Below, one piece after another: positions 1 through 64,000 of a DNA stretch of 64,000 bases. Positions within the stretch are counted from its first letter, which is position 1, and every line of letters begins with the position of its first letter. The notes under the pieces are model-generated. The model saw nothing but the letters and a program-made list of their open reading frames with translations, did not search any database and was not told the DNA's origin. The position numbers and the translations under genes are program-made. The stretch is from Verrucomicrobiota bacterium (lineage in GTDB: Bacteria > Verrucomicrobiota > Verrucomicrobiia > Opitutales > UBA953). The stretch covers positions 1 to 64,000 of the forward strand of contig VHCL01000006.1 in assembly GCA_016871725.1 (NCBI GenBank), given 5' to 3'.

Positions 1-1077
1 GCCTAGGCCGAGGTAGAAGGAAGTCTTGGCGCCGGAGCCTTCGGCCGCGAGCGTGGGCGGGATCAGCGCGACCCAGACGAACGCGACCGCCGCGACGAGC
101 ATGCCGAGCATCACGACCTTGCGCTGACCCAGCCGCTTCACCAGCTGGCGGGCGAGACCTTGGGCGAAGATCATGCAGGCGCCGTTGAACAGGAAGAGCC
201 AGGCGTTGTCCCGCGGGCTGTAGGCGAACAAAGCCAACGTCAGGAAGACGATGGTGTTCTCCATGCCGGTGAAGGCCACCTGGTAGACGAGGTTGGCGAA
301 CGAGGTGCGCCGGACCGCCGAGGACCGGACCGTCGCGAGGTCGAAGACCGAGGGACGCTTGGCGTCGGCCGAGGCCCGGCGCTCCGGCGAGAGCGTCTCC
401 GGGAAGAACCTCACGACCAGGAGGAAGTTCAGGAGCGCCAGCGAGGCCGCGATGGCCGCCGGCACGGAGAACGGATTCAGCCCGAACGAACCCGCGGCCG
501 GTCCGTGGGCGAACTGCGCCGAGGAAGCGAGGCCGCCGATGACCGGACCGAAGACGAAGCCCAGGCCGATGGCGATGCCGACGACGGCCATGCCCTTCGT
601 GCGCTCCTTCTCCTCGGTGATGTCCGCCGCGGCGGCGCTGGCCACGGCGATGTTGCCGGCCATCATGCCCGAGACGAGCCGGGTGACGACCACGAGCCAG
701 AACTGCGCCGCGAAAATCCAGAGGAGATAGGAAAGCGCGTTGCCGGCCAGCGTGATGGTCAGGATGCGACGGCGGCCCAGACGGTCCGAGAGCGCCCCCC
801 AGATCGGGGAGAACACGAACTGGAGCAAGGAGTAGAGGGTGCTGAGCAGCCCGCCGAAGAGGACCGTCTTCTTGAAGACCGTGTCGCCCCCCATCCATTC
901 CGCGGCCGCGTTCATGGAGCCGATCAGGGTGCCGGCCGCGCCTTCCGTCCGGATGTAATGGTCGAGGAGGTGCGGGAACAGCGGGATGATGATGCTGAAC
1001 CCCACGATATCCATGAACACCGTCAGGAAGATGAGTCCGAGGATGCGGCGCTGGGGGAGGACGGCGGGGGCGGACAT
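1..1077 (-). CDS. MFS transporter (DHA1/TetA-like), C-terminus cut by window edge
   Basis: Inner-membrane major facilitator superfamily transporter, probably a proton-coupled exporter. From the ATG at 1077 the frame stays open to base 1 (359 codons, no stop), so the last helices lie outside the window. Hydrophobic helices alternate with short loops. The loop after helix 2 reads GALSDRLGRRRILT, the MFS motif A. The stretch GIAIGLGFVFGPVIGG fits motif C (G-x8-G-x3-G-P-x2-G-G), typical of the 12-helix drug:H+ antiporters. It is divergent from the DUF362 gene, with 83 bp between the starts. The substrate cannot be read from the sequence; sugar or peptide export is as possible as drug efflux. Confidence 0.88.
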   Translation of the reverse strand, partial: MSAPAVLPQRRILGLIFLTVFMDIVGFSIIIPLFPHLLDHYIRTEGAAGTLIGSMNAAAEWMGGDTVFKKTVLFGGLLSTLYSLLQFVFSPIWGALSDRLGRRRILTITLAGNALSYLLWIFAAQFWLVVVTRLVSGMMAGNIAVASAAAADITEEKERTKGMAVVGIAIGLGFVFGPVIGGLASSAQFAHGPAAGSFGLNPFSVPAAIAASLALLNFLLVVRFFPETLSPERRASADAKRPSVFDLATVRSSAVRRTSFANLVYQVAFTGMENTIVFLTLALFAYSPRDNAWLFLFNGACMIFAQGLARQLVKRLGQRKVVMLGMLVAAVAFVWVALIPPTLAAEGSGAKTSFYLGLG

Positions 1078-1160
1078 GGGCCTCACGATGGGGTCTCCCC
1101 CTCCCCGTGCAAACAAAACAGCGGCTTGCGGCGGCGCGGGCGGACGAAGAGGATTGGCTC

Positions 1161-2162
1161 ATGCGTTTCTTCGCCGTCCTCACCCTGGCCCTGGCGGGCT
1201 CCGTCGCCGGCGAGGCCGCCACCGACCCGAAGCTGCTGCTCATCGAGCAGAAGCTCGGCGGCTTCGACGACCGCGACTACGCCGCCGCCGTCGAGAAGAC
1301 CCTCGGGGAATTCGAAGGCCGCACGGGCGTCGCGCTCCGGCCGGGCGAGCTCAAGCGCTGCGGCCTCAAGCTGTCCTCCGAAGGCGGGGCCGGCCTCGCC
1401 ACGCCCAAGCCGCTGGTCCGCGCGCTCACGGCCGCGCTCCTCCGCCGCGGCTTCGGCCAGGGCGCGATCGCCTTGTGCGACGCCAAAGCGGACAACCTCC
1501 GTCAGGCCGGCTTCCTGCCTTCGCTGTCCTCCCAGCCCGACGCCTTCGAAGGCTTCCCCGTGCTCGCCTGGGAGACCCTCGCGCCGGGCTGGGCGGCGGA
1601 CAACCGCCTGCGCTACGAGAACCAGGTGCTGCCTCGCCCGGGAACCCCGGCGGTGCCGTGGGGCGACGCGCGCGTGAGCGTGCTCCCGAAGACGCTCGTC
1701 GATGAGGTCGATTTCTGGATCAACCTCCCGGTGCTCAGCGACAGCCGCGCCCTCGGCGTGCACGGCGCGATGGCCGCGGCCTCCATCGGCAACATGGCCA
1801 ACGCCGAACGCTTCCTGGAAAACCCCTTCAACGCCTCGAAGGCCGCGGTGGAAGTCTGCGCGATCCCGAAGCTCGCCAAGCGCAACGTGCTGACGATCCT
1901 TTCGCTCGAACGCTACCAGGTGCTCGGCGGGCCGGGCTTCGACGCGAGCTGGTGCCGCTCCGAGAAGACCTTGCTCGGCAGCGCCAACCCGGTGATCATC
2001 GATTTCATCGGGCTCCAGAAGATCAACGCCGCCCGCGCCGCGAGCGGCGTCGCGACGATCCATCCGGAACCGCCGATCTTCGCCGCCGCCAACGCGGGTG
2101 AGATCCGCCTGGGCACCTGCCGCCCGGCCGACATCACCCTGGTCCGTCTCCCCGCTCCCTAA
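1161..2162 (+). CDS. Exported DUF362-family protein
   Basis: 333-residue protein with a short signal peptide (MRFFAVLTLALAGSVAGEA). I chose the ATG at 1161 over the in-frame upstream ATG at 1107 because the signal peptide begins there. The body matches the DUF362 family as I remember it: an N-terminal GLATPKPLVRALTAALLRRG segment, a central NLPVLSDSRALGVHGAM segment, and a C-terminal ARAASGVATIHPEPP segment. DUF362 proteins have no settled biochemical role; some are fused to ferredoxin domains, which this one lacks. It is convergent with the next gene, the two stop codons overlapping by four bases (2159-2162). Family call good, function unknown. Confidence 0.72.
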   Translation: MRFFAVLTLALAGSVAGEAATDPKLLLIEQKLGGFDDRDYAAAVEKTLGEFEGRTGVALRPGELKRCGLKLSSEGGAGLATPKPLVRALTAALLRRGFGQGAIALCDAKADNLRQAGFLPSLSSQPDAFEGFPVLAWETLAPGWAADNRLRYENQVLPRPGTPAVPWGDARVSVLPKTLVDEVDFWINLPVLSDSRALGVHGAMAAASIGNMANAERFLENPFNASKAAVEVCAIPKLAKRNVLTILSLERYQVLGGPGFDASWCRSEKTLLGSANPVIIDFIGLQKINAARAASGVATIHPEPPIFAAANAGEIRLGTCRPADITLVRLPAP

Positions 2163-3502
2163 GCCGCGAGCCGGCGCAGGTTGTCGGCGCCGGCGCGGAA
2201 TGCGGCGAGCTGGAAGCGGCGGTAGACCGGCAGGCCGCACCAGACGAACCAGCGGCTCGGCCGGACGTGATAGGAGACCGTGAGCACCAGCTCGTCGCCG
2301 ACGCGCGTCACCTCGGCCCGCCAGGCGCCGCGGCCGTAGTGACGACGCGTGGTGACGTACCCCAGCGCCACGCGCTCCTCGCCCGACTCCGCGACGTCGA
2401 CCTCGACGACGGCGGGCAGCAGCAGGGGCGCGAGCCCCGGGAGGCTGGGGACGAACAAGCCCAGCCCGAGGCGGTCGCCGACGCGCACCGCGCGGCCTTC
2501 GTCTTCGAACTGGGTCCGCCGCACCATCACGTGCTCCGGATAGAAACGATAACCGAGCAGAGCTGCCTTCACCCGCGCGAAAGCCTCCGGCGACCACGCG
2601 CCGACCACGACGCGGTGCGTGTCGGCGAAGACGGCCGTCGCCCGGTCGCCGGCCTCGACCGGCGTAGACAGGTCGGGCGCGGGTGCGGCGACGTCATCGA
2701 ACGCCGGCGCCTGGGCCGCGAGCAACAGCGCGCCGAGCAGGTTGAGCGAACCGTGCACGGCCGCCATCTGCGGGATGGTGAGATAGTCCCAGCCGAAGGC
2801 GTGCGCGGCGGTGTAGCCGACGCCGAGCAGGAAGCCGGGGACGAGGCAGACGTAGGGCCACGGGCCGCGCCGGACGGGCATGAACGCCGCCCAGAGGAGG
2901 AAACCGGCGGCGAAGACGGCGGCGGCCACGACTTCGACGGCCCCGGGACGCAGCGGATCCGTCCGCAGCGCGAAGCACAGGGCGGTGGCCGGAGCCCCGG
3001 CCACGTACAGCCACTGGCCGAGGTCGCGCCAGCGGCACCGCGCGAGCGGCCGCTCGCTCGCCGCCATCGCCAACGGCAGCACGCCGAAGGTGATCGCGAA
3101 ATGCACGGTGGTCAGCGTGGCGAGCGGATCGGGGAAGCCCGCGAAGGTGCGGTCATAGCGCGACCAGACCCAGGCCGTCGCGGCGACCAGCGGACCGGAG
3201 GCGGACAACATCTCGAGGAAGCGACGCGGCGGCGGCGCGAGGTCGTCGGCCAGGAAACGGCGCAGGCCGTGCGCCCAGAGCCAGAGCGCGAAGAACCCCG
3301 CCGGCGCGGCGGCCACGGCCATGACGAGGCCGGGGGCGCCGGAGAAGAGCATGGCCAGCAGCCAGACCCACAGGGCGGGGGCCGTGAGCCGATCGAGCCA
3401 AGCCGGGAAACCACGGTCGAGATGCTGCGCCCAGACGAGCGCCTGCCAGAAGCAGAGCGCCGCGATGATCGTGAACCAATCGACGGCAGCGAGGCGGTCC
3501 AT
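2159..3502 (-). CDS. Membrane protein: YndJ-like N-terminus fused to DUF1990
   Basis: 447 residues in two parts. Residues 1 to about 270 contain seven to nine hydrophobic helices and resemble YndJ-type membrane proteins. Residues about 290-447 are soluble and resemble DUF1990: GYRFYPEHVMVRR, VGDRLGLGLFVPSL, ERVALGYVTTRRHYGRG and a terminal QLAAFRAGADNLRRL helix. Neither domain has a demonstrated activity, so no reaction is proposed. The gene starts at an ATG (3502), and its TAG stop overlaps the TAA of the convergent DUF362 gene. No partner gene is evident. The YndJ assignment is weaker than the DUF1990 one. Confidence 0.6.
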   Translation of the reverse strand: MDRLAAVDWFTIIAALCFWQALVWAQHLDRGFPAWLDRLTAPALWVWLLAMLFSGAPGLVMAVAAAPAGFFALWLWAHGLRRFLADDLAPPPRRFLEMLSASGPLVAATAWVWSRYDRTFAGFPDPLATLTTVHFAITFGVLPLAMAASERPLARCRWRDLGQWLYVAGAPATALCFALRTDPLRPGAVEVVAAAVFAAGFLLWAAFMPVRRGPWPYVCLVPGFLLGVGYTAAHAFGWDYLTIPQMAAVHGSLNLLGALLLAAQAPAFDDVAAPAPDLSTPVEAGDRATAVFADTHRVVVGAWSPEAFARVKAALLGYRFYPEHVMVRRTQFEDEGRAVRVGDRLGLGLFVPSLPGLAPLLLPAVVEVDVAESGEERVALGYVTTRRHYGRGAWRAEVTRVGDELVLTVSYHVRPSRWFVWCGLPVYRRFQLAAFRAGADNLRRLAA

Positions 3503-3575
3503 CGCCCCAGCCTATGGGCGCAAAAAAGGCGGTCAAGGGAGGTCCCTCGCCGCCTGCTGTCTCATAAGGCCGGCT

Positions 3576-4577
3576 TCAGAGCTTCAGGCCGAGGGCTTCG
3601 GAGGCCGTCGCACGCTCTTCGAGCAGTTCCTTCTCGGTGATCGCGATCTTCTCCTTGGAGAAGGCGTCCAGCGGCAGGCCCTGGACGATCTCCCAGGAGC
3701 CGTCGGCCTTGGTGCGGAGCGGGTAACCGAACATGATGCCCGGGGTGATGCCGTAGTCCCCCTTGGAAAGGACGGCCACGGAGTGCCAGTCGCCCGCCGG
3801 CGTGGGGAAGTGCAGGCTGCGCAGGGTGTCCAGCGCGGCGTTGGCGGCGGAGGCGGCCGAAGAGGCGCCGCGGGCCTTGATGACGGCGGCGCCGCGCTTC
3901 TGGACGTCCGGGACGAAGGTCTCCTTGAGCCAGGCGTGGTCGGTGATGACCTGGGTCGCCGGCTTGCCGCCGATGGTGGCGTTGGTGAAGTCCGGATACT
4001 GCGTCGAGGAGTGGTTGCCCCAGATGGCCACGTTCTTGACCACGGAGTTATGGGCGCCGGCCTTGCCCGCGAGCTGCGACTTGGCGCGGTTCTCGTCGAG
4101 ACGGGTCATCGCGAAGAAGTTCTCCGCGGGCAGGCTGCCGGCGGAACGCAGGGCGATGAGGGCGTTGGTGTTGCAGGGGTTGCCGACGACGAGGACCTTG
4201 ACGGACTTCTTGGCGTTGCGCGCGATGGCTTCGCCCTGGCCGATGAAGATCTTGCCGTTGATGCCGAGCAGGTCCTTGCGCTCCATGCCGTCCTTGCGCG
4301 GGACCGCGCCGATGAGCAGGCACCAGTCGGCGTCCTTGAAGCCTTCGTTGAGGTCGCCGGTGGCGACGACGTCCGTGAGCAGCGGGAACGCGCAGTCCTG
4401 AAGCTCCATGACCACGCCGGCGAGGGCGTTGAGGCCGGGGCCGACTTCGATGAGATTGAGGGCGACCGGCTGGTCGGGGCCGAAGACGGCGCCCGAAGCG
4501 AGGCGGAAGATGGCGGCGTAACCGATGTTGCCGGCGGCGCCGGTGACGGCGACGCGAATGGGGGACTTGGTGGCCAT
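3576..4577 (-). CDS. mdh: NAD-dependent malate dehydrogenase
   Basis: Cytosolic TCA-cycle enzyme interconverting malate and oxaloacetate; 333 residues, the usual length for the cytosolic-type (class 2) MDH. Visible features are the dinucleotide-binding [17 protein letters not shown] at residues 13-29, the substrate loop [35 protein letters not shown] and the catalytic-histidine segment [12 protein letters not shown]. The two-arginine pattern in the loop (VPRKDGMER) favours malate over lactate. It stands alone: 48 bp separate it from the exonuclease gene upstream, and no other TCA genes are adjacent. No Shine-Dalgarno sequence is visible before the ATG. Confidence 0.95.
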
Positions 4578-4590
4578 AGGAGTGGGCCTA

Positions 4591-4630
4591 TCTAGTTAGG
4601 CCCGCCCCCGGGAGTGAAGCGGAAACTAGA
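4591..4630. repeat. Inverted repeat TCTAGTT / AACTAGA around the exonuclease stop
   Basis: Perfect 7-bp arms, TCTAGTT at 4591-4597 and AACTAGA at 4624-4630, separated by 26 bases containing a GC-rich CCCGCCCCCGGG block. The right arm overlaps the stop codon of the exonuclease gene and the left arm lies 14 bases before the mdh start codon. It could be an operator or a weak hairpin. There is no T-run, so it is not a classical terminator. Confidence 0.4.
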
Positions 4631-5306
4631 GCCCGAGCTCCCCTTGCATGAGGTCATCAGCGGCCGGCGCCGACATGCTGTCGCGAACTAATTGTGACAG
4701 AGGGGCGGCGGACCGTCCTTCCAGTCCGCACAGCGCCCGCAGCACCAAGGCGGCGGCCAGGGCGTCGTAGAGCGCGCAATGGTAGCGCCGGCGGCCGGGC
4801 GGGCAATGGCCGGCCGCCAGCTCATCCAGCCGGGGGCCGAGGCGCAGGGCCGCGACCAGGGCGCCGAGACGGAAATCGCCGAGGCTGGGCGCCCAGGCCC
4901 GGGCCAGCCGGCAGGTATCGATCCAAGGTCCCCATTCGGCGACCTCGGCGGCTTCGCCGACGAAGGCCGGGACGACCGACGGCCGGGACCAGGTGCCCCG
5001 CAGCAGGCCGGCTTCGACCGAGGCGTTATGGGCGGCCAGCAAACCCGTCCGCCGGAGGCTGACCCAGCGGTCCCATTCCGATTCGAACGGCGGACATCCC
5101 TTGAGCTCCTTGGCGCCGAGTCCGTGGCACTGCGTGTCGAGGGCCGGGACCGGGACGCGCGCGGCATGCAGGCCGGTGGCGGCGGACACGACCTCGCCGC
5201 CGAGCAGGGTCGCGACGCCGAATTCGACGACGCCGGTGCGCGCGCTGCCTTCGAAGTCCACGACGTGGATCGGGACCGAGGACCAGGTGAAGGCGACTGG
5301 GCTCAT
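4626..5306 (-). CDS. DnaQ-fold 3'-5' exonuclease domain protein
   Basis: 226-residue protein of the RNase T/DnaQ superfamily (DEDD nucleases), expected to remove 3'-terminal nucleotides using two metal ions. The acidic residues fall in order: HVVDFEGS (Exo I, D and E), LLAAHNASVEAGLL (Exo II region), WIDTCRLARAW, and YHCALYDALAAALVL (Exo III, DEDDh-type H and D). It is a stand-alone exonuclease, not a polymerase domain. It lies directly after hrpB on the same strand (5 bp from the hrpB stop), suggesting transcription with hrpB and dnaX. Its exact substrate (DNA proofreading or RNA) is not determinable. Confidence 0.78.
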   Translation of the reverse strand: MSPVAFTWSSVPIHVVDFEGSARTGVVEFGVATLLGGEVVSAATGLHAARVPVPALDTQCHGLGAKELKGCPPFESEWDRWVSLRRTGLLAAHNASVEAGLLRGTWSRPSVVPAFVGEAAEVAEWGPWIDTCRLARAWAPSLGDFRLGALVAALRLGPRLDELAAGHCPPGRRRYHCALYDALAAALVLRALCGLEGRSAAPLSQLVRDSMSAPAADDLMQGELGL

Positions 5307-5310
5307 GCGT

Positions 5311-7842
5311 TCAGCGCCATTCGTGCTTGGGGTAACGACCGCGGAGCTCCTTCTTCACGCCCTCGTAGGAGCCCTTCCAGAAGGCGTCGAGGTCGGTCGT
5401 GCGCTGCTGGGTGCGACGGGCCGGCGACTGGATGCAGACCACGAGCGGGACCTTGCCGAGGCAGACGCGCAGCTTGCTGCCGGGGAAATCATAGAGCTCC
5501 TGCACGGTGGCCTCGACCTCGGCCTGGCCGTCGTCGGTGTATTCGATGCGGGCGGGATGCTTCTTGCGCGGCAGCACGATCTTCTCGGGACAATAGGACT
5601 CGAGGGCCATGGCCTGCTCATGGGAGAGCCAGCCGCGGACGACGCCGAAGACCGGACGCTCGCGGATGTCGCGGTAAGCGACCGCGCCGGCGCAGACTTC
5701 CTCGATGACCATGCGGCGCGCCGCGTCGTCGAACGGCGGGATGCCGAGCTCCGGGCAATGCTTCGCGAGGAAATTGACGCGGCGGATCCAGGCGTCGACG
5801 GGCGCGTCCCACTTCTCCAGCTCGAGCCGGCCGGCGGCGACCTCTTCCGCGAGCAGGCGGCTGGCGGCGTCGGACGGGGCGTCATCGCGCTCCTTGGCCT
5901 CGAGGACGAGGTCACGGAAGCGACGCTCGACGCGCGTGACGACGCGACGCTGCGAGGCGTCGTAACGGACCTGATGGGCAGTGGAGAATTCGTCCGGGAA
6001 AAGTTCCTGCAGCCAGGACTCCTCGACGGCGGTCGCCAAGGAGAGGTAAGTCGTCACGCCGCCGCGGGCCTGGATCTCGTCGACCTCGGCCGCGACCAGG
6101 AGCTTCGCGTTGCGGATGGAGGACTCGCGGCGCAGTTCGCCGGTGCGCCCGTGCACCAAGGCGCAACGCAAGGTGCCGGCGTCGAGCCGGACGGCGAGGC
6201 GGTCCGAGAAGCCGAGGAGCAGGCATCGCCGGACGGCGGCGGGATCGGCCACCCGGTCGCTGACGGGCAGCCCCTGCCCTTCGGCGAGGCGGAGGAACTG
6301 GCGGGCGGCCTGGTCGGCCTGGCGGGCGGCCTGGCCGTGCACGCCGAAGCGATCGCAAGCGTCCGCATCGAACTTCATCTCGACCGCGCGCTGCAGGAGC
6401 GCCAGCCGCGGAAAGAAGTCGGAGCCGTCTTCCTGTTCGACGGAGTCGCGGGCGTTCTCGGTGCGGTCATCGACCTTGCGGAAAAGGATGTCGCGGCCCT
6501 GGGCGAGGCCGGCGATCCGGCACACTTCGTAGACGCAATCGAGGTCGCCGGCCGCGAGGAGCATGCGCGCGTAACGCGGGTGCGCCGGGAAGACGGACAT
6601 CCGTCGGCCGAGATGCGTGAGCTTGCCTTGGGCGTCGACGGCGCCGAGGTCGGCGAGGACGGTCAACGCGCGTTGCAACGCCTTGTCGTCGGGCTTCTCG
6701 TACCAAGGGAAGGCGGCGGCCTCGCCCCAGCCGGACGAGAGCAGCAGAAGGATCGTCTCCGAAAGGTCGACGCGCTTGATCTCGGGCACCTCGCGGAGCG
6801 GCCGGGCCTCGTGGTCGGTCTGCGACCAGAGGCGGATGCAACGGCCCGGACCGGTGCGGCCCGCGCGGCCGGCGCGCTGTTCGGCGGAAGCCTGCGAGAC
6901 CGGCTCGACGAGGAGGGTGTCGATGCCGCGATGCGGATCGAAGCGCGCGATGCGGGCGAGGCCGGCGTCGACCACGGCGCGGACGCCCGGGATGGTCAGC
7001 GAGGTCTCGGCGACGTTGGTCGCGACGATCACCTTGCGTCCGGGGCTTGGCTTGACCGCGCGGTCCTGATCTTCCGGCGGCAGTTCGCCGTAGAGCGGCA
7101 GGATGTCGACGCCCCCGGATTCCGGCAGATTACGCACCGCGCCGATGGTCCGCATGATCTCATACGATCCTGGCATGAAGACGAGAATGTCGCCTTCGCT
7201 TTCCTCGCGCAGCACGCGACGGACCTGTTCCGCGGCGGCGTCCCAGACCGGACGGGTGGAGTTACGCGGGAGATGCGTATACTCGACCTGCACCGGATAG
7301 GCGCGGCCGTCGGCGGCCAAGGTCTCGGCGGAGCCAAGCCATTTCGCGACGCCCTCGGTGTCGAGGGTCGCCGACATCGCCATGATGAGCAGGTCGGGGC
7401 GATGCGTCTCCTGGAGCCGGCGAGCGAGCGCGAGGGCCACGTCGGAATGCAGGTTGCGTTCGTGGAACTCGTCGAACACCACCGCGCCGACGCCCTTGAG
7501 CTCGGGATCCGCGGCCATCTGCCGGAGCAGCAAGGCCTCGGTCACGAACTTGATGCGGGTCTGGGCGGATTCCACGCGCTCGAAGCGGATCTGGTAGCCC
7601 ACCTCGCCGCCGAGCCGGACCCCGCGCTCCTGGGCGATGCGCGCGGCGAGCAGGCGGGCCGCGATGCGGCGCGGCTGCAGGACGACGATCTGCCCTTGGA
7701 CGAGGTTCAGGTCCAGGAGCATCTGGGGGATGCGGGTGGACTTGCCCGAGCCCGTGGGCGCGCGGAGCACCAGCCGGCGCACGCGGCCGCAGGCGGCGAC
7801 CAGGCCGTCCTGCAAGGCGTCGATGGGCAAAGGCTGCTTCAT
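5311..7842 (-). CDS. hrpB: ATP-dependent RNA helicase HrpB
   Basis: 843-residue DExH-box helicase, the length typical for HrpB. Motifs in order: Walker A APTGSGKST near residues 28-36, the DEFHER box for ATP hydrolysis, SATLD (motif III), VATNVAETSLTIPG (motif V) and QRAGRAGRTGPG (motif VI), then the HrpB-specific C-terminal half ending GRYPKHEW. The enzyme unwinds RNA or RNP in an NTP-dependent way; its bacterial role is not well defined. The start ATG overlaps the stop of the phosphoesterase gene upstream (ATGA), implying translational coupling in a dnaX-phosphoesterase-hrpB-exonuclease run. Confidence 0.93.
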   Translation of the reverse strand: MKQPLPIDALQDGLVAACGRVRRLVLRAPTGSGKSTRIPQMLLDLNLVQGQIVVLQPRRIAARLLAARIAQERGVRLGGEVGYQIRFERVESAQTRIKFVTEALLLRQMAADPELKGVGAVVFDEFHERNLHSDVALALARRLQETHRPDLLIMAMSATLDTEGVAKWLGSAETLAADGRAYPVQVEYTHLPRNSTRPVWDAAAEQVRRVLREESEGDILVFMPGSYEIMRTIGAVRNLPESGGVDILPLYGELPPEDQDRAVKPSPGRKVIVATNVAETSLTIPGVRAVVDAGLARIARFDPHRGIDTLLVEPVSQASAEQRAGRAGRTGPGRCIRLWSQTDHEARPLREVPEIKRVDLSETILLLLSSGWGEAAAFPWYEKPDDKALQRALTVLADLGAVDAQGKLTHLGRRMSVFPAHPRYARMLLAAGDLDCVYEVCRIAGLAQGRDILFRKVDDRTENARDSVEQEDGSDFFPRLALLQRAVEMKFDADACDRFGVHGQAARQADQAARQFLRLAEGQGLPVSDRVADPAAVRRCLLLGFSDRLAVRLDAGTLRCALVHGRTGELRRESSIRNAKLLVAAEVDEIQARGGVTTYLSLATAVEESWLQELFPDEFSTAHQVRYDASQRRVVTRVERRFRDLVLEAKERDDAPSDAASRLLAEEVAAGRLELEKWDAPVDAWIRRVNFLAKHCPELGIPPFDDAARRMVIEEVCAGAVAYRDIRERPVFGVVRGWLSHEQAMALESYCPEKIVLPRKKHPARIEYTDDGQAEVEATVQELYDFPGSKLRVCLGKVPLVVCIQSPARRTQQRTTDLDAFWKGSYEGVKKELRGRYPKHEWR

Positions 7843-8297
7843 GGGACGTCGAGGGGGATGAGGCGGGCGCTCGCCCGGCCCTGCCGGACCGTAATCCGCG
7901 CCACCGTCACGGGAAGGTTAAAGCGTCGCGGGCCGGCGCTGCCGGGATTGAGACGGAGCACGGCGCCGGCCTGCTCGACCTTCGGGACATGCGTGTGCCC
8001 GGTGATCACGACGTCCGGCCGGCAGGCCGCCTCGTCGACGGGCAGGTGGCCGTGATGGACGAGGACGCGCAGCCCCGCGACTACCTGCAGCACGGTCAGC
8101 GGCAGCGCGTCGTCGTCGTCGCAGTTGCCCGCGACCGCGTGGCAAGGGGCGAGTTCGGCGAGCTGCGGGACGATGAGCGGACCGCAGACGTCGCCAGCAT
8201 GGAAGATCACGTCGCACCCGGCGAGCGCGAGGATGGCCTCGGCGCGCAGGCGGCCGTGCGTGTCGGAGATGACGCCGATCTCGAACGACGGCTCCAC
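7839..8297 (-). CDS. YfcE/MJ0936-type metallophosphoesterase
   Basis: 152-residue calcineurin-like phosphoesterase of the small YfcE/MJ0936 class, which hydrolyses phosphodiesters with a dimetal centre. All metal-ligand motifs are present in order: ISDTHG, FHAGDV, AGNCD, VHHGH and ITGHTH. The start is a GTG at 8297, two bases after the dnaX stop; the stop overlaps the hrpB start by four bases. The physiological substrate of this class is generally unknown. The coupling to replication and helicase genes is positional only. Confidence 0.88.
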   Translation of the reverse strand: MEPSFEIGVISDTHGRLRAEAILALAGCDVIFHAGDVCGPLIVPQLAELAPCHAVAGNCDDDDALPLTVLQVVAGLRVLVHHGHLPVDEAACRPDVVITGHTHVPKVEQAGAVLRLNPGSAGPRRFNLPVTVARITVRQGRASARLIPLDVP

Positions 8298-8299
8298 GG

Positions 8300-9847
8300 T
8301 CAGAGCGGGCGGCGCAGCTTGCCCGCCGGGATCGGCCGCAGGGCCGTGAAGTCGGCGCCGATGGTCGCCTTCAGCTTGTCCTTGAGCCCGGCTGGCAGCG
8401 ATTCGACCGCCTCGATGAAATCCTTGTCGCCCGGGAAGGCGGTCTTACCGACCTCGGCGACCGGCAGGCTGGCGAGGGACGACTCGGGGAAGACGAAGTC
8501 GGCGCGGCGGTCGGAGTGGGCGGCTTCGTTCTCCGCGGATTCGACGTCGAGCGGCGGCAAGGACTCCTCGAGGTTGCCGGCATCCTCGATCGGGACGTCG
8601 ACGAAGCGGGAAGGCGTGGCCACGAACTTGGCGGGCCGGGCGTCGGCCGGGACGGCGGGCGCGACCGGTTCGGCGACGGCCTCAGGGGCCGCCGGCGTGG
8701 TCCTTATTTTTTTTTGGCCGGGCTCCCGAGGGAGACCAGCTGCGGCGGCGGCGATGTCTTTGATGAGGAGGTCTATCGACCGTGACCTGCTTTGCTCGAT
8801 CGCCTTGAGCAACGTCACCTCGAAGTTCGCGCGGGGCGACAGACCTTGGCGGATGCCGTTCTCCCCTTCCTGCAGGCATTCGAGGAGACGGACGAGCTGT
8901 TCGGTCGCCAGCGGCGCGCCCAGCTGGGCGGAGTTCCCGCCGGAGCGTACGGAATCCAAGGTGGCGGCGCGGACGCGGACCTGGAGGTCGGCGAGCACGC
9001 GCAGGAGGTCGCGTCCTTCGGCGTGGAAGGCGTCGCAGAGCGCGAGGACCTTCTTGCCGTCACCCGTCGCGATGCCCTGGCAGAGGTCGGTGACCTGCTG
9101 GGCGGAGGCGAGGCCGTAGATCGAGAGCACGTCGGCTTCGGTGATCTGCTTGCCGGAGAAGGAGATGACCTGGTCCAGGATCGACTGGGAGTCGCGCATG
9201 CCGCCGGCGGCGAGGCGGGCGATCGCCGTGAGGGCGTGCTGGTCGGCGGTCACGCCGTCGGCCTTGACGATGCGGGCGAGCTGGGCGGCGATGACTTCCT
9301 CGGAGATCGGGTGGAACTCCAGGCGCTGGCAACGCGAGGTGATGGTCGGCAGGACCTTGTCGGCCTCGGTCGTGGCCAGGATGAACTTCACCCAGGGCGG
9401 CGGCTCTTCGAGGGTCTTGAGCAGCGCGTTGAAGGCGTCCTTCGTGAGCTGGTGGACTTCGTCGATGATGAAGACCTTGAACGGGCAGCTCGTCGGGGAG
9501 AACTGGCACTCGTCGCGGATCTTCTTCGCGTCCTCGATGGAGCGGTTGGAGGCGGCGTCGATCTCGACGACGTCGAGGCAGTTGCCCTGCTCGATCGCGA
9601 GGCAGACCGGATCGTCGAGGGAGAAGTCGGGCTTCGGGCCGCCGGCGCAGTTCAGCGCCTTGGCCAGGATGCGGGCGGTGGTCGTCTTGCCGGTGCCACG
9701 CGGACCGACGAAGAGGTAGGCGTGGGCCATGCGCTTCGTCTCGAGCGCGTTGCGGAGCGTCTTGACGATGTGCTCCTGCCCGACGAGCTCGTCGAAGCGG
9801 CGGGGACGCCAGCGGCGCGCGATGACCTGGAAGCCGGGTGCAGACAC
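8300..9847 (-). CDS. dnaX: DNA polymerase III subunits gamma/tau
   Basis: 515-residue clamp-loader ATPase that opens and loads the beta clamp. Domain I has Walker A GPRGTGKTTTARILAKALNC (about residues 48-67), Walker B FIIDEVHQL and sensor 1 TITSRCQRLEF. Domain III ends near residue 365 (ANFEVTLLKAIEQS). The remaining 135 or so residues are the tau-specific tail, acidic and Ala/Pro-rich, ending in a short conserved-looking block GADFTALRPIPAGKLRRPL. The start is GTG. Of the four zinc-binding cysteines usual in DnaX only C67 and C82 are at the expected spacing; the other two positions are S76 and D79. Codons 378-381 contain nine consecutive A residues, annotated separately. Confidence 0.95.
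   Translation of the reverse strand: MSAPGFQVIARRWRPRRFDELVGQEHIVKTLRNALETKRMAHAYLFVGPRGTGKTTTARILAKALNCAGGPKPDFSLDDPVCLAIEQGNCLDVVEIDAASNRSIEDAKKIRDECQFSPTSCPFKVFIIDEVHQLTKDAFNALLKTLEEPPPWVKFILATTEADKVLPTITSRCQRLEFHPISEEVIAAQLARIVKADGVTADQHALTAIARLAAGGMRDSQSILDQVISFSGKQITEADVLSIYGLASAQQVTDLCQGIATGDGKKVLALCDAFHAEGRDLLRVLADLQVRVRAATLDSVRSGGNSAQLGAPLATEQLVRLLECLQEGENGIRQGLSPRANFEVTLLKAIEQSRSRSIDLLIKDIAAAAAGLPREPGQKKIRTTPAAPEAVAEPVAPAVPADARPAKFVATPSRFVDVPIEDAGNLEESLPPLDVESAENEAAHSDRRADFVFPESSLASLPVAEVGKTAFPGDKDFIEAVESLPAGLKDKLKATIGADFTALRPIPAGKLRRPL
8674..8737 (-). promoter_or_regulatory. Probable dnaX gamma/tau slippage or frameshift site (A9 with flanking hairpins)
   Basis: On the coding strand nine A residues (8715 down to 8707) fall in codons CAA AAA AAA ATA. 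Loss of one A, or gain of two, gives TAA at once. Gain of one A, or a -1 ribosomal slip on A-AAA-AAA, reads eight codons and stops at TGA (base 8673 side of the loop region). A hairpin GG(U)CUCC-CUCG-GGAGCC lies at 8737-8721, five bases before the run. An 8-bp hairpin CGGCGGCC-CCTGA-GGCCGTCG lies at 8694-8674, 12 bases after it. The product would be about 380-388 residues, the ATPase core only. Thermus thermophilus dnaX uses an A9 run for transcriptional slippage; use of the run here is inference. Confidence 0.7.
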
Positions 9848-9854
9848 TGGCGTC

Positions 9855-9883
9855 TAGGTAAGGTCGGGCCGAAGGGGTGTCAA
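9855..9883 (-). promoter_or_regulatory. Possible dnaX promoter
   Basis: In the 52-bp gap between guaA and dnaX the minus strand carries a perfect -35 TTGACA (9883-9878). A 17-base spacer and a poor -10 TACCTA (9860-9855) follow. Only the -35 is convincing. Confidence 0.25.
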
Positions 9884-9899
9884 CGGGGCAAAGCCTGGC

Positions 9900-11456
<1,557 letters not shown>

Positions 11457-11475
11457 GGGGGAAAGTGTGGGGGGT

Positions 11476-11712
11476 TCAGAACTTGAGGCGAACATTGTTC
11501 CATCCGCAACGGGGGCAGACGGCTTCCTCGCGGCGGCGGGGCCGGACGTAGGTCAGGCCGCACCGGACGCAGGAAAAGGCGGAATTGATGCGGCGGTGGT
11601 CCGAGAGGAGCACGTCCCGGCGGTCGTACCACGCCTGCAGGCCGAAGAGGATGACCGCGGCCAGCCCGGCCAGGAAGGCCAGGAAGGCGCCGAGGTCGAC
11701 GGGGATCTGCAT
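11476..11712 (-). CDS. Small membrane protein with C-terminal zinc ribbon
   Basis: 78 residues. Residues 4-27 form one hydrophobic helix ([20 protein letters not shown]), followed by a basic loop and a CVRC...CPRC pair (CVRCGLTY, then CPRCGWNN) that should bind one zinc. So it appears to be a single-pass protein with a cytoplasmic or peripheral zinc ribbon. I do not recognise a named family. It lies between the hairpin after rplQ and guaA, 19 bp before guaA, and may be transcribed with guaA. The regular two-cysteine-pair spacing and clean start and stop argue that it is real. Confidence 0.68.
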
Positions 11713-11727
11713 GGGCGGGAGGTTCGG

Positions 11728-11766
11728 AAAAGGCGAGACGCGCCAGCCGGGGGGCGGACGCGTCTC
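11728..11766 (-). terminator. Probable terminator of the ribosomal-protein operon
   Basis: Reading the minus strand after rplQ, 8-bp perfect arms GAGACGCG (11766-11759) and CGCGTCTC (11742-11735) enclose a 16-base GC-rich loop. GCCTTTT follows. The loop is long and the T-run short, so it may be only partly efficient. Confidence 0.5.
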
Positions 11767-11789
11767 GGGTTCAAGCCTGGGCGGTCAGC

Positions 11790-12260
11790 TCAGGCCTGCG
11801 CGGGAGCGGCGGCCGCTTCCTTCTTGGCCTTGGGCTTGCGCTCCTTCTTGGCCTTCGGGCTCATGGCCGGGGACTTGTCGTCCTTGGCCACCAGCTCGAT
11901 GAGGGCGGTCTCCGCGGCGTCTCCCTTGCGGGCGCCGAGCTTGTAGATGCGGGTGTAGCCGCCGTTGCGGCCGAGGAACTGCTGCACGCGCTCCTTGAAC
12001 AGGAGCTGGGCGGCGTCTTCGTCGCGCAGCTTGGCGAGGGCCAGGCGGTAGTAATGGAGCTTCACGGCCTTGTCGGCGGACTGCTCGGCCTTCTTGGCGA
12101 AGGTGATCAGGTGCTCGGCGAAAGGACGCAGGGCCTTGGCGCGGGAGAGCGTCGTGGTGATGCGGGCGTTGGTGAACAACGCGGCCGCGAGGTTGGCGAC
12201 GAGGGAGCGGCGGTGGGCCGTCTTGACGCCAAGGACGTGATTGTGGGTGCGGTGACGCAT
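11790..12260 (-). CDS. rplQ: 50S ribosomal protein L17
   Basis: 156 residues. Residues 1-118 are canonical L17 (MRHRTHNHVLGVKTAHRRSL, then YTRIYKLGARKGDAAETALI), a large-subunit protein near the exit of the peptide tunnel. Residues about 125-156 are an added low-complexity tail rich in Lys and Ala (PKAKKERKPKAKKEAAAAP) not present in Escherichia coli L17. It is the last gene of the alpha part of the block, 21 bp after rpoA, and is followed by a hairpin with a short T-run. Confidence 0.97.
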   Translation of the reverse strand: MRHRTHNHVLGVKTAHRRSLVANLAAALFTNARITTTLSRAKALRPFAEHLITFAKKAEQSADKAVKLHYYRLALAKLRDEDAAQLLFKERVQQFLGRNGGYTRIYKLGARKGDAAETALIELVAKDDKSPAMSPKAKKERKPKAKKEAAAAPAQA

Positions 12261-12281
12261 GAGGGGTGGTTCCGGTCTGGG

Positions 12282-13298
12282 TTAGGCGTTGACGCCCTTG
12301 TCGAGGAGGCCCTCGTTGATCTTCTGGCCGAGCGACAGGCCGAGCTGCTCGAGCTTGGCCTTGATCTCGTTGAGGGACTTCTTGCCGAAGTTGCGGTACT
12401 TGAGCATCTCCTGCTCGGTCTTCATCGCCAGCTCGCCGACGGTGTTGATGTTGGCGTTGTTGAGGCAGTTGGCCGCGCGGACGGAGAGTTCGATCTCGTT
12501 GACGGACATGTTGAGCAGCTTGCGGAGACGGTTGGTCTCCTCGCTGATCTCCTTGTGGCCGGTCTCGAACTCGACGGAGTCGGCGGAGACGGTGTCGAAC
12601 ACTTCGAGGTGGTGGCGCAGGATCGCGGAGGCTTCCTTGAGGGCCTCGTCCGGGGTGATGCGGCCGTCGGTGGAGATCTCGAGCACGAGCTTGTCGTAGT
12701 CGGTCTTGTCGCCGGAGCGGGTGGACTCGACGGAGTACTTCACGAGGGTGACCGGAGAGAAGAGCGAGTCGACGGGGATGGAACCGATGGCCTGCTCGGC
12801 CTTCTTGTTCTCCTCGGCGGAGGCCCAGCTGCGGCCCACGGTGACCTCGAGGTCGGCGTAGAAGCGACGCTTGCGGTCGAGCGTGCAGATGACCTGGTCG
12901 GGATTGACGAGGGTGACGGTGGCGCCCTTGGTCTCGAACTTGATGTCCGAAGCCTTCACGGGGCCGGTCTTGTTGACGTCGATGGTGCCCTTGAAGGCCT
13001 CGCGCTTGTTGGCTTCGGTGCGGATGCGCACCTTCTTGAGGTTGAGGACGATCTCGGTGACGTCTTCGACGACGCCCTCGATCGGCTGGAACTCGTGCTG
13101 CACGCCTTCGATCGTCACGGAGGAGATCGCGGCGCCTTCGATGGAGCTCAGCAGGATGCGGCGGAGCGAATTGCCGACGGTGTGGCCGAAGCCCGTCTCG
13201 AAGGGCTCGGCGAAGTACTTGGCGTAGGTCGGGGTCGCGGAGGACTCCTCCTTCTTGAGGCTCTTGGGGCGTTGGAACTGGCCGAGGCGCTTGGTCAT
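12282..13298 (-). CDS. rpoA: RNA polymerase subunit alpha
   Basis: 338-residue alpha subunit that scaffolds polymerase assembly. The N-terminal domain contains FGHTVGNSLRRILLSSIEG. The C-terminal domain, which contacts DNA UP elements and activators, contains NCLNNANINTVGELAMKTE. The frame is open for another 133 codons upstream, but that part lies over rpsD in another frame and is not L-alpha sequence. The ATG at 13298 (MTKRLGQFQRPKSLKKEE) gives the normal protein. It lies between rpsD (37 bp) and rplQ (21 bp), the usual alpha-operon order. Confidence 0.97.
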   Translation of the reverse strand: MTKRLGQFQRPKSLKKEESSATPTYAKYFAEPFETGFGHTVGNSLRRILLSSIEGAAISSVTIEGVQHEFQPIEGVVEDVTEIVLNLKKVRIRTEANKREAFKGTIDVNKTGPVKASDIKFETKGATVTLVNPDQVICTLDRKRRFYADLEVTVGRSWASAEENKKAEQAIGSIPVDSLFSPVTLVKYSVESTRSGDKTDYDKLVLEISTDGRITPDEALKEASAILRHHLEVFDTVSADSVEFETGHKEISEETNRLRKLLNMSVNEIELSVRAANCLNNANINTVGELAMKTEQEMLKYRNFGKKSLNEIKAKLEQLGLSLGQKINEGLLDKGVNA

Positions 13299-13335
13299 GT
13301 CTGTGGGTCCGTGGGGGTGGTTGGCTTGGCGGGGA

Positions 13336-13944
13336 TCAGCGGCTGTAGAATTCGACGATGATCTGGACGTTGACGTCGGAGGGGAGTTCTTCCTTGGCGG
13401 GCTCGCGGACGATCTGGCCGTTGAGCTGCTCGGGCAGGACGACGAGCCAGGCCGGGGCGGAGCGACCCTGGCCTTCTTCGACGGCGCGGGTGGCGAGCTG
13501 CTTGGAGGAGGTGCGGTCGCGGACTTCGATCTTCTCGCCGGGCGAGGTGGCGTAGCTGGCGACGTCGACCTTGCGGCCGTCGACGCGGATGTGGCCGTGG
13601 GCCACGAGCTGGCGGGCGGCGGCGCGGGAGTTGGCGAAGCCGAGGCGGAACACCACGTTGTCGAGACGGGTCTCGAGGATGCGGAGGAAATTGTCACCGG
13701 CGACGCCGCCCATGCGCTTGGCGCGTTCGAACGAGAGGCGGAACTGCTTCTCGGTGAGGCCGTACATCATGCGGAGCTTCTGCTTCTCGTTGAGGCCGAC
13801 GCCGTATTCGGAGACCTTGCGGCGGGTCGTCTTGCCGTGGATGCCCGGAGGATACGGGCGACGCTCCTCACCCTTGGAGGTGGGGAAGATGTTCTGGCCG
13901 AAGCGACGGTTGAGCTTCGTGGTGGGACCGGTGTAACGCGACAT
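13336..13944 (-). CDS. rpsD: 30S ribosomal protein S4
   Basis: 202-residue primary 16S-binding protein of the 30S body. The S4 RNA-binding domain is clear (ETRLDNVVFRLGFANSRAAA, then HIRVDGRKVDVASY). The N-terminus (MSRYTGPTTKLNRRFGQNIF) lacks the four cysteines of zinc-binding S4 forms, so this is a zinc-free type. It lies after rpsK across an 86-bp gap and before rpoA. In Escherichia coli S4 represses the alpha operon by binding its leader; whether that holds here cannot be told. Confidence 0.97.
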   Translation of the reverse strand: MSRYTGPTTKLNRRFGQNIFPTSKGEERRPYPPGIHGKTTRRKVSEYGVGLNEKQKLRMMYGLTEKQFRLSFERAKRMGGVAGDNFLRILETRLDNVVFRLGFANSRAAARQLVAHGHIRVDGRKVDVASYATSPGEKIEVRDRTSSKQLATRAVEEGQGRSAPAWLVVLPEQLNGQIVREPAKEELPSDVNVQIIVEFYSR

Positions 13945-14030
13945 GTGGTGTTAGGATTTGGTAGAGGTGGCGGAGGGAAGGACCCGCCCGGGTTGCCATA
14001 GCCGGACGGTGATGCGGAAAGCGGGGACGA

Positions 14031-14579
14031 TCAGACGCGACGGCGCTTGGGCGGGCGGCAGCCGTTGTGCGGGATCGGGGTCGTGTCGAGGATCGAGGTG
14101 ACGTTCAGGCCGAGCACCTGGAGGGCGCGGATGGCGCTGTCGCGGCCCATGCCCGGACCCTTGACGCGGACGGAGACGTCCTTGAGACCGTGGGCCATGG
14201 CGAGCTTGGCGGCTTCGGAGCAGACGACCTGCGCGGCGTAGGCGGTGGACTTGCGGGAGCCGCGGAACTGGTGACGGCCGGCGCTGCCCCACGAGATCAC
14301 GTTGCCGTTGGCGTCGGTGATCGTGACCTTCGTGTTGTTGAAGGTGGCGAGGATATGGCAGATGCCGGTGGTGATGTTCTTCGAGCCCTTGGCGCGACGG
14401 ACCTTCACTTCGCCGAGCTCTTCGCCGAGGAGTTCCTTGGCGGTGATCTCCTTGCGTTCCGGGGCGGCGGCCTCGGCCGGAGCGGCCGCGGCGGCGACGG
14501 CTTCGGGGGCGGCGGCCGTTTCGGCGGCGGGGGCCTTCGGCTTCTTGGCCTTGGGCGTCTTGGGGGCTTCTTCGCTCAT
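14031..14579 (-). CDS. rpsK: 30S ribosomal protein S11 with long N-terminal extension
   Basis: 182 residues against about 129 in Escherichia coli. Residues about 60-182 are normal S11, a platform protein next to the mRNA exit ([46 protein letters not shown]). Residues 1 to about 55 are an added low-complexity segment of Ala, Lys, Pro and Glu ([20 protein letters not shown]). The ATG at 14579 is the only start that fits the 30-bp gap to rpsM. An internal start giving a standard S11 is not evident, so the extension is probably translated. Confidence 0.96.
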
Positions 14580-14609
14580 CGTGAAATAGGTTGGGGAGGA
14601 AAGGTTGGC

Positions 14610-14990
14610 TTACTTGGAGGGAGCCGCGGCGACGCCGACGGTCTTGCGCTTGCCCTTGCGGGTACGGGCGTTGGTGCGCGTGCGCTGGCCGCGGACCGGG
14701 AGGCCGCGGAAGTGGCGGAGGCCGCGGTAGCACTTGATCGCCTGGAGGCGCTTCAGGTTCTGCGCGATGTCGCGACGCAGGTCGCCTTCGCACTTGTAGC
14801 CCATGCGCACGATGTACTCGACGATCTTGTTGAGCTGCTCTTCGGAGAGGTTCTGCGCCCGCATGGCGGGGTCGAAGCCGAGGGCTTCGCAGATCTCCGT
14901 GGCGCGGCGCGGGCCGATGCCGTAGATGTAGCGGAGAGAGATCTCTACTTTCTTGTTGTTGGGAATGTCTACGCCGAGGATTCGAGGCAT
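14610..14990 (-). CDS. rpsM: 30S ribosomal protein S13
   Basis: 126-residue head protein of the 30S subunit that forms bridges to the 50S and contacts P-site tRNA through its basic tail. The ATG at 14990 ([14 protein letters not shown]) is used; upstream codons in frame are not S13-like. Key segments are [20 protein letters not shown] (helix-two-turn-helix) and [20 protein letters not shown] (C-terminal basic tail). The rpmJ and infA genes that often precede it are absent: only 79 bp separate it from map. Confidence 0.97.
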
Positions 14991-15069
14991 GGTGTCCGTG
15001 CTGTTTGGAAGGTGGGAAAGAGGTCGGAACTTGAAGGTTCTGGTGGGATTGGAAAGCAAAAAATGCGGT

Positions 15070-15831
15070 TTAAACGAGGGTCAGGATTTCGGGGCCGTTT
15101 TCGGTCACCAGGACGGTGTGCTCGAAGTGGGCCGAGACCTTGCCGTCGGCGGTCCGGGCGGTCCAGCCGTCCGAGGCCATGACGATCTTGTGGGAACCGA
15201 GATTGACCATCGGCTCAATGGCTAAAGCCATGCCAGGCAGCAACTTAGGTCCAGTCCCGGCCTTGCCGTAGTTCGGAATCTGCGGTTCTTCGTGCATTTT
15301 CCGACCGACGCCGTGTCCGACGAAGTCGCGGACGATGCCGTACCCCCCGAGGGCAAGGGCCTCCTGGATGGCCGCGGATATGTCCCCCACCCTGTTGCCG
15401 ACCCGGGCGGCGGCGATGCCGGCCTGGAGCGACTTCTCGGTGTCGACGCAGAGCTGGCGGGCGCGGGGGTCGACGGCGCCGACGAGGATGGTGCGGGCGT
15501 TGTCCCCGATGAAGCCGTCGCGCCGCACGACGACGTCGAGCGACACGAGGTCGCCGTCGCGGACGATGCGGTCGGGCGAGCCGATGCCGTGGACGATCTC
15601 GTCGTTGAGGGAGATGCAGACGTAGCCGGGGTAGCTGAGGCGGCCGACGACGTAGCCGTGGCAGGCGCTCTCGCAGCCGTGCCGGACCATGAGCCCGCGG
15701 GCGGCGGCGTCGAGGCCGGCGGTGGAGATCCCGGGGACGACGAGCGTCGAGAGGTCGTGGAGGACGCGGGCCGCGGCGGCGCACGCCGCCCGCATGCGAC
15801 TCACGTCCTCGGCCGACTTCAAATCGATCAT
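15070..15831 (-). CDS. map: Methionine aminopeptidase, type I
   Basis: 253-residue cytosolic metalloenzyme removing the N-terminal methionine from new proteins. Metal ligands appear in order: [18 protein letters not shown] (two Asp), [17 protein letters not shown] (His), AIEPMVNLG (Glu) and [12 protein letters not shown] (Glu), with the substrate His in [14 protein letters not shown]. No N-terminal zinc-finger or SEC-C motif is present, so it is the short class. It lies between secY (12 bp) and rpsM, its classical place, but the adk and infA genes often found here are missing. Confidence 0.96.
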
Positions 15832-15843
15832 CCCGGAAGAAAC

Positions 15844-17370
15844 TTAACCGGCGAAAGCGCCAAAGTGGTTCAAGCCCCAGGCGACGACGCCGAGGACGAA
15901 CAGGAAGAGACAGGTCTTCTCGAGCGAGCCGAGCGCCGAGCCTTCGCCTTCGGAGCGCAGGGAGGCCGCCGGGACGGGGACGCCGCCGATGCGGCCCTTC
16001 TTGAGGAAGCCTTCGTAGTTACGCTGCAGGAGGTAGGTCTCGATCTGGCGCATGGTGTCCAGCATCACGCCGACGGTGATGAGGCCGCCGGTGCCGCCGA
16101 GGAAGGTGGCGAGGCGCATCGGGAAGCCGAGCTGGACGATGAAGAGGTCCGGCATCAGCGCGATGATGAGCAGGAAGACGGAGCCGGCCAGCGTCAGGCG
16201 GGTCATCACGAAGTCGAGGAACTGGGCGGTGTGCTCGCCGGGCCGGACGCCGAGGATGTAGCCGTTGTTCTTCTTGAGGTCGTCGGCGATCTGCACCGGG
16301 CGGAACATGATCGAGATCCAGAAGTAGCTGAAGCCGAAGATCAGGACCGAGTAGAGCGTGTAGTAGAAGCCGTTGTTGCGGGAGAAGAAGTCGGCCCAGT
16401 CGCGGAGGAAGGCGAGCGTCGGGAAGTAGGTGCTCAGCGGGTTGAGCAGCATGGGCGGGAAGCTCATGATGGCGCCGGCGAAGATGACCGGCATCACGCC
16501 CGCGTAGTTCACCTTGAGCGGCAGGTAGTTCGTCTGCGCGCCGTACATCTTGCGGCCGACCATGCGCTGGGCGTACTGGATGGGGATCTTGCGGACGGCC
16601 TGGTTGATGGCGACCATCGCGGCGGTCACGGCGACGAAGAGGAGGACCATGCCCGCGGCCTTCTCCCAGCCGTGGGAGTTGGCGGCGGCGGCGCCGACCT
16701 TGCCGCCGAAGGTCATGTCGACGAAGGAGGTGAGCGCGCCGGGGATGTCGGCGAGGATGCCGACGGTGATGAGGACGGACGTGCCGTTGCCGATGCCGCG
16801 CTGGGTGATCTGCTCGCCGAGCCAGAGCATCACGATCGCGCCGGAAGTGAGGAGGCAGACGCCGAGGCAGACGAAGAGCGTCTTGCTCTGCATCACCACG
16901 ATGGTGCCGGTGAAGTTGCCGAGGCCGAGGGCCTGGCCGACCTGCTGCGGATTGCAGAAGGCGCCGAGGAGCAGCGCGGACTGGACGACCGCGATGAGGA
17001 TCGTGAGGTAGCGGGAATACTGGGCGACCTTCTGGCGGCCGACTTCGCCTTCCTGCTGCAGGCGGGCGATGGACGGCACGACGGCCGACATCAGCTGCAT
17101 GATGATGGAGGCGCTGATGTACGGCATGATGCCCAGCGAGAAGACCGCGCCCTTGAGGAGCGCGCCGCCCGTGAACATGTTGTACATGGCGACCACCCCG
17201 CCGGCCGACTTGTCGGCCATGGAGTGGTAGTAATCCATGATGTCCTTCGGGTCGATGCCGGGCAGCGGGATGTTGGCGCCGATACGGGCGACGAACACCA
17301 ACGCGACGGTGGCGACCAGACGGGCCCTGAGCTCAGGGATCCTCCAGCAGTTGGCGAAGGCCGAGAACAT
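15844..17370 (-). CDS. secY: Protein translocase subunit SecY
   Basis: 508-residue ten-helix channel protein of the SecYEG translocon; Escherichia coli SecY is 443, and the extra length is in the loops. It starts MFSAFANCWRIPELRARLV. Helix 1 is followed by the periplasmic plug region (IPLPGIDPKDIMDYY), and GIMPYISASIIMQLMSAV matches the helix-2 region. The cytoplasmic loop before the last helices has PGEHTAQFLDFVMTRLTLAG. It lies downstream of rplO by 22 bp, the normal spc-operon position. Needed for export of the many signal-peptide proteins in this window. Confidence 0.97.
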   Translation of the reverse strand: MFSAFANCWRIPELRARLVATVALVFVARIGANIPLPGIDPKDIMDYYHSMADKSAGGVVAMYNMFTGGALLKGAVFSLGIMPYISASIIMQLMSAVVPSIARLQQEGEVGRQKVAQYSRYLTILIAVVQSALLLGAFCNPQQVGQALGLGNFTGTIVVMQSKTLFVCLGVCLLTSGAIVMLWLGEQITQRGIGNGTSVLITVGILADIPGALTSFVDMTFGGKVGAAAANSHGWEKAAGMVLLFVAVTAAMVAINQAVRKIPIQYAQRMVGRKMYGAQTNYLPLKVNYAGVMPVIFAGAIMSFPPMLLNPLSTYFPTLAFLRDWADFFSRNNGFYYTLYSVLIFGFSYFWISIMFRPVQIADDLKKNNGYILGVRPGEHTAQFLDFVMTRLTLAGSVFLLIIALMPDLFIVQLGFPMRLATFLGGTGGLITVGVMLDTMRQIETYLLQRNYEGFLKKGRIGGVPVPAASLRSEGEGSALGSLEKTCLFLFVLGVVAWGLNHFGAFAG

Positions 17371-17392
17371 CGGGGTCAGGGTGAGCCGAGGC

Positions 17393-17857
17393 TCACTCGG
17401 CGGAAGCCGTCTTCTTGATCTCGATCAGGACCGCCTTGCCGCCGGCCTTCTCGATCTTGGCCTTGGCGTCCTTGGAGAAGCGGTGGGCCTTGACGGTGAC
17501 GGCGCGCGTGAGCTCGCCGGTGCCGAGGATCTTGAGGAAGGGAGCGGCCTTGCGGAGGACGCCGGCGGCCACGAGTTCCTCGAGGCCGAAGGTCTTGCCT
17601 TCGAGCTCCTGGAAGTCACGGACGTTGAGCACGGCGTAGTCGACGCGGTTGACGTTGCGGAAGCCGCGGTGAGGCAGGCGACGATAGAGCGGCATCTGAC
17701 CGCCTTCGAAGCCGGGGCGATGACCGCCGCCGGAGCGGGCCTTCATGCCCTTGTGACCACGGCCGGAGGTCTTGCCGTGGCCGGTGCCGCGGCCGCGGCC
17801 GAGGATCTTGTGGCGGTGGGTGGAGCCCTTGATGCTGGGCAGAGAGTCGAGTTTCAT
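17393..17857 (-). CDS. rplO: 50S ribosomal protein L15
   Basis: 154-residue late-assembly 50S protein. The Gly/Arg-rich N-terminal extension that threads into 23S rRNA is clear (GRGRGTGHGKTSGRGHKGMK), followed by GHRPGFEGGQMPLYRRLPHR and the globular C-terminal domain. The upstream gene is rpsE, only 15 bp away, so there is no room for rpmD (L30), which normally lies between S5 and L15. Confidence 0.97.
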   Translation of the reverse strand: MKLDSLPSIKGSTHRHKILGRGRGTGHGKTSGRGHKGMKARSGGGHRPGFEGGQMPLYRRLPHRGFRNVNRVDYAVLNVRDFQELEGKTFGLEELVAAGVLRKAAPFLKILGTGELTRAVTVKAHRFSKDAKAKIEKAGGKAVLIEIKKTASAE

Positions 17858-17872
17858 GTCTGGGTGTACCGC

Positions 17873-18502
17873 TTAGGCGCGGAGGGCCTTGATTTGTTCG
17901 AGGGTGCGGAGCTTGGCGAGGCCGTCCAGGGTGGCCTTCACGATCGCCTGCGGGTTGTTGGAACCCATGGACTTCGAGAGGACGTCCTTGTAACCGGCGA
18001 CTTCCAGGACGGCGCGGACGCCGCCGCCGGCGATGAGGCCGGTGCCGGGCGCGGCCGGACGGAGCATGACGACGCCGCCGTCGGCGTGGCCGACGACTTC
18101 GTGCGGGATGGTGTTGCCGCGGAGATTGACGCGGACGAGGGCGCGGTGGGCGCGGTCGGTGCCCTTGCGGATCGCATCAGGCACTTCCTTGGCCTTGCCG
18201 TAGCCCACGCCGACGCGGCCCTTGCCGTCACCGGCCACGACGAGCGCGGCGAAGTTGAAGCGGCGGCCGCCCTTGACGACCTTGGAGCAGCGGTTGATGT
18301 GGACGACCTTGTCGTTGTATTCGGAGGCAGGGGCGTCGTTGCGGTTGTCGCGACGAGGGCCGCGGCCGGGGCCGCCGGGACCGTTGCGACGGCCGCCGGG
18401 ACCACCGGGGCCGCCAGGACCACGGCGATCGCCGCCGGGGCCGGAACGGCCAGCGGAAGCGGGGGCGGCAGGAGCCGCGGCGGGGGTGTTTTCAGCGCTC
18501 AT
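17873..18502 (-). CDS. rpsE: 30S ribosomal protein S5 with Gly/Arg-rich N-terminal extension
   Basis: 209 residues. Residues about 62-209 are ordinary S5 ([37 protein letters not shown]), which sits at the mRNA entry tunnel and is a site of ribosomal-ambiguity mutations. The first 60 or so residues are low complexity: an Ala/Pro start, then repeated RRGPGGPGG-like units with many arginines, resembling RGG-box RNA-binding tails. It lies four bases after rplR and 15 before rplO. Confidence 0.96.
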
Positions 18503-18506
18503 GTAA

Positions 18507-18869
18507 TTAGAAGCTCAGGCCGGCCTGACGGGCGGCTTCGGCGAAGGATTTGACGGTGCCATGGTAGCGGCGGCCGGCGCGGTCGAAGACCACGGTGGTG
18601 AGGCCGGCGGCCTTGGCCTTGGCGCCGAAGGCGGCGCCGAAGGCGGTCGCACCGGCGACATTGGCCTTCAGCTTCTGACCACGGAGGTCCTTCGAGGTGG
18701 TCGCGAGGGAGACGAGGGTCACGCCCTTGTCGTCGTCGATGGCCTGGGCGTAGAGGTGCGCGTGGGTCAGCTTCAGCGCGAGGCGCGGGCGGACGGCGGT
18801 GCCGCGCACCGTCTTCCGGATGCGCCAGCGACGCTTCTGCGCCAGGAGATTCTTCTTCTGCAGTTTCAT
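18507..18869 (-). CDS. rplR: 50S ribosomal protein L18
   Basis: 120-residue 5S rRNA-binding protein of the central protuberance. The ATG at 18869 ([19 protein letters not shown]) is used. The open frame continues upstream over rplF but does not look like L18 there. Conserved segments are [20 protein letters not shown] and [20 protein letters not shown] near the C-terminus. It follows rplF by 23 bp and is followed by rpsE after four bases, so these two are probably translationally coupled. Confidence 0.96.
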
Positions 18870-18892
18870 GGAATGTGTTCGTTTCAGGCGGA

Positions 18893-19459
18893 TTAGGCCG
18901 TCTTCTTGCCCTCCTTGCGGCGGACGTATTCGCCTTCGACGCGGACGCCCTTGCCCTTGTAAGGCTCGACCGGCTTGTAGAGCTTGATCGAGGAGGCGAC
19001 CTGTCCGACCATGTGGCGGTCGGGTCCGGAGATGACGAGCTTGGTGCCGTCGGTGACGACGACCTTCACGCCGGCGGGGATCGTGTACTTGATCGGGTGG
19101 GAATAACCGAGGGCGAGATCGAGGACGTTGCCCTTGAGCACGGCCTTGAAGCCGACGCCTTCGATCAGGAGGGTCTTGGTGTATTCGGTGGCGACGCCTT
19201 CGCACATGTTGCGGATGATGGCGCGGACGGTGCCGTGGAGGGCGCCGGCGGTGCCGGGCTTCACGACCTTGCCGGCGGCGTCCTTGACCTCGGTGAGGTC
19301 GCTGACGTTGACGACCTTGGCGTCGGCGACGACGCCGATCTCCTTCGGGAAGGGCTTCGAGAGTTCGCCCTTGGGCCCCTTGACGACGACGACGTTGTCC
19401 TTCACGGACACGGTCACCTTGTCGGGGATGTTGACGGGCTGCTTACCAATTCGGCTCAT
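18893..19459 (-). CDS. rplF: 50S ribosomal protein L6
   Basis: 188-residue two-domain protein near the sarcin-ricin loop and the factor-binding site. It begins MSRIGKQPVNIPDKVTVSVK and has the family motif in its second domain (GYSHPIKYTIPAGVKVVV, then ISGPDRHMVGQVASSIKLYK) and a basic tail ending EGKKTA. Residues IRNMCEGVATEYTKTLLIEG match the linker region. It lies 28 bp after rpsH; the leader before its ATG (ACAAGCAACTCA) contains no Shine-Dalgarno core. Confidence 0.97.
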   Translation of the reverse strand: MSRIGKQPVNIPDKVTVSVKDNVVVVKGPKGELSKPFPKEIGVVADAKVVNVSDLTEVKDAAGKVVKPGTAGALHGTVRAIIRNMCEGVATEYTKTLLIEGVGFKAVLKGNVLDLALGYSHPIKYTIPAGVKVVVTDGTKLVISGPDRHMVGQVASSIKLYKPVEPYKGKGVRVEGEYVRRKEGKKTA

Positions 19460-19487
19460 TGAGTTGCTTGTTTAAGGGTGGGACGGA

Positions 19488-19886
19488 TTACCAGACCTTC
19501 GCGAGGAGCTCGCCGCCGACCTTCTGGCGACGGGCCTCGGCGTCGGTCATGACGCCGCGGGAGGTGGTCAGGATGGAGACGCCCATGCCGCCGATGACCT
19601 TGGGGACGGCGCTGTAGCCGGCGTAGATGCGACGGCCGGGGGTCGAGATGCGCTCGATGCTGGTGATCGCCGGGACGCCGGCGACGTACTTCAGGGTGAG
19701 CTCGAGGACGGGCAGGCCGTCGCGCTCGGCCTTGCGGGCGGCGGCGACGTAACCGGCGTCGACGAGGATCTTGGCGACGCCTTCGCGGAGGCGAGACCAC
19801 TGGACGGTGACCGTGGCCTTGTTGGCCTGGGAACCGTTGCGGATGGAGGTGAGGAAATCCCCGATGGTGTCAGTAGAAGCGGACAT
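19488..19886 (-). CDS. rpsH: 30S ribosomal protein S8
   Basis: 132-residue primary 16S-binding protein (helix 21 region). It begins MSASTDTIGDFLTSIRNGSQ, and the conserved C-terminal signature ILTTSRGVMTDAEARRQKVG matches STSRGVMT-type S8 sequences. The length is normal. It lies 20 bp after rpsN and 28 bp before rplF. S8 is the spc-operon autoregulator in Escherichia coli; no obvious mimic of its 16S site was noticed near rplE. Confidence 0.97.
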   Translation of the reverse strand: MSASTDTIGDFLTSIRNGSQANKATVTVQWSRLREGVAKILVDAGYVAAARKAERDGLPVLELTLKYVAGVPAITSIERISTPGRRIYAGYSAVPKVIGGMGVSILTTSRGVMTDAEARRQKVGGELLAKVW

Positions 19887-19906
19887 GGTGTTGGTTTGCT
19901 GTTGGA

Positions 19907-20212
19907 TTACCAGGAGGCCTTGGTGACGCCGGGAATCTGGCCGTTGAGCGCGAGCTCACGGAAGGTGATACGGGAGAGGCCGAACTTGCGGATGAACGCA
20001 CGCGGACGACCGGAGATGGAGCAGCGGTTCTTCTGGCGGACCTTCGAGGAGCTGCGGGGCAGCTTCGCGAGCTTGCGCTGCGCTTCGTAGAAGGCCTCTT
20101 CGCTGACCTGGGGGTCGGCGAGGACCTTCTTGAGTTCGGCGCGCTTGGCGGCGTACTTCTTGACGAGGCGGTCGCGCTTGAGGGCGCGCTGGATGACGGA
20201 CTTCTTGGCCAT
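19907..20212 (-). CDS. rpsN: 30S ribosomal protein S14, long zinc-free form
   Basis: 101-residue S14 of the Escherichia coli type; the short zinc-binding S14 is about 61 residues with two CxxC pairs. The C-terminal signature [20 protein letters not shown] is clear and only one of the four zinc-ligand cysteine positions remains. The ATG at 20212 ([18 protein letters not shown]) is chosen; the frame runs open upstream over rplE but is not S14 there. It lies 20 bp after rplE. Confidence 0.96.
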
Positions 20213-20232
20213 GCTGGTAAGGAGTGGGAGGA

Positions 20233-20814
20233 TTAGGCCTTGGCGGCGGTGGCGGCGGCTTCCGAGCTGGAGCGGCGGAACGGCATGCCGAGGAGGCGGA
20301 GGAGTTCGCGGCCTTCGTCGTCGGTCTGGGCCGACGTGACGATCACGACGTCCATGCCGATGTTGGCGCGCTGGGAGCCGTCGGCCTGGGTCTCCGGGAA
20401 GATGGTGTGGTCGACGATGCCGAGCGAGTAGTTGCCGCGGCCGTCGAGGCGGTTCGAGGTGCCGCGGAAGTCGCGGATCATCGGGAGGGCCACCGCGGTG
20501 AGGCGGAGGTAGAACTCCCACATGCGGGCGCCGCGGAGGGTGACCATGCAGCCGAGGGGCATGCCCTGGCGGACCTTGAAGCTCGCGACGGACTTGGTCG
20601 CCTTGGTGATGACCGGCTTCTGGCCGGAAAGCTTGGTGAGGTCCTTGACGACTTCGGCCATGTGGCCCTTGTCGGCCTCGGCCTTGAAGGCGGAGTTCAG
20701 GACGATCTTCTTCAGGTTAGGGACCTGGTGGATGTTCTTGTAACCGCGGCTCTTGATGAGCTCGGGGACGACCTTCTCGAGGTAGTACTTCTTCAGGTAA
20801 GGAACGGATGCCAT
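20233..20814 (-). CDS. rplE: 50S ribosomal protein L5
   Basis: 193-residue 5S rRNA-binding protein that contacts P-site tRNA. It begins [20 protein letters not shown]. The conserved core includes [40 protein letters not shown] and [20 protein letters not shown]. The last 15 residues are a short Ser/Ala-rich tail ([14 protein letters not shown]) slightly beyond the usual end. It lies 34 bp after rplX. Confidence 0.97.
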
Positions 20815-20848
20815 TTGCGTGTGAGTTTCTCGGGTGGTTTCGTCAGGC

Positions 20849-21121
20849 TTACTTCTTGGCGGCCTTGGCCGGCTTCTTGGCGCGACGGGCGTCCCAGAGG
20901 GAGCCGAGCATCACGTTGGAGCGATGGATGGGGGCTTCCTTCTCGGTGATGCCGCCCTGCCCGTCCTGGGTGCGCTTCAGGTGGCGCTTCACGAGGTTCA
21001 GGCCCTCGATGGTGACGCGTTCGTCGGCGCGGTTGTAGCTGACGACTTTGCCGCGCTTGCCTTTTTCGGCGCCGGCGATGACGACGACTTCGTCACCTTT
21101 CTTGATGTCGGTCTTGGACAT
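20849..21121 (-). CDS. rplX: 50S ribosomal protein L24
   Basis: 90-residue assembly-initiator protein binding the 5' part of 23S rRNA near the tunnel exit. The N-terminal KOW motif is clear (KGDEVVVIAGAEKGKRGKVV), followed by GLNLVKRHLKRTQDGQGGI. It is a little shorter than Escherichia coli L24 (104) and ends in an Ala/Lys tail. It is only five bases after rplN, so coupling is likely. The one SD-like tetramer upstream (GAGG) is 13 bases from the ATG, too far to be typical. Confidence 0.96.
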   Translation of the reverse strand: MSKTDIKKGDEVVVIAGAEKGKRGKVVSYNRADERVTIEGLNLVKRHLKRTQDGQGGITEKEAPIHRSNVMLGSLWDARRAKKPAKAAKK

Positions 21122-21126
21122 GGTGT

Positions 21127-21492
21127 TCAGAGTACCTCGGGAGCGAGGGAGATGATCTTCATGAAGTTCTTGCTGCGGAGCTCGCGGGCGACGGGCCCGA
21201 AGATGCGGGTGCCCTTGGGGTTGCCGTTCTCGTCGAGGATGACGACGGCGTTGGTGTCGAAGCGCAGGTAGCTGCCGTCCGCGCGGCGGATCGGGGCGAC
21301 GGTGCGCACGATGACGGCGCGGCAGACCGAGCCCTTCTTCACCTGGGCGTCGGGGGTCGAGTCCTTGACGGAGCAGATGATGATGTCACCCACGCCGGCG
21401 GTGTCGGTGAGCTGGCCGAGTCGGCGGATCATGCGGACCCTGCGGGCCCCGGTGTTGTCGGCTACTTCGAGCCGGGAAAGCATCTGGATCAT
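21127..21492 (-). CDS. rplN: 50S ribosomal protein L14
   Basis: 121-residue protein at the 30S-50S interface, the usual length. It begins [20 protein letters not shown], with the conserved [14 protein letters not shown] and [20 protein letters not shown] segments, and ends [19 protein letters not shown]. The ATG at 21492 is preceded by a C/T-rich leader (CCGACCCTTCTCACC) with no Shine-Dalgarno core. The order rpsQ-rplN-rplX is the standard one. Confidence 0.98.
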
Positions 21493-21524
21493 GGTGAGAA
21501 GGGTCGGAGGTTAGGTGGGGCCGG

Positions 21525-21809
21525 TCAGTCGTCGATGGACTGGGCGGCGATCTTCGCGGCTTCGACGACGCGGACGACGCGCCAGCGCTTCAGCTTGGAA
21601 AGGGGGCGGGTCTCCATGATCTCGACCTTGTCGCCGGGCTTGCACTCGTTCTTCTCGTCGTGCGCGTGCAGGACGGTACGGCGCTTGACCTCCTTGCCGT
21701 ACACGGGGTGCGGCACGGTGTACTGGTAGTTGACCTTGATGGTCTTGTCTCCCGAGCGGGAGGCGACGAGACCCAGGAGGGTCTTGCGGTTGGAGCGGGC
21801 TTCGGACAT
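21525..21809 (-). CDS. rpsQ: 30S ribosomal protein S17
   Basis: 94-residue OB-fold protein, an early 16S binder. The conserved core includes KTLLGLVASRSGDKTIKVN, HPVYGKEVKRRTVLHAHDE and CKPGDKVEIMETRPLSKLKR. The last 15 or so residues (VVEAAKIAAQSIDD) are a family-variable tail. It lies 24 bp after rpmC. Its leader (CAACCGCATTTACCG) contains no Shine-Dalgarno sequence. Confidence 0.97.
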   Translation of the reverse strand: MSEARSNRKTLLGLVASRSGDKTIKVNYQYTVPHPVYGKEVKRRTVLHAHDEKNECKPGDKVEIMETRPLSKLKRWRVVRVVEAAKIAAQSIDD

Positions 21810-21833
21810 CGGTAAATGCGGTTGGAGGGTGGT

Positions 21834-22064
21834 TTACTTCTTCTTCGCCGGGGCGGACTTGCCGGAAAGGACGGTCAGGCAACGGGCGACTTCACGGCGC
21901 AGGGCGCGGAAACGGGCGGGGTTCTCGACGGCGCCGGTGGCCTTCTTGAGGCGCAGGCTGAGGAGCTCCTCGCGGGCTTCGCGGACGCGCTTCTGCAGTT
22001 CGGCCGGAGCCAGGGGGCGGAGGGCCGTGGCGGCGGTGGGCTTATCTTTCCGGTAGGTGGACAT
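21834..22064 (-). CDS. rpmC: 50S ribosomal protein L29
   Basis: 76-residue two-helix protein near the peptide-tunnel exit, where it forms part of the docking site for trigger factor and SRP together with L23. The signature REELLSLRLKKATGAVENPA and the following RRE-V-ARCLTVL helix are typical. It has about 12 extra N-terminal residues (MSTYRKDKPTAAT) relative to the 63-residue Escherichia coli protein. It lies 41 bp after rplP and 24 bp before rpsQ. Confidence 0.95.
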   Translation of the reverse strand: MSTYRKDKPTAATALRPLAPAELQKRVREAREELLSLRLKKATGAVENPARFRALRREVARCLTVLSGKSAPAKKK

Positions 22065-22105
22065 CGGGGAAAAGGGTCAGTTATGGGTGGTCGGGGCCGG
22101 TTGCA

Positions 22106-22534
22106 TCAATACTTTTCGAGCTCTTCGCGGGCCACGAAGCGGCAGCGCAGCTGGAGCTTGGTGTCGGCGAGGCGCATGGCTTCGCGGGCCATGCTGATCG
22201 GCACGCCGGCGACTTCGAAGAGCATGGTGCCCGGCTTGATGCAGGCCACGTAGTACTCGACGCTGCCCTTACCGGAGCCCATTCGGACTTCGGCCGGCTT
22301 CTTGGTCACCGGGGTGTGGGGGAAGATGCGCATCCACATCTTGCCCTTGCGCTTCAGGGCGCGGGAGATGGCGATGCGGGCGGCTTCGATCTGGTTGGCC
22401 GGAACGCGGCCGCGATCGAGGGACTGGATGCCGAAGTCGCCGAAGGACAGCGTATTGCACGCCGTGGCGTTGCCGCGGATCTTGCCCTTGCGGTGCTTGC
22501 GCCACTTGGTGCGAGCGGGTTGGAGATTGGCCAT
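22106..22534 (-). CDS. rplP: 50S ribosomal protein L16
   Basis: 142-residue protein at the A-site side of the 50S subunit, needed for peptidyl-transferase activity. Key segments are [16 protein letters not shown] at the N-terminus, [20 protein letters not shown] in the middle (KIFPxxPxTxKPxExRMG signature) and [15 protein letters not shown]. The N-terminus is slightly longer than usual. It lies 33 bp after rpsC. Confidence 0.97.
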
Positions 22535-22567
22535 GTTGGTCTAGAAGTTGACGGTTGGGAGGGAGGC

Positions 22568-23209
22568 TTAGAACTCGGAGTCCTTGGAGCAGATCCAGCA
22601 CTTGATGCCGACCTTGCCGGCCAGGGTGCGGGCTTCGGTGAAGCCGTAGTCGATGTTCTCGCGGAGGGTGTGGAGCGGGACGCGGCCGACGCGGGCGGAC
22701 TCGACGCGGGCGATCTCGGCGCCGCCGAGACGACCGCCGAGACGGATACGGATGCCGTCGGCGCCGTTCGTCATGGTGGTCTGGACGGCCTTCTTCATGG
22801 CGCGGCGGAAGGAGATGCGGCGCTCGAGCTGCAGGGCGATGTTCTCGGCGACGAGCTGGGCCACGAGGTCGGGGCGCTTCACTTCGTTGACCTCGAGGAT
22901 GATGTCGTCGATGCGGGCCTTGCCGGCGACCTTCTGGATCTCGGCGCGGAGGTTCTTGAGCTCATCGCCCTTGCGGCCGATGACGACGCCCGGGCGGGCG
23001 GTCCAGATGCGGACGCGGACCTTCTGGCCGGCGCGCTCGATGAAGATGCGGGGCACCGCCGCCTGGCGGAGCTTCTCCTTGAGGAACTCGCGGATGCGGT
23101 AGTCCTCGAGGATGTTGGCCGGGAAGTCGCGCTTGGTGGCGTACCAGCGGGATTCCCAGTTGCGGCGGACGGCTAGACGGAAGCCGATCGGATTTACTTT
23201 CTGGCCCAT
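22568..23209 (-). CDS. rpsC: 30S ribosomal protein S3
   Basis: 213-residue protein at the mRNA entry pore with helicase-associated residues. It begins MGQKVNPIGFRLAVRRNWES. The KH domain has RPGVVIGRKGDELKNLRAEI (GxxG loop), and the C-terminal domain has IRLGGRLGGAEIARVE and VGIKCWICSKDSEF at the end. It is shorter than Escherichia coli S3 (233), lacking the basic C-terminal tail. It lies ten bases after rplV. Confidence 0.97.
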   Translation of the reverse strand: MGQKVNPIGFRLAVRRNWESRWYATKRDFPANILEDYRIREFLKEKLRQAAVPRIFIERAGQKVRVRIWTARPGVVIGRKGDELKNLRAEIQKVAGKARIDDIILEVNEVKRPDLVAQLVAENIALQLERRISFRRAMKKAVQTTMTNGADGIRIRLGGRLGGAEIARVESARVGRVPLHTLRENIDYGFTEARTLAGKVGIKCWICSKDSEF

Positions 23210-23219
23210 GTTTCGGAAA

Positions 23220-23558
23220 TTACTTGGTGGCGGAACCCAGGGCCACGCGGATGTGGCTCATGGACTTGTGGATAGGGTGGGCGGAACCGCGGGCGGCCGG
23301 CATCGAACGCTTGATGACGGGACCCTGGTTGACCGTCGCGGAGACGATCACGAGATCGCTGCTGGAGAGGTTGTGGTTGTTCTCGGCGTTGGCGATCGCG
23401 CTGGCGAGGGTCTTGCCCAGGAGACGGGCGGACTTGCGCGGGATGAAGCGGAGGAGCTGGACGGCTTCCTCGGCGGGGAGACCCTGGATCTGGCGCGCGA
23501 CTTCGCGGACCTTCTGGGGCGACATACGGGCGAAACGGGTGGTGGCGTGGACTTCCAT
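23220..23558 (-). CDS. rplV: 50S ribosomal protein L22
   Basis: 112-residue protein whose beta-hairpin lines the peptide exit tunnel. The ATG at 23558 (MEVHATTRFARMSPQKVREV) is used; upstream in-frame codons are Pro/Ser-rich shadow sequence over the neighbouring gene. The C-terminal hairpin RSMPAARGSAHPIHKSMSHI is recognisable and of normal length. It is preceded not by rpsS, as usual, but by a small exported-protein gene 19 bp upstream. Confidence 0.97.
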   Translation of the reverse strand: MEVHATTRFARMSPQKVREVARQIQGLPAEEAVQLLRFIPRKSARLLGKTLASAIANAENNHNLSSSDLVIVSATVNQGPVIKRSMPAARGSAHPIHKSMSHIRVALGSATK

Positions 23559-23577
23559 GACTTTGGTAAAGGTTGGG

Positions 23578-23916
23578 TTAGATGCGGGGGTTAGCGCGGA
23601 GGGTGACGAGGTCGCCGGCGGTGATCGCGGCGGAGGGGTCGAGGGAGAGGATGAGGGCGACGGACCGGCGGAGGCCGGCTTCGGCGATGACGACGGCGCC
23701 GAAGGCGCGGCCGTCACGGCTCACGTTGCAGACGGCGCCGGGGCGGAAGCCGCGGTCGTGTCCGCCATCCAAGACCACCAGATCCGTCGCGCGGGCGGAG
23801 ACGACCGCGACGACCGGAGCCTTGCCATCCGCTTCGGCCGCACCAGGCGCGCGGACTTCCGCGCCGACCGCGAGGGCGGCGACGAGAAGGGCGGACATGG
23901 CGAGGGCGTTGCGCAC
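23578..23916 (-). CDS. Small predicted exported protein inserted in the S10 operon
   Basis: 112 residues from a GTG at 23916, or 106 from the ATG at 23898. A signal peptide is visible either way (MRNALAMSALLVAALAVGA). The mature part is a compact beta-type domain: SARATDLVVLDGGHDRGFRP, then GAVCNVSRDGRAFGAVVIAE and SAAITAGDLVTLR. The DGG-x-D-x-G-x-x-x-G pattern followed by a basic strand resembles repeats seen in secreted FlgT-like or peptidoglycan-associated proteins, but I cannot assign a family. It sits nine bases after rpsS and 19 before rplV, where other bacteria have no gene. Its codon use matches its neighbours and its frame is uninterrupted, so I think it is real. Confidence 0.72.
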   Translation of the reverse strand: MRNALAMSALLVAALAVGAEVRAPGAAEADGKAPVVAVVSARATDLVVLDGGHDRGFRPGAVCNVSRDGRAFGAVVIAEAGLRRSVALILSLDPSAAITAGDLVTLRANPRI

Positions 23917-23925
23917 GGGGGAGGA

Positions 23926-24204
23926 TTACTGGGCTTCCTTGCGGGAGGGCTGGGTGTGCTGGCGGAAGGTGCGCGTCGGAGCGAACTCGCCGAGCTTGTG
24001 GCCGACCATGTTCTCCGTCACATAGACGGGGACGAAGGCCTTGCCGTTGTGGACTTCGAGGTTGAGGCCGATGAAGTCCGGGGTGACCGTCGAGCGGCGC
24101 GACCAGGTCTTGATCGGCTTGCGGCTGTTGGCCTTCTGGGCGACGGTGACCTTGTCGACGAGGTGGGAGTCGACATAGAAACCCTTTTTGCGGGAGCGTG
24201 CCAT
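23926..24204 (-). CDS. rpsS: 30S ribosomal protein S19
   Basis: 92-residue 30S head protein forming inter-subunit bridges with L5. It begins [20 protein letters not shown]. The signature [20 protein letters not shown] and [18 protein letters not shown] is intact. It lies 22 bp after rplB. In most bacteria rplV follows at once; here a small exported-protein gene intervenes. Confidence 0.97.
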
Positions 24205-24226
24205 GTTAGGAGAGGATCAGTGAGGG

Positions 24227-25087
24227 TTAGACCTGCTTCACCTTGCGGCCGTTGCGGCGCAGGATGATCTGGTTGTTGGAGGCCTTCGCCTTGATGCGGG
24301 TCGGGAAGCCCTTGGCGAGCTGGCCCCACGGGGACTTGAGGTGCTGACGACCGCCGCCGCCCTTCTTCTTGCCGCCGCCACCGCCGTTCGGGTGGTCGAC
24401 CGGGTTCATGGACATGCCGCGCTGGCGGGGACGGATGCCCTTCCAGCGGCTGCGACCGGCCTTGCCGAGGCTGGCGTTGTGGTGGTCGACGTTGCCGACG
24501 ATGCCCACGGTGGCGCGGCAGTCGGCGTTGAGGTAGCGCTGCTCGCCGGAAGGCATGCGCAGGATGGCGCGGCCGGCTTCGAGGCCGAGGAGCTGGGCGA
24601 AGCCGCCGGCGGAGCGGGCGAGCTGGCCGCCCTTGCCGGGCTCGATCTCGATGCAGTGGATGAAGGTGGCCGGAGGGATCAGGCGCAGCGGCAGGGAGAG
24701 ACCCGGGGTCAGCTGCTCCTGCGCGGTGTTGGTGCTGACGACCTTGTCGCCGACCTTGAGACCGTCCGGAGCGAGGATGTAGCTGAGGGCCTTGTCGGCG
24801 TACTCGATGAGGGCCAGGTGCGAGGTGCGGTTCGGATCGTACTCGATGCGGAGCACGGTGGCCGGGGCGTCCAGGCGGTCGCGGCGGAAATCGATGGTGC
24901 GGTAGAGCTTCTTGTGGCCTCCGCCGCGGCGGCGCGAAGTGATGCGGCCGTAGCAGTTACGGCCCATCGCGCGATGGTTGCTTTCCGTGAGGGTGCGCTC
25001 GGGGCGGCCGGCGTGCAGACCCTCGGTCTTCACGCGAACGAGGAAGCGCGTGCCGGGGGTGATGGGACGATGGGTGATGATGGGCAT
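24227..25087 (-). CDS. rplB: 50S ribosomal protein L2
   Basis: 286-residue 23S-binding protein essential for subunit association and peptidyl transfer; Escherichia coli L2 is 273. The N-terminal segment has GRNCYGRITSRRRGGGHKKL. The C-terminal region has RQRGMSMNPVDHP followed by N, not the H of the usual HPHGG. Then comes a Gly/Lys insert (GGGGGKKKGGGGRQHLKSPW) in place of the common GGGEGR. The extra length is mostly this insert. It lies 18 bp after rplW. Confidence 0.97.
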   Translation of the reverse strand: MPIITHRPITPGTRFLVRVKTEGLHAGRPERTLTESNHRAMGRNCYGRITSRRRGGGHKKLYRTIDFRRDRLDAPATVLRIEYDPNRTSHLALIEYADKALSYILAPDGLKVGDKVVSTNTAQEQLTPGLSLPLRLIPPATFIHCIEIEPGKGGQLARSAGGFAQLLGLEAGRAILRMPSGEQRYLNADCRATVGIVGNVDHHNASLGKAGRSRWKGIRPRQRGMSMNPVDHPNGGGGGKKKGGGGRQHLKSPWGQLAKGFPTRIKAKASNNQIILRRNGRKVKQV

Positions 25088-25105
25088 GGCTGGGCTGCTC
25101 CGAGA

Positions 25106-25393
25106 TTAGGCGAGGGAGATGACGTCGCCCTTCTTCAGGGTGACGATGGCGCGACGGGAGTCCGTCTCGGTGAAGATCGAACCGCCGGAGAGGCGGCTGC
25201 GGCGCAGCTTGCCCTTGCGGACGAGGATGTTGATCTTCTCGACGGTCACCTTGAAGTTGGCCTCGACGGCCTTCTTGATCTGGGCGCGGTCGGCGCCGGG
25301 AAGGACCTCGAAGACGTACTTGTTGGCTTCGGCGAGGCCGGAGGCCTTCTCCGTGAGGATCGGGCGGCTGATGATTTCAGAAGCGGGCTTCAT
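25106..25393 (-). CDS. rplW: 50S ribosomal protein L23
   Basis: 95-residue protein at the tunnel exit, the main trigger-factor and SRP docking site. It begins MKPASEIISRPILTEKASGL, and the conserved KYVFEVLPGADRAQIKKAVE and VEKINILVRKGKLRR segments are present. The length is normal for the bacterial family. It lies 12 bp after rplD and 18 bp before rplB, the conventional S10-operon order. Confidence 0.97.
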   Translation of the reverse strand: MKPASEIISRPILTEKASGLAEANKYVFEVLPGADRAQIKKAVEANFKVTVEKINILVRKGKLRRSRLSGGSIFTETDSRRAIVTLKKGDVISLA

Positions 25394-25405
25394 GGGATGA
25401 CGGGC

Positions 25406-26032
25406 TTAGTTTTTGGCGCGCTCGAGGACCTTCTTGAGGCCGTCTTCCGAGATCAGGACGCGCGGGGTGCGCACGAGATCGAGAGCGTTGAGGTTGGAAG
25501 AATTGGAGAAGACCGCGCGGCTGACGTTGCGGCTGGCGCGGACGACGGTGTCCGACCAGGCGCTGTCGACCACGAGGAGGCGCTTGCCGGCCGGGCTCAC
25601 GTTGGCGAGCACCTTGGCGAAGAGCTTGGTCTTGGGCTGGGCGACCTCGAACTTCTCGATGACCGAGAGTCCGCCGTCGGCGGCGAGCTCGAAGAGGGCG
25701 CGCTGGAGCGCGATCTTCTTGGCCTGCGCGGTGATGGTCTTGGACCAGTCGCGAGGGCGAGGACCGAAGACGATGCCGCCCTTGAAGAGCTGGGGGGCGC
25801 GCTTGTCGCCGTGGCGGGAGCCGCCGGAACCCTTCTGCGGGAGGATCTTCTTACCGGAGCCGGCGACTTCGCCGTAGTCCTTGGTCTTGGAAGTGCCCTG
25901 GCGCTTGTTGGCCTGGTAGGAGACGATGACCTGCTTGAGCAGGGCCACGCCCTTGTCGCCTTCGAAGGAAGGGATGTCGAACTCCTTCTCGGTGAAGGCG
26001 GAGCCGTCGGGCTTGTAAACTTTGAGCTTCAT
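25406..26032 (-). CDS. rplD: 50S ribosomal protein L4
   Basis: 208-residue protein whose extended loop lines the exit tunnel; in Escherichia coli it is also the S10-operon autoregulator. The loop region is recognisable (KKILPQKGSGGSRHGDKRAP, QLFKGGIVFGPRPRDWSKTI), as are FELAADGGLSVIEKFEV and the terminal VLISEDGLKKVLERAK. It lies 21 bp after rplC and 12 bp before rplW. Confidence 0.97.
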   Translation of the reverse strand: MKLKVYKPDGSAFTEKEFDIPSFEGDKGVALLKQVIVSYQANKRQGTSKTKDYGEVAGSGKKILPQKGSGGSRHGDKRAPQLFKGGIVFGPRPRDWSKTITAQAKKIALQRALFELAADGGLSVIEKFEVAQPKTKLFAKVLANVSPAGKRLLVVDSAWSDTVVRASRNVSRAVFSNSSNLNALDLVRTPRVLISEDGLKKVLERAKN

Positions 26033-26053
26033 ATCGCTGAGATGCTGGGAGGA

Positions 26054-26695
26054 TTACTTGGCGGCGATGGCCTTCTTGGCCGGGCGGACGACGACGACCT
26101 CGCCGTTGGCGCCGGGGAAGCTGCCTTTGATGAGGAGGAGGTTCTTCTCGGCGAGGACCTGGACGACGCGGAGGTTCTGGACGGTGCGCTGCACCTGGCC
26201 CATGTGGCCCGGCATGCGCTTTCCCTTGAAGACGTGACCCGGGGTCTGACGCATGCCGATCGAGCCGATGCGGCGGTGCATCATGTGACCGTGGGAGTCG
26301 GGCTGGCCGGCCATGTTGTGGCGCTTCATGACGCCCTGGAAGCCGCGGCCCTTGACGGTGCCGATGACGTCGACCATCTGGCCGGCGGTGAACTTCTCGA
26401 CGGTGATGACGTCGCCGACCTTGGCCTCGGTGGCGCCGGCCTGGCGGATCTCGTGGAGATGGACGTGGGGGGCGACGCCCGCCTTGCGGAGGTGGCCGAC
26501 TTCGGCGGCCGACATGCGGCTCTCCTTCTGGGCGCCGAAGGCGATCTGGACGGCGTCATAGCCGTCCTTGTCGACGGTCTTGACCTGCGTGACGGGGCAG
26601 GGACCCGCTTGGACGACCGTGACAGGGACGAGGTTGTTCTCCCCGTCATAGACCTGGGTCATTCCGATTTTCTTACCGAGTAGCTGGTGTTTCAT
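26054..26695 (-). CDS. rplC: 50S ribosomal protein L3
   Basis: 213-residue early-assembly protein whose central extension reaches toward the peptidyl-transferase centre. It begins MKHQLLGKKIGMTQVYDGEN. The signature region is GVMKRHNMAGQPDSHGHMMH followed by RRIGSIGMRQTPGHVFKGKR and MPGHMG. It ends VVRPAKKAIAAK. The gap to rpsJ upstream is 142 bp, much longer than other gaps in the block, so a separate promoter or a regulatory leader may lie there. Confidence 0.97.
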   Translation of the reverse strand: MKHQLLGKKIGMTQVYDGENNLVPVTVVQAGPCPVTQVKTVDKDGYDAVQIAFGAQKESRMSAAEVGHLRKAGVAPHVHLHEIRQAGATEAKVGDVITVEKFTAGQMVDVIGTVKGRGFQGVMKRHNMAGQPDSHGHMMHRRIGSIGMRQTPGHVFKGKRMPGHMGQVQRTVQNLRVVQVLAEKNLLLIKGSFPGANGEVVVVRPAKKAIAAK

Positions 26696-26837
26696 TTTCT
26701 AAGAGGCAGGTGGCGTCGCCGCCGTTTGGTCATTGCTGACCTGCATTAGGCTTGGGATTTCCTTGCGGAATCTTGGTCCGGGTGCGGGGCGCTGACGGCC
26801 TGCGTTGGGTTGGAGGTTAAGGTGGAGGGTTGAGGAG
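26696..26837 (-). other. 142-bp spacer between rpsJ and rplC
   Basis: The longest non-coding gap inside the ribosomal block. On the minus strand it opens with CT/AC-rich sequence after the rpsJ stop. It then has a GC-rich middle (GGCCGTCAGCGCCCC) and an A/C-rich end before the rplC ATG. I see no convincing -35/-10 pair, hairpin with T-run or small reading frame. It could hold a leader for operon regulation. Confidence 0.35.
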
Positions 26838-27146
26838 TTAGACTACGATGTTGATGTCAACCCCAGAAGGCAGGTTGAGCTTCTTCAGCTCGTCCACGGT
26901 CTGGGCGTTGGGCTCCATGATCTCGATCAGACGCTTGTGCGTGCGGATCTCGAACTGGTCCATGGACTTCTTGTCCACGTGGGGGGAGCGGTTGACGGTC
27001 AGGCGCTCGATGTCGGTCGGCAGCGGCACGGGGCCGGAGACGCGGGCGCCGGTGCGCTTGGCGGTGTCGACGATCTCATTGGCGGACTGGTCGACCATGC
27101 GGTAGTCGAAGCCCTTGAGCTTGATGCGGATTTTGGTGCGGGCCAT
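26838..27146 (-). CDS. rpsJ: 30S ribosomal protein S10
   Basis: 102-residue 30S head protein, also NusE in transcription antitermination complexes. It begins [20 protein letters not shown], with [20 protein letters not shown] and [20 protein letters not shown] as conserved segments. It follows fusA directly (24 bp); the tuf gene normally between fusA and rpsJ is absent. It is separated from rplC by 142 bp. Confidence 0.97.
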
Positions 27147-27170
27147 CGGGAAGGGAGTTGGGGGGTGAGA

Positions 27171-29336
27171 TTAGGTGCGGGCCGGGGCGCGGGACGAGGT
27201 CTCGACGACCTGCTTGAGGATCTGCGCGGGGACCTGCTCGTAGTTGGCGGGCTCCATGGAGTAGGAGGCGCGGCCCTTGGAGAGGGAGCGGACGTCCGTG
27301 GAGTAGCCGAACATCTCGGCGAGCGGGACGCGGGCCTCGATGTTGCAGAGGCCGGCCTTGGTGTCCATGCCCTGGATCTGGCCGCGACGACGGTTGAGGT
27401 CGCCCATGATGTCGCCCTGGTATTCCTCCGGGGTGACGACCTCGACCTTCATGATCGGCTCGAGGAGGATCGGCTTCGCGTCCTTCATGGCTTCCTTGAA
27501 GGCGAAGATGCCGGCCATCTTGAAGGCCATTTCGTTCGAGTCCACTTCATGGAAGGAACCGAAGACGATGCGGGCCTTGAAGTTGATCACCGGGTAACCG
27601 GCGACGGTGCCGTTGTTGGCGGCTTCGAGGATGCCTTCCGTGGCGGGCTTGATGAATTCCTTGGGGATGACGCCGCCGACGATCTCGTTGATGACCTCCT
27701 CGCCCTTCTCGCCGGGCGCGCGGGTGGCTGCCGGGTTGGGTTCGAGCTTGATCTCGACGTGGCCGTACTGGCCGCGACCGCCGGACTGGCGGATGAACTT
27801 GCCGACGCCTTCGGAAGGGGCGTTGATGGTCTCGCGGTAGGAGATCTGCGGCTTGCCGGACTTGGCCTCGACCTTGAACTCGCGCTTGAGGCGGTCGACG
27901 ATGATCTCGAGGTGGAGCTCACCCATGCCGGAGATGAGCGTCTGGCCCGTCTCGGGGTTGGAGGTGACGCGGAAGGTCGGGTCTTCCTGGGCGAGGCGCT
28001 GCAGGCCGATGGAGAGACGCTCCTGGTCGCCCTTCGAGTTCGGCTCGATGGACATCGAGATGACGGGCTCGGCGAAGGTGGTCTTCTCGAGGATCAGGTC
28101 CTCTTCGGCGGTGAGGGTGTCGCCGGTGGCGATGTCCTTCGGGCCGATGATCGCGCAGATGTCGCCGGAGTAGGCGGTCTCGATCTCTTCGCGGTCCATC
28201 GCGCGGAGGAGCACGATGCGGGAGATGCGCTCGTTCTTACGGGTGCGCGGGTTGTAGAGGGCTTCGCCCTTCTTGAGCTGGCCGCGGTACACGCGGTAGA
28301 AGACGAGCTGGCCGACGTGCGGGTCGGACCACAGCTTGAAGCAGAGGCCGGTGACCTTGGCCTTGTCGTCCGGACCGATGGTGATCTCCTTCTCGCCGTC
28401 GTCGACGTGGGCCTTCTGGGGGCGCATGTCGACGGGGGACGGCAGGAAGTCGACGACGCAGTCGAGGAGCATCTGCACGCCCTTGTTCTTGAAGGCGGAA
28501 CCGGGGATGACGCCGATGAAGTTGAGGGAGAGGGTGGCCTTGCGGATGCCGGTGCGCATCTCGTCGATGGTCACTTCCTGGCCGTCGAGGTACTTGGCGG
28601 CGAGGACGTCGTCGAAGTCGGCGAGGGCTTCCACGAGCTTGGTGCGCCACTGCTTGGCTTCTTCCTTCTGGCCTTCGGGGATCTCGACCGTGTGGTACTT
28701 CATGCCCTTCGGGTCGGTCTCGTCGTAGACGTAGGCGATGTTCTTGATCAGGTCGATCATGCCCTTGAACTCCTCGCCCTGGCCGATCGGGATGAAGAGC
28801 GGGTGGGCGTTGCCCTTGAGCTTGGTGCGGATGTCGTCGACCGCGCCGAAGTAGTCGGCGCCGGTGCGGTCCATCTTGTTGACGAAGGCGACGCGCGGGA
28901 CGCCGTACTTGTTCATCTGGCGCCAGACCGTCTCGGACTGGGGCTGCACGCCGGCGACGGCGCAGAACACGGCGACGGCGCCGTCGAGGACGCGGAGCGA
29001 GCGCTCCACCTCGGCCGTGAAGTCCACGTGGCCCGGGGTGTCGATGATGTTGATGCGATGGTCGATGTTCGCGAAATGGCCTTCCTTGGTCTTCCAGCCG
29101 GCGGAGATGGCGGCCGCGGTGATCGTGATGCCGCGCTCGCGCTCCTGCTCCATCCAGTCGGTGGTGGCGGTGCCGTCGTGCACTTCGCCCATCTTGTGCA
29201 CCACGCCGGTGTAGAAGAGGATGCGCTCCGTGGTGGTCGTCTTGCCGGCGTCGATGTGCGCGGCGATGCCGATGTTGCGCGTGTGCTCCAGGGGGAACGC
29301 GCGGTTCGGGGAGTTGAGGTCGGAAAGCTTGGCCAT
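27171..29336 (-). CDS. fusA: Elongation factor G
   Basis: 721-residue translocation GTPase acting with the ribosome. G1 is [20 protein letters not shown], the switch I region has [17 protein letters not shown]3 is [17 protein letters not shown] and G4 is [14 protein letters not shown]. Domains IV and V are complete, including [15 protein letters not shown] and the terminal [16 protein letters not shown]. It looks like ordinary housekeeping EF-G1, not the specialised EF-G2 or TetM types. It lies 38 bp after rpsG. Confidence 0.98.
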
Positions 29337-29374
29337 GGTCGGAACCGTTGTCTGTCTGCGAGGTTACCTGCGGA

Positions 29375-29848
29375 TTACCACTTGAGGTGGGCGAAGGCAC
29401 GGTTGGCCTGGGCCATCTTGTGGGTCTCTTCGCGCTTCTTCACCACGTTGCCGGTGTTGTTGTAGGCGTCGACGAGCTCGGCGGCGAGGGCTTCGGACAT
29501 CGTGGTGCCCTTGCGGCCGGCGGCGGCGGCGGCGACCCAGCGCAGCGCGATGCTGTTCTGGCGCTCCGGGGAGACTTCGACCGGGACCTGGTAGGTGGCG
29601 CCACCGACGCGGCGGCTCTTGACCTCGAGCTTCGGGCGGCAGTTCTCGAGGGCGCCGAGCATCAGCTCGACGGGGTTGCCCTTCATCAGCTTCTCGCTGA
29701 CCTTCTCGATCGCTCCGTAGACGATGCCCTGGGCGATGGACTTCTTGCCGGACTTCATCACGACGTTGATGAGCTGGCTGATGAGGGGGGAGCCGTAACG
29801 GGCGTCCGGGAGGTGGGCGCGCTTGGCTGCTTTGCGACGACGAGACAT
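29375..29848 (-). CDS. rpsG: 30S ribosomal protein S7
   Basis: 157-residue primary assembly protein of the 30S head near the E site, the usual length. It begins MSRRRKAAKRAHLPDARYGS, with the conserved segments FINVVMKSGKK-like LINVVMKSGKKSIAQGIVYG and ALRWVAAAAAGRKGTTMSEA, and ends MAQANRAFAHLKW. It lies 30 bp after rpsL and 38 bp before fusA. Escherichia coli S7 represses its own operon from the rpsL-rpsG gap; this gap is too short for a comparable structure. Confidence 0.97.
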   Translation of the reverse strand: MSRRRKAAKRAHLPDARYGSPLISQLINVVMKSGKKSIAQGIVYGAIEKVSEKLMKGNPVELMLGALENCRPKLEVKSRRVGGATYQVPVEVSPERQNSIALRWVAAAAAGRKGTTMSEALAAELVDAYNNTGNVVKKREETHKMAQANRAFAHLKW

Positions 29849-29878
29849 GGTCTGAGCGGAGTTGGGGTCGGAAACGGA

Positions 29879-30262
29879 TTAGGCCTTCTTTTCCTTCGGG
29901 CGCTTGACGCCGTACTTGGAGCGGGAGCGACGGCGCTTCTCGACGCCGGAGCAGTCGAGCGGGCCGCGGACGATGTGGTAGCGCACGCCCGGGAGGTCCT
30001 TCACGCGGCCGCCGCGGACGAGGACGACGGAGTGCTCCTGGAGCTTGTGGCCTTCGTCGGGGATGTAGGAGATGACTTCCTGGCCGTTGGTCAGGCGGAC
30101 CTTGGCGACCTTGCGCTGGGCCGAGTTCGGCTTCTTCGGCGTGCGGATCATCACCTGCACGCAGACGCCGCGGCGGAAGGGCGAGTTGTTCAAGGCAGGC
30201 GACTTCGACTTGGCCTTGGGTTGGACACGCGGTTTACGGACGAGCTGGTTGATGGTAGGCAT
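29879..30262 (-). CDS. rpsL: 30S ribosomal protein S12
   Basis: 127-residue decoding-centre protein. The ATG at 30262 ([20 protein letters not shown]) is used; 12 more in-frame codons upstream are not S12-like. The decoding loops are [20 protein letters not shown] and [20 protein letters not shown]; the lysines that mutate to streptomycin resistance are wild type. It is one of the few genes in the block with an SD-like GAGG near its start, three bases before the ATG. First gene of the minus-strand ribosomal block. Confidence 0.97.
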
Positions 30263-30298
30263 GGACCTCGGTAAATAGGGAAAAGAGGGTTTGGGCAT

Positions 30299-30314
30299 AG
30301 GGGTCGAGGCCCCT
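30299..30314 (-). other. Small hairpin in the rpsL leader
   Basis: AGGGGT (30299-30304) and GCCCCT (30309-30314) form a 6-bp stem including one G-T pair, with a CGAG tetraloop, about 37 bases upstream of the rpsL ATG. It could be a leader regulatory structure for the str genes; there is no T-run to suggest termination. Confidence 0.35.
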
Positions 30315-30433
30315 CATGCAAGAGGAAAGTGCGGGGATTTTAAGGTTTCTTTACTCCCCTCCCGGCGGCGCCCCTTCCGGGAATTATTTGGCGGGACAAT
30401 TTCAGACCCCCTGCCATTACTCAAACCCCGCCC

Positions 30434-32209
30434 ATGCCCCCCACCCGCCTGACCGCTTCCCTGCTCCTCGGAGCCTACTGCCTGACCGGTCTGGCCCAGA
30501 CGGCCACCCCTCCCTCCCCCCGGGCCCTCGACGCCGCGAACAAGGAAGAGGCCGAGGACGCGGAAATCATCGTCCTAGCCGGTCTACCCCATCTTAAAGA
30601 AAAGGAAGCCATCCTGAGTTATGCCCGCCAGACCTATGTCAAAGCGGACCTGATCAAGGACAAGGCCCTCCTACAGATCATCCGTCTTTCCCTCGCCAAA
30701 CTGGAAGATCAGCCCGATAAATCGGCCCAAATCCTGCAGGAACACCTCAACCAGCTGTCCGAATACTTCACGAAGGAAGGAATGGCCGCCCAGGCCGCCG
30801 GCAAGATGGACGATGCCCTGCGCCTGGCCCAGGTCGCGGTCCGCTGCAATCCGGGGAGCGCTAAGGCTAAGTTATTCTTCGCCAACTTCTTACATACCGT
30901 AGCTGGCCGTACGGACGACGCGATCCAGACCCTCCAACACGGCTTGGAATTCCTGCCCGTGGAAGACCCGCTGACCAAGGACTATCTCGAGCGCTATTTC
31001 CAGCTGCTCCAGGCCCGGGAACGTGATCAGGAGGTCATCGAGGTCAGCCTCCGCCTGCTCAATAACACCAAGAACGTCTCCGGCGGTATGCGGGAGGTCC
31101 TTTCCTTGTCCGCCGCGACCTCCCTCTACTGGACCGGCAAGTATCCGGATGCTGTCAACCTCATCAATACCAGCGGTTTAGACAAACTCCCGAGCGGTTT
31201 CCTCCTCAAGGCGCGGGCCCTCTTCGAGGGCGGCAAGACCCGGGAGGCCATCAGCTTGCTGGAATCCAAGACTTCGGCCTTCAGCGGAGCAGCCCGCGAG
31301 GCGGTGCTCTCGCAACTCACCCGCTACCATATCCTGCTCGGCGAAAGCCGGATCGCCTTGGCGGTCAACCAGGAGCGCATCGACCTCGATGAGAACGCCT
31401 TCTTCCCGCAGATCCAGAAGCTCCACCTGCTCGACCGCATCGGCCTCAAGGAAGATTTCGATAAGCAGCTCAAGCTGATCCTCACGCGCTACGCCGCCAA
31501 CTCGGCCGCCATGCTCGCGCTCGCGAACTTCGCCGCCGAGAAAGGCTACTCCGAACTCACCGGCGCCATCGCCATCGCCGCCGACCAGCAGGGCTTCGAA
31601 CGCGTGACCTTCGCGGTGCTCCACCTCGAGGCGCTGGTCCGGGGCCCCGACCCGAGCCAGGCGATCACGCAGTACCAGCAGATCGTCGCCGCCGACCGCA
31701 CCTACTTCAAGGCGAAGGAGCCGCTCGTCATGGCGCTGCTGGGCATCGCCCACCACGCGCGCCCGAAGAACGACCCGAAGGCCGCCAAGATCGACCGCGA
31801 CACGGGCAACCGTTACCTCGAGGAATTCCTCAAGGCCAAGGACCTCGGCCCCGAAGCCTATCGCTCCGTCGGCCGCCACCTGCGCGCGATCCGCGCCGGC
31901 GAGCCCGCGGTCCGCGTCCTCGAAGCCGGCGCCGCGAAGCACCCGCGTCACTCGCAGCTGCGCGCGGACTACGTCTCCGCCCGCATCCTCGCCGGACAGA
32001 CCGAAGCCTACGGCACGCGCCGCGCCGTCGCCGACGAGCTCGAGACGCTGCTGACGCTGCGCCGCCCTTCCCCGCTGGTCTGGCAGGAGGCCGCCTCGTG
32101 GCTGCGCACCGAATCGAAGCTGCCGCCGGAACGGCAGCGCCGGCTCCAGGCCGCGTGCGAGGCCCTCGTGCGCGCCAACCTCGACCCCGACGCCCTCGCC
32201 GGCTTCTGA
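30434..32209 (+). CDS. Exported TPR-repeat protein
   Basis: 591 residues with a signal peptide (MPPTRLTASLLLGAYCLTGL, cleavage near AQT). The rest is helical and repeat-rich. TPR-like pairs are seen around residues 110-160 (GKMDDALRLAQVAVRCNPGS), 165-200, 230-275 and 290-330, with further helical repeats to the end. It is probably a periplasmic scaffold for protein-protein contacts; no catalytic motif is visible. The first kilobase is clearly less GC-rich (near 50 percent in sampled lines) than the last 700 bases (near 75 percent). It is divergent from rpsL and followed after seven bases by sufE. Confidence 0.75.
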   Translation: MPPTRLTASLLLGAYCLTGLAQTATPPSPRALDAANKEEAEDAEIIVLAGLPHLKEKEAILSYARQTYVKADLIKDKALLQIIRLSLAKLEDQPDKSAQILQEHLNQLSEYFTKEGMAAQAAGKMDDALRLAQVAVRCNPGSAKAKLFFANFLHTVAGRTDDAIQTLQHGLEFLPVEDPLTKDYLERYFQLLQARERDQEVIEVSLRLLNNTKNVSGGMREVLSLSAATSLYWTGKYPDAVNLINTSGLDKLPSGFLLKARALFEGGKTREAISLLESKTSAFSGAAREAVLSQLTRYHILLGESRIALAVNQERIDLDENAFFPQIQKLHLLDRIGLKEDFDKQLKLILTRYAANSAAMLALANFAAEKGYSELTGAIAIAADQQGFERVTFAVLHLEALVRGPDPSQAITQYQQIVAADRTYFKAKEPLVMALLGIAHHARPKNDPKAAKIDRDTGNRYLEEFLKAKDLGPEAYRSVGRHLRAIRAGEPAVRVLEAGAAKHPRHSQLRADYVSARILAGQTEAYGTRRAVADELETLLTLRRPSPLVWQEAASWLRTESKLPPERQRRLQAACEALVRANLDPDALAGF

Positions 32210-32216
32210 CGCGCCG

Positions 32217-32633
32217 ATGGACCTCGCCCGCCGCCGCGCCGAGCTCATCGCCGAGCTCGAGCCTTTCTCCGACCACCACGAGCGTTTCCAGTACGTGATC
32301 GACCGGGCGAAATCCGCGCCTGCGCTCCCGGCCGAGCTCAAGCTCGAGGCCTTCCTCATCGAGGGCTGCACCTCCAACCTCTGGCTCGTCCCTTCGCTCG
32401 AGGACGGCGTCTGCCGTTTCCGCTGCGACGCCGACTCGCTCATCACGAAGGGCGTCGCGAGCCTGGTCTGCGAATTCTACGACGGCGCCGCGCCCGCGGC
32501 GGTCGCGGCGACCGACGCCGACTTCCTCTCGGCCGTGGGCATCACCCAGCACCTCTCCCCGAACCGCCGCAACGGCCTGACCAACCTGGTCGGCAAGATC
32601 CGCGCGTTCGGCCGGCTCGCCGCGGGTTCCTGA
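32217..32633 (+). CDS. sufE: Cysteine desulfuration protein SufE
   Basis: 138-residue sulfur-acceptor protein that takes persulfide from cysteine desulfurase SufS and passes it to the SufBCD Fe-S scaffold. The acceptor cysteine is C51 in FLIEGCTSNLWLV, matching the EGCQSQVWL-type SufE motif. Further conserved segments are DADSLITKGVASLV and LSPNRRNGLTNLVGKIRAF. The other suf genes are not in this window. It lies seven bases after the TPR gene, so the two may be transcribed together. Confidence 0.9.
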   Translation: MDLARRRAELIAELEPFSDHHERFQYVIDRAKSAPALPAELKLEAFLIEGCTSNLWLVPSLEDGVCRFRCDADSLITKGVASLVCEFYDGAAPAAVAATDADFLSAVGITQHLSPNRRNGLTNLVGKIRAFGRLAAGS

Positions 32634-32715
32634 TGAGCCCCATCGGCGGGGCTTAAGAAAGGGGATATGCTTGCTTGGGATTTGCGCCGTCGGCGTTGTC
32701 CCTTGAGATGGAGCC

Positions 32716-33657
32716 ATGACCCAGCCGGAAACCGCCGCGCCCGACCGACGCCTGTTCGGACTATGCCTGCTCACGCTGGCGTGGTCGGTGCTCGTGCTGC
32801 AGGCGGGCGGGTTCACCACGAGCATCCAGGCCGGCATGGCCTTCCTGGACTGGCCCCTCTCCAACGGCTCCGTCAACCCGCCCGGCTGGCTCACGGAGAT
32901 CGACAAGTTCGCCGAACACTCGCACCGCCTCGCCGCGACCGGCCTGGGCGTCCTCTGCGTGGCCCTCGCCGTCGCGCACCGCCTGCTCGAGCCGCGCGTC
33001 GTCGTGCGCCGCGCGGCCTACGCGCTCGTCGGCCTCGTCGTGCTCCAGGGCATGCTCGGCGGGCTGCGCGTGCTCCTCGACCAGCTGAACATCGGCGGCG
33101 ACGGGAACTTCAAGGCCGCGGCCTTCGCCGTCGGCCACGCCGTCAACGCGCAGCTGACGCTCGCCCTCCTCGCCTTCGTCGCCCTGGCGCACAGCGCCGC
33201 CTGGCATCGCGCGGGCCGCGGCGAGGACCCCGCGCCCTTCCGGGCCGGCCGCTGGGCGGCGGGCCTCACGCTCGCGGTCATCGTCGGCGGCGCGGTCATG
33301 CGCCAAGGGCGCTTCACCGCCTGGGTCACTTCGCCCGACCAAGGGCTCTTCATCCCCTCGGTCGGTGACGGCGTGCTCTGGTGGGTCAACCTCGCCCACC
33401 GCGGCGGCGCCCTGCTGGCGGCCTCGGCCGTGCTCTTCTTCGCCTACCGGCTGGCCCGTCACGGCTATCCGTTCCTGCGCTGGGCCTCCCTCGTCGGCCT
33501 GCTGAGCTTGCAGGTGCTCCTCGGCGTCCTGAGCCTCCGCCTCTACGACAACCCGCACGTCCGGACGGTCCACCTCGTCGTGGGCGCCGCGCTCTTCTCC
33601 TCGCTCTGCGCCGCGGTCGCCCTCGCGCATCGCCGCGCCCGGACCGACGCCGCCTGA
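32716..33657 (+). CDS. ctaA: Haem A synthase (CtaA/Cox15)
   Basis: 313-residue polytopic membrane enzyme that oxidises haem O to haem A for aa3-type cytochrome oxidase. The pattern of about eight helices contains the paired His motifs EIDKFAEHSHRLAATGLG (ExxHR type), an internal His in HAVNAQLTL, NLAHRGGALLAASAV and VRTVHLVVGAALFS. The bacterial regulatory cysteine pair is not evident. It lies 56 bp before ctaB, its functional partner. The oxidase subunit genes are not in the window. Confidence 0.9.
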   Translation: MTQPETAAPDRRLFGLCLLTLAWSVLVLQAGGFTTSIQAGMAFLDWPLSNGSVNPPGWLTEIDKFAEHSHRLAATGLGVLCVALAVAHRLLEPRVVVRRAAYALVGLVVLQGMLGGLRVLLDQLNIGGDGNFKAAAFAVGHAVNAQLTLALLAFVALAHSAAWHRAGRGEDPAPFRAGRWAAGLTLAVIVGGAVMRQGRFTAWVTSPDQGLFIPSVGDGVLWWVNLAHRGGALLAASAVLFFAYRLARHGYPFLRWASLVGLLSLQVLLGVLSLRLYDNPHVRTVHLVVGAALFSSLCAAVALAHRRARTDAA

Positions 33658-33713
33658 CCCGGCGCGACGGATTTGCCTTTAACCCTGCGCGTAAAACCGC
33701 CACGACAAGACCG

Positions 33714-34598
33714 ATGAGCGAACGCGCCGGATCCGTGCCTGCCGCCTACTGGGAGCTGACCAAGCCCCGGCTGTCGTTCCTCTCCGTGCTCACCTCCCTG
33801 GCAGGCTATTTCTGCAGCGCGCCCGCACAGCCGACCGAAGCCAAGGTGCTCGTGTCCCTCGCCCTCGGCACGGCGCTCGCCGCCGGCGGCTGCGGGGCCG
33901 TCAACATGTGGTGGGAGAGCGACGCCGACGCGAAGATGGAGCGCACGCGCAATCGTCCGATCCCCGCGGGGATCATCCGGCCCGGCGCCGCCCTGCTCTT
34001 CGGGATGATACTGCTGGCCGCCGGCGTGGCCCTCGTCTGGTTCGGCGCCAATCCCCTGGCCGGCGCCCTCACCGCCGCGACCGCGTTCTCCTACCTCTTC
34101 CTCTATACGCCGCTGAAGACGCTGACGTCCTGGTGCACGCTCGTGGGCTCCCTCCCGGGCGCGATCCCGCCCATCATCGGCACGGCCGCCAAGCTCGGCG
34201 CCATCGACCGCATGGGCTGGCTGCTCTTCGCCCTGCTGTTCTTCTGGCAGGTGCCCCACTTCATGGCCCTCGCGGTGATGTGCCGCGAGGACTACGCGCG
34301 GGGCGGCTTCAAGGTCGCCACGGTCGACGACCCTTCGGGCCGCTCGGCCTCGGTCTGGGCGCTGGCCTTCATCCTGCCGATGGTCGTCGTCGCCGGCGCG
34401 ATCGCCACGAACTTCTTCCCGACGTGGACCAGCCCTTACGTCTGGGTCTCCCTCCTCGCGGGCGCCTGGTTCTTCAAGCTGACCCTCGAGTTCGCGCTGC
34501 CGCAGCGCCGGGCCGCGGTCGCGAAGCCGCTCTTCATCGCGTCGATCCTCTACCTGCCGGTCGTCCTGTTGACTCTGACGCTCAACCGGCTTTTCTGA
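33714..34598 (+). CDS. ctaB: Protohaem IX farnesyltransferase (haem O synthase)
   Basis: 294-residue UbiA-superfamily prenyltransferase in the membrane, adding farnesyl to protohaem to make haem O. The ATG at 33714 (MSERAGSVPAAYWELTKPRL) is used; more upstream codons are open but overlap ctaA. The two Asp-rich prenyl-binding motifs are recognisable: NMWWESDADAKMERTRNRPI, and the second region REDYARGGFKVATVDD. Helices alternate to the end. It works directly before CtaA in haem A synthesis. Confidence 0.92.
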   Translation: MSERAGSVPAAYWELTKPRLSFLSVLTSLAGYFCSAPAQPTEAKVLVSLALGTALAAGGCGAVNMWWESDADAKMERTRNRPIPAGIIRPGAALLFGMILLAAGVALVWFGANPLAGALTAATAFSYLFLYTPLKTLTSWCTLVGSLPGAIPPIIGTAAKLGAIDRMGWLLFALLFFWQVPHFMALAVMCREDYARGGFKVATVDDPSGRSASVWALAFILPMVVVAGAIATNFFPTWTSPYVWVSLLAGAWFFKLTLEFALPQRRAAVAKPLFIASILYLPVVLLTLTLNRLF

Positions 34599-34602
34599 GG
34601 CC

Positions 34603-35184
34603 ATGGACGCCCGGGCCGCCAAGCAGACGCTGCGCGCGGAACTGAAGGCCCGCCGCGTCGCCCTCACGTCCCACGAACTGCAGGTCGCGGGCGACGCGGC
34701 CGCCCGGCTGATCACGCAGCTCCCCGAATGGAAGCAGGCGAAGACGGTCTGCCTGTACGCGTCCTTCGGCGGCGAACTGCCGACCGACGCCCTCCTCGCG
34801 GTCGCCCTGCTCGAAGGGAAGCGGCTCCTGCTCCCGCGCGTCACGAACCGGACGACGCTCGTCCTCCACGAGGTCGCCGACCTCGGCGCGCTCCAGCTCT
34901 CCCGCCTCGGCATCCGCGAACCGAAGCCCACGGCCCCGTCGGCGCCCCTGGCCGACGCCGGCCTGATCCTCGTCCCGGGCCTCGGCTTCGACGGCGCCGG
35001 CCGACGGCTGGGCTTCGGTGGCGGCTTCTACGACCGGCTGCTGGCCAAGCCGCCCCGCAAGACTTTCCTCCTGGGCCACGCGCACGCCTTCCAGGTCGTC
35101 TCGCGGCTGCCGGACGAACCGCACGACGTCAGGGTCAAGGCGGTCGCCACCCCGCAGGGCGTGATTCGCTGCCGAGCGCGCTAG
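34603..35184 (+). CDS. 5-formyltetrahydrofolate cyclo-ligase
   Basis: 193-residue cytosolic enzyme converting 5-formyl-THF to 5,10-methenyl-THF with ATP, in one-carbon metabolism. Conserved segments are the basic N-terminus KQTLRAELKARRVAL, VCLYASFGGELPTDALL, LILVPGLGFDGAGRRLGFGG and GFYDRLL (GGGxYDR signature). It starts four bases after the ctaB stop, so it is likely co-transcribed. GAGG just before the ATG is close, leaving an unusually short spacer. Confidence 0.88.
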   Translation: MDARAAKQTLRAELKARRVALTSHELQVAGDAAARLITQLPEWKQAKTVCLYASFGGELPTDALLAVALLEGKRLLLPRVTNRTTLVLHEVADLGALQLSRLGIREPKPTAPSAPLADAGLILVPGLGFDGAGRRLGFGGGFYDRLLAKPPRKTFLLGHAHAFQVVSRLPDEPHDVRVKAVATPQGVIRCRAR

Positions 35185-35217
35185 CGGGTTTGCCAAGCGG
35201 GATGATTCGTGTCCGAT

Positions 35218-35222
35218 GGAGG
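35218..35222 (+). promoter_or_regulatory. Shine-Dalgarno sequence that sets the uvrA start
   Basis: GGAGG ends five bases before the ATG at 35228. The ATG at 35216 has no comparable element and overlaps this site, so the downstream ATG is preferred. This is one of the few clear Shine-Dalgarno sites in the window. Confidence 0.7.
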
Positions 35223-35227
35223 GTCCG

Positions 35228-38200
35228 ATGTCCGCCCCCCGACCAGACGCGATCCGCCTCCGCGGCGTCCGCCATAACAACCTGAAGGGCTTCGACGTCG
35301 ACATCCCGGTCGGCAAGCTGGTCGTGGTCACGGGCCTCAGCGGCGCGGGCAAATCCTCGCTGGTCTTCGACACCCTCCACGCGGAAGGGCAGCGTCGCTA
35401 CGTCGAGACGTTCAGCCCGTACGTCCGCCAGTTCCTCGAACTGCTGCCTTCCCCTGCGCTCGACGCCGCGGAGAACGTCCGCCCCTCCGTCGCGATCAAG
35501 CAAGGCAACGCGGTCCGGACGTCGCGTTCGACGGTCGGCACGATGACCGAACTCTGCGACTGGTTCAAAGTCTGGTTCGCGCACCGCGCCGAACTGGTCG
35601 ACCCGGCCAGCGGCCAGGTGATCGTCCCGCGCGGCCCCGACGCGGCCTGGCAGGATTCGCTCGCGCGCTTCCCGGGCCGGCCGCTCTCGCTCGCGTTCGC
35701 GGTCGCCAAACCGGAATCGCTCGGCTGGGCGACCATCGCGGAAGAATTCGCCAAGGCCGGCTTCAGCCGCGCCTTCGCCGCCGGCCGGCGCGTCCGGCTG
35801 ACCGAGGACGAGATCCCCGCCGACGCCGCGGAGCTGCTGGTGATCCAGGACCGCGTGACGGCCGACCCCGACCAGGCTTCGCGCTTCCATGAGGCGGCCC
35901 TCGCGGCCTTCCGTCTCGGCGGCGCCCGCCTGCGCCTGCTCGACGACCAAGGGCAGGAACTCGCCCGTTACAGCGAGGCGCTCGAGTCGCCGGTCGACGG
36001 ACGCAAGTTCCGGCCGGCCTCGCCCGCGCTCTTCTCCTTCAACTCGCCCGTCGGCGCGTGCCCGGAGTGCCGCGGCTTCGGCCGCGTCATCGGGCTCGAC
36101 TGGGGCAAGATCGTCCCTAACCCGGCGCTGACGCTCGCGGAGGGCGCGATCGCGCCGTTCCAAGGCACGGTCTACGGCGAATCGCAGAAGGACCTCGCCC
36201 GCGCCTGCCGCAAGGCGGGCGTCCCGATGGACGTGCCCTGGAAGAAACTCTCCGCGGCGCACCGGAAGTTCGTCGAGCACGGCGAACCGGGCTACGTGCC
36301 CGGCTCCTATGATTCGATGTGGTACGGGGTCCGCGGCTTCTTCCGCTGGCTCGAAGGGACGACCTACAAGATGCACGTGCGGGTGTTCCTCTCCCGCTGG
36401 CGCGCCTACGAATCCTGCCCGCAGTGCCGCGGCCGCCGCTTCCGCGAGGAAGCCCTCTGCTGGCGCTGGCAGGGCCGGACGCTCCCCGAACTCTACGCCT
36501 CGCCGGTCTCGGACCTGCGCGCGCTCCTCGCGCCGCTGGCGCCCAAGGACTCCCGCCACCCGGCCGACCACGCCCTCGAGGCCATCCTCGCGCGCCTCGG
36601 CTACCTCGAGGCGGTCGGCCTCGGCTACCTCGCCCTCGACCGTCTCTCGCGCACGCTCTCCGGCGGCGAAGTCCAGCGCGTCAACCTGACCTCCTGCCTC
36701 GGCGCCTGCCTGGCGGACACGGTCTTCGTCCTCGACGAACCGAGCGTCGGCATGCACGCCCGCGACCTCTCGCGGATGGTGGGCATCCTCCGCGGCCTCG
36801 TCGACCAGGGCAACACGGTCGTGGTCGTCGAACACGACGAGTCGGTGATGCGCGCGGCCGACTGGCTGATCGAGATCGGCCCGCGGCCCGGCGCCGAAGG
36901 CGGCCATCTCCTCTACCAAGGACCGCCCGCCGGCATCCTCAAGGTCAGGGATTCCGCGACGGGCGGCTGGCTCTCCGGCCGACGCTCGCCCGAGACGCGC
37001 GTCCCGCGGCCGGTCGGCGACACGACGCCTCGTCTCCGCGTCAGCGGCGCGACCGTCAACAACCTGCGCGACTTCGGCTGCGCGATCCCGCTCGGCCGCC
37101 TCGTCGGCCTCTGCGGCGTCTCGGGCTCGGGCAAGTCGACGCTGCTGCATCAGGTGATCGGCCGCCGCGACCCGGAGTCGGGCGACGAGTCGGCGGAACT
37201 GAAGTGGGTGAGGTTCGACCGGGAGCCGGCGGAGGTCGCCCTGGTCGACCAATCCCCCGCGACCCGGACGCCGCGCTCCAATCCGGCGCTCTACGTCGGC
37301 GCCTGGGACGCGATCCGCACCCTGCTCGGCAATTCGCCCGAAGCGAAGGCCGCCGGCTTCTCGCCCTCGCACTTCTCCTTCAACGCCGGCGAGGGCCGCT
37401 GCGAACGCTGCGGCGGCGCGGGCTGGGAGACGGTCGAGATGCAGTTCGTCTCCGACGTCGCCCTGCCCTGCCCCTCCTGCGGCGGCAAGCGCTTCCGCGA
37501 CGAGGTGCTCGGCTTCCGCTACGACGGCAAGTCCGTCGGCGACCTGCTCGCGATGTCCGTCGCCGAGGCGCGCCGGTTCCTCGGCGAACGCACGCCCGCC
37601 TCCGCCCAGCTCGCCTGCCTCGAGGAGGTCGGCCTCGGCTACCTGTCGATGGGCCAGCCGCTCACGACGCTCTCCGGCGGGGAGGCCCAGCGCCTCAAGC
37701 TCGTCCGCTACCTCTCGAAGATCGACGCGCGCAAGAGCGGCGCGCTGCTGCTCCTCGACGAACCGACGACCGGCCTGCACCGCGAAGACGTGGCCCGCCT
37801 GGTCGGACTGCTGCACCGGCTGACCGAGGCCGGTCACTCGCTGATCGTGGTGGAACACCACCTCGACGTGCTGGAGTCCTGCGACTGGCTGCTCGAGATG
37901 GGTCCGGAGGCCGGCCCCGCCGGCGGCCGCCTGGTCGCCGAAGGTCCGCCCGCCGAGGTCGCCCGCGCGGGCACCGTCACGGGCCGCTTCCTCGCCCGGG
38001 GCGACGACGCCTTCGCCGCCGCCGCGGCCTCGCCGGGCAGGCCGCGGCCGACGTCGATCGTCCTCCGCGGGGCGCGCGAGCACAACCTCAAGGACGTCTC
38101 GCTCGAGATCCCGCACGGCTCGCTGACCGTGATGACCGGCGTCTCCGGCTCCGGCAAATCCTCCCTCGCGTTCGACATCCTCTTCGCCGAAGGGCAGCGC

Positions 38201-40744
38201 CGCTTCCTCGAGTGCGTCTCGGCCTACGCCCGCCAGTTCGTCGAACAGCTCCCCAAGCCCGACATCGACGCGCTCACCGGCCTGCCGCCCACGGTCGCGA
38301 TCGAACAACGCGTGACGCGCGGGTCGGCGAAATCCACCGTCGCGACGGTCACCGAAGTGGCCCAGTACCTGCGCGTGCTCTTCGCCCGCGCGGGCGTGCT
38401 GCACAGCCCGGCGACAGGCGAACCGCTCGTGGAGATGACCGAAGACGCGGTCGTCCGCCTCGTCGCCAAGCAGGCGAAGGCCTGGAAGAAGGGCTCCCTG
38501 CTCGTCGCCGCCCCGCTCGTGCGCGCCCGCAAGGGCCACCATCGCCCGCTCGCCGAGTGGGCCGAGACGAAGGGCCTCCGCCTGCTCCGCTGCGACGGCG
38601 AGCTGCTCCCGGTCGAAGGCTTCGCCGGCCTCGACCGCTACTCCGAACACGACGTCGACGCGGTGTTCGGCGAACTCCGCGCCGACGGCCTCATCCGCCT
38701 GCCCGACGAGACCGAGGCGTCCGGCGAGAAGGCCCTCCGCGCCCTCGTCCGCCAGGCGCTGGCCTCCGGCAAGGGCGCGTGCGTCCTGCTCGCCCCCGAC
38801 GGCCGGCAGGTCGCCTACCTGTCGACCTCGCGCAGCGATCCCGCCACGGGCGAATCCTTCCCGGAGGTCGATCCGAAGCACCTCTCCTGGAACTCGCCGC
38901 GCGGCTGGTGCCCGGACTGCCGCGGCCACGGCCTCGAGGTCACGGCCTTCTCCTCCGACGAGGAGGAATCCATCAACGAGAACGCCATCGCCGACCGCGT
39001 GGGCGAAGCGGTCTGCCCGACCTGCCATGGCGAACGCCTCGGCCCGATCGGCCGCTCGGTGAAGCTGGTCGGCCCGAAGGGTCGCGCGCTGTCCCTGCCC
39101 GGCCTGCTGCGCCTGCAGCCCGACGAAGCCCTCGCGTTCCTCGCCGGACTCCGGCTCGAGGCCCGCGAGCAAGCCATCGTCGGCGCGCTGCTGCCCGAGA
39201 TCGCCTCCCGCCTCCGCTTCCTCGATTCCGTCGGCCTCGGCTACCTCGCGCTCGACCGCGGCGCCGACACGCTTTCCGGCGGCGAAGCCCAGCGCATCCG
39301 ACTCGCGGCGCAGCTCGGCTCGACCCTCTCGGGCGCGCTCTACGTCCTGGACGAACCGAGCATCGGCCTGCACCCGCGCGACAACGACCGGCTCATCGGC
39401 TCGCTCAAGGGCCTGCGCGACCGCGGCAACACGGTCCTGGTCGTCGAACACGACGAAGACACCATGCGCGCGGCCGACCTGGTCGTCGACATGGGCCCGG
39501 GCGCCGGCGTGCACGGCGGCGAGATCGTCGCCCAGGGCACCGCGGCCGCGCTCGAGCGGCGCGCGGACTCGGTGACGGGGCGTTTCCTGAAGGAGGCCAT
39601 CCCGCATCCGCTCCGCGGCGCCCGCCGGCCCGTCGCCGGCAAAGGCGCGCCCGCGTCGTGGGTCCGTCTCAAGGACGCCTCCCTGCGCAACCTCAAGGGC
39701 TTCGACGTCCGGATCCCCGCGGGCCGCCTGACGGTGGTGTGCGGCGTCTCGGGCGCCGGCAAGTCCACGCTGGTGACCGACCTCCTCGCCCCCGCGATCC
39801 GCGCCGCCCTCGCGAAGAAGAAGGACGGGCTCACGGGCAAGGAAGCGCTCGGCGTGGTCTCGCACGAAGGCCGGCCGGCGTTCGGCGCCCTCACCGGCCT
39901 CAAGGGCTTCCGCCAGCTGGTGGTCGTCGACCAGGAGCCGATCGGCAAGACCCCGCGCTCGACGCCGGCGACCTACGTCGGCGTCTGGGACCTCATCCGC
40001 GAACGGCTGGCCTCGCTGCCGGAAGCCGCGATCCGCGGGCACGGCGCCGGCTTCTTCTCCTTCAACACCTCCGGCGGACGGTGCGAAGCCTGCTCCGGCG
40101 CGGGCCGCATCAAGCTCGAGATGAGCTTCCTGCCCGACACTTACGTGCCGTGCGAGGAATGCGCGGGCTCGCGTTACGGCGCCGCCGCCAAGGCGATCCG
40201 CTGGAACGGCAAGTCCGCCGCCGACCTGCTGGCGATGACGTTCGAGGAGGCCGCGGCCTTCCTGTCGTTCGACGCGAAGCTGGGCGACCTCTGCGGGCTC
40301 ATGGTCAAGACCGGCCTGGGCTACCTCACCCTCGGCCAGAGCAGCCCGACGCTCTCCGGCGGCGAGGCCCAGCGCCTCAAGCTGGTCAGCGAACTGGCCC
40401 AAGGCCTGCCGACCTTCCGCGAGCGCTCGCGCGGCGAGATCCGCCCGAACCTCTACATCCTCGAGGAACCGACCATCGGGCTCCATCAGTCCGACTGCCG
40501 TCGCCTGATCGAACTGCTCCACGCGCTCGTCGACCAAGGCCACACGGTCGTGGTCATCGAGCATCACCCCGACGTGCTCGCCGAAGCGGACTGGGTGCTG
40601 GAGATCGGCCCGGAAGGCGGCAACGCCGGCGGGGAACTCGTGCACGCCGGCGACCCGGAATCGCTCGCGAAGCTCAAGAAGTCGCCGACCGCCCCCTCGC
40701 TCCGGCTCACGCTCGAGCGCGGCCGGGCCCTCCGACCGGGCTGA
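35228..40744 (+). CDS. uvrA: Double-length excinuclease ABC subunit A (tandem UvrA fusion)
   Basis: 1,838 residues, about twice the Escherichia coli UvrA length (940). Two complete UvrA units lie head to tail. Numbering from 35228, Walker A motifs are at about residues 36-44 (GLSGAGKSS), 630 (GVSGSGKST), 971 (GVSGSGKSS) and 1506 (GVSGAGKST). Four LSGGE-type ABC signatures lie at about 476, 814, 1348 and 1709. Zinc-finger CxxC pairs occur in every half (CPECRGFG, CERCGGAG, CPDCRGHG, CEACSGAG). Unit 2 keeps a UvrB-binding-like segment (RARKGHHRPLAEW); unit 1 is divergent there. UvrA recognises DNA damage with UvrB in the cytosol. It probably acts as one polypeptide mimicking the UvrA dimer; no second uvrA is in the window. 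Confidence 0.93.
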   Translation: MSAPRPDAIRLRGVRHNNLKGFDVDIPVGKLVVVTGLSGAGKSSLVFDTLHAEGQRRYVETFSPYVRQFLELLPSPALDAAENVRPSVAIKQGNAVRTSRSTVGTMTELCDWFKVWFAHRAELVDPASGQVIVPRGPDAAWQDSLARFPGRPLSLAFAVAKPESLGWATIAEEFAKAGFSRAFAAGRRVRLTEDEIPADAAELLVIQDRVTADPDQASRFHEAALAAFRLGGARLRLLDDQGQELARYSEALESPVDGRKFRPASPALFSFNSPVGACPECRGFGRVIGLDWGKIVPNPALTLAEGAIAPFQGTVYGESQKDLARACRKAGVPMDVPWKKLSAAHRKFVEHGEPGYVPGSYDSMWYGVRGFFRWLEGTTYKMHVRVFLSRWRAYESCPQCRGRRFREEALCWRWQGRTLPELYASPVSDLRALLAPLAPKDSRHPADHALEAILARLGYLEAVGLGYLALDRLSRTLSGGEVQRVNLTSCLGACLADTVFVLDEPSVGMHARDLSRMVGILRGLVDQGNTVVVVEHDESVMRAADWLIEIGPRPGAEGGHLLYQGPPAGILKVRDSATGGWLSGRRSPETRVPRPVGDTTPRLRVSGATVNNLRDFGCAIPLGRLVGLCGVSGSGKSTLLHQVIGRRDPESGDESAELKWVRFDREPAEVALVDQSPATRTPRSNPALYVGAWDAIRTLLGNSPEAKAAGFSPSHFSFNAGEGRCERCGGAGWETVEMQFVSDVALPCPSCGGKRFRDEVLGFRYDGKSVGDLLAMSVAEARRFLGERTPASAQLACLEEVGLGYLSMGQPLTTLSGGEAQRLKLVRYLSKIDARKSGALLLLDEPTTGLHREDVARLVGLLHRLTEAGHSLIVVEHHLDVLESCDWLLEMGPEAGPAGGRLVAEGPPAEVARAGTVTGRFLARGDDAFAAAAASPGRPRPTSIVLRGAREHNLKDVSLEIPHGSLTVMTGVSGSGKSSLAFDILFAEGQRRFLECVSAYARQFVEQLPKPDIDALTGLPPTVAIEQRVTRGSAKSTVATVTEVAQYLRVLFARAGVLHSPATGEPLVEMTEDAVVRLVAKQAKAWKKGSLLVAAPLVRARKGHHRPLAEWAETKGLRLLRCDGELLPVEGFAGLDRYSEHDVDAVFGELRADGLIRLPDETEASGEKALRALVRQALASGKGACVLLAPDGRQVAYLSTSRSDPATGESFPEVDPKHLSWNSPRGWCPDCRGHGLEVTAFSSDEEESINENAIADRVGEAVCPTCHGERLGPIGRSVKLVGPKGRALSLPGLLRLQPDEALAFLAGLRLEAREQAIVGALLPEIASRLRFLDSVGLGYLALDRGADTLSGGEAQRIRLAAQLGSTLSGALYVLDEPSIGLHPRDNDRLIGSLKGLRDRGNTVLVVEHDEDTMRAADLVVDMGPGAGVHGGEIVAQGTAAALERRADSVTGRFLKEAIPHPLRGARRPVAGKGAPASWVRLKDASLRNLKGFDVRIPAGRLTVVCGVSGAGKSTLVTDLLAPAIRAALAKKKDGLTGKEALGVVSHEGRPAFGALTGLKGFRQLVVVDQEPIGKTPRSTPATYVGVWDLIRERLASLPEAAIRGHGAGFFSFNTSGGRCEACSGAGRIKLEMSFLPDTYVPCEECAGSRYGAAAKAIRWNGKSAADLLAMTFEEAAAFLSFDAKLGDLCGLMVKTGLGYLTLGQSSPTLSGGEAQRLKLVSELAQGLPTFRERSRGEIRPNLYILEEPTIGLHQSDCRRLIELLHALVDQGHTVVVIEHHPDVLAEADWVLEIGPEGGNAGGELVHAGDPESLAKLKKSPTAPSLRLTLERGRALRPG

Positions 40745-40823
40745 GGGGGAGATTATCCGCCGCGACGGACGATGTTCTTTTGACCAATCCGCGCCGGGCG
40801 GCATCCTCCGGCCTGTCCCCACG

Positions 40824-42968
40824 ATGGCCAGCCAACCCACCCCGCCCAAGAAACCCGCGCCGATCCTCGCCCATCGCCGGAGCCAGACGAACTGGCCGTT
40901 GCTGCTGGTGGGCGGCGCCGCGCTCGCGGGCGTGGCTTGGTTCGTATGGCAGAACACGCGCCGGCCGACCGAGGTCGTCGCGGTGAAGGAGACGCCGAAA
41001 CCGGTCGAAGCCCCGAAAGCCGCCGCGCCGGAGCCGGTCCCCGTCGTCGTCGCCGAGCCCAAGCCGGTCGCCCCCGTCGCCCCGCCCAAGATGGCCGAGG
41101 TCCCGAAAGAGGCGCCGGCGGCCGCGCCCGTCGTCGTCGAGGCCAGACCTTTCGTGTTCGCCGGCGCCGCCCTGAACGATCCGAAGCTGCCGGCCCTCCT
41201 CGTCGCCGACGCGCGCGAGCGGCTCAAGGACGGCCAGTGGGAGGAACACCTGACGCGGCTGCGGAAAGGCCTGCTCCCGGCGCTGGCGGCGACCGCCTCG
41301 ACGGACGGCGTCGAACGCCATAACCGCCTCTGGGAGAGCCGGGCCTTCGCGCTCGGCATGACCCAGGCCCTCTTCATCCGGCGCGTCGGCGCGGAGAACC
41401 TGCGCACGGCGGCCCAAGGCGGCGAACCGCTGAACGCCTTGCTCGGCGAACTGCTCGGGCGCGCTGACCTGCTCGAGAAGTTCGCGCTCACGCTCAAGGA
41501 CGAGGACGACGCGGCCGAGGCCCTGCGCGTCTGGGCGCGGCTCGCCGCCGACGACACCCCCGCCCAGGCCGGTCGCTACGACCACCTGCAGATCGCCTGC
41601 GCGCTCGTCTTCGACCAGCCGCTCCGCTGGTCCCGCTTCGACGGCGGGGAAGCCTGCTCGGCCGACGCCCTGACCCGCTACCGTTACTTCAAGGCCGCCG
41701 CCGAGGCCGGCCGGCTCGTCGGCGACGTCCGCAAGGCGTCGCCCGGCGACCTCGTCTGGGTGGTCGGCGCCACGGCGACCGAGGAGGAGATGAACTGGGC
41801 GCTGGCCAATCCCAAGCTGCGCTCGCTCTCGGAATGGGCCCCGAGCTACGGGCTCATCCGCTACCGGATGGATTATGTCACGCAGGAGAAGACCAAGCTG
41901 GCCAAGCCGACCGAAGGGACCCTGAAGGAGATCTTCGAGCTCGGCGGCATCTGCATGCACCAGGCGCACTTCGCCGCCAACACCGCCCGCGCCTACGGCA
42001 TCCCCGCCGCCTACGTGACCGGCGACGGCAACCGCGGCGGGCACGCCTGGTTCGCCTACCAACGGAAGGACAAGGAGTGGAACATGAACACGGGCCGCTA
42101 CAACGACGGCTACGCCTGCGGCGAGACGACCGACCCGCAGACCGGCCGGCGCATCGGGGAGTTCGAGGTGCAGATCCTCGGCGACCCGCAGCGCCGCGCC
42201 GAACGTTTCGCGAAATCCCAGCGGCTGCAGCTCGCCGCCCAGATCTTCGGGGACGGCGGCGACCGCGAAGCCCAGCGCGAATGCCTGCGCCTCGCGGTGC
42301 TGGCGTCCAACCGCTGCCTCGAGGCCTGGCGCGCCTACGCCGCCTGCCTGGAGGCGCTCGGTCCGAAGGTGCGCACGGAGGAGTGGAAGACGTTCGTCCA
42401 GGAGATGCGCCGCGCGTTCGACGAATGGCCCGACATGCGCGAGCTCGCCGACGAGATGGAGGCGAAGCACCTCTACCCGACGATGACCCAGGACGAGATC
42501 TTCCTGAGCTGCAAGCGGGCCTACGACCGGCTGATCTCCGAGAAGAAGCGGCGCGGCGACTACGACCGCACGCGCTACGACCTCATCCAGAAGGCCGTCG
42601 GACGCGAGGCCGCCGTCCTCATGGCCGACCGGGCCAGGCACGCCGAGAAGCTCGCCAACATGCACCGCCGGGCCCTGGAGGACAACGCCGACCACCTGCC
42701 GACGTTCCGCGCCCTGCTCGAAGGCTATTACCAGGCCGTGAAGGGCGACAGCCGGATGGAAGCCGCCTTCCTCTCCGAGATCGAGCGCGTGTACCGGCGG
42801 AAGCTCGGCGGCACCGCCGGCGCGGACGTCTTCCGCCTGAAGGCCCTCGCGGGACTGCTTGACCTTATCCAAGGGTACTTCGAGAAATGCGACGACGTCG
42901 AACGGGCCCGCCGGCTGAGGCTCGAATCCGAGAAGATCCAGAAGACCCTCGACAAGCTGAAGAAATGA
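40824..42968 (+). CDS. Membrane-anchored transglutaminase-like protein
   Basis: 714 residues. A basic cytoplasmic N-terminus is followed by one helix (about residues 26-42, LLLVGGAALAGVAWFVW). Then comes a 65-residue Pro/Ala/Lys/Glu-rich linker like that of TonB, which would span periplasm. The central domain has a transglutaminase-like core: C377 in GGICMHQAHFAANTAR, H407 in RGGHAWFAY, and a possible Asn in EWNMNTGRYN. The C-terminal 280 residues are charged and helical. Cys and His are at the family spacing, so a cysteine-type protease or transpeptidase activity is plausible but untested. The stop overlaps the pdxJ start (ATGA). Confidence 0.68.
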   Translation: MASQPTPPKKPAPILAHRRSQTNWPLLLVGGAALAGVAWFVWQNTRRPTEVVAVKETPKPVEAPKAAAPEPVPVVVAEPKPVAPVAPPKMAEVPKEAPAAAPVVVEARPFVFAGAALNDPKLPALLVADARERLKDGQWEEHLTRLRKGLLPALAATASTDGVERHNRLWESRAFALGMTQALFIRRVGAENLRTAAQGGEPLNALLGELLGRADLLEKFALTLKDEDDAAEALRVWARLAADDTPAQAGRYDHLQIACALVFDQPLRWSRFDGGEACSADALTRYRYFKAAAEAGRLVGDVRKASPGDLVWVVGATATEEEMNWALANPKLRSLSEWAPSYGLIRYRMDYVTQEKTKLAKPTEGTLKEIFELGGICMHQAHFAANTARAYGIPAAYVTGDGNRGGHAWFAYQRKDKEWNMNTGRYNDGYACGETTDPQTGRRIGEFEVQILGDPQRRAERFAKSQRLQLAAQIFGDGGDREAQRECLRLAVLASNRCLEAWRAYAACLEALGPKVRTEEWKTFVQEMRRAFDEWPDMRELADEMEAKHLYPTMTQDEIFLSCKRAYDRLISEKKRRGDYDRTRYDLIQKAVGREAAVLMADRARHAEKLANMHRRALEDNADHLPTFRALLEGYYQAVKGDSRMEAAFLSEIERVYRRKLGGTAGADVFRLKALAGLLDLIQGYFEKCDDVERARRLRLESEKIQKTLDKLKK

Positions 42969-43723
42969 CCCCCTCCCGTCCCCTCCTCCTCGGCGTCAAC
43001 ATCGACCACGCCGCGACGCTCCGCCAGGCGCGCTACCGCGGTTCGCACCAGTCGCCGCACGCCGAGCCGGACGTGGTCGCGTTCACGCGCGAAGCGCTCG
43101 CGGGCGGCGCCGACGGCATCACCCTGCACCTGCGCGAGGACCGCCGGCACATCCAGGACGCCGACGTCCATGCGATCGCCGCCATCCCCGGGGTCCGTCT
43201 CAACCTCGAGATGGCCTGCACCCCCGCGATGACCGCCTTCGCGCTGCAGCTGAAGCCGGCGGCGGTCTGCCTCGTGCCGGAATCCCGCGAAGAGGTCACG
43301 ACCGAAGGCGGCCTCGACGTCGCCGGGCAGCTCGCCCGCGTCCGCGAGACCACCCACGCGCTGAAGGCCGCCGGCATCGAGGTCTCCTTGTTCATCGGAC
43401 CCGACGCCCCCCAGATCGAGGCCGCCGTCGCCGTCGGCGCCCCGGTCGTCGAACTCCATACGGGCGCCTTCGCCAACGCGTGGAAATCCCCGGCCGCGGA
43501 CGCCGAACTCGGACGGCTCCGCGCCGGCTGCGAGCTCGCCCATCGTCTCGGGCTGATCGTGAACGCCGGCCACGGCATCAACTACGACAACATCCGCGCC
43601 ATCCTCACGCTGCCGCACCTGCAGGAACTGAACATCGGCCACTCGATCGTCGCGCACGCCCTCTTCAAGGGCATCCGCGGCGCGGTCGCGGAGATGAAGG
43701 CGCACCTGGCCGGGCCGGCATGA
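42965..43723 (+). CDS. pdxJ: Pyridoxine 5'-phosphate synthase
   Basis: 252-residue TIM-barrel enzyme joining 3-amino-1-hydroxyacetone phosphate and deoxyxylulose 5-phosphate in vitamin B6 synthesis. Active-site segments are intact: GVNIDHAATLRQARY, DGITLHLREDRRHIQD, LNLEMA, CLVPESREEVTTEGGLD, VELHTGAFAN, NAGHGINYDN and ELNIGHSIVAHAL. The ATG at 42965 overlaps the preceding stop by four bases and its own stop overlaps acpS by four, so the run is translationally coupled. Confidence 0.96.
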   Translation: MTPSRPLLLGVNIDHAATLRQARYRGSHQSPHAEPDVVAFTREALAGGADGITLHLREDRRHIQDADVHAIAAIPGVRLNLEMACTPAMTAFALQLKPAAVCLVPESREEVTTEGGLDVAGQLARVRETTHALKAAGIEVSLFIGPDAPQIEAAVAVGAPVVELHTGAFANAWKSPAADAELGRLRAGCELAHRLGLIVNAGHGINYDNIRAILTLPHLQELNIGHSIVAHALFKGIRGAVAEMKAHLAGPA

Positions 43724-44115
43724 ACCTCCAAGGCGGCAACGTGCTCGGCGTCGGCGTGGACCTCACGGAGGTCGACCGCATCCGCACGGCCCATCGGAAG
43801 CACGGCGCCGCCTTCCTCGCCAAGGTCTTCACGCCCGCGGAGCAGGAACTCTGCCTGGCGAAAGCCGATCCCTATCCTTCGCTGGCCGCCCGTTTCGCCG
43901 CCAAGGAAGCCGCGAGCAAGGCCTTCGGCACCGGCCTCGGCGCGGAGCTCTCCCTGACGAGCGTCGGCGTCCTCAACGGCCCGGAAGGCGAACCGGTCGT
44001 CGAACTCGACGACAAGGCCCGCGCCCTCCTCGCCGCCCGCGGCGCCTCCCGCCTGCTGGTCTCGCTCACGCACACCGACACGCTCGCCCAGGCCTTCGCG
44101 GTGCTGGTCCGCTGA
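43720..44115 (+). CDS. acpS: Holo-[acyl-carrier-protein] synthase
   Basis: 131-residue trimeric enzyme transferring 4'-phosphopantetheine from CoA to acyl carrier protein. Motifs are GVGVDLTEVDRIRTAH, the Mg-binding and catalytic FAAKEAASKAFGTGLG, and VSLTHTDTLAQAFAV. The length is typical. It starts at the ATGA overlap with pdxJ. The next gene, encoding a YjeF-type protein, follows after three bases, and pdxJ-acpS-yjeF is a common bacterial order. Confidence 0.95.
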   Translation: MNLQGGNVLGVGVDLTEVDRIRTAHRKHGAAFLAKVFTPAEQELCLAKADPYPSLAARFAAKEAASKAFGTGLGAELSLTSVGVLNGPEGEPVVELDDKARALLAARGASRLLVSLTHTDTLAQAFAVLVR

Positions 44116-44118
44116 CGC

Positions 44119-45612
44119 ATGCGCGCCTCCGTCCGCCTGCCGGTCCTGTCCTGCGCCGAAGCCGCGGCCGCCGAAGCGGCGTTCCTCGCCGGTGATGCGA
44201 AGCTTTCCTGGCGGCTGATGAACGTCGCCGCCCGCGGCGTCGGCGAGGCCGCGCTCGCTCTCCTCGGCCGCCAGCCGGAGCGCATCCTGGTGCTGGCCGG
44301 CAAAGGCAACAACGGCGCCGACGCCTTCCTCGCCGCCCTGCGCTGCGCCCGCGCCGGCACGGAGATCGTCGCGGTCTTCGCCGAAGGCGGGCCCGCCCGC
44401 GCCCAGGCCCGGCGCGCATGGTCCGTCCGTAAGCAAGGCGTACGCATCGGCGTCGTCGCCGCGGCCGACCTGCGCCAGCTCGCCGCCCGCGAGTTCTGCC
44501 TGATCTTCGACGGCATCCTCGGCCAAGGTTTCCGGGCTCCGCTCTCCGCCGGGCTGCGGCGCTTGCTCCGCGACACGGAGCAGCTCCGCGGCCGGCGCGT
44601 CGCGGTCGACCTGCCGAGCGGCCTGGGCGATGATGCGACCGGCCCGGCGTTCCGTGCCGACCTGACGGTGTCGATCGGTTGCCTGAAACGCCCGCTGCTC
44701 GCGCCGAAGGCCGCCCGTTTCGTCGGCCGCCTCCGCGTCCTGGATATCGGCCTGCCCCTCGGCGAGACCGAGGAAGCCTGCGTGACCGCCGCCGCCCTCG
44801 CGCCGCTCACCCGTCCGCGCCGCGCCGGCAGCGACAAACGTCACCAAGGCCGGGTGCTCATCGTCGGCGGCTCCGAGCGCATGCCCGGCGCGGTCATCAT
44901 GAACACCGCCGCAGCCCTGCGTTCGGGCGCGGCGCTTGTCACGACCTGCCTGCCGGAATCCATACGTGCGAAAGCCGCCGTCGCTTACCCCGAGGCGATG
45001 TGGCGCGGCCTGCGCACCGGTCGAGACGGCTCGCTGGCAACGACGAACCTGCGTGAACTCCGCCCGCTCCTCGCGGACAAGGACGTGTTGCTCCTCGGCT
45101 CGGGCATGGGCGAGAAAGCGGTGAAGCTCATCGGGGCGGTCGCCGCCTCAGCCCAGTCGGCCCTGGTCCTCGACGCCGACGCGCTCCGTCCGGCGGTCAT
45201 CAAGGCCTCGGCAGGCGCGGAGATCCGCGTGCTCCTGCCGCACGCCGGCGAATTCAGACGCCTCAGCGGGCGCGGCGCGTCCGTGGCCGCGGCCCGCGCC
45301 TACGCGCGGCGCACGAAGACCATCGTCGTGCTCAAAGGCCCGCTGACCTGCGTCACCGACGGGGCGCGCGTGCTCCACGTCCCCTTCGGCGGACCGGTGC
45401 TCGCCCGCGGCGGCTCCGGCGACCTCCTCGCCGGCATCGTCGCCTCGGTGCTGGCCCGCCGCTCCGAACTCGGCCTGACGGCCTTCGACGCGGTGGTGCT
45501 CGCCGCGACCTGGCACGCGCGCGCCGCCGACTGGCTGAGGGATCTCCGCGGGGAGGAGGCGGTGAGAACCACCGAGCTGCTCGCTGGGTTGTCCCCGGTG
45601 TTGCGCCGCTGA
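44119..45612 (+). CDS. nnr: Bifunctional NAD(P)H-hydrate epimerase / ADP-dependent dehydratase
   Basis: 497-residue YjeF-type fusion that repairs hydrated NAD(P)H. The N-terminal epimerase domain has VLAGKGNNGADAFLAAL (usual GxGNNGGDG; here ADAF) and the catalytic-Asp region IFDGILGQGF. The C-terminal ribokinase-like dehydratase has KRHQGRVLIVGGSERMPGA, ALRSGAALV, VLDADALRP, LPHAGEFRRL, VLKGPLTCVTDG and GGSGDLLAGIVASVLARR. The epimerase half is slightly divergent but keeps its key residues. It follows acpS by three bases. Confidence 0.93.
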   Translation: MRASVRLPVLSCAEAAAAEAAFLAGDAKLSWRLMNVAARGVGEAALALLGRQPERILVLAGKGNNGADAFLAALRCARAGTEIVAVFAEGGPARAQARRAWSVRKQGVRIGVVAAADLRQLAAREFCLIFDGILGQGFRAPLSAGLRRLLRDTEQLRGRRVAVDLPSGLGDDATGPAFRADLTVSIGCLKRPLLAPKAARFVGRLRVLDIGLPLGETEEACVTAAALAPLTRPRRAGSDKRHQGRVLIVGGSERMPGAVIMNTAAALRSGAALVTTCLPESIRAKAAVAYPEAMWRGLRTGRDGSLATTNLRELRPLLADKDVLLLGSGMGEKAVKLIGAVAASAQSALVLDADALRPAVIKASAGAEIRVLLPHAGEFRRLSGRGASVAAARAYARRTKTIVVLKGPLTCVTDGARVLHVPFGGPVLARGGSGDLLAGIVASVLARRSELGLTAFDAVVLAATWHARAADWLRDLRGEEAVRTTELLAGLSPVLRR

Positions 45613-45634
45613 ACGGCGACCGCTGGCTGGCGGG

Positions 45635-46720
45635 ATGCAGCCGATCCCGACCGACCCGCTCGCGCAACGCGTCCTGCTCAACGGCCTCAAAGGCGTCGGG
45701 CCGGTCACGGTGCGCCGCCTGCGCGAAGCCTTCGGCGGCGAACTCTCCGTGGCCCTCGGCGCCCCGGCCGAGCAGCTCGCGAAGGTCGAGGGCGTCAGCC
45801 GCCCCGTCGCGGCGGCCATCGCGGCCCGGGCTTTCGACTGGGCCGGGGAGATGGGCCGCGCGCGGGACCTCGGCTTCCGCCTGCTGTGCGAACTCGACGC
45901 GGCGTGGCCCGCCCCGCTCGCGCGGCTCTGGGACCCGCCGCTGGTCCTGTACGCGGAGGGGACGAATTTCCCGACGGAGCGCGCGGTCGGCCTGATCGGC
46001 TCGCGCCACTGCACGCCCTACGGGGCCTCGCTGGCGCGCGGCTTCGCCCGCGACCTCGCGCAGCAAGGCTGGTGGGTCGTGAGCGGCCTGGCCCGCGGCA
46101 TCGACACCGCGGCGCACGAGGGCGCGCTCGACGCGTCCGGCCGCACCGCGGCGGTCGTCGGCCACGGCCTCGACCTCACGTTCCCGCCGGAAGCGGTCCG
46201 CCTTCGCGCGCGGATGAAGTCCGACGGGTGCGTGCTCTCCGAATTCCCGCTCGGCCGGCCCGCGGACCGGCAGACCTTCCCGCAACGCAACCGCATCGTC
46301 GCGGGCCTGGTCCGCGTGCTGGTCGTGGTCGAGACCGACGTCGACGGCGGCAGCATGATCACCGCGCGCTTCGCAGGCGACCTCGGCCGGACGCTCTGCG
46401 CGGTACCCGGCCGCGCCGACAGCCCCGCGAGCCGCGGCTGCCATGCGCTCATCCGGGACGGCGCGACGCTGGTGTCGTCGGTGGACGAGATCCTCACCGA
46501 ACTAGGCGAAAGCCGCGACCAGCCGGCCTTGGCGTTGGTGACCGACCCGCCGGAGTTCGCGCGCTGGCTGCCGCACTTCGGCGGCGGGGCGGCCCAGGAC
46601 GCCGAGTCGCTGGCCGCGCGCGCCGACTGCGCGGTCGCCGAGGCGGCGGTCGCCCTGACGCTGATGGAGATCCGCGGCGTGCTGCGGCGCCGGCCCGACG
46701 GACGGCACGAACGCGCCTGA
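45635..46720 (+). CDS. dprA: DNA-processing protein DprA
   Basis: 361 residues. DprA binds incoming single-stranded DNA in natural transformation and loads RecA. An N-terminal helix-hairpin-helix (LNGLKGVGPVTVRRLREAFG) precedes the Rossmann-type core: VGLIGSRHCTPYGASLARGF, VVSGLARGIDTAAHEGAL, FPQRNRIVAGLVRVLVVVET and GGSMITARFAGDLGRTLCAV. A short C-terminal winged-helix-like segment follows (VALTLMEIRGVLRRRPDGRH). It stops two bases before the convergent SanA-like gene. Confidence 0.95.
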   Translation: MQPIPTDPLAQRVLLNGLKGVGPVTVRRLREAFGGELSVALGAPAEQLAKVEGVSRPVAAAIAARAFDWAGEMGRARDLGFRLLCELDAAWPAPLARLWDPPLVLYAEGTNFPTERAVGLIGSRHCTPYGASLARGFARDLAQQGWWVVSGLARGIDTAAHEGALDASGRTAAVVGHGLDLTFPPEAVRLRARMKSDGCVLSEFPLGRPADRQTFPQRNRIVAGLVRVLVVVETDVDGGSMITARFAGDLGRTLCAVPGRADSPASRGCHALIRDGATLVSSVDEILTELGESRDQPALALVTDPPEFARWLPHFGGGAAQDAESLAARADCAVAEAAVALTLMEIRGVLRRRPDGRHERA

Positions 46721-46721
46721 C

Positions 46722-47354
46722 TCAGCGGTGAGGAACGTTGCCTTGGTCCGCCGGCACCGGCGCGCTGAGCGGATTGCCCAGGCAGAGATCGAGCACCGCC
46801 TTCGGCTTGGCGAAGCAATCACGCAGACAGCCCATGACCGGACGCCAGCCTTCGCCGAACGCGGCCGGATACGCCGTGGAGCGGAGGCCGGCTCGGTCGG
46901 CCTGCCAGAGCGCGCGGACGCAATGCCAGCCTTGCGAGACGAACACGATCTGGTCGCCGGGATAATAAGCCTTCGCGCGCTGCACGGAATCCAAGGTGCG
47001 CCAGCCGTAAGGGTCTTCGACGATGGGACAGGTCACGCCGGCCGCACGCAGGCGTTCGGCCATCACGCGCGCATGGACGGCGGTACCGGAAGTCACGACG
47101 AGCTTAACCCGGCCTGAACGGGCGAGTTCCGCGGCGGCGGCGATCCGCGGACGGAAGGTGCCGGAGTGCTCCTGCGTCCCGTGCACGAACTCATCCGTGC
47201 CGAGCAGGACCATGACGGTGCCGGCCGGAATCTCATCCGTCGTCGCGGCGAGCCGTCCCCACCCGGCGGACCAGAGCCAGGCGTTGGAGCCGACGAAGAA
47301 TAACGCCAAGAAGGCGAAAACCGCCCACACCCCGCGTTTGAGCCAACGAGACAT
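46722..47354 (-). CDS. SanA-like DUF218 membrane protein
   Basis: 210 residues. One N-terminal membrane helix (about 7-27, VWAVFAFLALFFVGSNAWLW) is followed by a periplasmic DUF218 domain with family segments VLLGTDEFVHG, RIAAAAELARSGRVKLVVTS, YGWRTLDSVQRAKAYYP and VFVSQGWHCVRALWQADRAG. The proteins are linked in Escherichia coli to envelope integrity (vancomycin exclusion); the enzyme activity is uncertain. The ATG at 47354 is chosen; a TTG seven codons upstream is the alternative. It is convergent with dprA. Confidence 0.85.
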   Translation of the reverse strand: MSRWLKRGVWAVFAFLALFFVGSNAWLWSAGWGRLAATTDEIPAGTVMVLLGTDEFVHGTQEHSGTFRPRIAAAAELARSGRVKLVVTSGTAVHARVMAERLRAAGVTCPIVEDPYGWRTLDSVQRAKAYYPGDQIVFVSQGWHCVRALWQADRAGLRSTAYPAAFGEGWRPVMGCLRDCFAKPKAVLDLCLGNPLSAPVPADQGNVPHR

Positions 47355-47410
47355 GAAATCGACAATTACGGCCAATTTTTCGTTAGCAAGGGGTCTATCA
47401 GGGTATGATT

Positions 47411-47426
47411 TGCTTAAAATTAGGCA
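47411..47426. promoter_or_regulatory. Imperfect dyad upstream of the sigma-54 promoter
   Basis: TGCTTAA (47411-47417) and TTAGGCA (47420-47426) form a dyad with one mismatch, centred about 63 bases before the -24 element. This is the distance expected for an upstream activator site, and it lies in an AT-rich stretch unlike the surrounding GC-rich DNA. A binding site for the response regulator itself is possible. Confidence 0.35.
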
Positions 47427-47479
47427 TCAATAGGTTGCCGAAAGTCAGTATTAGGTCATTTTAAGGGGACATCCTCTAC

Positions 47480-47494
47480 TGGCACGGATTCTGC
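47480..47494 (+). promoter_or_regulatory. Sigma-54 (-24/-12) promoter
   Basis: TGGCACG-GATT-CTGC has GG and GC exactly 12 bases apart, as in the consensus TGGCACG-N4-TTGC with one mismatch. It lies directly before the sigma-54 response-regulator gene. The predicted start of RNA (12 bases after the -12 C) is near 47506, four bases before the ATG. Confidence 0.7.
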
Positions 47495-47509
47495 CTACTT
47501 TTGCTCATC

Positions 47510-49006
<1,497 letters not shown>

Positions 49007-49037
49007 CCTTTGCCACCCGACGGGAAAGGGTTTGGTT

Positions 49038-49042
49038 GGAGG
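49038..49042 (+). promoter_or_regulatory. Shine-Dalgarno sequence of the DUF1080 gene
   Basis: GGAGG with an eight-base spacer to the ATG at 49051. It decides this start over the in-frame TTG at 49036, which would put the site inside the gene. Confidence 0.7.
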
Positions 49043-49050
49043 CTCACCCC

Positions 49051-49698
49051 ATGAGCACCTCCTCCCCCCTCCGTACCACGCTGCTGGCCACGGCCGCGCT
49101 CTTCCTGAGCTCGTACGCCGCGTTCGCCGGCGATACGATCCAGCTCTTCGACGGCAAGTCCCTCGCCGGCTGGAAGGCTTCCAAGAACTCCCCCGAAGGC
49201 ACCTACAAGATCGAGGACGGCGTCCTCCAGATCCGCGGCGGCCAAGGCCACCTCTTCTACGTCGGCACCGACGGCAAGGCCGACTTCACGAACTTCGACT
49301 TCAAGGCGAAGGTGAAGACCTACCCGGGCGCCAACTCGGGCCTCTACTTCCACACGGCCTACGAGGACAAGGGCTGGCCCTCCCAGGGCTACGAATGCCA
49401 GGTCAACGGCAGCCACAAGGACATCAAGCGCACCGGCGGCCTCTACGCCGTCCGCGACGTCCTCAACACGCCCGCCGCGCCGGACAACGAGTGGTTCGAC
49501 TACCGCATCCGCGTCGAGGGCAAGCGCATCCAGATCTGGATCAACGGCAAGCAGACCGTCGACTTCACCCAGCCCGAAGACTGGACCCCGCCCAAGGGCA
49601 TGCCCGGCCGCAAGCTCGGCCACGGCACCTTCGCCATCCAGGCCCACGACCCGGGCTGCAAGGTCGACTACAAGGACCTCGTCGTCGAACGCCTCTGA
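49051..49698 (+). CDS. Exported DUF1080 (3-keto-disaccharide hydrolase-type) protein
   Basis: 215 residues with a signal peptide (TTLLATAALFLSSYAAFAG). The DUF1080 jelly-roll domain is clear: TIQLFDGKSLAGWKASKN, LQIRGGQGHLFYVG, FDFKAKVKTYPGANSGLYFH, YECQVNGSHKD and GTFAIQAHDPGCKVDYKDLV. Some family members hydrolyse 3-keto-glycosides; most, including this one, are uncharacterised. The fold also suits carbohydrate binding. Paralogues are abundant in Planctomycetota and Verrucomicrobiota. It follows the response regulator by 44 bp and ends before a bidirectional terminator. Confidence 0.85.
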   Translation: MSTSSPLRTTLLATAALFLSSYAAFAGDTIQLFDGKSLAGWKASKNSPEGTYKIEDGVLQIRGGQGHLFYVGTDGKADFTNFDFKAKVKTYPGANSGLYFHTAYEDKGWPSQGYECQVNGSHKDIKRTGGLYAVRDVLNTPAAPDNEWFDYRIRVEGKRIQIWINGKQTVDFTQPEDWTPPKGMPGRKLGHGTFAIQAHDPGCKVDYKDLVVERL

Positions 49699-49718
49699 GC
49701 GTCCGGCCGATGCCGACG

Positions 49719-49746
49719 AAAGGCGGACCTCATGGTTCGCCTTTTT
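49719..49746. terminator. Bidirectional intrinsic terminator between convergent genes
   Basis: AAAGGCGGACC (49719-49729) pairs with GGTTCGCCTTT (49734-49744) over 11 bp including one G-T pair, with a TCAT loop. On the plus strand a T-run follows; on the minus strand the A-run arm gives another. It separates the DUF1080 gene from the convergent gene ending at 49759. Confidence 0.8.
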
Positions 49747-49758
49747 CATGCCCGCGCA

Positions 49759-50631
49759 TCAGGCGAGCGCGCGCTCGAGCTCGGCGATGAGCCGCGCCCT
49801 CACCGGCCCGGCCAGCGCCGATAACCGTCGCTGCTCGGCTTCGTATTCGCTCCGGCCTTCGACGGTCTCGATCGCGATGGGCTTCAGCCCGATCGCGGAG
49901 AAGTCATAAGGGCTGGCGCGCATGTCGACCGAGCGGGCGACGTGCGCGAGTTCGAACGCATCCGCGGCCAGTTCGGCCGAGACCCACGGCTGCGCCTTCA
50001 TCGCCCATTTGAAGAGGTCCATCGTCACGTGCACGCAGCCGGGCTGCTCGTTCTCGACCCGCGCCTCGAGCGTGGGCGCGAGCTTGTTCAAAGGCCGCGC
50101 GTCCGGCGTGAAGAAACGGAACGCGTCGTAATGCGTGCAGCGTACGGGCATCGCCCGCACGACGGCGTCAGTGCCCTCCGCGCCGAGGCGGAGCGGCCAG
50201 GCGGAATGGCGCCGTTGTTCGGCCTGACCGTACACCATGGCCCACTCGTGGAGGCCGAAGCAGCCGTGGAAGGCGGGGCGCGCCGCGACGGCCCGGCAGA
50301 GCCGCAGGCTGAAGGCGAGACGCCCCGCCTGCGCGGCGTCGGGCAAGGCCACGCGCGCCAGGCCGTCCGCTCCGCGCAGGAAGCGGCGGCCGTCGACGAG
50401 CTCGTCGGCGTCGGCCAGCGCGACGCCGGCGCCGGGCGTCCAGCGGCGCAACGCGGCCAGGCGGAACGGATAGTAGGTGAAGAGGAAATCCTCGACGGGA
50501 TCGGGCACGCCCTTCCGGGCGCGCTCGCGGCGGGCGTCGACGAGCCGGTCCGCGCGCGCCTCATGGGCGGCGCGCCGGGCCCGCCATTCGGCCCCGCCGA
50601 GCGCGGGCTGACTGACGGCGACGACGCTCAA
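49759..50631 (-). CDS. Conserved protein often labelled 3-methyladenine DNA glycosylase (function unproven)
   Basis: 290 residues from a TTG at 50631 that overlaps the previous stop (TTGA). The sequence is of a family I recognise from actinobacteria: EDFLFTYYPFRLAALRRWTP, HGCFGLHEWAMVYGQAEQRR, RCTHYDAFRFFTPDARPLNK, NEQPGCVHVTMDLFKWAMKA and ELAHVARSVDMRASPYDFSA. Databases often call such proteins 3-methyladenine DNA glycosylase, but I see no HhH or AlkA-type fold and treat that label as inherited. Conserved His, Cys and Asp residues suggest an enzyme. It is coupled to the gamma-carbonic-anhydrase-like gene, which may be a clue. Confidence 0.6.
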   Translation of the reverse strand: MSVVAVSQPALGGAEWRARRAAHEARADRLVDARRERARKGVPDPVEDFLFTYYPFRLAALRRWTPGAGVALADADELVDGRRFLRGADGLARVALPDAAQAGRLAFSLRLCRAVAARPAFHGCFGLHEWAMVYGQAEQRRHSAWPLRLGAEGTDAVVRAMPVRCTHYDAFRFFTPDARPLNKLAPTLEARVENEQPGCVHVTMDLFKWAMKAQPWVSAELAADAFELAHVARSVDMRASPYDFSAIGLKPIAIETVEGRSEYEAEQRRLSALAGPVRARLIAELERALA

Positions 50632-51203
50632 TCGAAGCGGCGATGATGCGCGGCGACCTTGACGTATTTCTCGGCCCAGCCGGGCAGCGCCGCCTGCTCG
50701 TCGGCCGTGAGCGCCCGCACGACCTTGGCCGGCGAACCCATCACGAGCGAACCAGGCGGGACGTGCGTGCCCTTGGTGACGAGCGCGTTCGCGCCCACGA
50801 TGGATCGCGCGCCGATGACCGCGCCGTCGAGGACGGTGGCGTGCATGCCGATGAGGCATTCGTCGCCGATCACGCAGGCGTGCAGCATGGCGAGGTGGCC
50901 GACCGTGACGCGCGCGCCGACCTTGGCCGGGAGGCCGTCGGCGACATGCACCACGGCGCCGTCCTGGATATTGCTGCCTTCGCCGACCTCGATCGGGGCG
51001 ATGTCGCCGCGAAGCACAGCGCAAGGCCAGACGCTGGCCTTGGGTCCGATGGTGACGTTGCCGATGACGACCGCCTTGGCGTGGACATAGGCCGTGGCGT
51101 GGACGGTCGGACCCACCGAGAGATTCCGGGTCAGCTCCTTGGAGAGAGCCGCATCGAGGTCGAGCGGCTCCTCGAACTGCCCGCCTTGGTAGAATGGGTT
51201 CAT
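50628..51203 (-). CDS. Gamma-carbonic-anhydrase-like left-handed beta-helix protein
   Basis: 191 residues. Hexapeptide repeats (IGNVTIGPKASVWPCAVLRG) form a left-handed beta-helix. Three histidines match the gamma-carbonic-anhydrase zinc site: VVHVADG, and two in VGHLAMLHACVIG. The segment CLIGMHATVLDGAVIG and the C-terminal helix (AEKYVKVAAHHRRF) also fit the YrdA/PaaY subfamily. Carbonic anhydrase activity is possible, but many members are inactive on CO2. The ATG at 51203 is chosen; a GTG at 51224 is possible. Its stop overlaps the start of the next gene. Confidence 0.85.
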   Translation of the reverse strand: MNPFYQGGQFEEPLDLDAALSKELTRNLSVGPTVHATAYVHAKAVVIGNVTIGPKASVWPCAVLRGDIAPIEVGEGSNIQDGAVVHVADGLPAKVGARVTVGHLAMLHACVIGDECLIGMHATVLDGAVIGARSIVGANALVTKGTHVPPGSLVMGSPAKVVRALTADEQAALPGWAEKYVKVAAHHRRFD

Positions 51204-51323
51204 ACCCCAAGAATTAAGCACCACCCCCCGGCTGGGAAGGCCTAACCACCCCGATCAACCCCTCTTTTAACCCACTTTAGCCCTCGAACCCCTTACCCGC
51301 CGTGTTCTGCAGCGTCTCACCAG

Positions 51324-51379
51324 CCCTAGCCCCGGCCCTATCCCAAGCCCAGATTTACCCCTGCCCCTCCCCCTCCCCC
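51324..51379 (-). other. Two tandem G-quadruplex-forming motifs in the rplU divergent region
   Basis: On the minus strand, 51350-51324 reads as five G-tracts of three to four with loops of two to three bases. 51379-51358 reads as four G-tracts of four to five with loops of one to two bases. The plus strand is the corresponding C-rich (i-motif) strand. It lies in the 241-bp gap between rplU and the divergent gamma-carbonic-anhydrase-like gene. Confidence 0.65.
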
Positions 51380-51444
51380 TAATCAGCAGACAATTCCCCT
51401 TGCCAACCCCCCTGCAGTCCGTTTGCTCCGACCTTCCGACAGCC

Positions 51445-51759
51445 ATGAAGGCCACATTTATCACCTCCGGTCGCCAGTTCACCGTCTCCCAGGGCGACAT
51501 CCTCATCGTCAACCAGTACCCTGGTAAGAACGAAGGCGACGTACTCACCTTCGACCAGGTCCTCCTGGTCGGCGAAGGCGCCTCCGCCAAGATCGGCACC
51601 CCGACCGTCGCCGGCGCGAAGGTCACCGCCAAGATCCTGGAGAACAAGCGCGGCGAGAAGATCGACATCTTCAAGCACCGCCGCCGCAAGGGCTACTACC
51701 GCCGCCGCGGCCACCGCCAGGAACTCTCGGTCATCAAGGTCGAGTCCATCTCTGCTTAA
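51445..51759 (+). CDS. rplU: 50S ribosomal protein L21
   Basis: 104-residue 50S protein. The ATG at 51445 ([20 protein letters not shown]) is chosen; 15 upstream codons are in frame but not L21-like. The signature [20 protein letters not shown] near the end is characteristic, and the order rplU-rpmA is conserved in nearly all bacteria. The leader before the start (GACCTTCCGACAGCC) has no Shine-Dalgarno sequence. The obgE gene that often follows is absent. Confidence 0.97.
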
Positions 51760-51778
51760 CCCTTAACGTCCTCCCACC

Positions 51779-52048
51779 ATGGCAACCAAGAAAGGCGGCG
51801 GCACTTCCTCCAACGGCCGCGACTCCACCTCCAAGCGCCTCGGCGTGAAGCTTTACAGCGGTGAATTCGCCACCGCCGGCTCGATCCTCATCCGCCAGCG
51901 CGGCACCCGCATGAACGCGGGCCGTAACGTCGGCATGGGCCGCGACCACACCCTCTTCGCCAAGGCCGACGGCCTGGTCAAGTGGGACGCCGAGCACCGC
52001 CGCGTGGAGATCGTCCCGACGACGTCCTCCGCCTGCTCGCTCAAGTAA
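51779..52048 (+). CDS. rpmA: 50S ribosomal protein L27
   Basis: 89-residue protein whose N-terminal tail reaches the peptidyl-transferase centre. It begins [20 protein letters not shown], so no N-terminal cleavage extension of the Firmicutes kind is present. The signature [20 protein letters not shown] and [19 protein letters not shown] is intact. It lies 19 bp after rplU and is followed by a strong terminator. Confidence 0.97.
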
Positions 52049-52067
52049 GCTGCCCGCCAGCCCTCCG

Positions 52068-52099
52068 AGAAGCCGACCATCAGGTCGGCTTCTTTGTTT
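52068..52099 (+). terminator. Intrinsic terminator after rpmA
   Basis: Perfect 11-bp arms AGAAGCCGACC (52068-52078) and GGTCGGCTTCT (52083-52093) with an ATCA loop, followed by TTGTTT. It ends the rplU-rpmA transcript. Confidence 0.88.
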
Positions 52100-52100
52100 C

Positions 52101-52159
52101 ACGGACCATCGGACGACGCTCCCCTCCCCCGGGCGCATCCCGGGTTTGGCGGGGTCCGT
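52101..52159. repeat. Nested inverted repeats between rpmA and the 87-residue gene
   Basis: Outer arms ACGGACC (52101-52107) and GGTCCGT (52153-52159) enclose a hairpin of two CCCGGG blocks (52128-52133 and 52139-52144) with a CGCAT loop. There is no T-run on either side. It could end the minus-strand gene in a factor-dependent way or be a protein site. Confidence 0.4.
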
Positions 52160-52169
52160 CCGTCGCAGC

Positions 52170-52433
52170 CTAGCGGGCGCGACGACGCAGGAGCTCCAGG
52201 GTCGACCGGAAGATCGATCGCGTGGAATCGGCGTACACGGCGTCGTGCACGACGTAGTCGCAGACACGTTCGATCGCCTGAGGATGCGTCCCGCAGCCGC
52301 GCAGTTCGCACGCGAGCAGCTGGAGTTTCTCAAGCGACAGATGCATGACGTCGGCCTTGGTCTCTTCGCAGAAACCGTATTCCGGATCTTCTTCCGCCTC
52401 CCGGCCAGGGGTGATGGGATGGGTGAGGTGCAT
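52170..52433 (-). CDS. Hypothetical small protein
   Basis: 87 residues from the ATG at 52433 (MHLTHPITPGREAEEDPEYG); a further 27 in-frame codons upstream exist but look random. The protein is mainly alpha-helical and has two cysteines near the middle (LACELRGCGTH). Its C-terminus is a basic helix (STRSIFRSTLELLRRRAR). I do not recognise a family. It stands alone between the rpmA terminator and the MATE gene. Its codon use is like its neighbours, which supports a real gene but does not prove it. Confidence 0.5.
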   Translation of the reverse strand: MHLTHPITPGREAEEDPEYGFCEETKADVMHLSLEKLQLLACELRGCGTHPQAIERVCDYVVHDAVYADSTRSIFRSTLELLRRRAR

Positions 52434-52527
52434 TGGGGTGCGACCACAAGGGTAGCTCCCGACGGCACGCCGCAAGGTCGCCGAGGTTAAGAAAGGCCGT
52501 CCGCCACGTGACAAGCAGGTGACGTCC

Positions 52528-53901
52528 TCAGGCGTCGACGCCGGCTTGCGCGGAGCGCCGGAACTTCCAGCCCATCACGAGCGAGACGAGGATGAGCCCG
52601 GTCGCCAAGGCGATCCAGATGCCGGTCGCGCCCATGCCCCAGCGCCCGATGGGCAGGCCGAACAACCGGAAGCCGGCCGGGAACGCCAAGGCGAGGGCCA
52701 GCGGCAGGCAGAAGAGCCAGTAGACGATGAAGACGCTCCACGAGGCCCACGCGGCCCGGTTGACCGAACGCAGCAGGTAGGCCGCCACGACCTGCACGCC
52801 GTCGAACGGCGCCCAGATCGCCGCGAAGACCAGGAGGCTCGAAGCCAGCGCGGCGGTCTCGGTCCCGGCCACGCCATAGGTCTCCATCAGCAGCGGACGC
52901 AGGAGGATCATGGCGAGGCCGTAGGCCCCCATCATGACGCCGCCCAGCAGCATCGCGCCCAAGCCGACGGCCTGCACCTTGCGCGGATCCTTGGCCCCGT
53001 AGGCTTCGCCGACCCGGATGCCCGCGGCGATGCCGAGCCCGAGCGGCAGCATGAAGGCGGCGGACGCGGTGCTGATCGCCACCTGGTGCGCGGCCTGGGC
53101 GGTGGCGTTGATCCAGCCGGCCATGACGGGCACGACCGCGAAGATCCCGACCTCGCTGAGGCTGTGCAGGCCCGCCGGCCAGCCGGTGGCGAGCAGACGG
53201 CGGAAGACGGCGAGCTGCAGTCCGTCGCCCCAGCGGACTTCGCCGCGGCCCGGCGTGAGCCAGAGGCCGACGAGCATCAGGATGCGCGAGACGAGCGTCG
53301 CCCAGCCGGCGCCGGCGAGACCCATCGCGGGGAAACCCCAGTGGCCGAACATCCACAGCCAGTTGAAGAAGATGTTGGCGAGGATGCCCGCCGCCAGCCA
53401 GGCCAGCGAGATCCACGGCTGGTGCTGCGAGTCGCGATGCCCCCGCAAGGCATGGAAGGCCAGCCCGGGCACCATCGCCCAGGCCATGGTGACGAAGAAG
53501 TCGTGCGTCTCGGCGGTGACCTCGGGCGAAGAGCCCAGCAGCGGCAGGAACCGCGCGGCGAAGTGCGTGAGCGCGGCGGTGACCACCCCGAGGCCGAGCG
53601 CCAGGACCATGCCGTGCCGCAGGATCGCCGGCGCGGACTCCTCGACGCCCGCGCCGTTGTCCTGCGACTGGTAGACGGCGATGGCGCCGACCACCCCGAT
53701 GCCGAAGACGTACGGGATGTAGTTGAGGTTCGAGGCCAGGGCCGACGCCGCGAGCGCCGTCTCCCCGAGATGGCCCGCCATGGCCACGTCCACGACGAAC
53801 ATCAGGCCGTAGCCGAGCATGCCGAGCATGATCGGGACGGCGAGCTTCAGCGTGGGTCCGATTTCCGAACGGATGGTGGGGACGGTGGCCAAGGCTCCCA
53901 A
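52528..53901 (-). CDS. MATE-family efflux transporter (NorM-like)
   Basis: 457 residues, twelve hydrophobic helices in two six-helix halves, the MATE plan. Segments LKLAVPIMLGMLGYGLMFVV, VDVAMAGHLGETALAASALA (first half) and SEVGIFAVVPVMAGWINATA (second half) are typical. MATE pumps export cationic drugs or metabolites with Na+ or H+. The start is a TTG at 53901, or another TTG nine bases downstream; no ATG fits the N-terminal helix. It lies 28 bp after the stop of the beta-propeller gene on the same strand. Confidence 0.87.
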   Translation of the reverse strand: MGALATVPTIRSEIGPTLKLAVPIMLGMLGYGLMFVVDVAMAGHLGETALAASALASNLNYIPYVFGIGVVGAIAVYQSQDNGAGVEESAPAILRHGMVLALGLGVVTAALTHFAARFLPLLGSSPEVTAETHDFFVTMAWAMVPGLAFHALRGHRDSQHQPWISLAWLAAGILANIFFNWLWMFGHWGFPAMGLAGAGWATLVSRILMLVGLWLTPGRGEVRWGDGLQLAVFRRLLATGWPAGLHSLSEVGIFAVVPVMAGWINATAQAAHQVAISTASAAFMLPLGLGIAAGIRVGEAYGAKDPRKVQAVGLGAMLLGGVMMGAYGLAMILLRPLLMETYGVAGTETAALASSLLVFAAIWAPFDGVQVVAAYLLRSVNRAAWASWSVFIVYWLFCLPLALALAFPAGFRLFGLPIGRWGMGATGIWIALATGLILVSLVMGWKFRRSAQAGVDA

Positions 53902-53929
53902 GAGGAGCCGAACGACCCGCCGAGGCGAG

Positions 53930-55411
53930 TCAGTTCTTCGGGATGCGGTTCAGCGTGTAATAGGCGTCCGCGTGATCGAGCGGCTCGCCCGCCGCCGAAC
54001 GGACTCCGTCCGCATGCAGCTCGTGGATGTGAAGCTCGCGGCGTCCGTCGACCTTGAGCCGCACGCTGAGTCCGTCGGCGGCGACCCGGGCGCCGGTGAC
54101 CGGGTTCGGGGCGGCCTGGATCTCGTCGCTGCCGTAGGCGCCCGAATAGAAGAGCGTGTAGTTCGTCATCCGGTAGGAGGCGACGTCCCCGGCCCGGGCG
54201 ACGTCGACGGGCTTGGTGAAGGTGAGCTCGAAGCCGTCGGGCCGGGCCTTCATCTCCTTGATGGCGAAAGGCCGGACGCCGTTGTAGCGCAGGCGCTGCA
54301 GTCCGTAGGCCTTGGTGCCGAGCGAGGACCAGCCGCGGCTGGTCATGCCGACCATGAGCGAGCCGTCCGGCGCGAAGCTGAGGCGCACGATGCCGGAGGC
54401 GAAACCGCCGACGAACGGGAAGCAGGCGCCCTGGTACTCGCCGTCGACCTGCTCCAGGAAGACGCGGCTGATCTTGGCGTCGGTGAACTCGGCGACGAAC
54501 ATCTGGCCGTCGAAGGGACCGAACCTGCCGCCGGCATCGCACGTGACGAGGTCGGTGCCGCTCCGGCCGACCTTGTTGTAAGGCATCCAGACCGCGGGCG
54601 GACGCATCTCGGGCAAGGCCTTCACGGCCTCGGGATACGGACGCTTCTCGGGGATCTTGGCGGAGAGCTTCAGCGGCGACTCGGGACGATTCTCGGAAGC
54701 GATGCCCTCCGGATTCAGGAAGAACGCGCCCTTGCGGAGATGGTAGATCGGGGTGGTCGGGATCCAGGTGCCCTGCTGGTCGACGCAGAACATGTCGCCG
54801 GCGAGGTTCGTGCCGAGGCCGCACGGCGAACGCATGCCGGCCGCCATGGGTACGAACTTGCCGTCCTTGTCGAGGACGCCGCCCCAGCCGCGCCACGGCG
54901 CCTTGTTGTCCGAGTGGTCGCCCATGTCGAGGTTGAGCGTAATCCAGAGCCGGCCCTGGCCGTCGCGCTTGGGTCCGTAGGCGTAGCCATGGTAGGCGCC
55001 GGAGACGTTCCAGCCCGCGCCGGCGGTGAGATACTCGTCGGCGACGCCGTCGCCGTTCGTGTCACGCAGACGCGTGGTCTCGGTCCGCTGGGTCACGAGC
55101 AAGTCCTGGCCGTCGCGCAGCAGGCCGAGGGGTTCGTGCAGGCCCGAGGCGAAGAGCCGGTAGGTCACCTTGTCGGGCTTGGGGTCGAGCACGCCGCCGA
55201 GGAGCCAGACCTCGCCCTTGCGGATCGTCAGCGCGAGCTTGCCGTCGGCGGTCCAGTCCATGCCGCTGACCTCGAGCGCGAGGCCGTCGCCGGGCTTCCA
55301 GTCCTTGGCGCGGGTGTCCGCCGCGGTGCTCGCGGTCAGGATGTCGGCGATCTCATAGGACGCCGCGGAAAGCGAGGCGGCGGCGAAAAGTGCGAAGGAC
55401 GCGGCTTTCAT
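53930..55411 (-). CDS. Exported beta-propeller protein, PQQ-sugar-dehydrogenase-like
   Basis: 493 residues with a signal peptide (MKAASFALFAAASLSAASYE). The body has propeller-blade repeats such as LRDTNGDGVADEYLTAG, WNVSGAYHGYAYGPKRDGQG, AAGMRSPCGLGTNLAGDMFC and GFASGIVRLSFAPDGSLMVG. It resembles the exported sugar/sorbosone dehydrogenase-like propellers common in Planctomycetota and Verrucomicrobiota. No haem CxxCH is in this protein. It is last in a four-gene operon, its start overlapping the stop of the cytochrome gene (ATGA), which suggests that the cytochrome could take its electrons. PQQ binding is not proven by the motifs I can see. Confidence 0.7.
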   Translation of the reverse strand: MKAASFALFAAASLSAASYEIADILTASTAADTRAKDWKPGDGLALEVSGMDWTADGKLALTIRKGEVWLLGGVLDPKPDKVTYRLFASGLHEPLGLLRDGQDLLVTQRTETTRLRDTNGDGVADEYLTAGAGWNVSGAYHGYAYGPKRDGQGRLWITLNLDMGDHSDNKAPWRGWGGVLDKDGKFVPMAAGMRSPCGLGTNLAGDMFCVDQQGTWIPTTPIYHLRKGAFFLNPEGIASENRPESPLKLSAKIPEKRPYPEAVKALPEMRPPAVWMPYNKVGRSGTDLVTCDAGGRFGPFDGQMFVAEFTDAKISRVFLEQVDGEYQGACFPFVGGFASGIVRLSFAPDGSLMVGMTSRGWSSLGTKAYGLQRLRYNGVRPFAIKEMKARPDGFELTFTKPVDVARAGDVASYRMTNYTLFYSGAYGSDEIQAAPNPVTGARVAADGLSVRLKVDGRRELHIHELHADGVRSAAGEPLDHADAYYTLNRIPKN

Positions 55412-57519
55412 TTCCAGAGGTAGGTGAAGACGCGCCGGCCTTCCGGCGCACCGGAGAGCTCGGTCCGCTCAAGTCCGGCGGGGTGATGGATCGTCGGGAC
55501 GAAGTCAGGCGTGGGCGCCCAAGTGACCGTGCGGCGCAGGCCGTTCTCGACGCCTTCGTAGGTCTCGTCGACCTTCACGCCGGCCTGCTCGTTGAGGAAC
55601 GTGGGGTTGCCCTTGGCGTCGAGCCGGTAGCCGAGGAAGCGGCCGGCGGGCTTGGGCCAGGCGACGACCTGCTCGCCGATGGGCTTCTCGAACGTCGGGA
55701 AGCGGGAGAACCACGTCAGATAGGCGTCGAAGAAGCGTCCCTTCCAGGCGAGCCCCGGGCCGCCTTTGTCGCCGTCGTAAGCCAGGTGCACGCCGGTCGG
55801 GAACCCGACCAGGATCGCGCGCACGCCCACGCCGTCGAGGAACGCGCGCTGCACGACCGGCCGGTCCTTGGGCACGATCTCGAATTCGCCATTGCGGTTC
55901 TGCGGGAAGCCTTCGGGTTCGCCGTTGGCGCTCTCGGCGAACTTGTAGATCGCGGCGATCTGCTTGTCGGTGTCGCCGCCGAGAATGGTCGGGTTGAAGG
56001 ATTTTCCGGCCGGCCAGAACGACGGCATCAGCGTGCCCGGACGATAGCCGGCGGGGTTGATGAGGTATTCCTTGAGCCAGCCCTCCTGCAGGCGGGCGGC
56101 GATATTGCTGATGTCGGGACCTTGGACGCCCAAGGACGGTCGGTCGCCCCAGCGATGGCAGGTGATGCAACCCGCCCCGCCCTGCGTGCCCAGCAGCTTG
56201 CGGCCGGCAGTGTCATCGCCGCCTGCGAATTTCAAAGGAGCCCGCGCGTCGGCCACGCCAAGGAGCTTGGCGAGGTCGGCGACGGCCGGGCCGTAATGCG
56301 GCATCTTGGTCTTCAGGTAAGGCCGGATGCGGTAGGGTTCGGCGCCGTAGTGCGTCGTGAAGAGGTCGGCGCCCTTGGCCGCCGGCCGCTCCGTGAGCAC
56401 GTTGGCGAGCCATTCCGGGCGGAGCTTACCGCCGACGCCGGTGAGAGGCGGCGGATAACGTCCGGTGTCGCCGAGGTTATGATCGCCCTGGAAATAAGCC
56501 TTCCGCGCGGCGTCCGGCCCGCCCTGGCCGTCGCGCTCATGGCAGGCGACGCAGTTGAGCGCCTGCAAGGTGAGGTCGGCCGCGAGCTTGGGAGAGACGG
56601 CGGCGTCCTTCTTCGCGAGAAAGAGCTTCAAGGAAGCGCGTTGGGCCTCGGAAAGCGCGTAGCGCGGTCCCTTGGCGTGACCGGCGTCCAGGCAGCCGCC
56701 CTTGCTCCCGACGAGGGCCACCGGCTGGGCCGCGGCGTCCTTCGGCAGGTCATGGCAGGCGGCGCACCGGGCGGCGACGACCGCCTTGCGGCCGGCGACC
56801 GCGAGATCCTTGTCGGCGACGACGGACACGACGGGCACGTCCGTGCGGCCGTCACTGCCTTGGAATTCGAGCAGGTAGCCGGCGATATCGATGGCGTCCT
56901 GCTTCACCATCGTGGTCTTCGGCATGCGTCCGTCGGTCCGCACCTTGAGCGGGTCGACGATGAAGGTCGCGAGGCTGTCGAGGCCGTACTTCGCCTTCAG
57001 GTCGCCGAACGCGACGCTGCGATGGGTGAACTCGGAGGCCTTGGGTAGCCCATCGGGCGGGACGAACCCTTCGCCTGGCGCGTGGCAGGCGACGCAACCG
57101 AGCGTATGGAAGAGTTCGCCGCCGCGGGCGCCGTTGACGTGCAGGATCTTCGCCGGAGCCTTGGGGGCGGCATTCGGCTTCAACGAGGCGAGATAGTGCT
57201 CGATCGCGACGAGGGTCCGTGCCTCGGCGTTCGCGAGGACCTGCGGCATGACGGCGCCGGGATGCGCGGACGCCGGGTCGGCGATGAACTTGCGCAGCCA
57301 TTCGGAACGGACGCGCTGGGTCACGGTCGCGAGCGCCGGGCCGCGCATCGCCGGCAGGCCGGTCGTGCCGCCGTGGCAGTTGACGCAACCGAGCTCGTTA
57401 TAGAGGAGACGCCCGCCTTCGGCCGTCGGCGTCGAGGCATGGAAGCGCTCGAAACCCGTGACGAGCGGTTCGGCTCCCAGCGCGGCCGCGGCAAGGAGGA
57501 TGGCGGCCCGGAGGATCAT
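55408..57519 (-). CDS. Exported five-haem c-type cytochrome
   Basis: 703 residues with a signal peptide (MILRAAILLAAAALGAEPLV). Five haem-binding sites are seen: CVNCH 45-49, CVACH 142-146, CAACH 252-256, CVACH 323-327 and CITCH 451-455. Met-containing segments after them could be axial ligands (GAVMPQVL, GRMPKTTM, KTKMPHYG, GTLMPSF). The last 230 residues carry no haem and are beta-rich. The ATG at 57519 overlaps the stop of the epimerase gene; the open frame upstream of it is a shadow. It is probably a periplasmic electron carrier for the propeller protein. Confidence 0.85.
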   Translation of the reverse strand: MILRAAILLAAAALGAEPLVTGFERFHASTPTAEGGRLLYNELGCVNCHGGTTGLPAMRGPALATVTQRVRSEWLRKFIADPASAHPGAVMPQVLANAEARTLVAIEHYLASLKPNAAPKAPAKILHVNGARGGELFHTLGCVACHAPGEGFVPPDGLPKASEFTHRSVAFGDLKAKYGLDSLATFIVDPLKVRTDGRMPKTTMVKQDAIDIAGYLLEFQGSDGRTDVPVVSVVADKDLAVAGRKAVVAARCAACHDLPKDAAAQPVALVGSKGGCLDAGHAKGPRYALSEAQRASLKLFLAKKDAAVSPKLAADLTLQALNCVACHERDGQGGPDAARKAYFQGDHNLGDTGRYPPPLTGVGGKLRPEWLANVLTERPAAKGADLFTTHYGAEPYRIRPYLKTKMPHYGPAVADLAKLLGVADARAPLKFAGGDDTAGRKLLGTQGGAGCITCHRWGDRPSLGVQGPDISNIAARLQEGWLKEYLINPAGYRPGTLMPSFWPAGKSFNPTILGGDTDKQIAAIYKFAESANGEPEGFPQNRNGEFEIVPKDRPVVQRAFLDGVGVRAILVGFPTGVHLAYDGDKGGPGLAWKGRFFDAYLTWFSRFPTFEKPIGEQVVAWPKPAGRFLGYRLDAKGNPTFLNEQAGVKVDETYEGVENGLRRTVTWAPTPDFVPTIHHPAGLERTELSGAPEGRRVFTYLWK

Positions 57520-58442
57520 GCCGTCTCGCGGACGCACTTCTCGACGTAGGCGCGCGACTCGTTGATGAGCGCGGTGACTTCGGCGGTGGTCGGCAGCACG
57601 GGGATGCCGCGGGGCGTGGGGTGCATGAACAGTTCCACCTGCCCGTCGAAACGGATGTCCCGCAGGGCCTTCACGATCGGGCGGTAGTCGAGCTTGCCGC
57701 GTCCGGGCATCTGGCGGAGCTCCTCCTCCTTCGAGGCCTTCTTGAAGATGCCCTCGGAGTGCTCCTGGAAATACATGAACGGCAGGTTCTTCGCGCCGAG
57801 GTCGCGCAGGAGCGCGGGGATCTGGTCGGCCCACTCGTGCAGATGGTGCGGGGCGAAGGCCACGCCGAGCGCGGGGGACTTGTTCAGCTCGGCGAAGGCG
57901 CGGAGGGAGTCGGGATGATGCAGCGCCTGGTTCGAGTGGTTCTCGATCGCGATGCGCACGCCCAGCTCCTCGGCCTTGGCCGCGTGCGGCTTCATGTCCT
58001 CGAGGAACTTGGCGATGGCGGCCTTGGCCGCCGCGCCCGCAGGGTTCTTCGGTCCGGTGCTGCCGCAGACGACCGTCGTGCCGCCGTGCTGCTTCACCCA
58101 GGCCATCTCGTCCTGCAGTTTGAACGGTCCCAGGGGGTAGCGCGTGCTCACGCCGACCTTGACGCCATGCTTCTTCAGGAGCGCCGCGAAGGCCACGTCG
58201 CCGAGCGCGGCGGCCTGCTCGCGCTGGTCGCCGTGCACCTTGCACCAGAGGTCGATCGCTTCGCTGCCGGTCTTGGCGACCTCGGGCAGCACTTCGGCCA
58301 GCGGGGCGTAGCCGTACATCGCGGAGGACAGCACGTAGCGGAGGCGGAAAGGCTCCGCGGCCTGGGCCCGCAGGGCGGGCGCGGCGGCGACCGCGGCGGC
58401 GGCGAGGCCGGCGGAACGGAGGAAGTCGCGTCGGGAAAGCAT
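57516..58442 (-). CDS. Tat-exported sugar phosphate isomerase/epimerase-like protein
   Basis: 308 residues with a twin-arginine signal (SRRDFLRSAGLAAAAVAAAP). The rest is a xylose-isomerase-like TIM barrel: VAKTGSEAIDLWCKVHGDQ, LGVRIAIENHSNQALHHPDS, SPALGVAFAPHHLHEWADQI and DGQVELFMHPTPRGIPVLP. Metal-ligand candidates are the E and H in IAIENH and the D/H positions of the barrel. Such proteins epimerise or isomerise sugars; export makes a phosphorylated substrate unlikely. It lies four bases after the DJ-1 gene and overlaps the cytochrome gene. Confidence 0.8.
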   Translation of the reverse strand: MLSRRDFLRSAGLAAAAVAAAPALRAQAAEPFRLRYVLSSAMYGYAPLAEVLPEVAKTGSEAIDLWCKVHGDQREQAAALGDVAFAALLKKHGVKVGVSTRYPLGPFKLQDEMAWVKQHGGTTVVCGSTGPKNPAGAAAKAAIAKFLEDMKPHAAKAEELGVRIAIENHSNQALHHPDSLRAFAELNKSPALGVAFAPHHLHEWADQIPALLRDLGAKNLPFMYFQEHSEGIFKKASKEEELRQMPGRGKLDYRPIVKALRDIRFDGQVELFMHPTPRGIPVLPTTAEVTALINESRAYVEKCVRETA

Positions 58443-58446
58443 CGGC

Positions 58447-59133
58447 TTACTTCTTGGCGACCTCGGCCTCGAGCATCTTGATCCACGGGCCGACGAAGGC
58501 GCCGTTGTCGTGGAAGGTGCGGCCGCTGACCATGTGGCGGTCGATGACGACCGGGGCGTTGACGAAGATGCCGCCGCAGACCTCGAGGTCGAACTTGCAC
58601 TTCGGCACGGTGGCCATGCGCAGGCCCTTCACGATGCCGGCGCGGGCGGGAATCTCGACGCCGTGGCAGACGCTCATCATCGGCTTGCCGTGCTCCCAGA
58701 ACCAGCGCGTGGCGGCCAGCAGGGCCTCGTCCTCGCGGATGTACTCCGGGGCGCGGCCGCCGCTGAAGAAGATGCCGACGTATTCCTCGGGCTTGATGTC
58801 CTTGAAGGCGATGTCGGAGTTGATCGTGTAGCCCTCCCACTCCTTGGTGATCGTCCAGCCCGGCTTAACCTCGTGCAGCACGGTCTGGTAGACGCGCTTC
58901 TCGGGCGTCGCGAAGACCGGCTGGAAACCGGCCTCCTGGAGGCGGTACACCGGGTACATCGTGTCGAGCAGTTCGGTGGCGTCGCCGATGACGATCAGCA
59001 CCTTGGGCTTCTTGGCGTTCTCGGGCTTGTCGGCGCCGGACGAGATCGAAGCCTGGTTCTTGTTGTCGACGAGGGCGGCGGAGACGGACGCGCACAGGCC
59101 GAGGAGGCCGACGGTGAGGAGGCGGAGTTTCAT
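58447..59133 (-). CDS. Exported DJ-1/PfpI-family protein
   Basis: 228 residues with a signal peptide (MKLRLLTVGLLGLCASVSAA). The DJ-1/PfpI domain has VLIVIGDATELLDTMYPVYR, FFSGGRAPEYIREDEALLAA and the nucleophile elbow MMSVCHGVEIPARAG with C156. It ends WIKMLEAEV. Family members are proteases, glyoxalases, deglycases or chaperones; an exported member could repair or sense carbonyl compounds in the periplasm. It is the first gene of the four-gene operon, preceded by a -35/-10 promoter with a very short leader. Confidence 0.8.
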   Translation of the reverse strand: MKLRLLTVGLLGLCASVSAALVDNKNQASISSGADKPENAKKPKVLIVIGDATELLDTMYPVYRLQEAGFQPVFATPEKRVYQTVLHEVKPGWTITKEWEGYTINSDIAFKDIKPEEYVGIFFSGGRAPEYIREDEALLAATRWFWEHGKPMMSVCHGVEIPARAGIVKGLRMATVPKCKFDLEVCGGIFVNAPVVIDRHMVSGRTFHDNGAFVGPWIKMLEAEVAKK

Positions 59134-59145
59134 GGGGGTGCCGGG

Positions 59146-59174
59146 ACTATATCCTTTCTTGCCCGCGAAGTCAT
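59146..59174 (-). promoter_or_regulatory. Promoter of the four-gene exported operon
   Basis: On the minus strand ATGACT (59174-59169), a 17-base spacer and TATAGT (59151-59146). The predicted start of RNA is near 59139, about six bases before the ATG at 59133. It overlaps the divergent promoter, so one regulator could act on both. Confidence 0.5.
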
Positions 59175-59186
59175 TACAGGTATGAT
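59159..59186 (+). promoter_or_regulatory. Promoter of the XylR-type regulator gene
   Basis: TTGCCC (59159-59164), a 16-base spacer and TATGAT (59181-59186). The predicted RNA start is near 59193, giving a leader of about 24 bases. Overlap with the divergent promoter suggests shared control. Confidence 0.45.
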
Positions 59187-59216
59187 GCACTAAAAGTAAG
59201 GTTTTTGGTCACCGCC

Positions 59217-60380
59217 ATGCCCGCCCCCGCCCATCGCCGCGCCCCGCGGGTCGCCCTCCTCATCGAGACCACGCGCACTTACACCCGCGAGCTCCTCGCC
59301 GGCGTCCGGAGCTACGTGGCGGCGCACGGCCCCTGGTCGACCTACCTTGAGCTGCGCGCCCTGGACTCCTCGCCCCCGACCTGGCTGAAGGACTGGGACG
59401 GCGACGGCATCCTCACCCGCACCTTCAGCGCCGAGACCTCCCGGCTCGTCGCGGCCACGGGGCTCCCCGCCGTCGAGCTCCGCTCCACCCACTTCGCCGG
59501 CGGGCGGCCGTTCGTCGGCTGCGACAACGAGGACATCGGCCGGATGGTGGCGGAGCATTTCTACGAACGGGGCTTCCGGCACTTCGCGGCCTACAGCCAG
59601 CGCAACGAGCGGTTCTTCGTCGAACGCGTGGCGAAATTCAAGAAGGTCGTCCGGTCCTACGGGCACCGCTGCCTGGAGCTGCCCGAGGACCATCCCGAAC
59701 GCGTGCCCGACTGGGAACAGAGCCAGGCGCGCCTGATCCGCTGGATCGCGCAGCTGCCCAGGCCGGTGGGGATCTTCGCCTCGACCGACCAGCTCGGCGT
59801 CCGCCTGCTCGAGGCCTGCCAGACCGCGGGCGTGGCGGTGCCCGAGGAGGTCGCCGTGGTCGGGGCCGAGAACGAGGAGACGCTCTGCAGCTTCACCACC
59901 CCGCCCCTCTCCAGCGTCCGCTTCGACGGCCACGCGGTCGGCTTCGCCGCCGCGGAGCTGCTCGACCGCCTCATGCGGGGCCAGTCCGCGCGGACCAAGC
60001 CCGTCCTGCTCGCGCCGAAAGGCATCGAGGTGCGCGGCTCGTCGGGCGAGCGGGTCCTCCGCGACCGCCTCGTCGCCCGCGCGGTGGCGCTCATCCGCGA
60101 ACAGGCCGCGCGCGGACTCGACGTCAACGAGCTCGCCGCGCAGCTGGGCGCCTCGCGCAGCACGCTCGACCGGCGCATGAAGGCGGCGCTGCGACGCTCG
60201 CCGAAGGACGAGATCCTGCGCGTGCGTTTCCGCGAAGTGGAGCGGCTGCTGCGCGAGACCAACCTCACGATCGACCTCATCGCCGAGCAGACCGGCTTCA
60301 CGCACAGCCATTACCTGCAGGCGGCCTTCAAGGCGCGCACCAAGCTGACCCCGGGGAAGTTCCGCCGGACCCGGACCTGA
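59217..60380 (+). CDS. XylR-type transcriptional regulator (sugar-binding plus AraC helix-turn-helix)
   Basis: 387 residues. Residues about 10-275 are a LacI-like periplasmic-binding fold that would bind a sugar: RVALLIETTRTYTRELLAGV, GCDNEDIGRMVAEHFYERGF, PVGIFASTDQLGVRLLEACQ and VVGAENEETLCSFTTPPLSS. Residues about 285-387 are an AraC-type DNA-binding domain (LDVNELAAQLGASRSTLDRR, then LIAEQTGFTHSHYLQAAFKA). The organisation is that of Escherichia coli XylR. It is divergent from the exported four-gene operon and probably controls it in response to a carbohydrate. Confidence 0.9.
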   Translation: MPAPAHRRAPRVALLIETTRTYTRELLAGVRSYVAAHGPWSTYLELRALDSSPPTWLKDWDGDGILTRTFSAETSRLVAATGLPAVELRSTHFAGGRPFVGCDNEDIGRMVAEHFYERGFRHFAAYSQRNERFFVERVAKFKKVVRSYGHRCLELPEDHPERVPDWEQSQARLIRWIAQLPRPVGIFASTDQLGVRLLEACQTAGVAVPEEVAVVGAENEETLCSFTTPPLSSVRFDGHAVGFAAAELLDRLMRGQSARTKPVLLAPKGIEVRGSSGERVLRDRLVARAVALIREQAARGLDVNELAAQLGASRSTLDRRMKAALRRSPKDEILRVRFREVERLLRETNLTIDLIAEQTGFTHSHYLQAAFKARTKLTPGKFRRTRT

Positions 60381-61451
<1,071 letters not shown>

Positions 61452-61576
61452 GGGCCGAACCTAGGCCGAAGCCCCGCCGGGGCGCAAGGTCGCCCGCCGT
61501 CTGTGAATGGTTTCCGCCCGGACTTCGGCTTCCCACGCTTGCCACCGGGCCGGTTTCGGGCAAGTTGACGGCTCCC

Positions 61577-62185
61577 ATGCGTAACGACGACGAAGACGAG
61601 GACGAGAAGACCCCGGCCGCCCCCAAGGACGGCGGACCGAGCGCCCTGCTGATCCAGAAGAAGTTCCTCGAACAGCGGAAGATCTTCCTCTGGGGCGCCG
61701 TCGAGGACGCCTCCGCCCGCGACATCGTCGAGAAACTCCTGTACCTGGACGGCATCGACCCGGGCAAGGAGATCACCTTCTACATCAACACCCCGGGCGG
61801 CTCCATCACCTCCGGCATGGCCGTCTATGACACCATCCGGATGATCTCCTCCCCGGTGAAGGTCGTCGTGACCGGCATGGCCGCCTCCATGGGCTCGATC
61901 CTCCTGCAGGCCCCCAAGGAGAAGGGCAACCGCCTCCTCTTCCCCCACTCCCGCGTGATGATCCACCAGCCGCTCATCATGGGCCGCATCCAGGCCACCG
62001 CCGTGGACATCCATATCCAGGCCCAGGAGATGGAACGCCTCCGCTCCGAGTTGAACGAGATCCTCGCCAAGGCCTCGAAGCAGAAGATCGAGAAAGTCAC
62101 CAAGGACACCGACCGCGACTTCTACATGACCGCCGAGGAGGCCATCGAGTACGGCCTCGCCGACGCGATCGTGAAGAAGCTCTGA
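61577..62185 (+). CDS. clpP: ATP-dependent Clp protease proteolytic subunit
   Basis: 202-residue serine protease forming the ClpP tetradecamer. The N-terminus is unusually acidic (MRNDDEDEDEKTPAAP), unlike the usual axial loop. The catalytic triad is S104 in GMAASMGSILLQA, H130 in SRVMIHQPLI and an Asp in DTDRDFYMTAEEA. INTPGGSITSGMAVYDTI is typical. The ATG at 61577 is chosen over a TTG at 61565. No clpX is adjacent. A rhomboid gene follows after 16 bp, then a Prc-type protease gene. Confidence 0.93.
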   Translation: MRNDDEDEDEKTPAAPKDGGPSALLIQKKFLEQRKIFLWGAVEDASARDIVEKLLYLDGIDPGKEITFYINTPGGSITSGMAVYDTIRMISSPVKVVVTGMAASMGSILLQAPKEKGNRLLFPHSRVMIHQPLIMGRIQATAVDIHIQAQEMERLRSELNEILAKASKQKIEKVTKDTDRDFYMTAEEAIEYGLADAIVKKL

Positions 62186-62201
62186 GCCGGACCGCACGCG
62201 C

Positions 62202-63128
62202 ATGGGCATCGGCGACCGGGCCTACATGCGGAACCAGCGCCTCGCGCGGGAGCCGATCCCTGTCGTCGCGTGGGTCGTCGGCGCGCTCGTCGCCTTCTTC
62301 ATCCTCGGGCTGATCCAGGAATCCGCCGGCGCGGACCTGCTCGGCTGGGCCATGCTGCGCGAGGCTTCCCCGCAGGCCTGGCAGTGGCTCACCCACGCCT
62401 TGCTGCACGACGGCTTCTGGCACCTGCTCGGCAACTGCCTCATCCTCTGGTGGACGGGCGCCATCGTCGAACGCGAGCACGGTCCGCGCGCGCTGCTGGC
62501 CGTCCTCGCCGCCGGCACCCTCTTCGGCGCCTTCGCCTGGGGCCTGACCGGCCTCGGCGGCGACCGCGGCGGCCTGCTGGTCGGCGCGTCGTCCGGCGTC
62601 TACGCGCTGATGGTGGTCGCGCTCCTCGACAAGCTCGAGCACCGGATCACGCTGCTGCTGTTCTTCTTCCTGCCGGTGACGCTCAAGGTGCGCTGGCTGC
62701 TCGTCGCGGTCGCCTCGTTCACGGTGCTGGGCTGGGCCTTCGCCGAACTCCCCGGCCGGCACGCCTGGCCCCGGTGGCACCCCGCGTGGGACGACGCGAT
62801 CGCCCATTCCGCCCACCTCGGCGGCCTGGTGCTCGGCTGGCTCGCCTATCGTCGGCTCAATCAGACGAATCTCCGCGTCCAGGACGCTCAGGACGTGATG
62901 CCTTCCTCCTCCGCAGAAGATCCCCGCGCCATCGCCCGCGAAGCATACGCGGCCGAAGCGGAGGCCGACCGCCCGGATCATGAGGCGAAAGCCCCAGCCA
63001 GCCTGACCAAGACCCAAGCCCGGGCCGAAATGGACGCGCTTCTGGACAAGATCTCCGCCGGGGGATTCGGCTCGCTCACTCCCGCCGAGAAACGTAGGCT
63101 TGAAGAACTCAGCGCCCGCCTACGCTGA
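62202..63128 (+). CDS. Rhomboid-family intramembrane serine protease
   Basis: 308 residues. Six or seven helices in residues about 20-220 contain HLLGNCLILWWTGAIVEREHG, the catalytic S130 in GASSGVYALMVV and H205 in AHSAHLGGLVLGWLAY. These align with the GlpG serine and histidine as I recall them. After the last helix comes a soluble tail (about 230-308) rich in charged residues, ending in a helical SLTPAEKRRLEELSARL segment. It cleaves transmembrane substrates. It lies between clpP and a Prc-type protease, on the same strand. Confidence 0.88.
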   Translation: MGIGDRAYMRNQRLAREPIPVVAWVVGALVAFFILGLIQESAGADLLGWAMLREASPQAWQWLTHALLHDGFWHLLGNCLILWWTGAIVEREHGPRALLAVLAAGTLFGAFAWGLTGLGGDRGGLLVGASSGVYALMVVALLDKLEHRITLLLFFFLPVTLKVRWLLVAVASFTVLGWAFAELPGRHAWPRWHPAWDDAIAHSAHLGGLVLGWLAYRRLNQTNLRVQDAQDVMPSSSAEDPRAIAREAYAAEAEADRPDHEAKAPASLTKTQARAEMDALLDKISAGGFGSLTPAEKRRLEELSARLR

Positions 63129-63145
63129 CACCCCACCCCCTTTTT

Positions 63146-64000
63146 ATGCGACGCTGCTTTTCCCTCCTGCCGGTCCTCCTGGCAGCGCTGGTCTCCGCCC
63201 AGACCGGCGGTTTCACCACCACGCAGTCGATGCTGCTCGAGACGCGCGCCACGGCCGCGCTCCTCGAGAAGCTCCACATCAGCAAGAAGGACATGGGCTC
63301 GATCGACATGAACTCGGTCGTGCGCACCTACTGCGAGAACCTCGACGGCGCGAAGATGTACTTCACGGCCGAAGAGGTCGACGAATTCGTCAAGCGGTAC
63401 GGCAAGACCCTCGACCTCTACCTCCAGCGCGGCAACCTGACCCCGGCCTTCGAGATCTACGCGCTGTTCAAGAAACGCGTCACCGAACGCACCGCGAAGA
63501 ACCTGGCGGCGCTCGACCAGCCGATCGACCTCACGCAGCCGGGCACCTTCCCCCTCGACCGCAAGAAGGCCGAATGGCCCGCCACCGCGGAGGACGCCGA
63601 CGCCCTCTGGACCCGACGCCTGCGCCTCGACATGCTTTCGGAGCTGCTCGGCGAAGACCGCTCGGGCAAGCCGGCCAAGGAGGCCGCCCTCCCGGAGATC
63701 ACCCCGGCCAAGACCCAGGAGGCCGTCGCCCGACTCAAGAAGCGCTACGAGAAAGGACGCACCTACCTCGACTTCGACCAGCATGAGGTCGAGGAGATCT
63801 TCCTCAATTCCTACTCCGGCCAGTACGACCCGCACTCGACCTTCTTCTCCCAGCAGTCGTTGGAGGAGTTCGAGATCGCGATGCGCAATTCGCTCGTGGG
63901 CATCGGCGCCACCCTCTCCGACGAGGACGGCACCTGCGTGGTCAAGGACCTCCTCCCGGGCGGCCCCCTCGACCTCTCCCGCCAGGTGAAGCCCGGCGAC
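63146..64000 (+). CDS. C-terminal processing (tail-specific) protease, cut by window edge
   Basis: Open to the window edge (285 codons). A signal peptide is visible (MRRCFSLLPVLLAALVSAQT). The N-terminal helical domain of Prc/Tsp is present (LDGAKMYFTAEEVDEFVKRY, then VARLKKRYEKGRTYLDFDQH), followed by YDPHSTFFSQQSLEEFEIAM and the start of the PDZ domain (GIGATLSDEDGTCVVKDLL, then PGGPLDLSRQVKPGD). The S41 catalytic Ser/Lys part lies outside. It degrades or trims periplasmic proteins from their C-termini. It starts 17 bp after the rhomboid gene. Confidence 0.85.
   Translation, partial: MRRCFSLLPVLLAALVSAQTGGFTTTQSMLLETRATAALLEKLHISKKDMGSIDMNSVVRTYCENLDGAKMYFTAEEVDEFVKRYGKTLDLYLQRGNLTPAFEIYALFKKRVTERTAKNLAALDQPIDLTQPGTFPLDRKKAEWPATAEDADALWTRRLRLDMLSELLGEDRSGKPAKEAALPEITPAKTQEAVARLKKRYEKGRTYLDFDQHEVEEIFLNSYSGQYDPHSTFFSQQSLEEFEIAMRNSLVGIGATLSDEDGTCVVKDLLPGGPLDLSRQVKPGD

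Follow-up and report, generated by a model that had tools for sequence, protein, structure and literature searches.

In the window, that is, the whole 64,000-nucleotide stretch of DNA analysed here, four adjacent genes on the reverse strand form a real conserved unit, and their conservation is far above chance. Read in the direction of transcription, they encode a DJ-1/PfpI protein of 228 aa (58447..59133; Pfam DJ-1_PfpI, 8.6e-28), a Tat-exported TIM barrel of 308 aa that we propose to be a keto-glycoside eliminase (57516..58442; AP_endonuc_2, PF01261, 3e-18), a five-haem cytochrome c of 703 aa (55408..57519; Pfam Cytochrom_C) and a propeller protein of 493 aa (53930..55411). The gaps between successive genes are +4, -4 and -4 bp, the two last being ATGA overlaps; the gene order, coordinates and 4-bp spacings given in the first-pass annotation were all correct on re-examination. 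Tentatively, we read the unit as a periplasmic keto-glycoside operon in which the propeller and the cytochrome would carry out an oxidation, the TIM protein an elimination, and the DJ-1 protein a step downstream of these. Our confidence is higher in the broader statement that this is a redox unit acting on a sugar or glycoside, and lower in each separate chemical detail of the scheme.

The tight spacing of the genes is itself conserved among relatives: the cytochrome and propeller genes overlap by 4 bp in 25 of 26 loci, the TIM and cytochrome genes do so in 14 of 18, and the DJ-1 and TIM genes are separated by 4-5 bp in 21 of 21. Used as the query of a genome collection, the propeller yielded 69 loci, from MAGs and genomes labelled Verrucomicrobiota save for a few with seemingly misassigned titles. 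The operon is also present in a named genome, that of Chthoniobacter flavus Ellin428 (L087). The cytochrome gene lay upstream of the propeller gene in all 54 loci with enough flank, whereas among the testable loci the TIM gene was present in 48 of 51, the DJ-1 gene in 40 of 50 and a divergently oriented regulator gene in 24 of 48. Since these loci had been obtained through the propeller itself, even genome samples were also examined. In a sample of 388 phylum genomes, nine carried a propeller orthologue; in eight of the nine the TIM orthologue was present too, in every case on the contig of the propeller and no more than a few kb away. Within the genus, the DJ-1 and TIM genes come and go as a pair: among 55 genomes each was found in 32 and both in 31, the two exceptions being fragments at contig ends. 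The idea of one functional unit is borne out by the linkage in these three sets of loci and genomes, and a scattering of the four genes in relatives, named beforehand as what would speak against that idea, was looked for and not encountered. Neighbouring MATE and ABC genes were considered as further members and set aside, as they are kept only in the organism's own genus. In the open-access literature we found no publication on this four-gene set.

Upstream of the DJ-1 gene and divergent from it lies an XylR-like regulator gene (59217..60380, forward strand), whose product combines a sugar-binding Peripla_BP_3 domain (PF13377) with an AraC-type HTH_18 domain (PF12833), in agreement with the divergent XylR-type regulator described at first; the XylR N-terminal domain was matched only below the cut-off. 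The regulator would sense a sugar ligand. The 83 bp separating the two genes (59134..59216) fit a shared control region. Alignment of 18 intergenic regions revealed in them a non-coding block, some 65 bp long, that hardly varies over a large part of the genus, a conservation exceeding what a promoter alone would need.

Signal peptides were judged by eye from the sequence, the Tat signal alone being backed by a model match (the twin-arginine model TIGR01409, above its cut-off in the TIM protein). In this genome all four proteins bear export signals, that of the DJ-1 protein being of the Sec type. The DJ-1 signal peptide is limited to this genus; two distant loci, L106 and L108, have a different one, and elsewhere the protein is leaderless and begins directly at its domain. 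The first-pass annotation had given a signal peptide to each of the four proteins, which holds in this genome and fails for DJ-1 in most relatives.

The AF2 model of the propeller protein (pLDDT 87) has six blades followed by a C-terminal beta domain, and Foldseek comparisons place it in the same fold as AA12 and the PQQ sugar dehydrogenases. The top matches, 3a9g (E 5.2e-13), 2ism and 1cq1, are PQQ sugar dehydrogenases at 12-16% identity, which supports the earlier proposal of a propeller that oxidises a carbohydrate; SMP30/gluconolactonase-type propellers are among the lower-ranking matches. With hmmscan, the protein gave weak matches to DUF7133 and TIGR02604, the latter at 31.2 bits against a curated cut-off of 122.2, which leaves it outside that family, and no match to PF07995; compared by sequence with the PDB, it retrieved chance or designed propellers only. 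A profile of the GSDH proteins of the phylum, however weak the single-family matches, aligned with most of the chain (E 5e-7) and set R194-S-P-C-G against the RNPQG motif. Neither H141 nor R194 varies among the orthologues.

The gene pqqC was not found in this genome or in 37 relatives by a search that detects it elsewhere in the phylum (as a positive control, five genomes of one family, f24, scored over the cut-off), and of 241 genomes of the phylum only 7 have it. With pqqC absent, the PQQ enzyme implied by the first-pass annotation is weakened. We also weighed whether the lack of pqqC disproves a quinoprotein and rejected this argument: some bacteria use external PQQ, and strong GSDH proteins occur in relatives of the same order that lack pqqC, so the absence is not decisive. 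The redox cofactor of the propeller may be external PQQ or none. In the pqqC-less order relatives with strong PF07995 GSDH proteins (L124-L143), PQQ is either scavenged or not used.

The nearest solved structures of the TIM protein belong to epimerases and IolI (IolI, 1.6e-4; TM0416, 8.8e-5). When the protein was aligned to IolI, TM0416 and tagatose epimerase, E167 of the epimerase metal site was found to be kept, and the Asp, His and Glu were replaced by A197, F225 (Leu in one) and F272, respectively. Three of the four metal ligands are thus replaced in all 18 relatives examined, which tells against the earlier description of an epimerase that isomerises its substrate; judged from these residues, the protein ought not to be classed among the canonical metal-dependent epimerases. 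In 18 orthologues the triplet E167-N168-H169 does not vary, and it aligned with the H-N-H of PDB 8bvk, a 259-residue 'xylose isomerase' (E about 0.1, one region). Because the residue numbers and the length match, we presume that this chain is AtOGE, the O-glycoside eliminase of Agrobacterium. In AtOGE, the metal is bound by His132, and His134 acts as the catalytic base (PMC10628242); in AgCGD2, which works on C-glycosides, the residues are Glu147 and His149 (PMC8563793).

The Asp, His and Glu ligands that the eliminases carry on beta6, beta7 and beta8 are absent from the TIM protein, where Ala197, Phe225 and Phe272 are found. As these three ligands of eliminases and epimerases are absent, the metal site of the TIM protein must differ or be missing; the conserved His200 and His274 may replace the missing ligands. 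E167, H169, H200 and H274 persist in more distant TIM relatives, with the exception of L115, which has a different TIM protein. The idea that the metal site had moved two residues along on each of the four strands (H169, H199, E227, H274) was considered and abandoned, as H199 becomes Tyr and E227 varies on wider sampling. Given the weak alignment with 8bvk and the unconserved other ligands, the likeness to eliminases is a lead and not a membership. At three loci (L080, L081 and L115, in the last at 5453-6412), the TIM gene is replaced in the same operon position by that of a different AP_endonuc_2 protein (25% identity). This substitute bears the canonical Asp/His/Glu, which counts against the eliminase reading.

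In the DJ-1 protein, the C156-H157 nucleophile and E54 are invariant, and its identity across families is 67-75%, above that of the cytochrome, falling to about 42-51% in the most divergent loci. Among its relatives are DJ-1d of Arabidopsis and PfpI deglycase-type proteins. The exported carbonyl scavenger of the first-pass annotation leaves unexplained this degree of identity, the invariant Cys-His-Glu and the leaderless form in most relatives; we infer that a specific catalytic step on a keto product is likelier than general detoxification. The alternative of a TIM protein acting on a free sugar as isomerase or epimerase, a PQQ propeller that oxidises the sugar, a cytochrome that accepts the electrons and an exported DJ-1 protein that clears reactive carbonyls agrees with the epimerase and IolI structures nearest to the TIM protein, with the PQQ aldose dehydrogenases matched by the propeller fold and with the deglycase-type kin of DJ-1. 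However, the replaced metal ligands, the missing pqqC and the leaderless DJ-1 of most relatives all stand against it, and we regard it as unlikely.

For the keto-glycoside reading that we prefer, the gene neighbourhoods of more distant relatives are informative. Five genomes from other lineages of the phylum carry the TIM gene (49-52% identity) without an adjoining cytochrome or propeller gene. It lies there beside a Gfo/Idh/MocA gene (L105, L107, L108 and L109) or a GMC oxidoreductase gene (L106); two of these loci, L106 and L108, also have a DJ-1 gene, and L108 has a related regulator as well. Enzymes of the Gfo/Idh/MocA and GMC families make 3-keto-glycosides (PMC8563793, PMC10646112, PMC9007349). 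As the TIM gene stands beside families of this kind, the simplest reading, by analogy, is that the cytochrome and the propeller would do the same job in the operon described here.

In its 2.37 Mb, the genome encodes 22 domains of the DUF1080 (3-keto-disaccharide hydrolase) type that score above the cut-off, a strikingly high number that suggests heavy use of keto-glycosides. One of these, in an exported protein (49036..49698, forward strand; PF06439, 1e-40), is encoded outside the operon, 4.2 kb from it, and is a conserved neighbour in the genus. In relatives, the neighbouring genes encode sulfatases, AXE1-type (acetyl-xylan-type) esterases, GH106, a TonB receptor and DUF1080, and they point to glycans. 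At one locus (L047, 4430-5923) a sulfatase gene is placed between the TIM and cytochrome genes, and further sulfatase genes occur near the operon in L081 (by Pfam) and L064 (by clustering with the L047 and L081 sulfatases); these genes hint that the substrate may be sulfated in certain lineages. A polyol, a cyclitol or a sugar acid might also be the substrate, with the TIM protein dehydrating or isomerising its keto product. IolI is a close structural relative of the TIM protein, and AP_endonuc_2 and Gfo/Idh/MocA proteins are also found in inositol-type pathways, but the sulfatases, acetyl-xylan-type esterases, GH106 and DUF1080 near the operons of relatives, as well as the sugar-binding-protein domain of the regulator, make this alternative doubtful.

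Within the keto-glycoside scheme, the cytochrome is supported as the natural electron partner of the propeller, and it may instead serve some other enzyme. Its five CxxCH motifs are invariant in 26 sequences, and its AF2 model contains a conserved C-terminal beta-rich domain (about residues 545-703) with no Pfam match and no significant fold match in the PDB. A stretch of this domain (30% identity) was found in a protein with one CxxCH, encoded just upstream of a propeller paralogue in the same genome; since the stretch adjoins a propeller paralogue, the sequence suggests that the tail domain is the part working with the propeller. At that locus (L119, contig C24, 6726-9972), the genes for the propeller paralogue (43-44%) and the one-CxxCH protein are followed by that of an apparent solute symporter. 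The redox character ascribed to the cassette in the first-pass annotation agrees well with a cytochrome next to a propeller of sugar-dehydrogenase fold.

The purified Lac161_ORF7, a TIGR02604 propeller-HEAT-cytochrome protein encoded by a soil clone of Chthoniobacter-like origin, is reported to have acted on lactose; its cosmid restored growth on lactose, and the authors labelled the protein a beta-galactosidase (PMC5342196). This reported hydrolysis by a TIGR02604 relative, the SMP30/gluconolactonase-type propellers among the lower fold matches and the lack of PQQ synthesis would suit a hydrolase- or lactonase-type propeller with an independent or regulatory cytochrome, which seems improbable to us in view of the sugar dehydrogenases heading the fold matches, the invariable adjacency of the cytochrome gene, mostly with translational overlap, the cytochrome-propeller fusions that the same report gives for other PVC relatives, and the propeller paralogues with CxxCH in the organism's own genome.

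Sequence comparison establishes the unit and its gene order, the folds and active-site residues, the export signals and the exchange of the redox module in relatives. For the keto-glycoside operon, the reaction, the position of oxidation, the electron path, the substrate and the role of the DJ-1 protein that we infer are as follows. The propeller would oxidise a hydroxyl group on a sugar or glycoside, most likely at C3 by analogy, and the five-haem cytochrome would take its electrons and deliver them to the respiratory chain. Next, the TIM barrel, exported by the Tat route, would cleave the keto-glycoside by beta-elimination, with His169 next to Glu167, and would not isomerise a free sugar. 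The DJ-1 protein would act on the reactive carbonyl product by hydration or rearrangement. That the operon represents a new class of glycoside dehydrogenase, in which a PQQ-free propeller hands its electrons to a dedicated five-haem cytochrome, takes the place of the Gfo/Idh/MocA or GMC enzyme in cleaving glycosides without hydrolysis and is joined by a TIM lyase with a rebuilt site and DJ-1 as a catalytic step, appears rather unlikely.

The operon shares with the DgpABC/PuCGE, Agrobacterium GlycDH-AtOGE and Bacteroides BT2157-type pathways the TIM fold class and the Glu/His-x-His on strand beta5. As in these non-hydrolytic 3-keto-glycoside pathways, the TIM gene lies beside an oxidoreductase gene in relatives (Gfo/Idh/MocA or GMC), and DUF1080 is abundant in the genome; unlike them, the operon has a cytochrome and a propeller instead of the oxidoreductase, unconserved ligands on beta6-beta8 and a DJ-1 protein. 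In the LacABC system of Caulobacter, LacA is a GMC flavoprotein. This lactose 3-dehydrogenase (PMC9007349), a membrane-linked enzyme, resembles the operon in periplasmic glycoside oxidation, here proposed, and in a DUF1080 keto-glycoside hydrolase, whereas in the window no GMC gene adjoins that of the TIM protein, and LacABC lacks a propeller. The propeller has in common with sGDH, Asd and the AA12 pyranose dehydrogenase its fold, a conserved His and the arginine of RNPQG, and differs from them in its low identity, in a lineage without PQQ synthesis, in the extra C-terminal domain and in the separate five-haem cytochrome. The 'planctomycete-specific' TIGR02604/PSCyt proteins of the PVC group (PMC5615132) are similar in a distant sequence match, in the phylum and in the theme of haem plus propeller; unlike those proteins, the propeller scores well below the family cut-off and the genes are split.

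He et al. found planctomycete-specific cytochrome genes to be abundant in freshwater Verrucomicrobia and stated that the functions of the PSCyt genes were unknown (PMC5615132). Cytochrome and propeller proteins of this sort are abundant in planctomycetes and verrucomicrobia, mostly without a known function (PMC5615132), and the operon described here is a clean case among them: its partners are encoded separately, their order is fixed and their size permits expression. Should the module prove to be a glycoside dehydrogenase, freshwater Verrucomicrobiota would respire part of their glycans through oxidised, non-hydrolytic cleavage.
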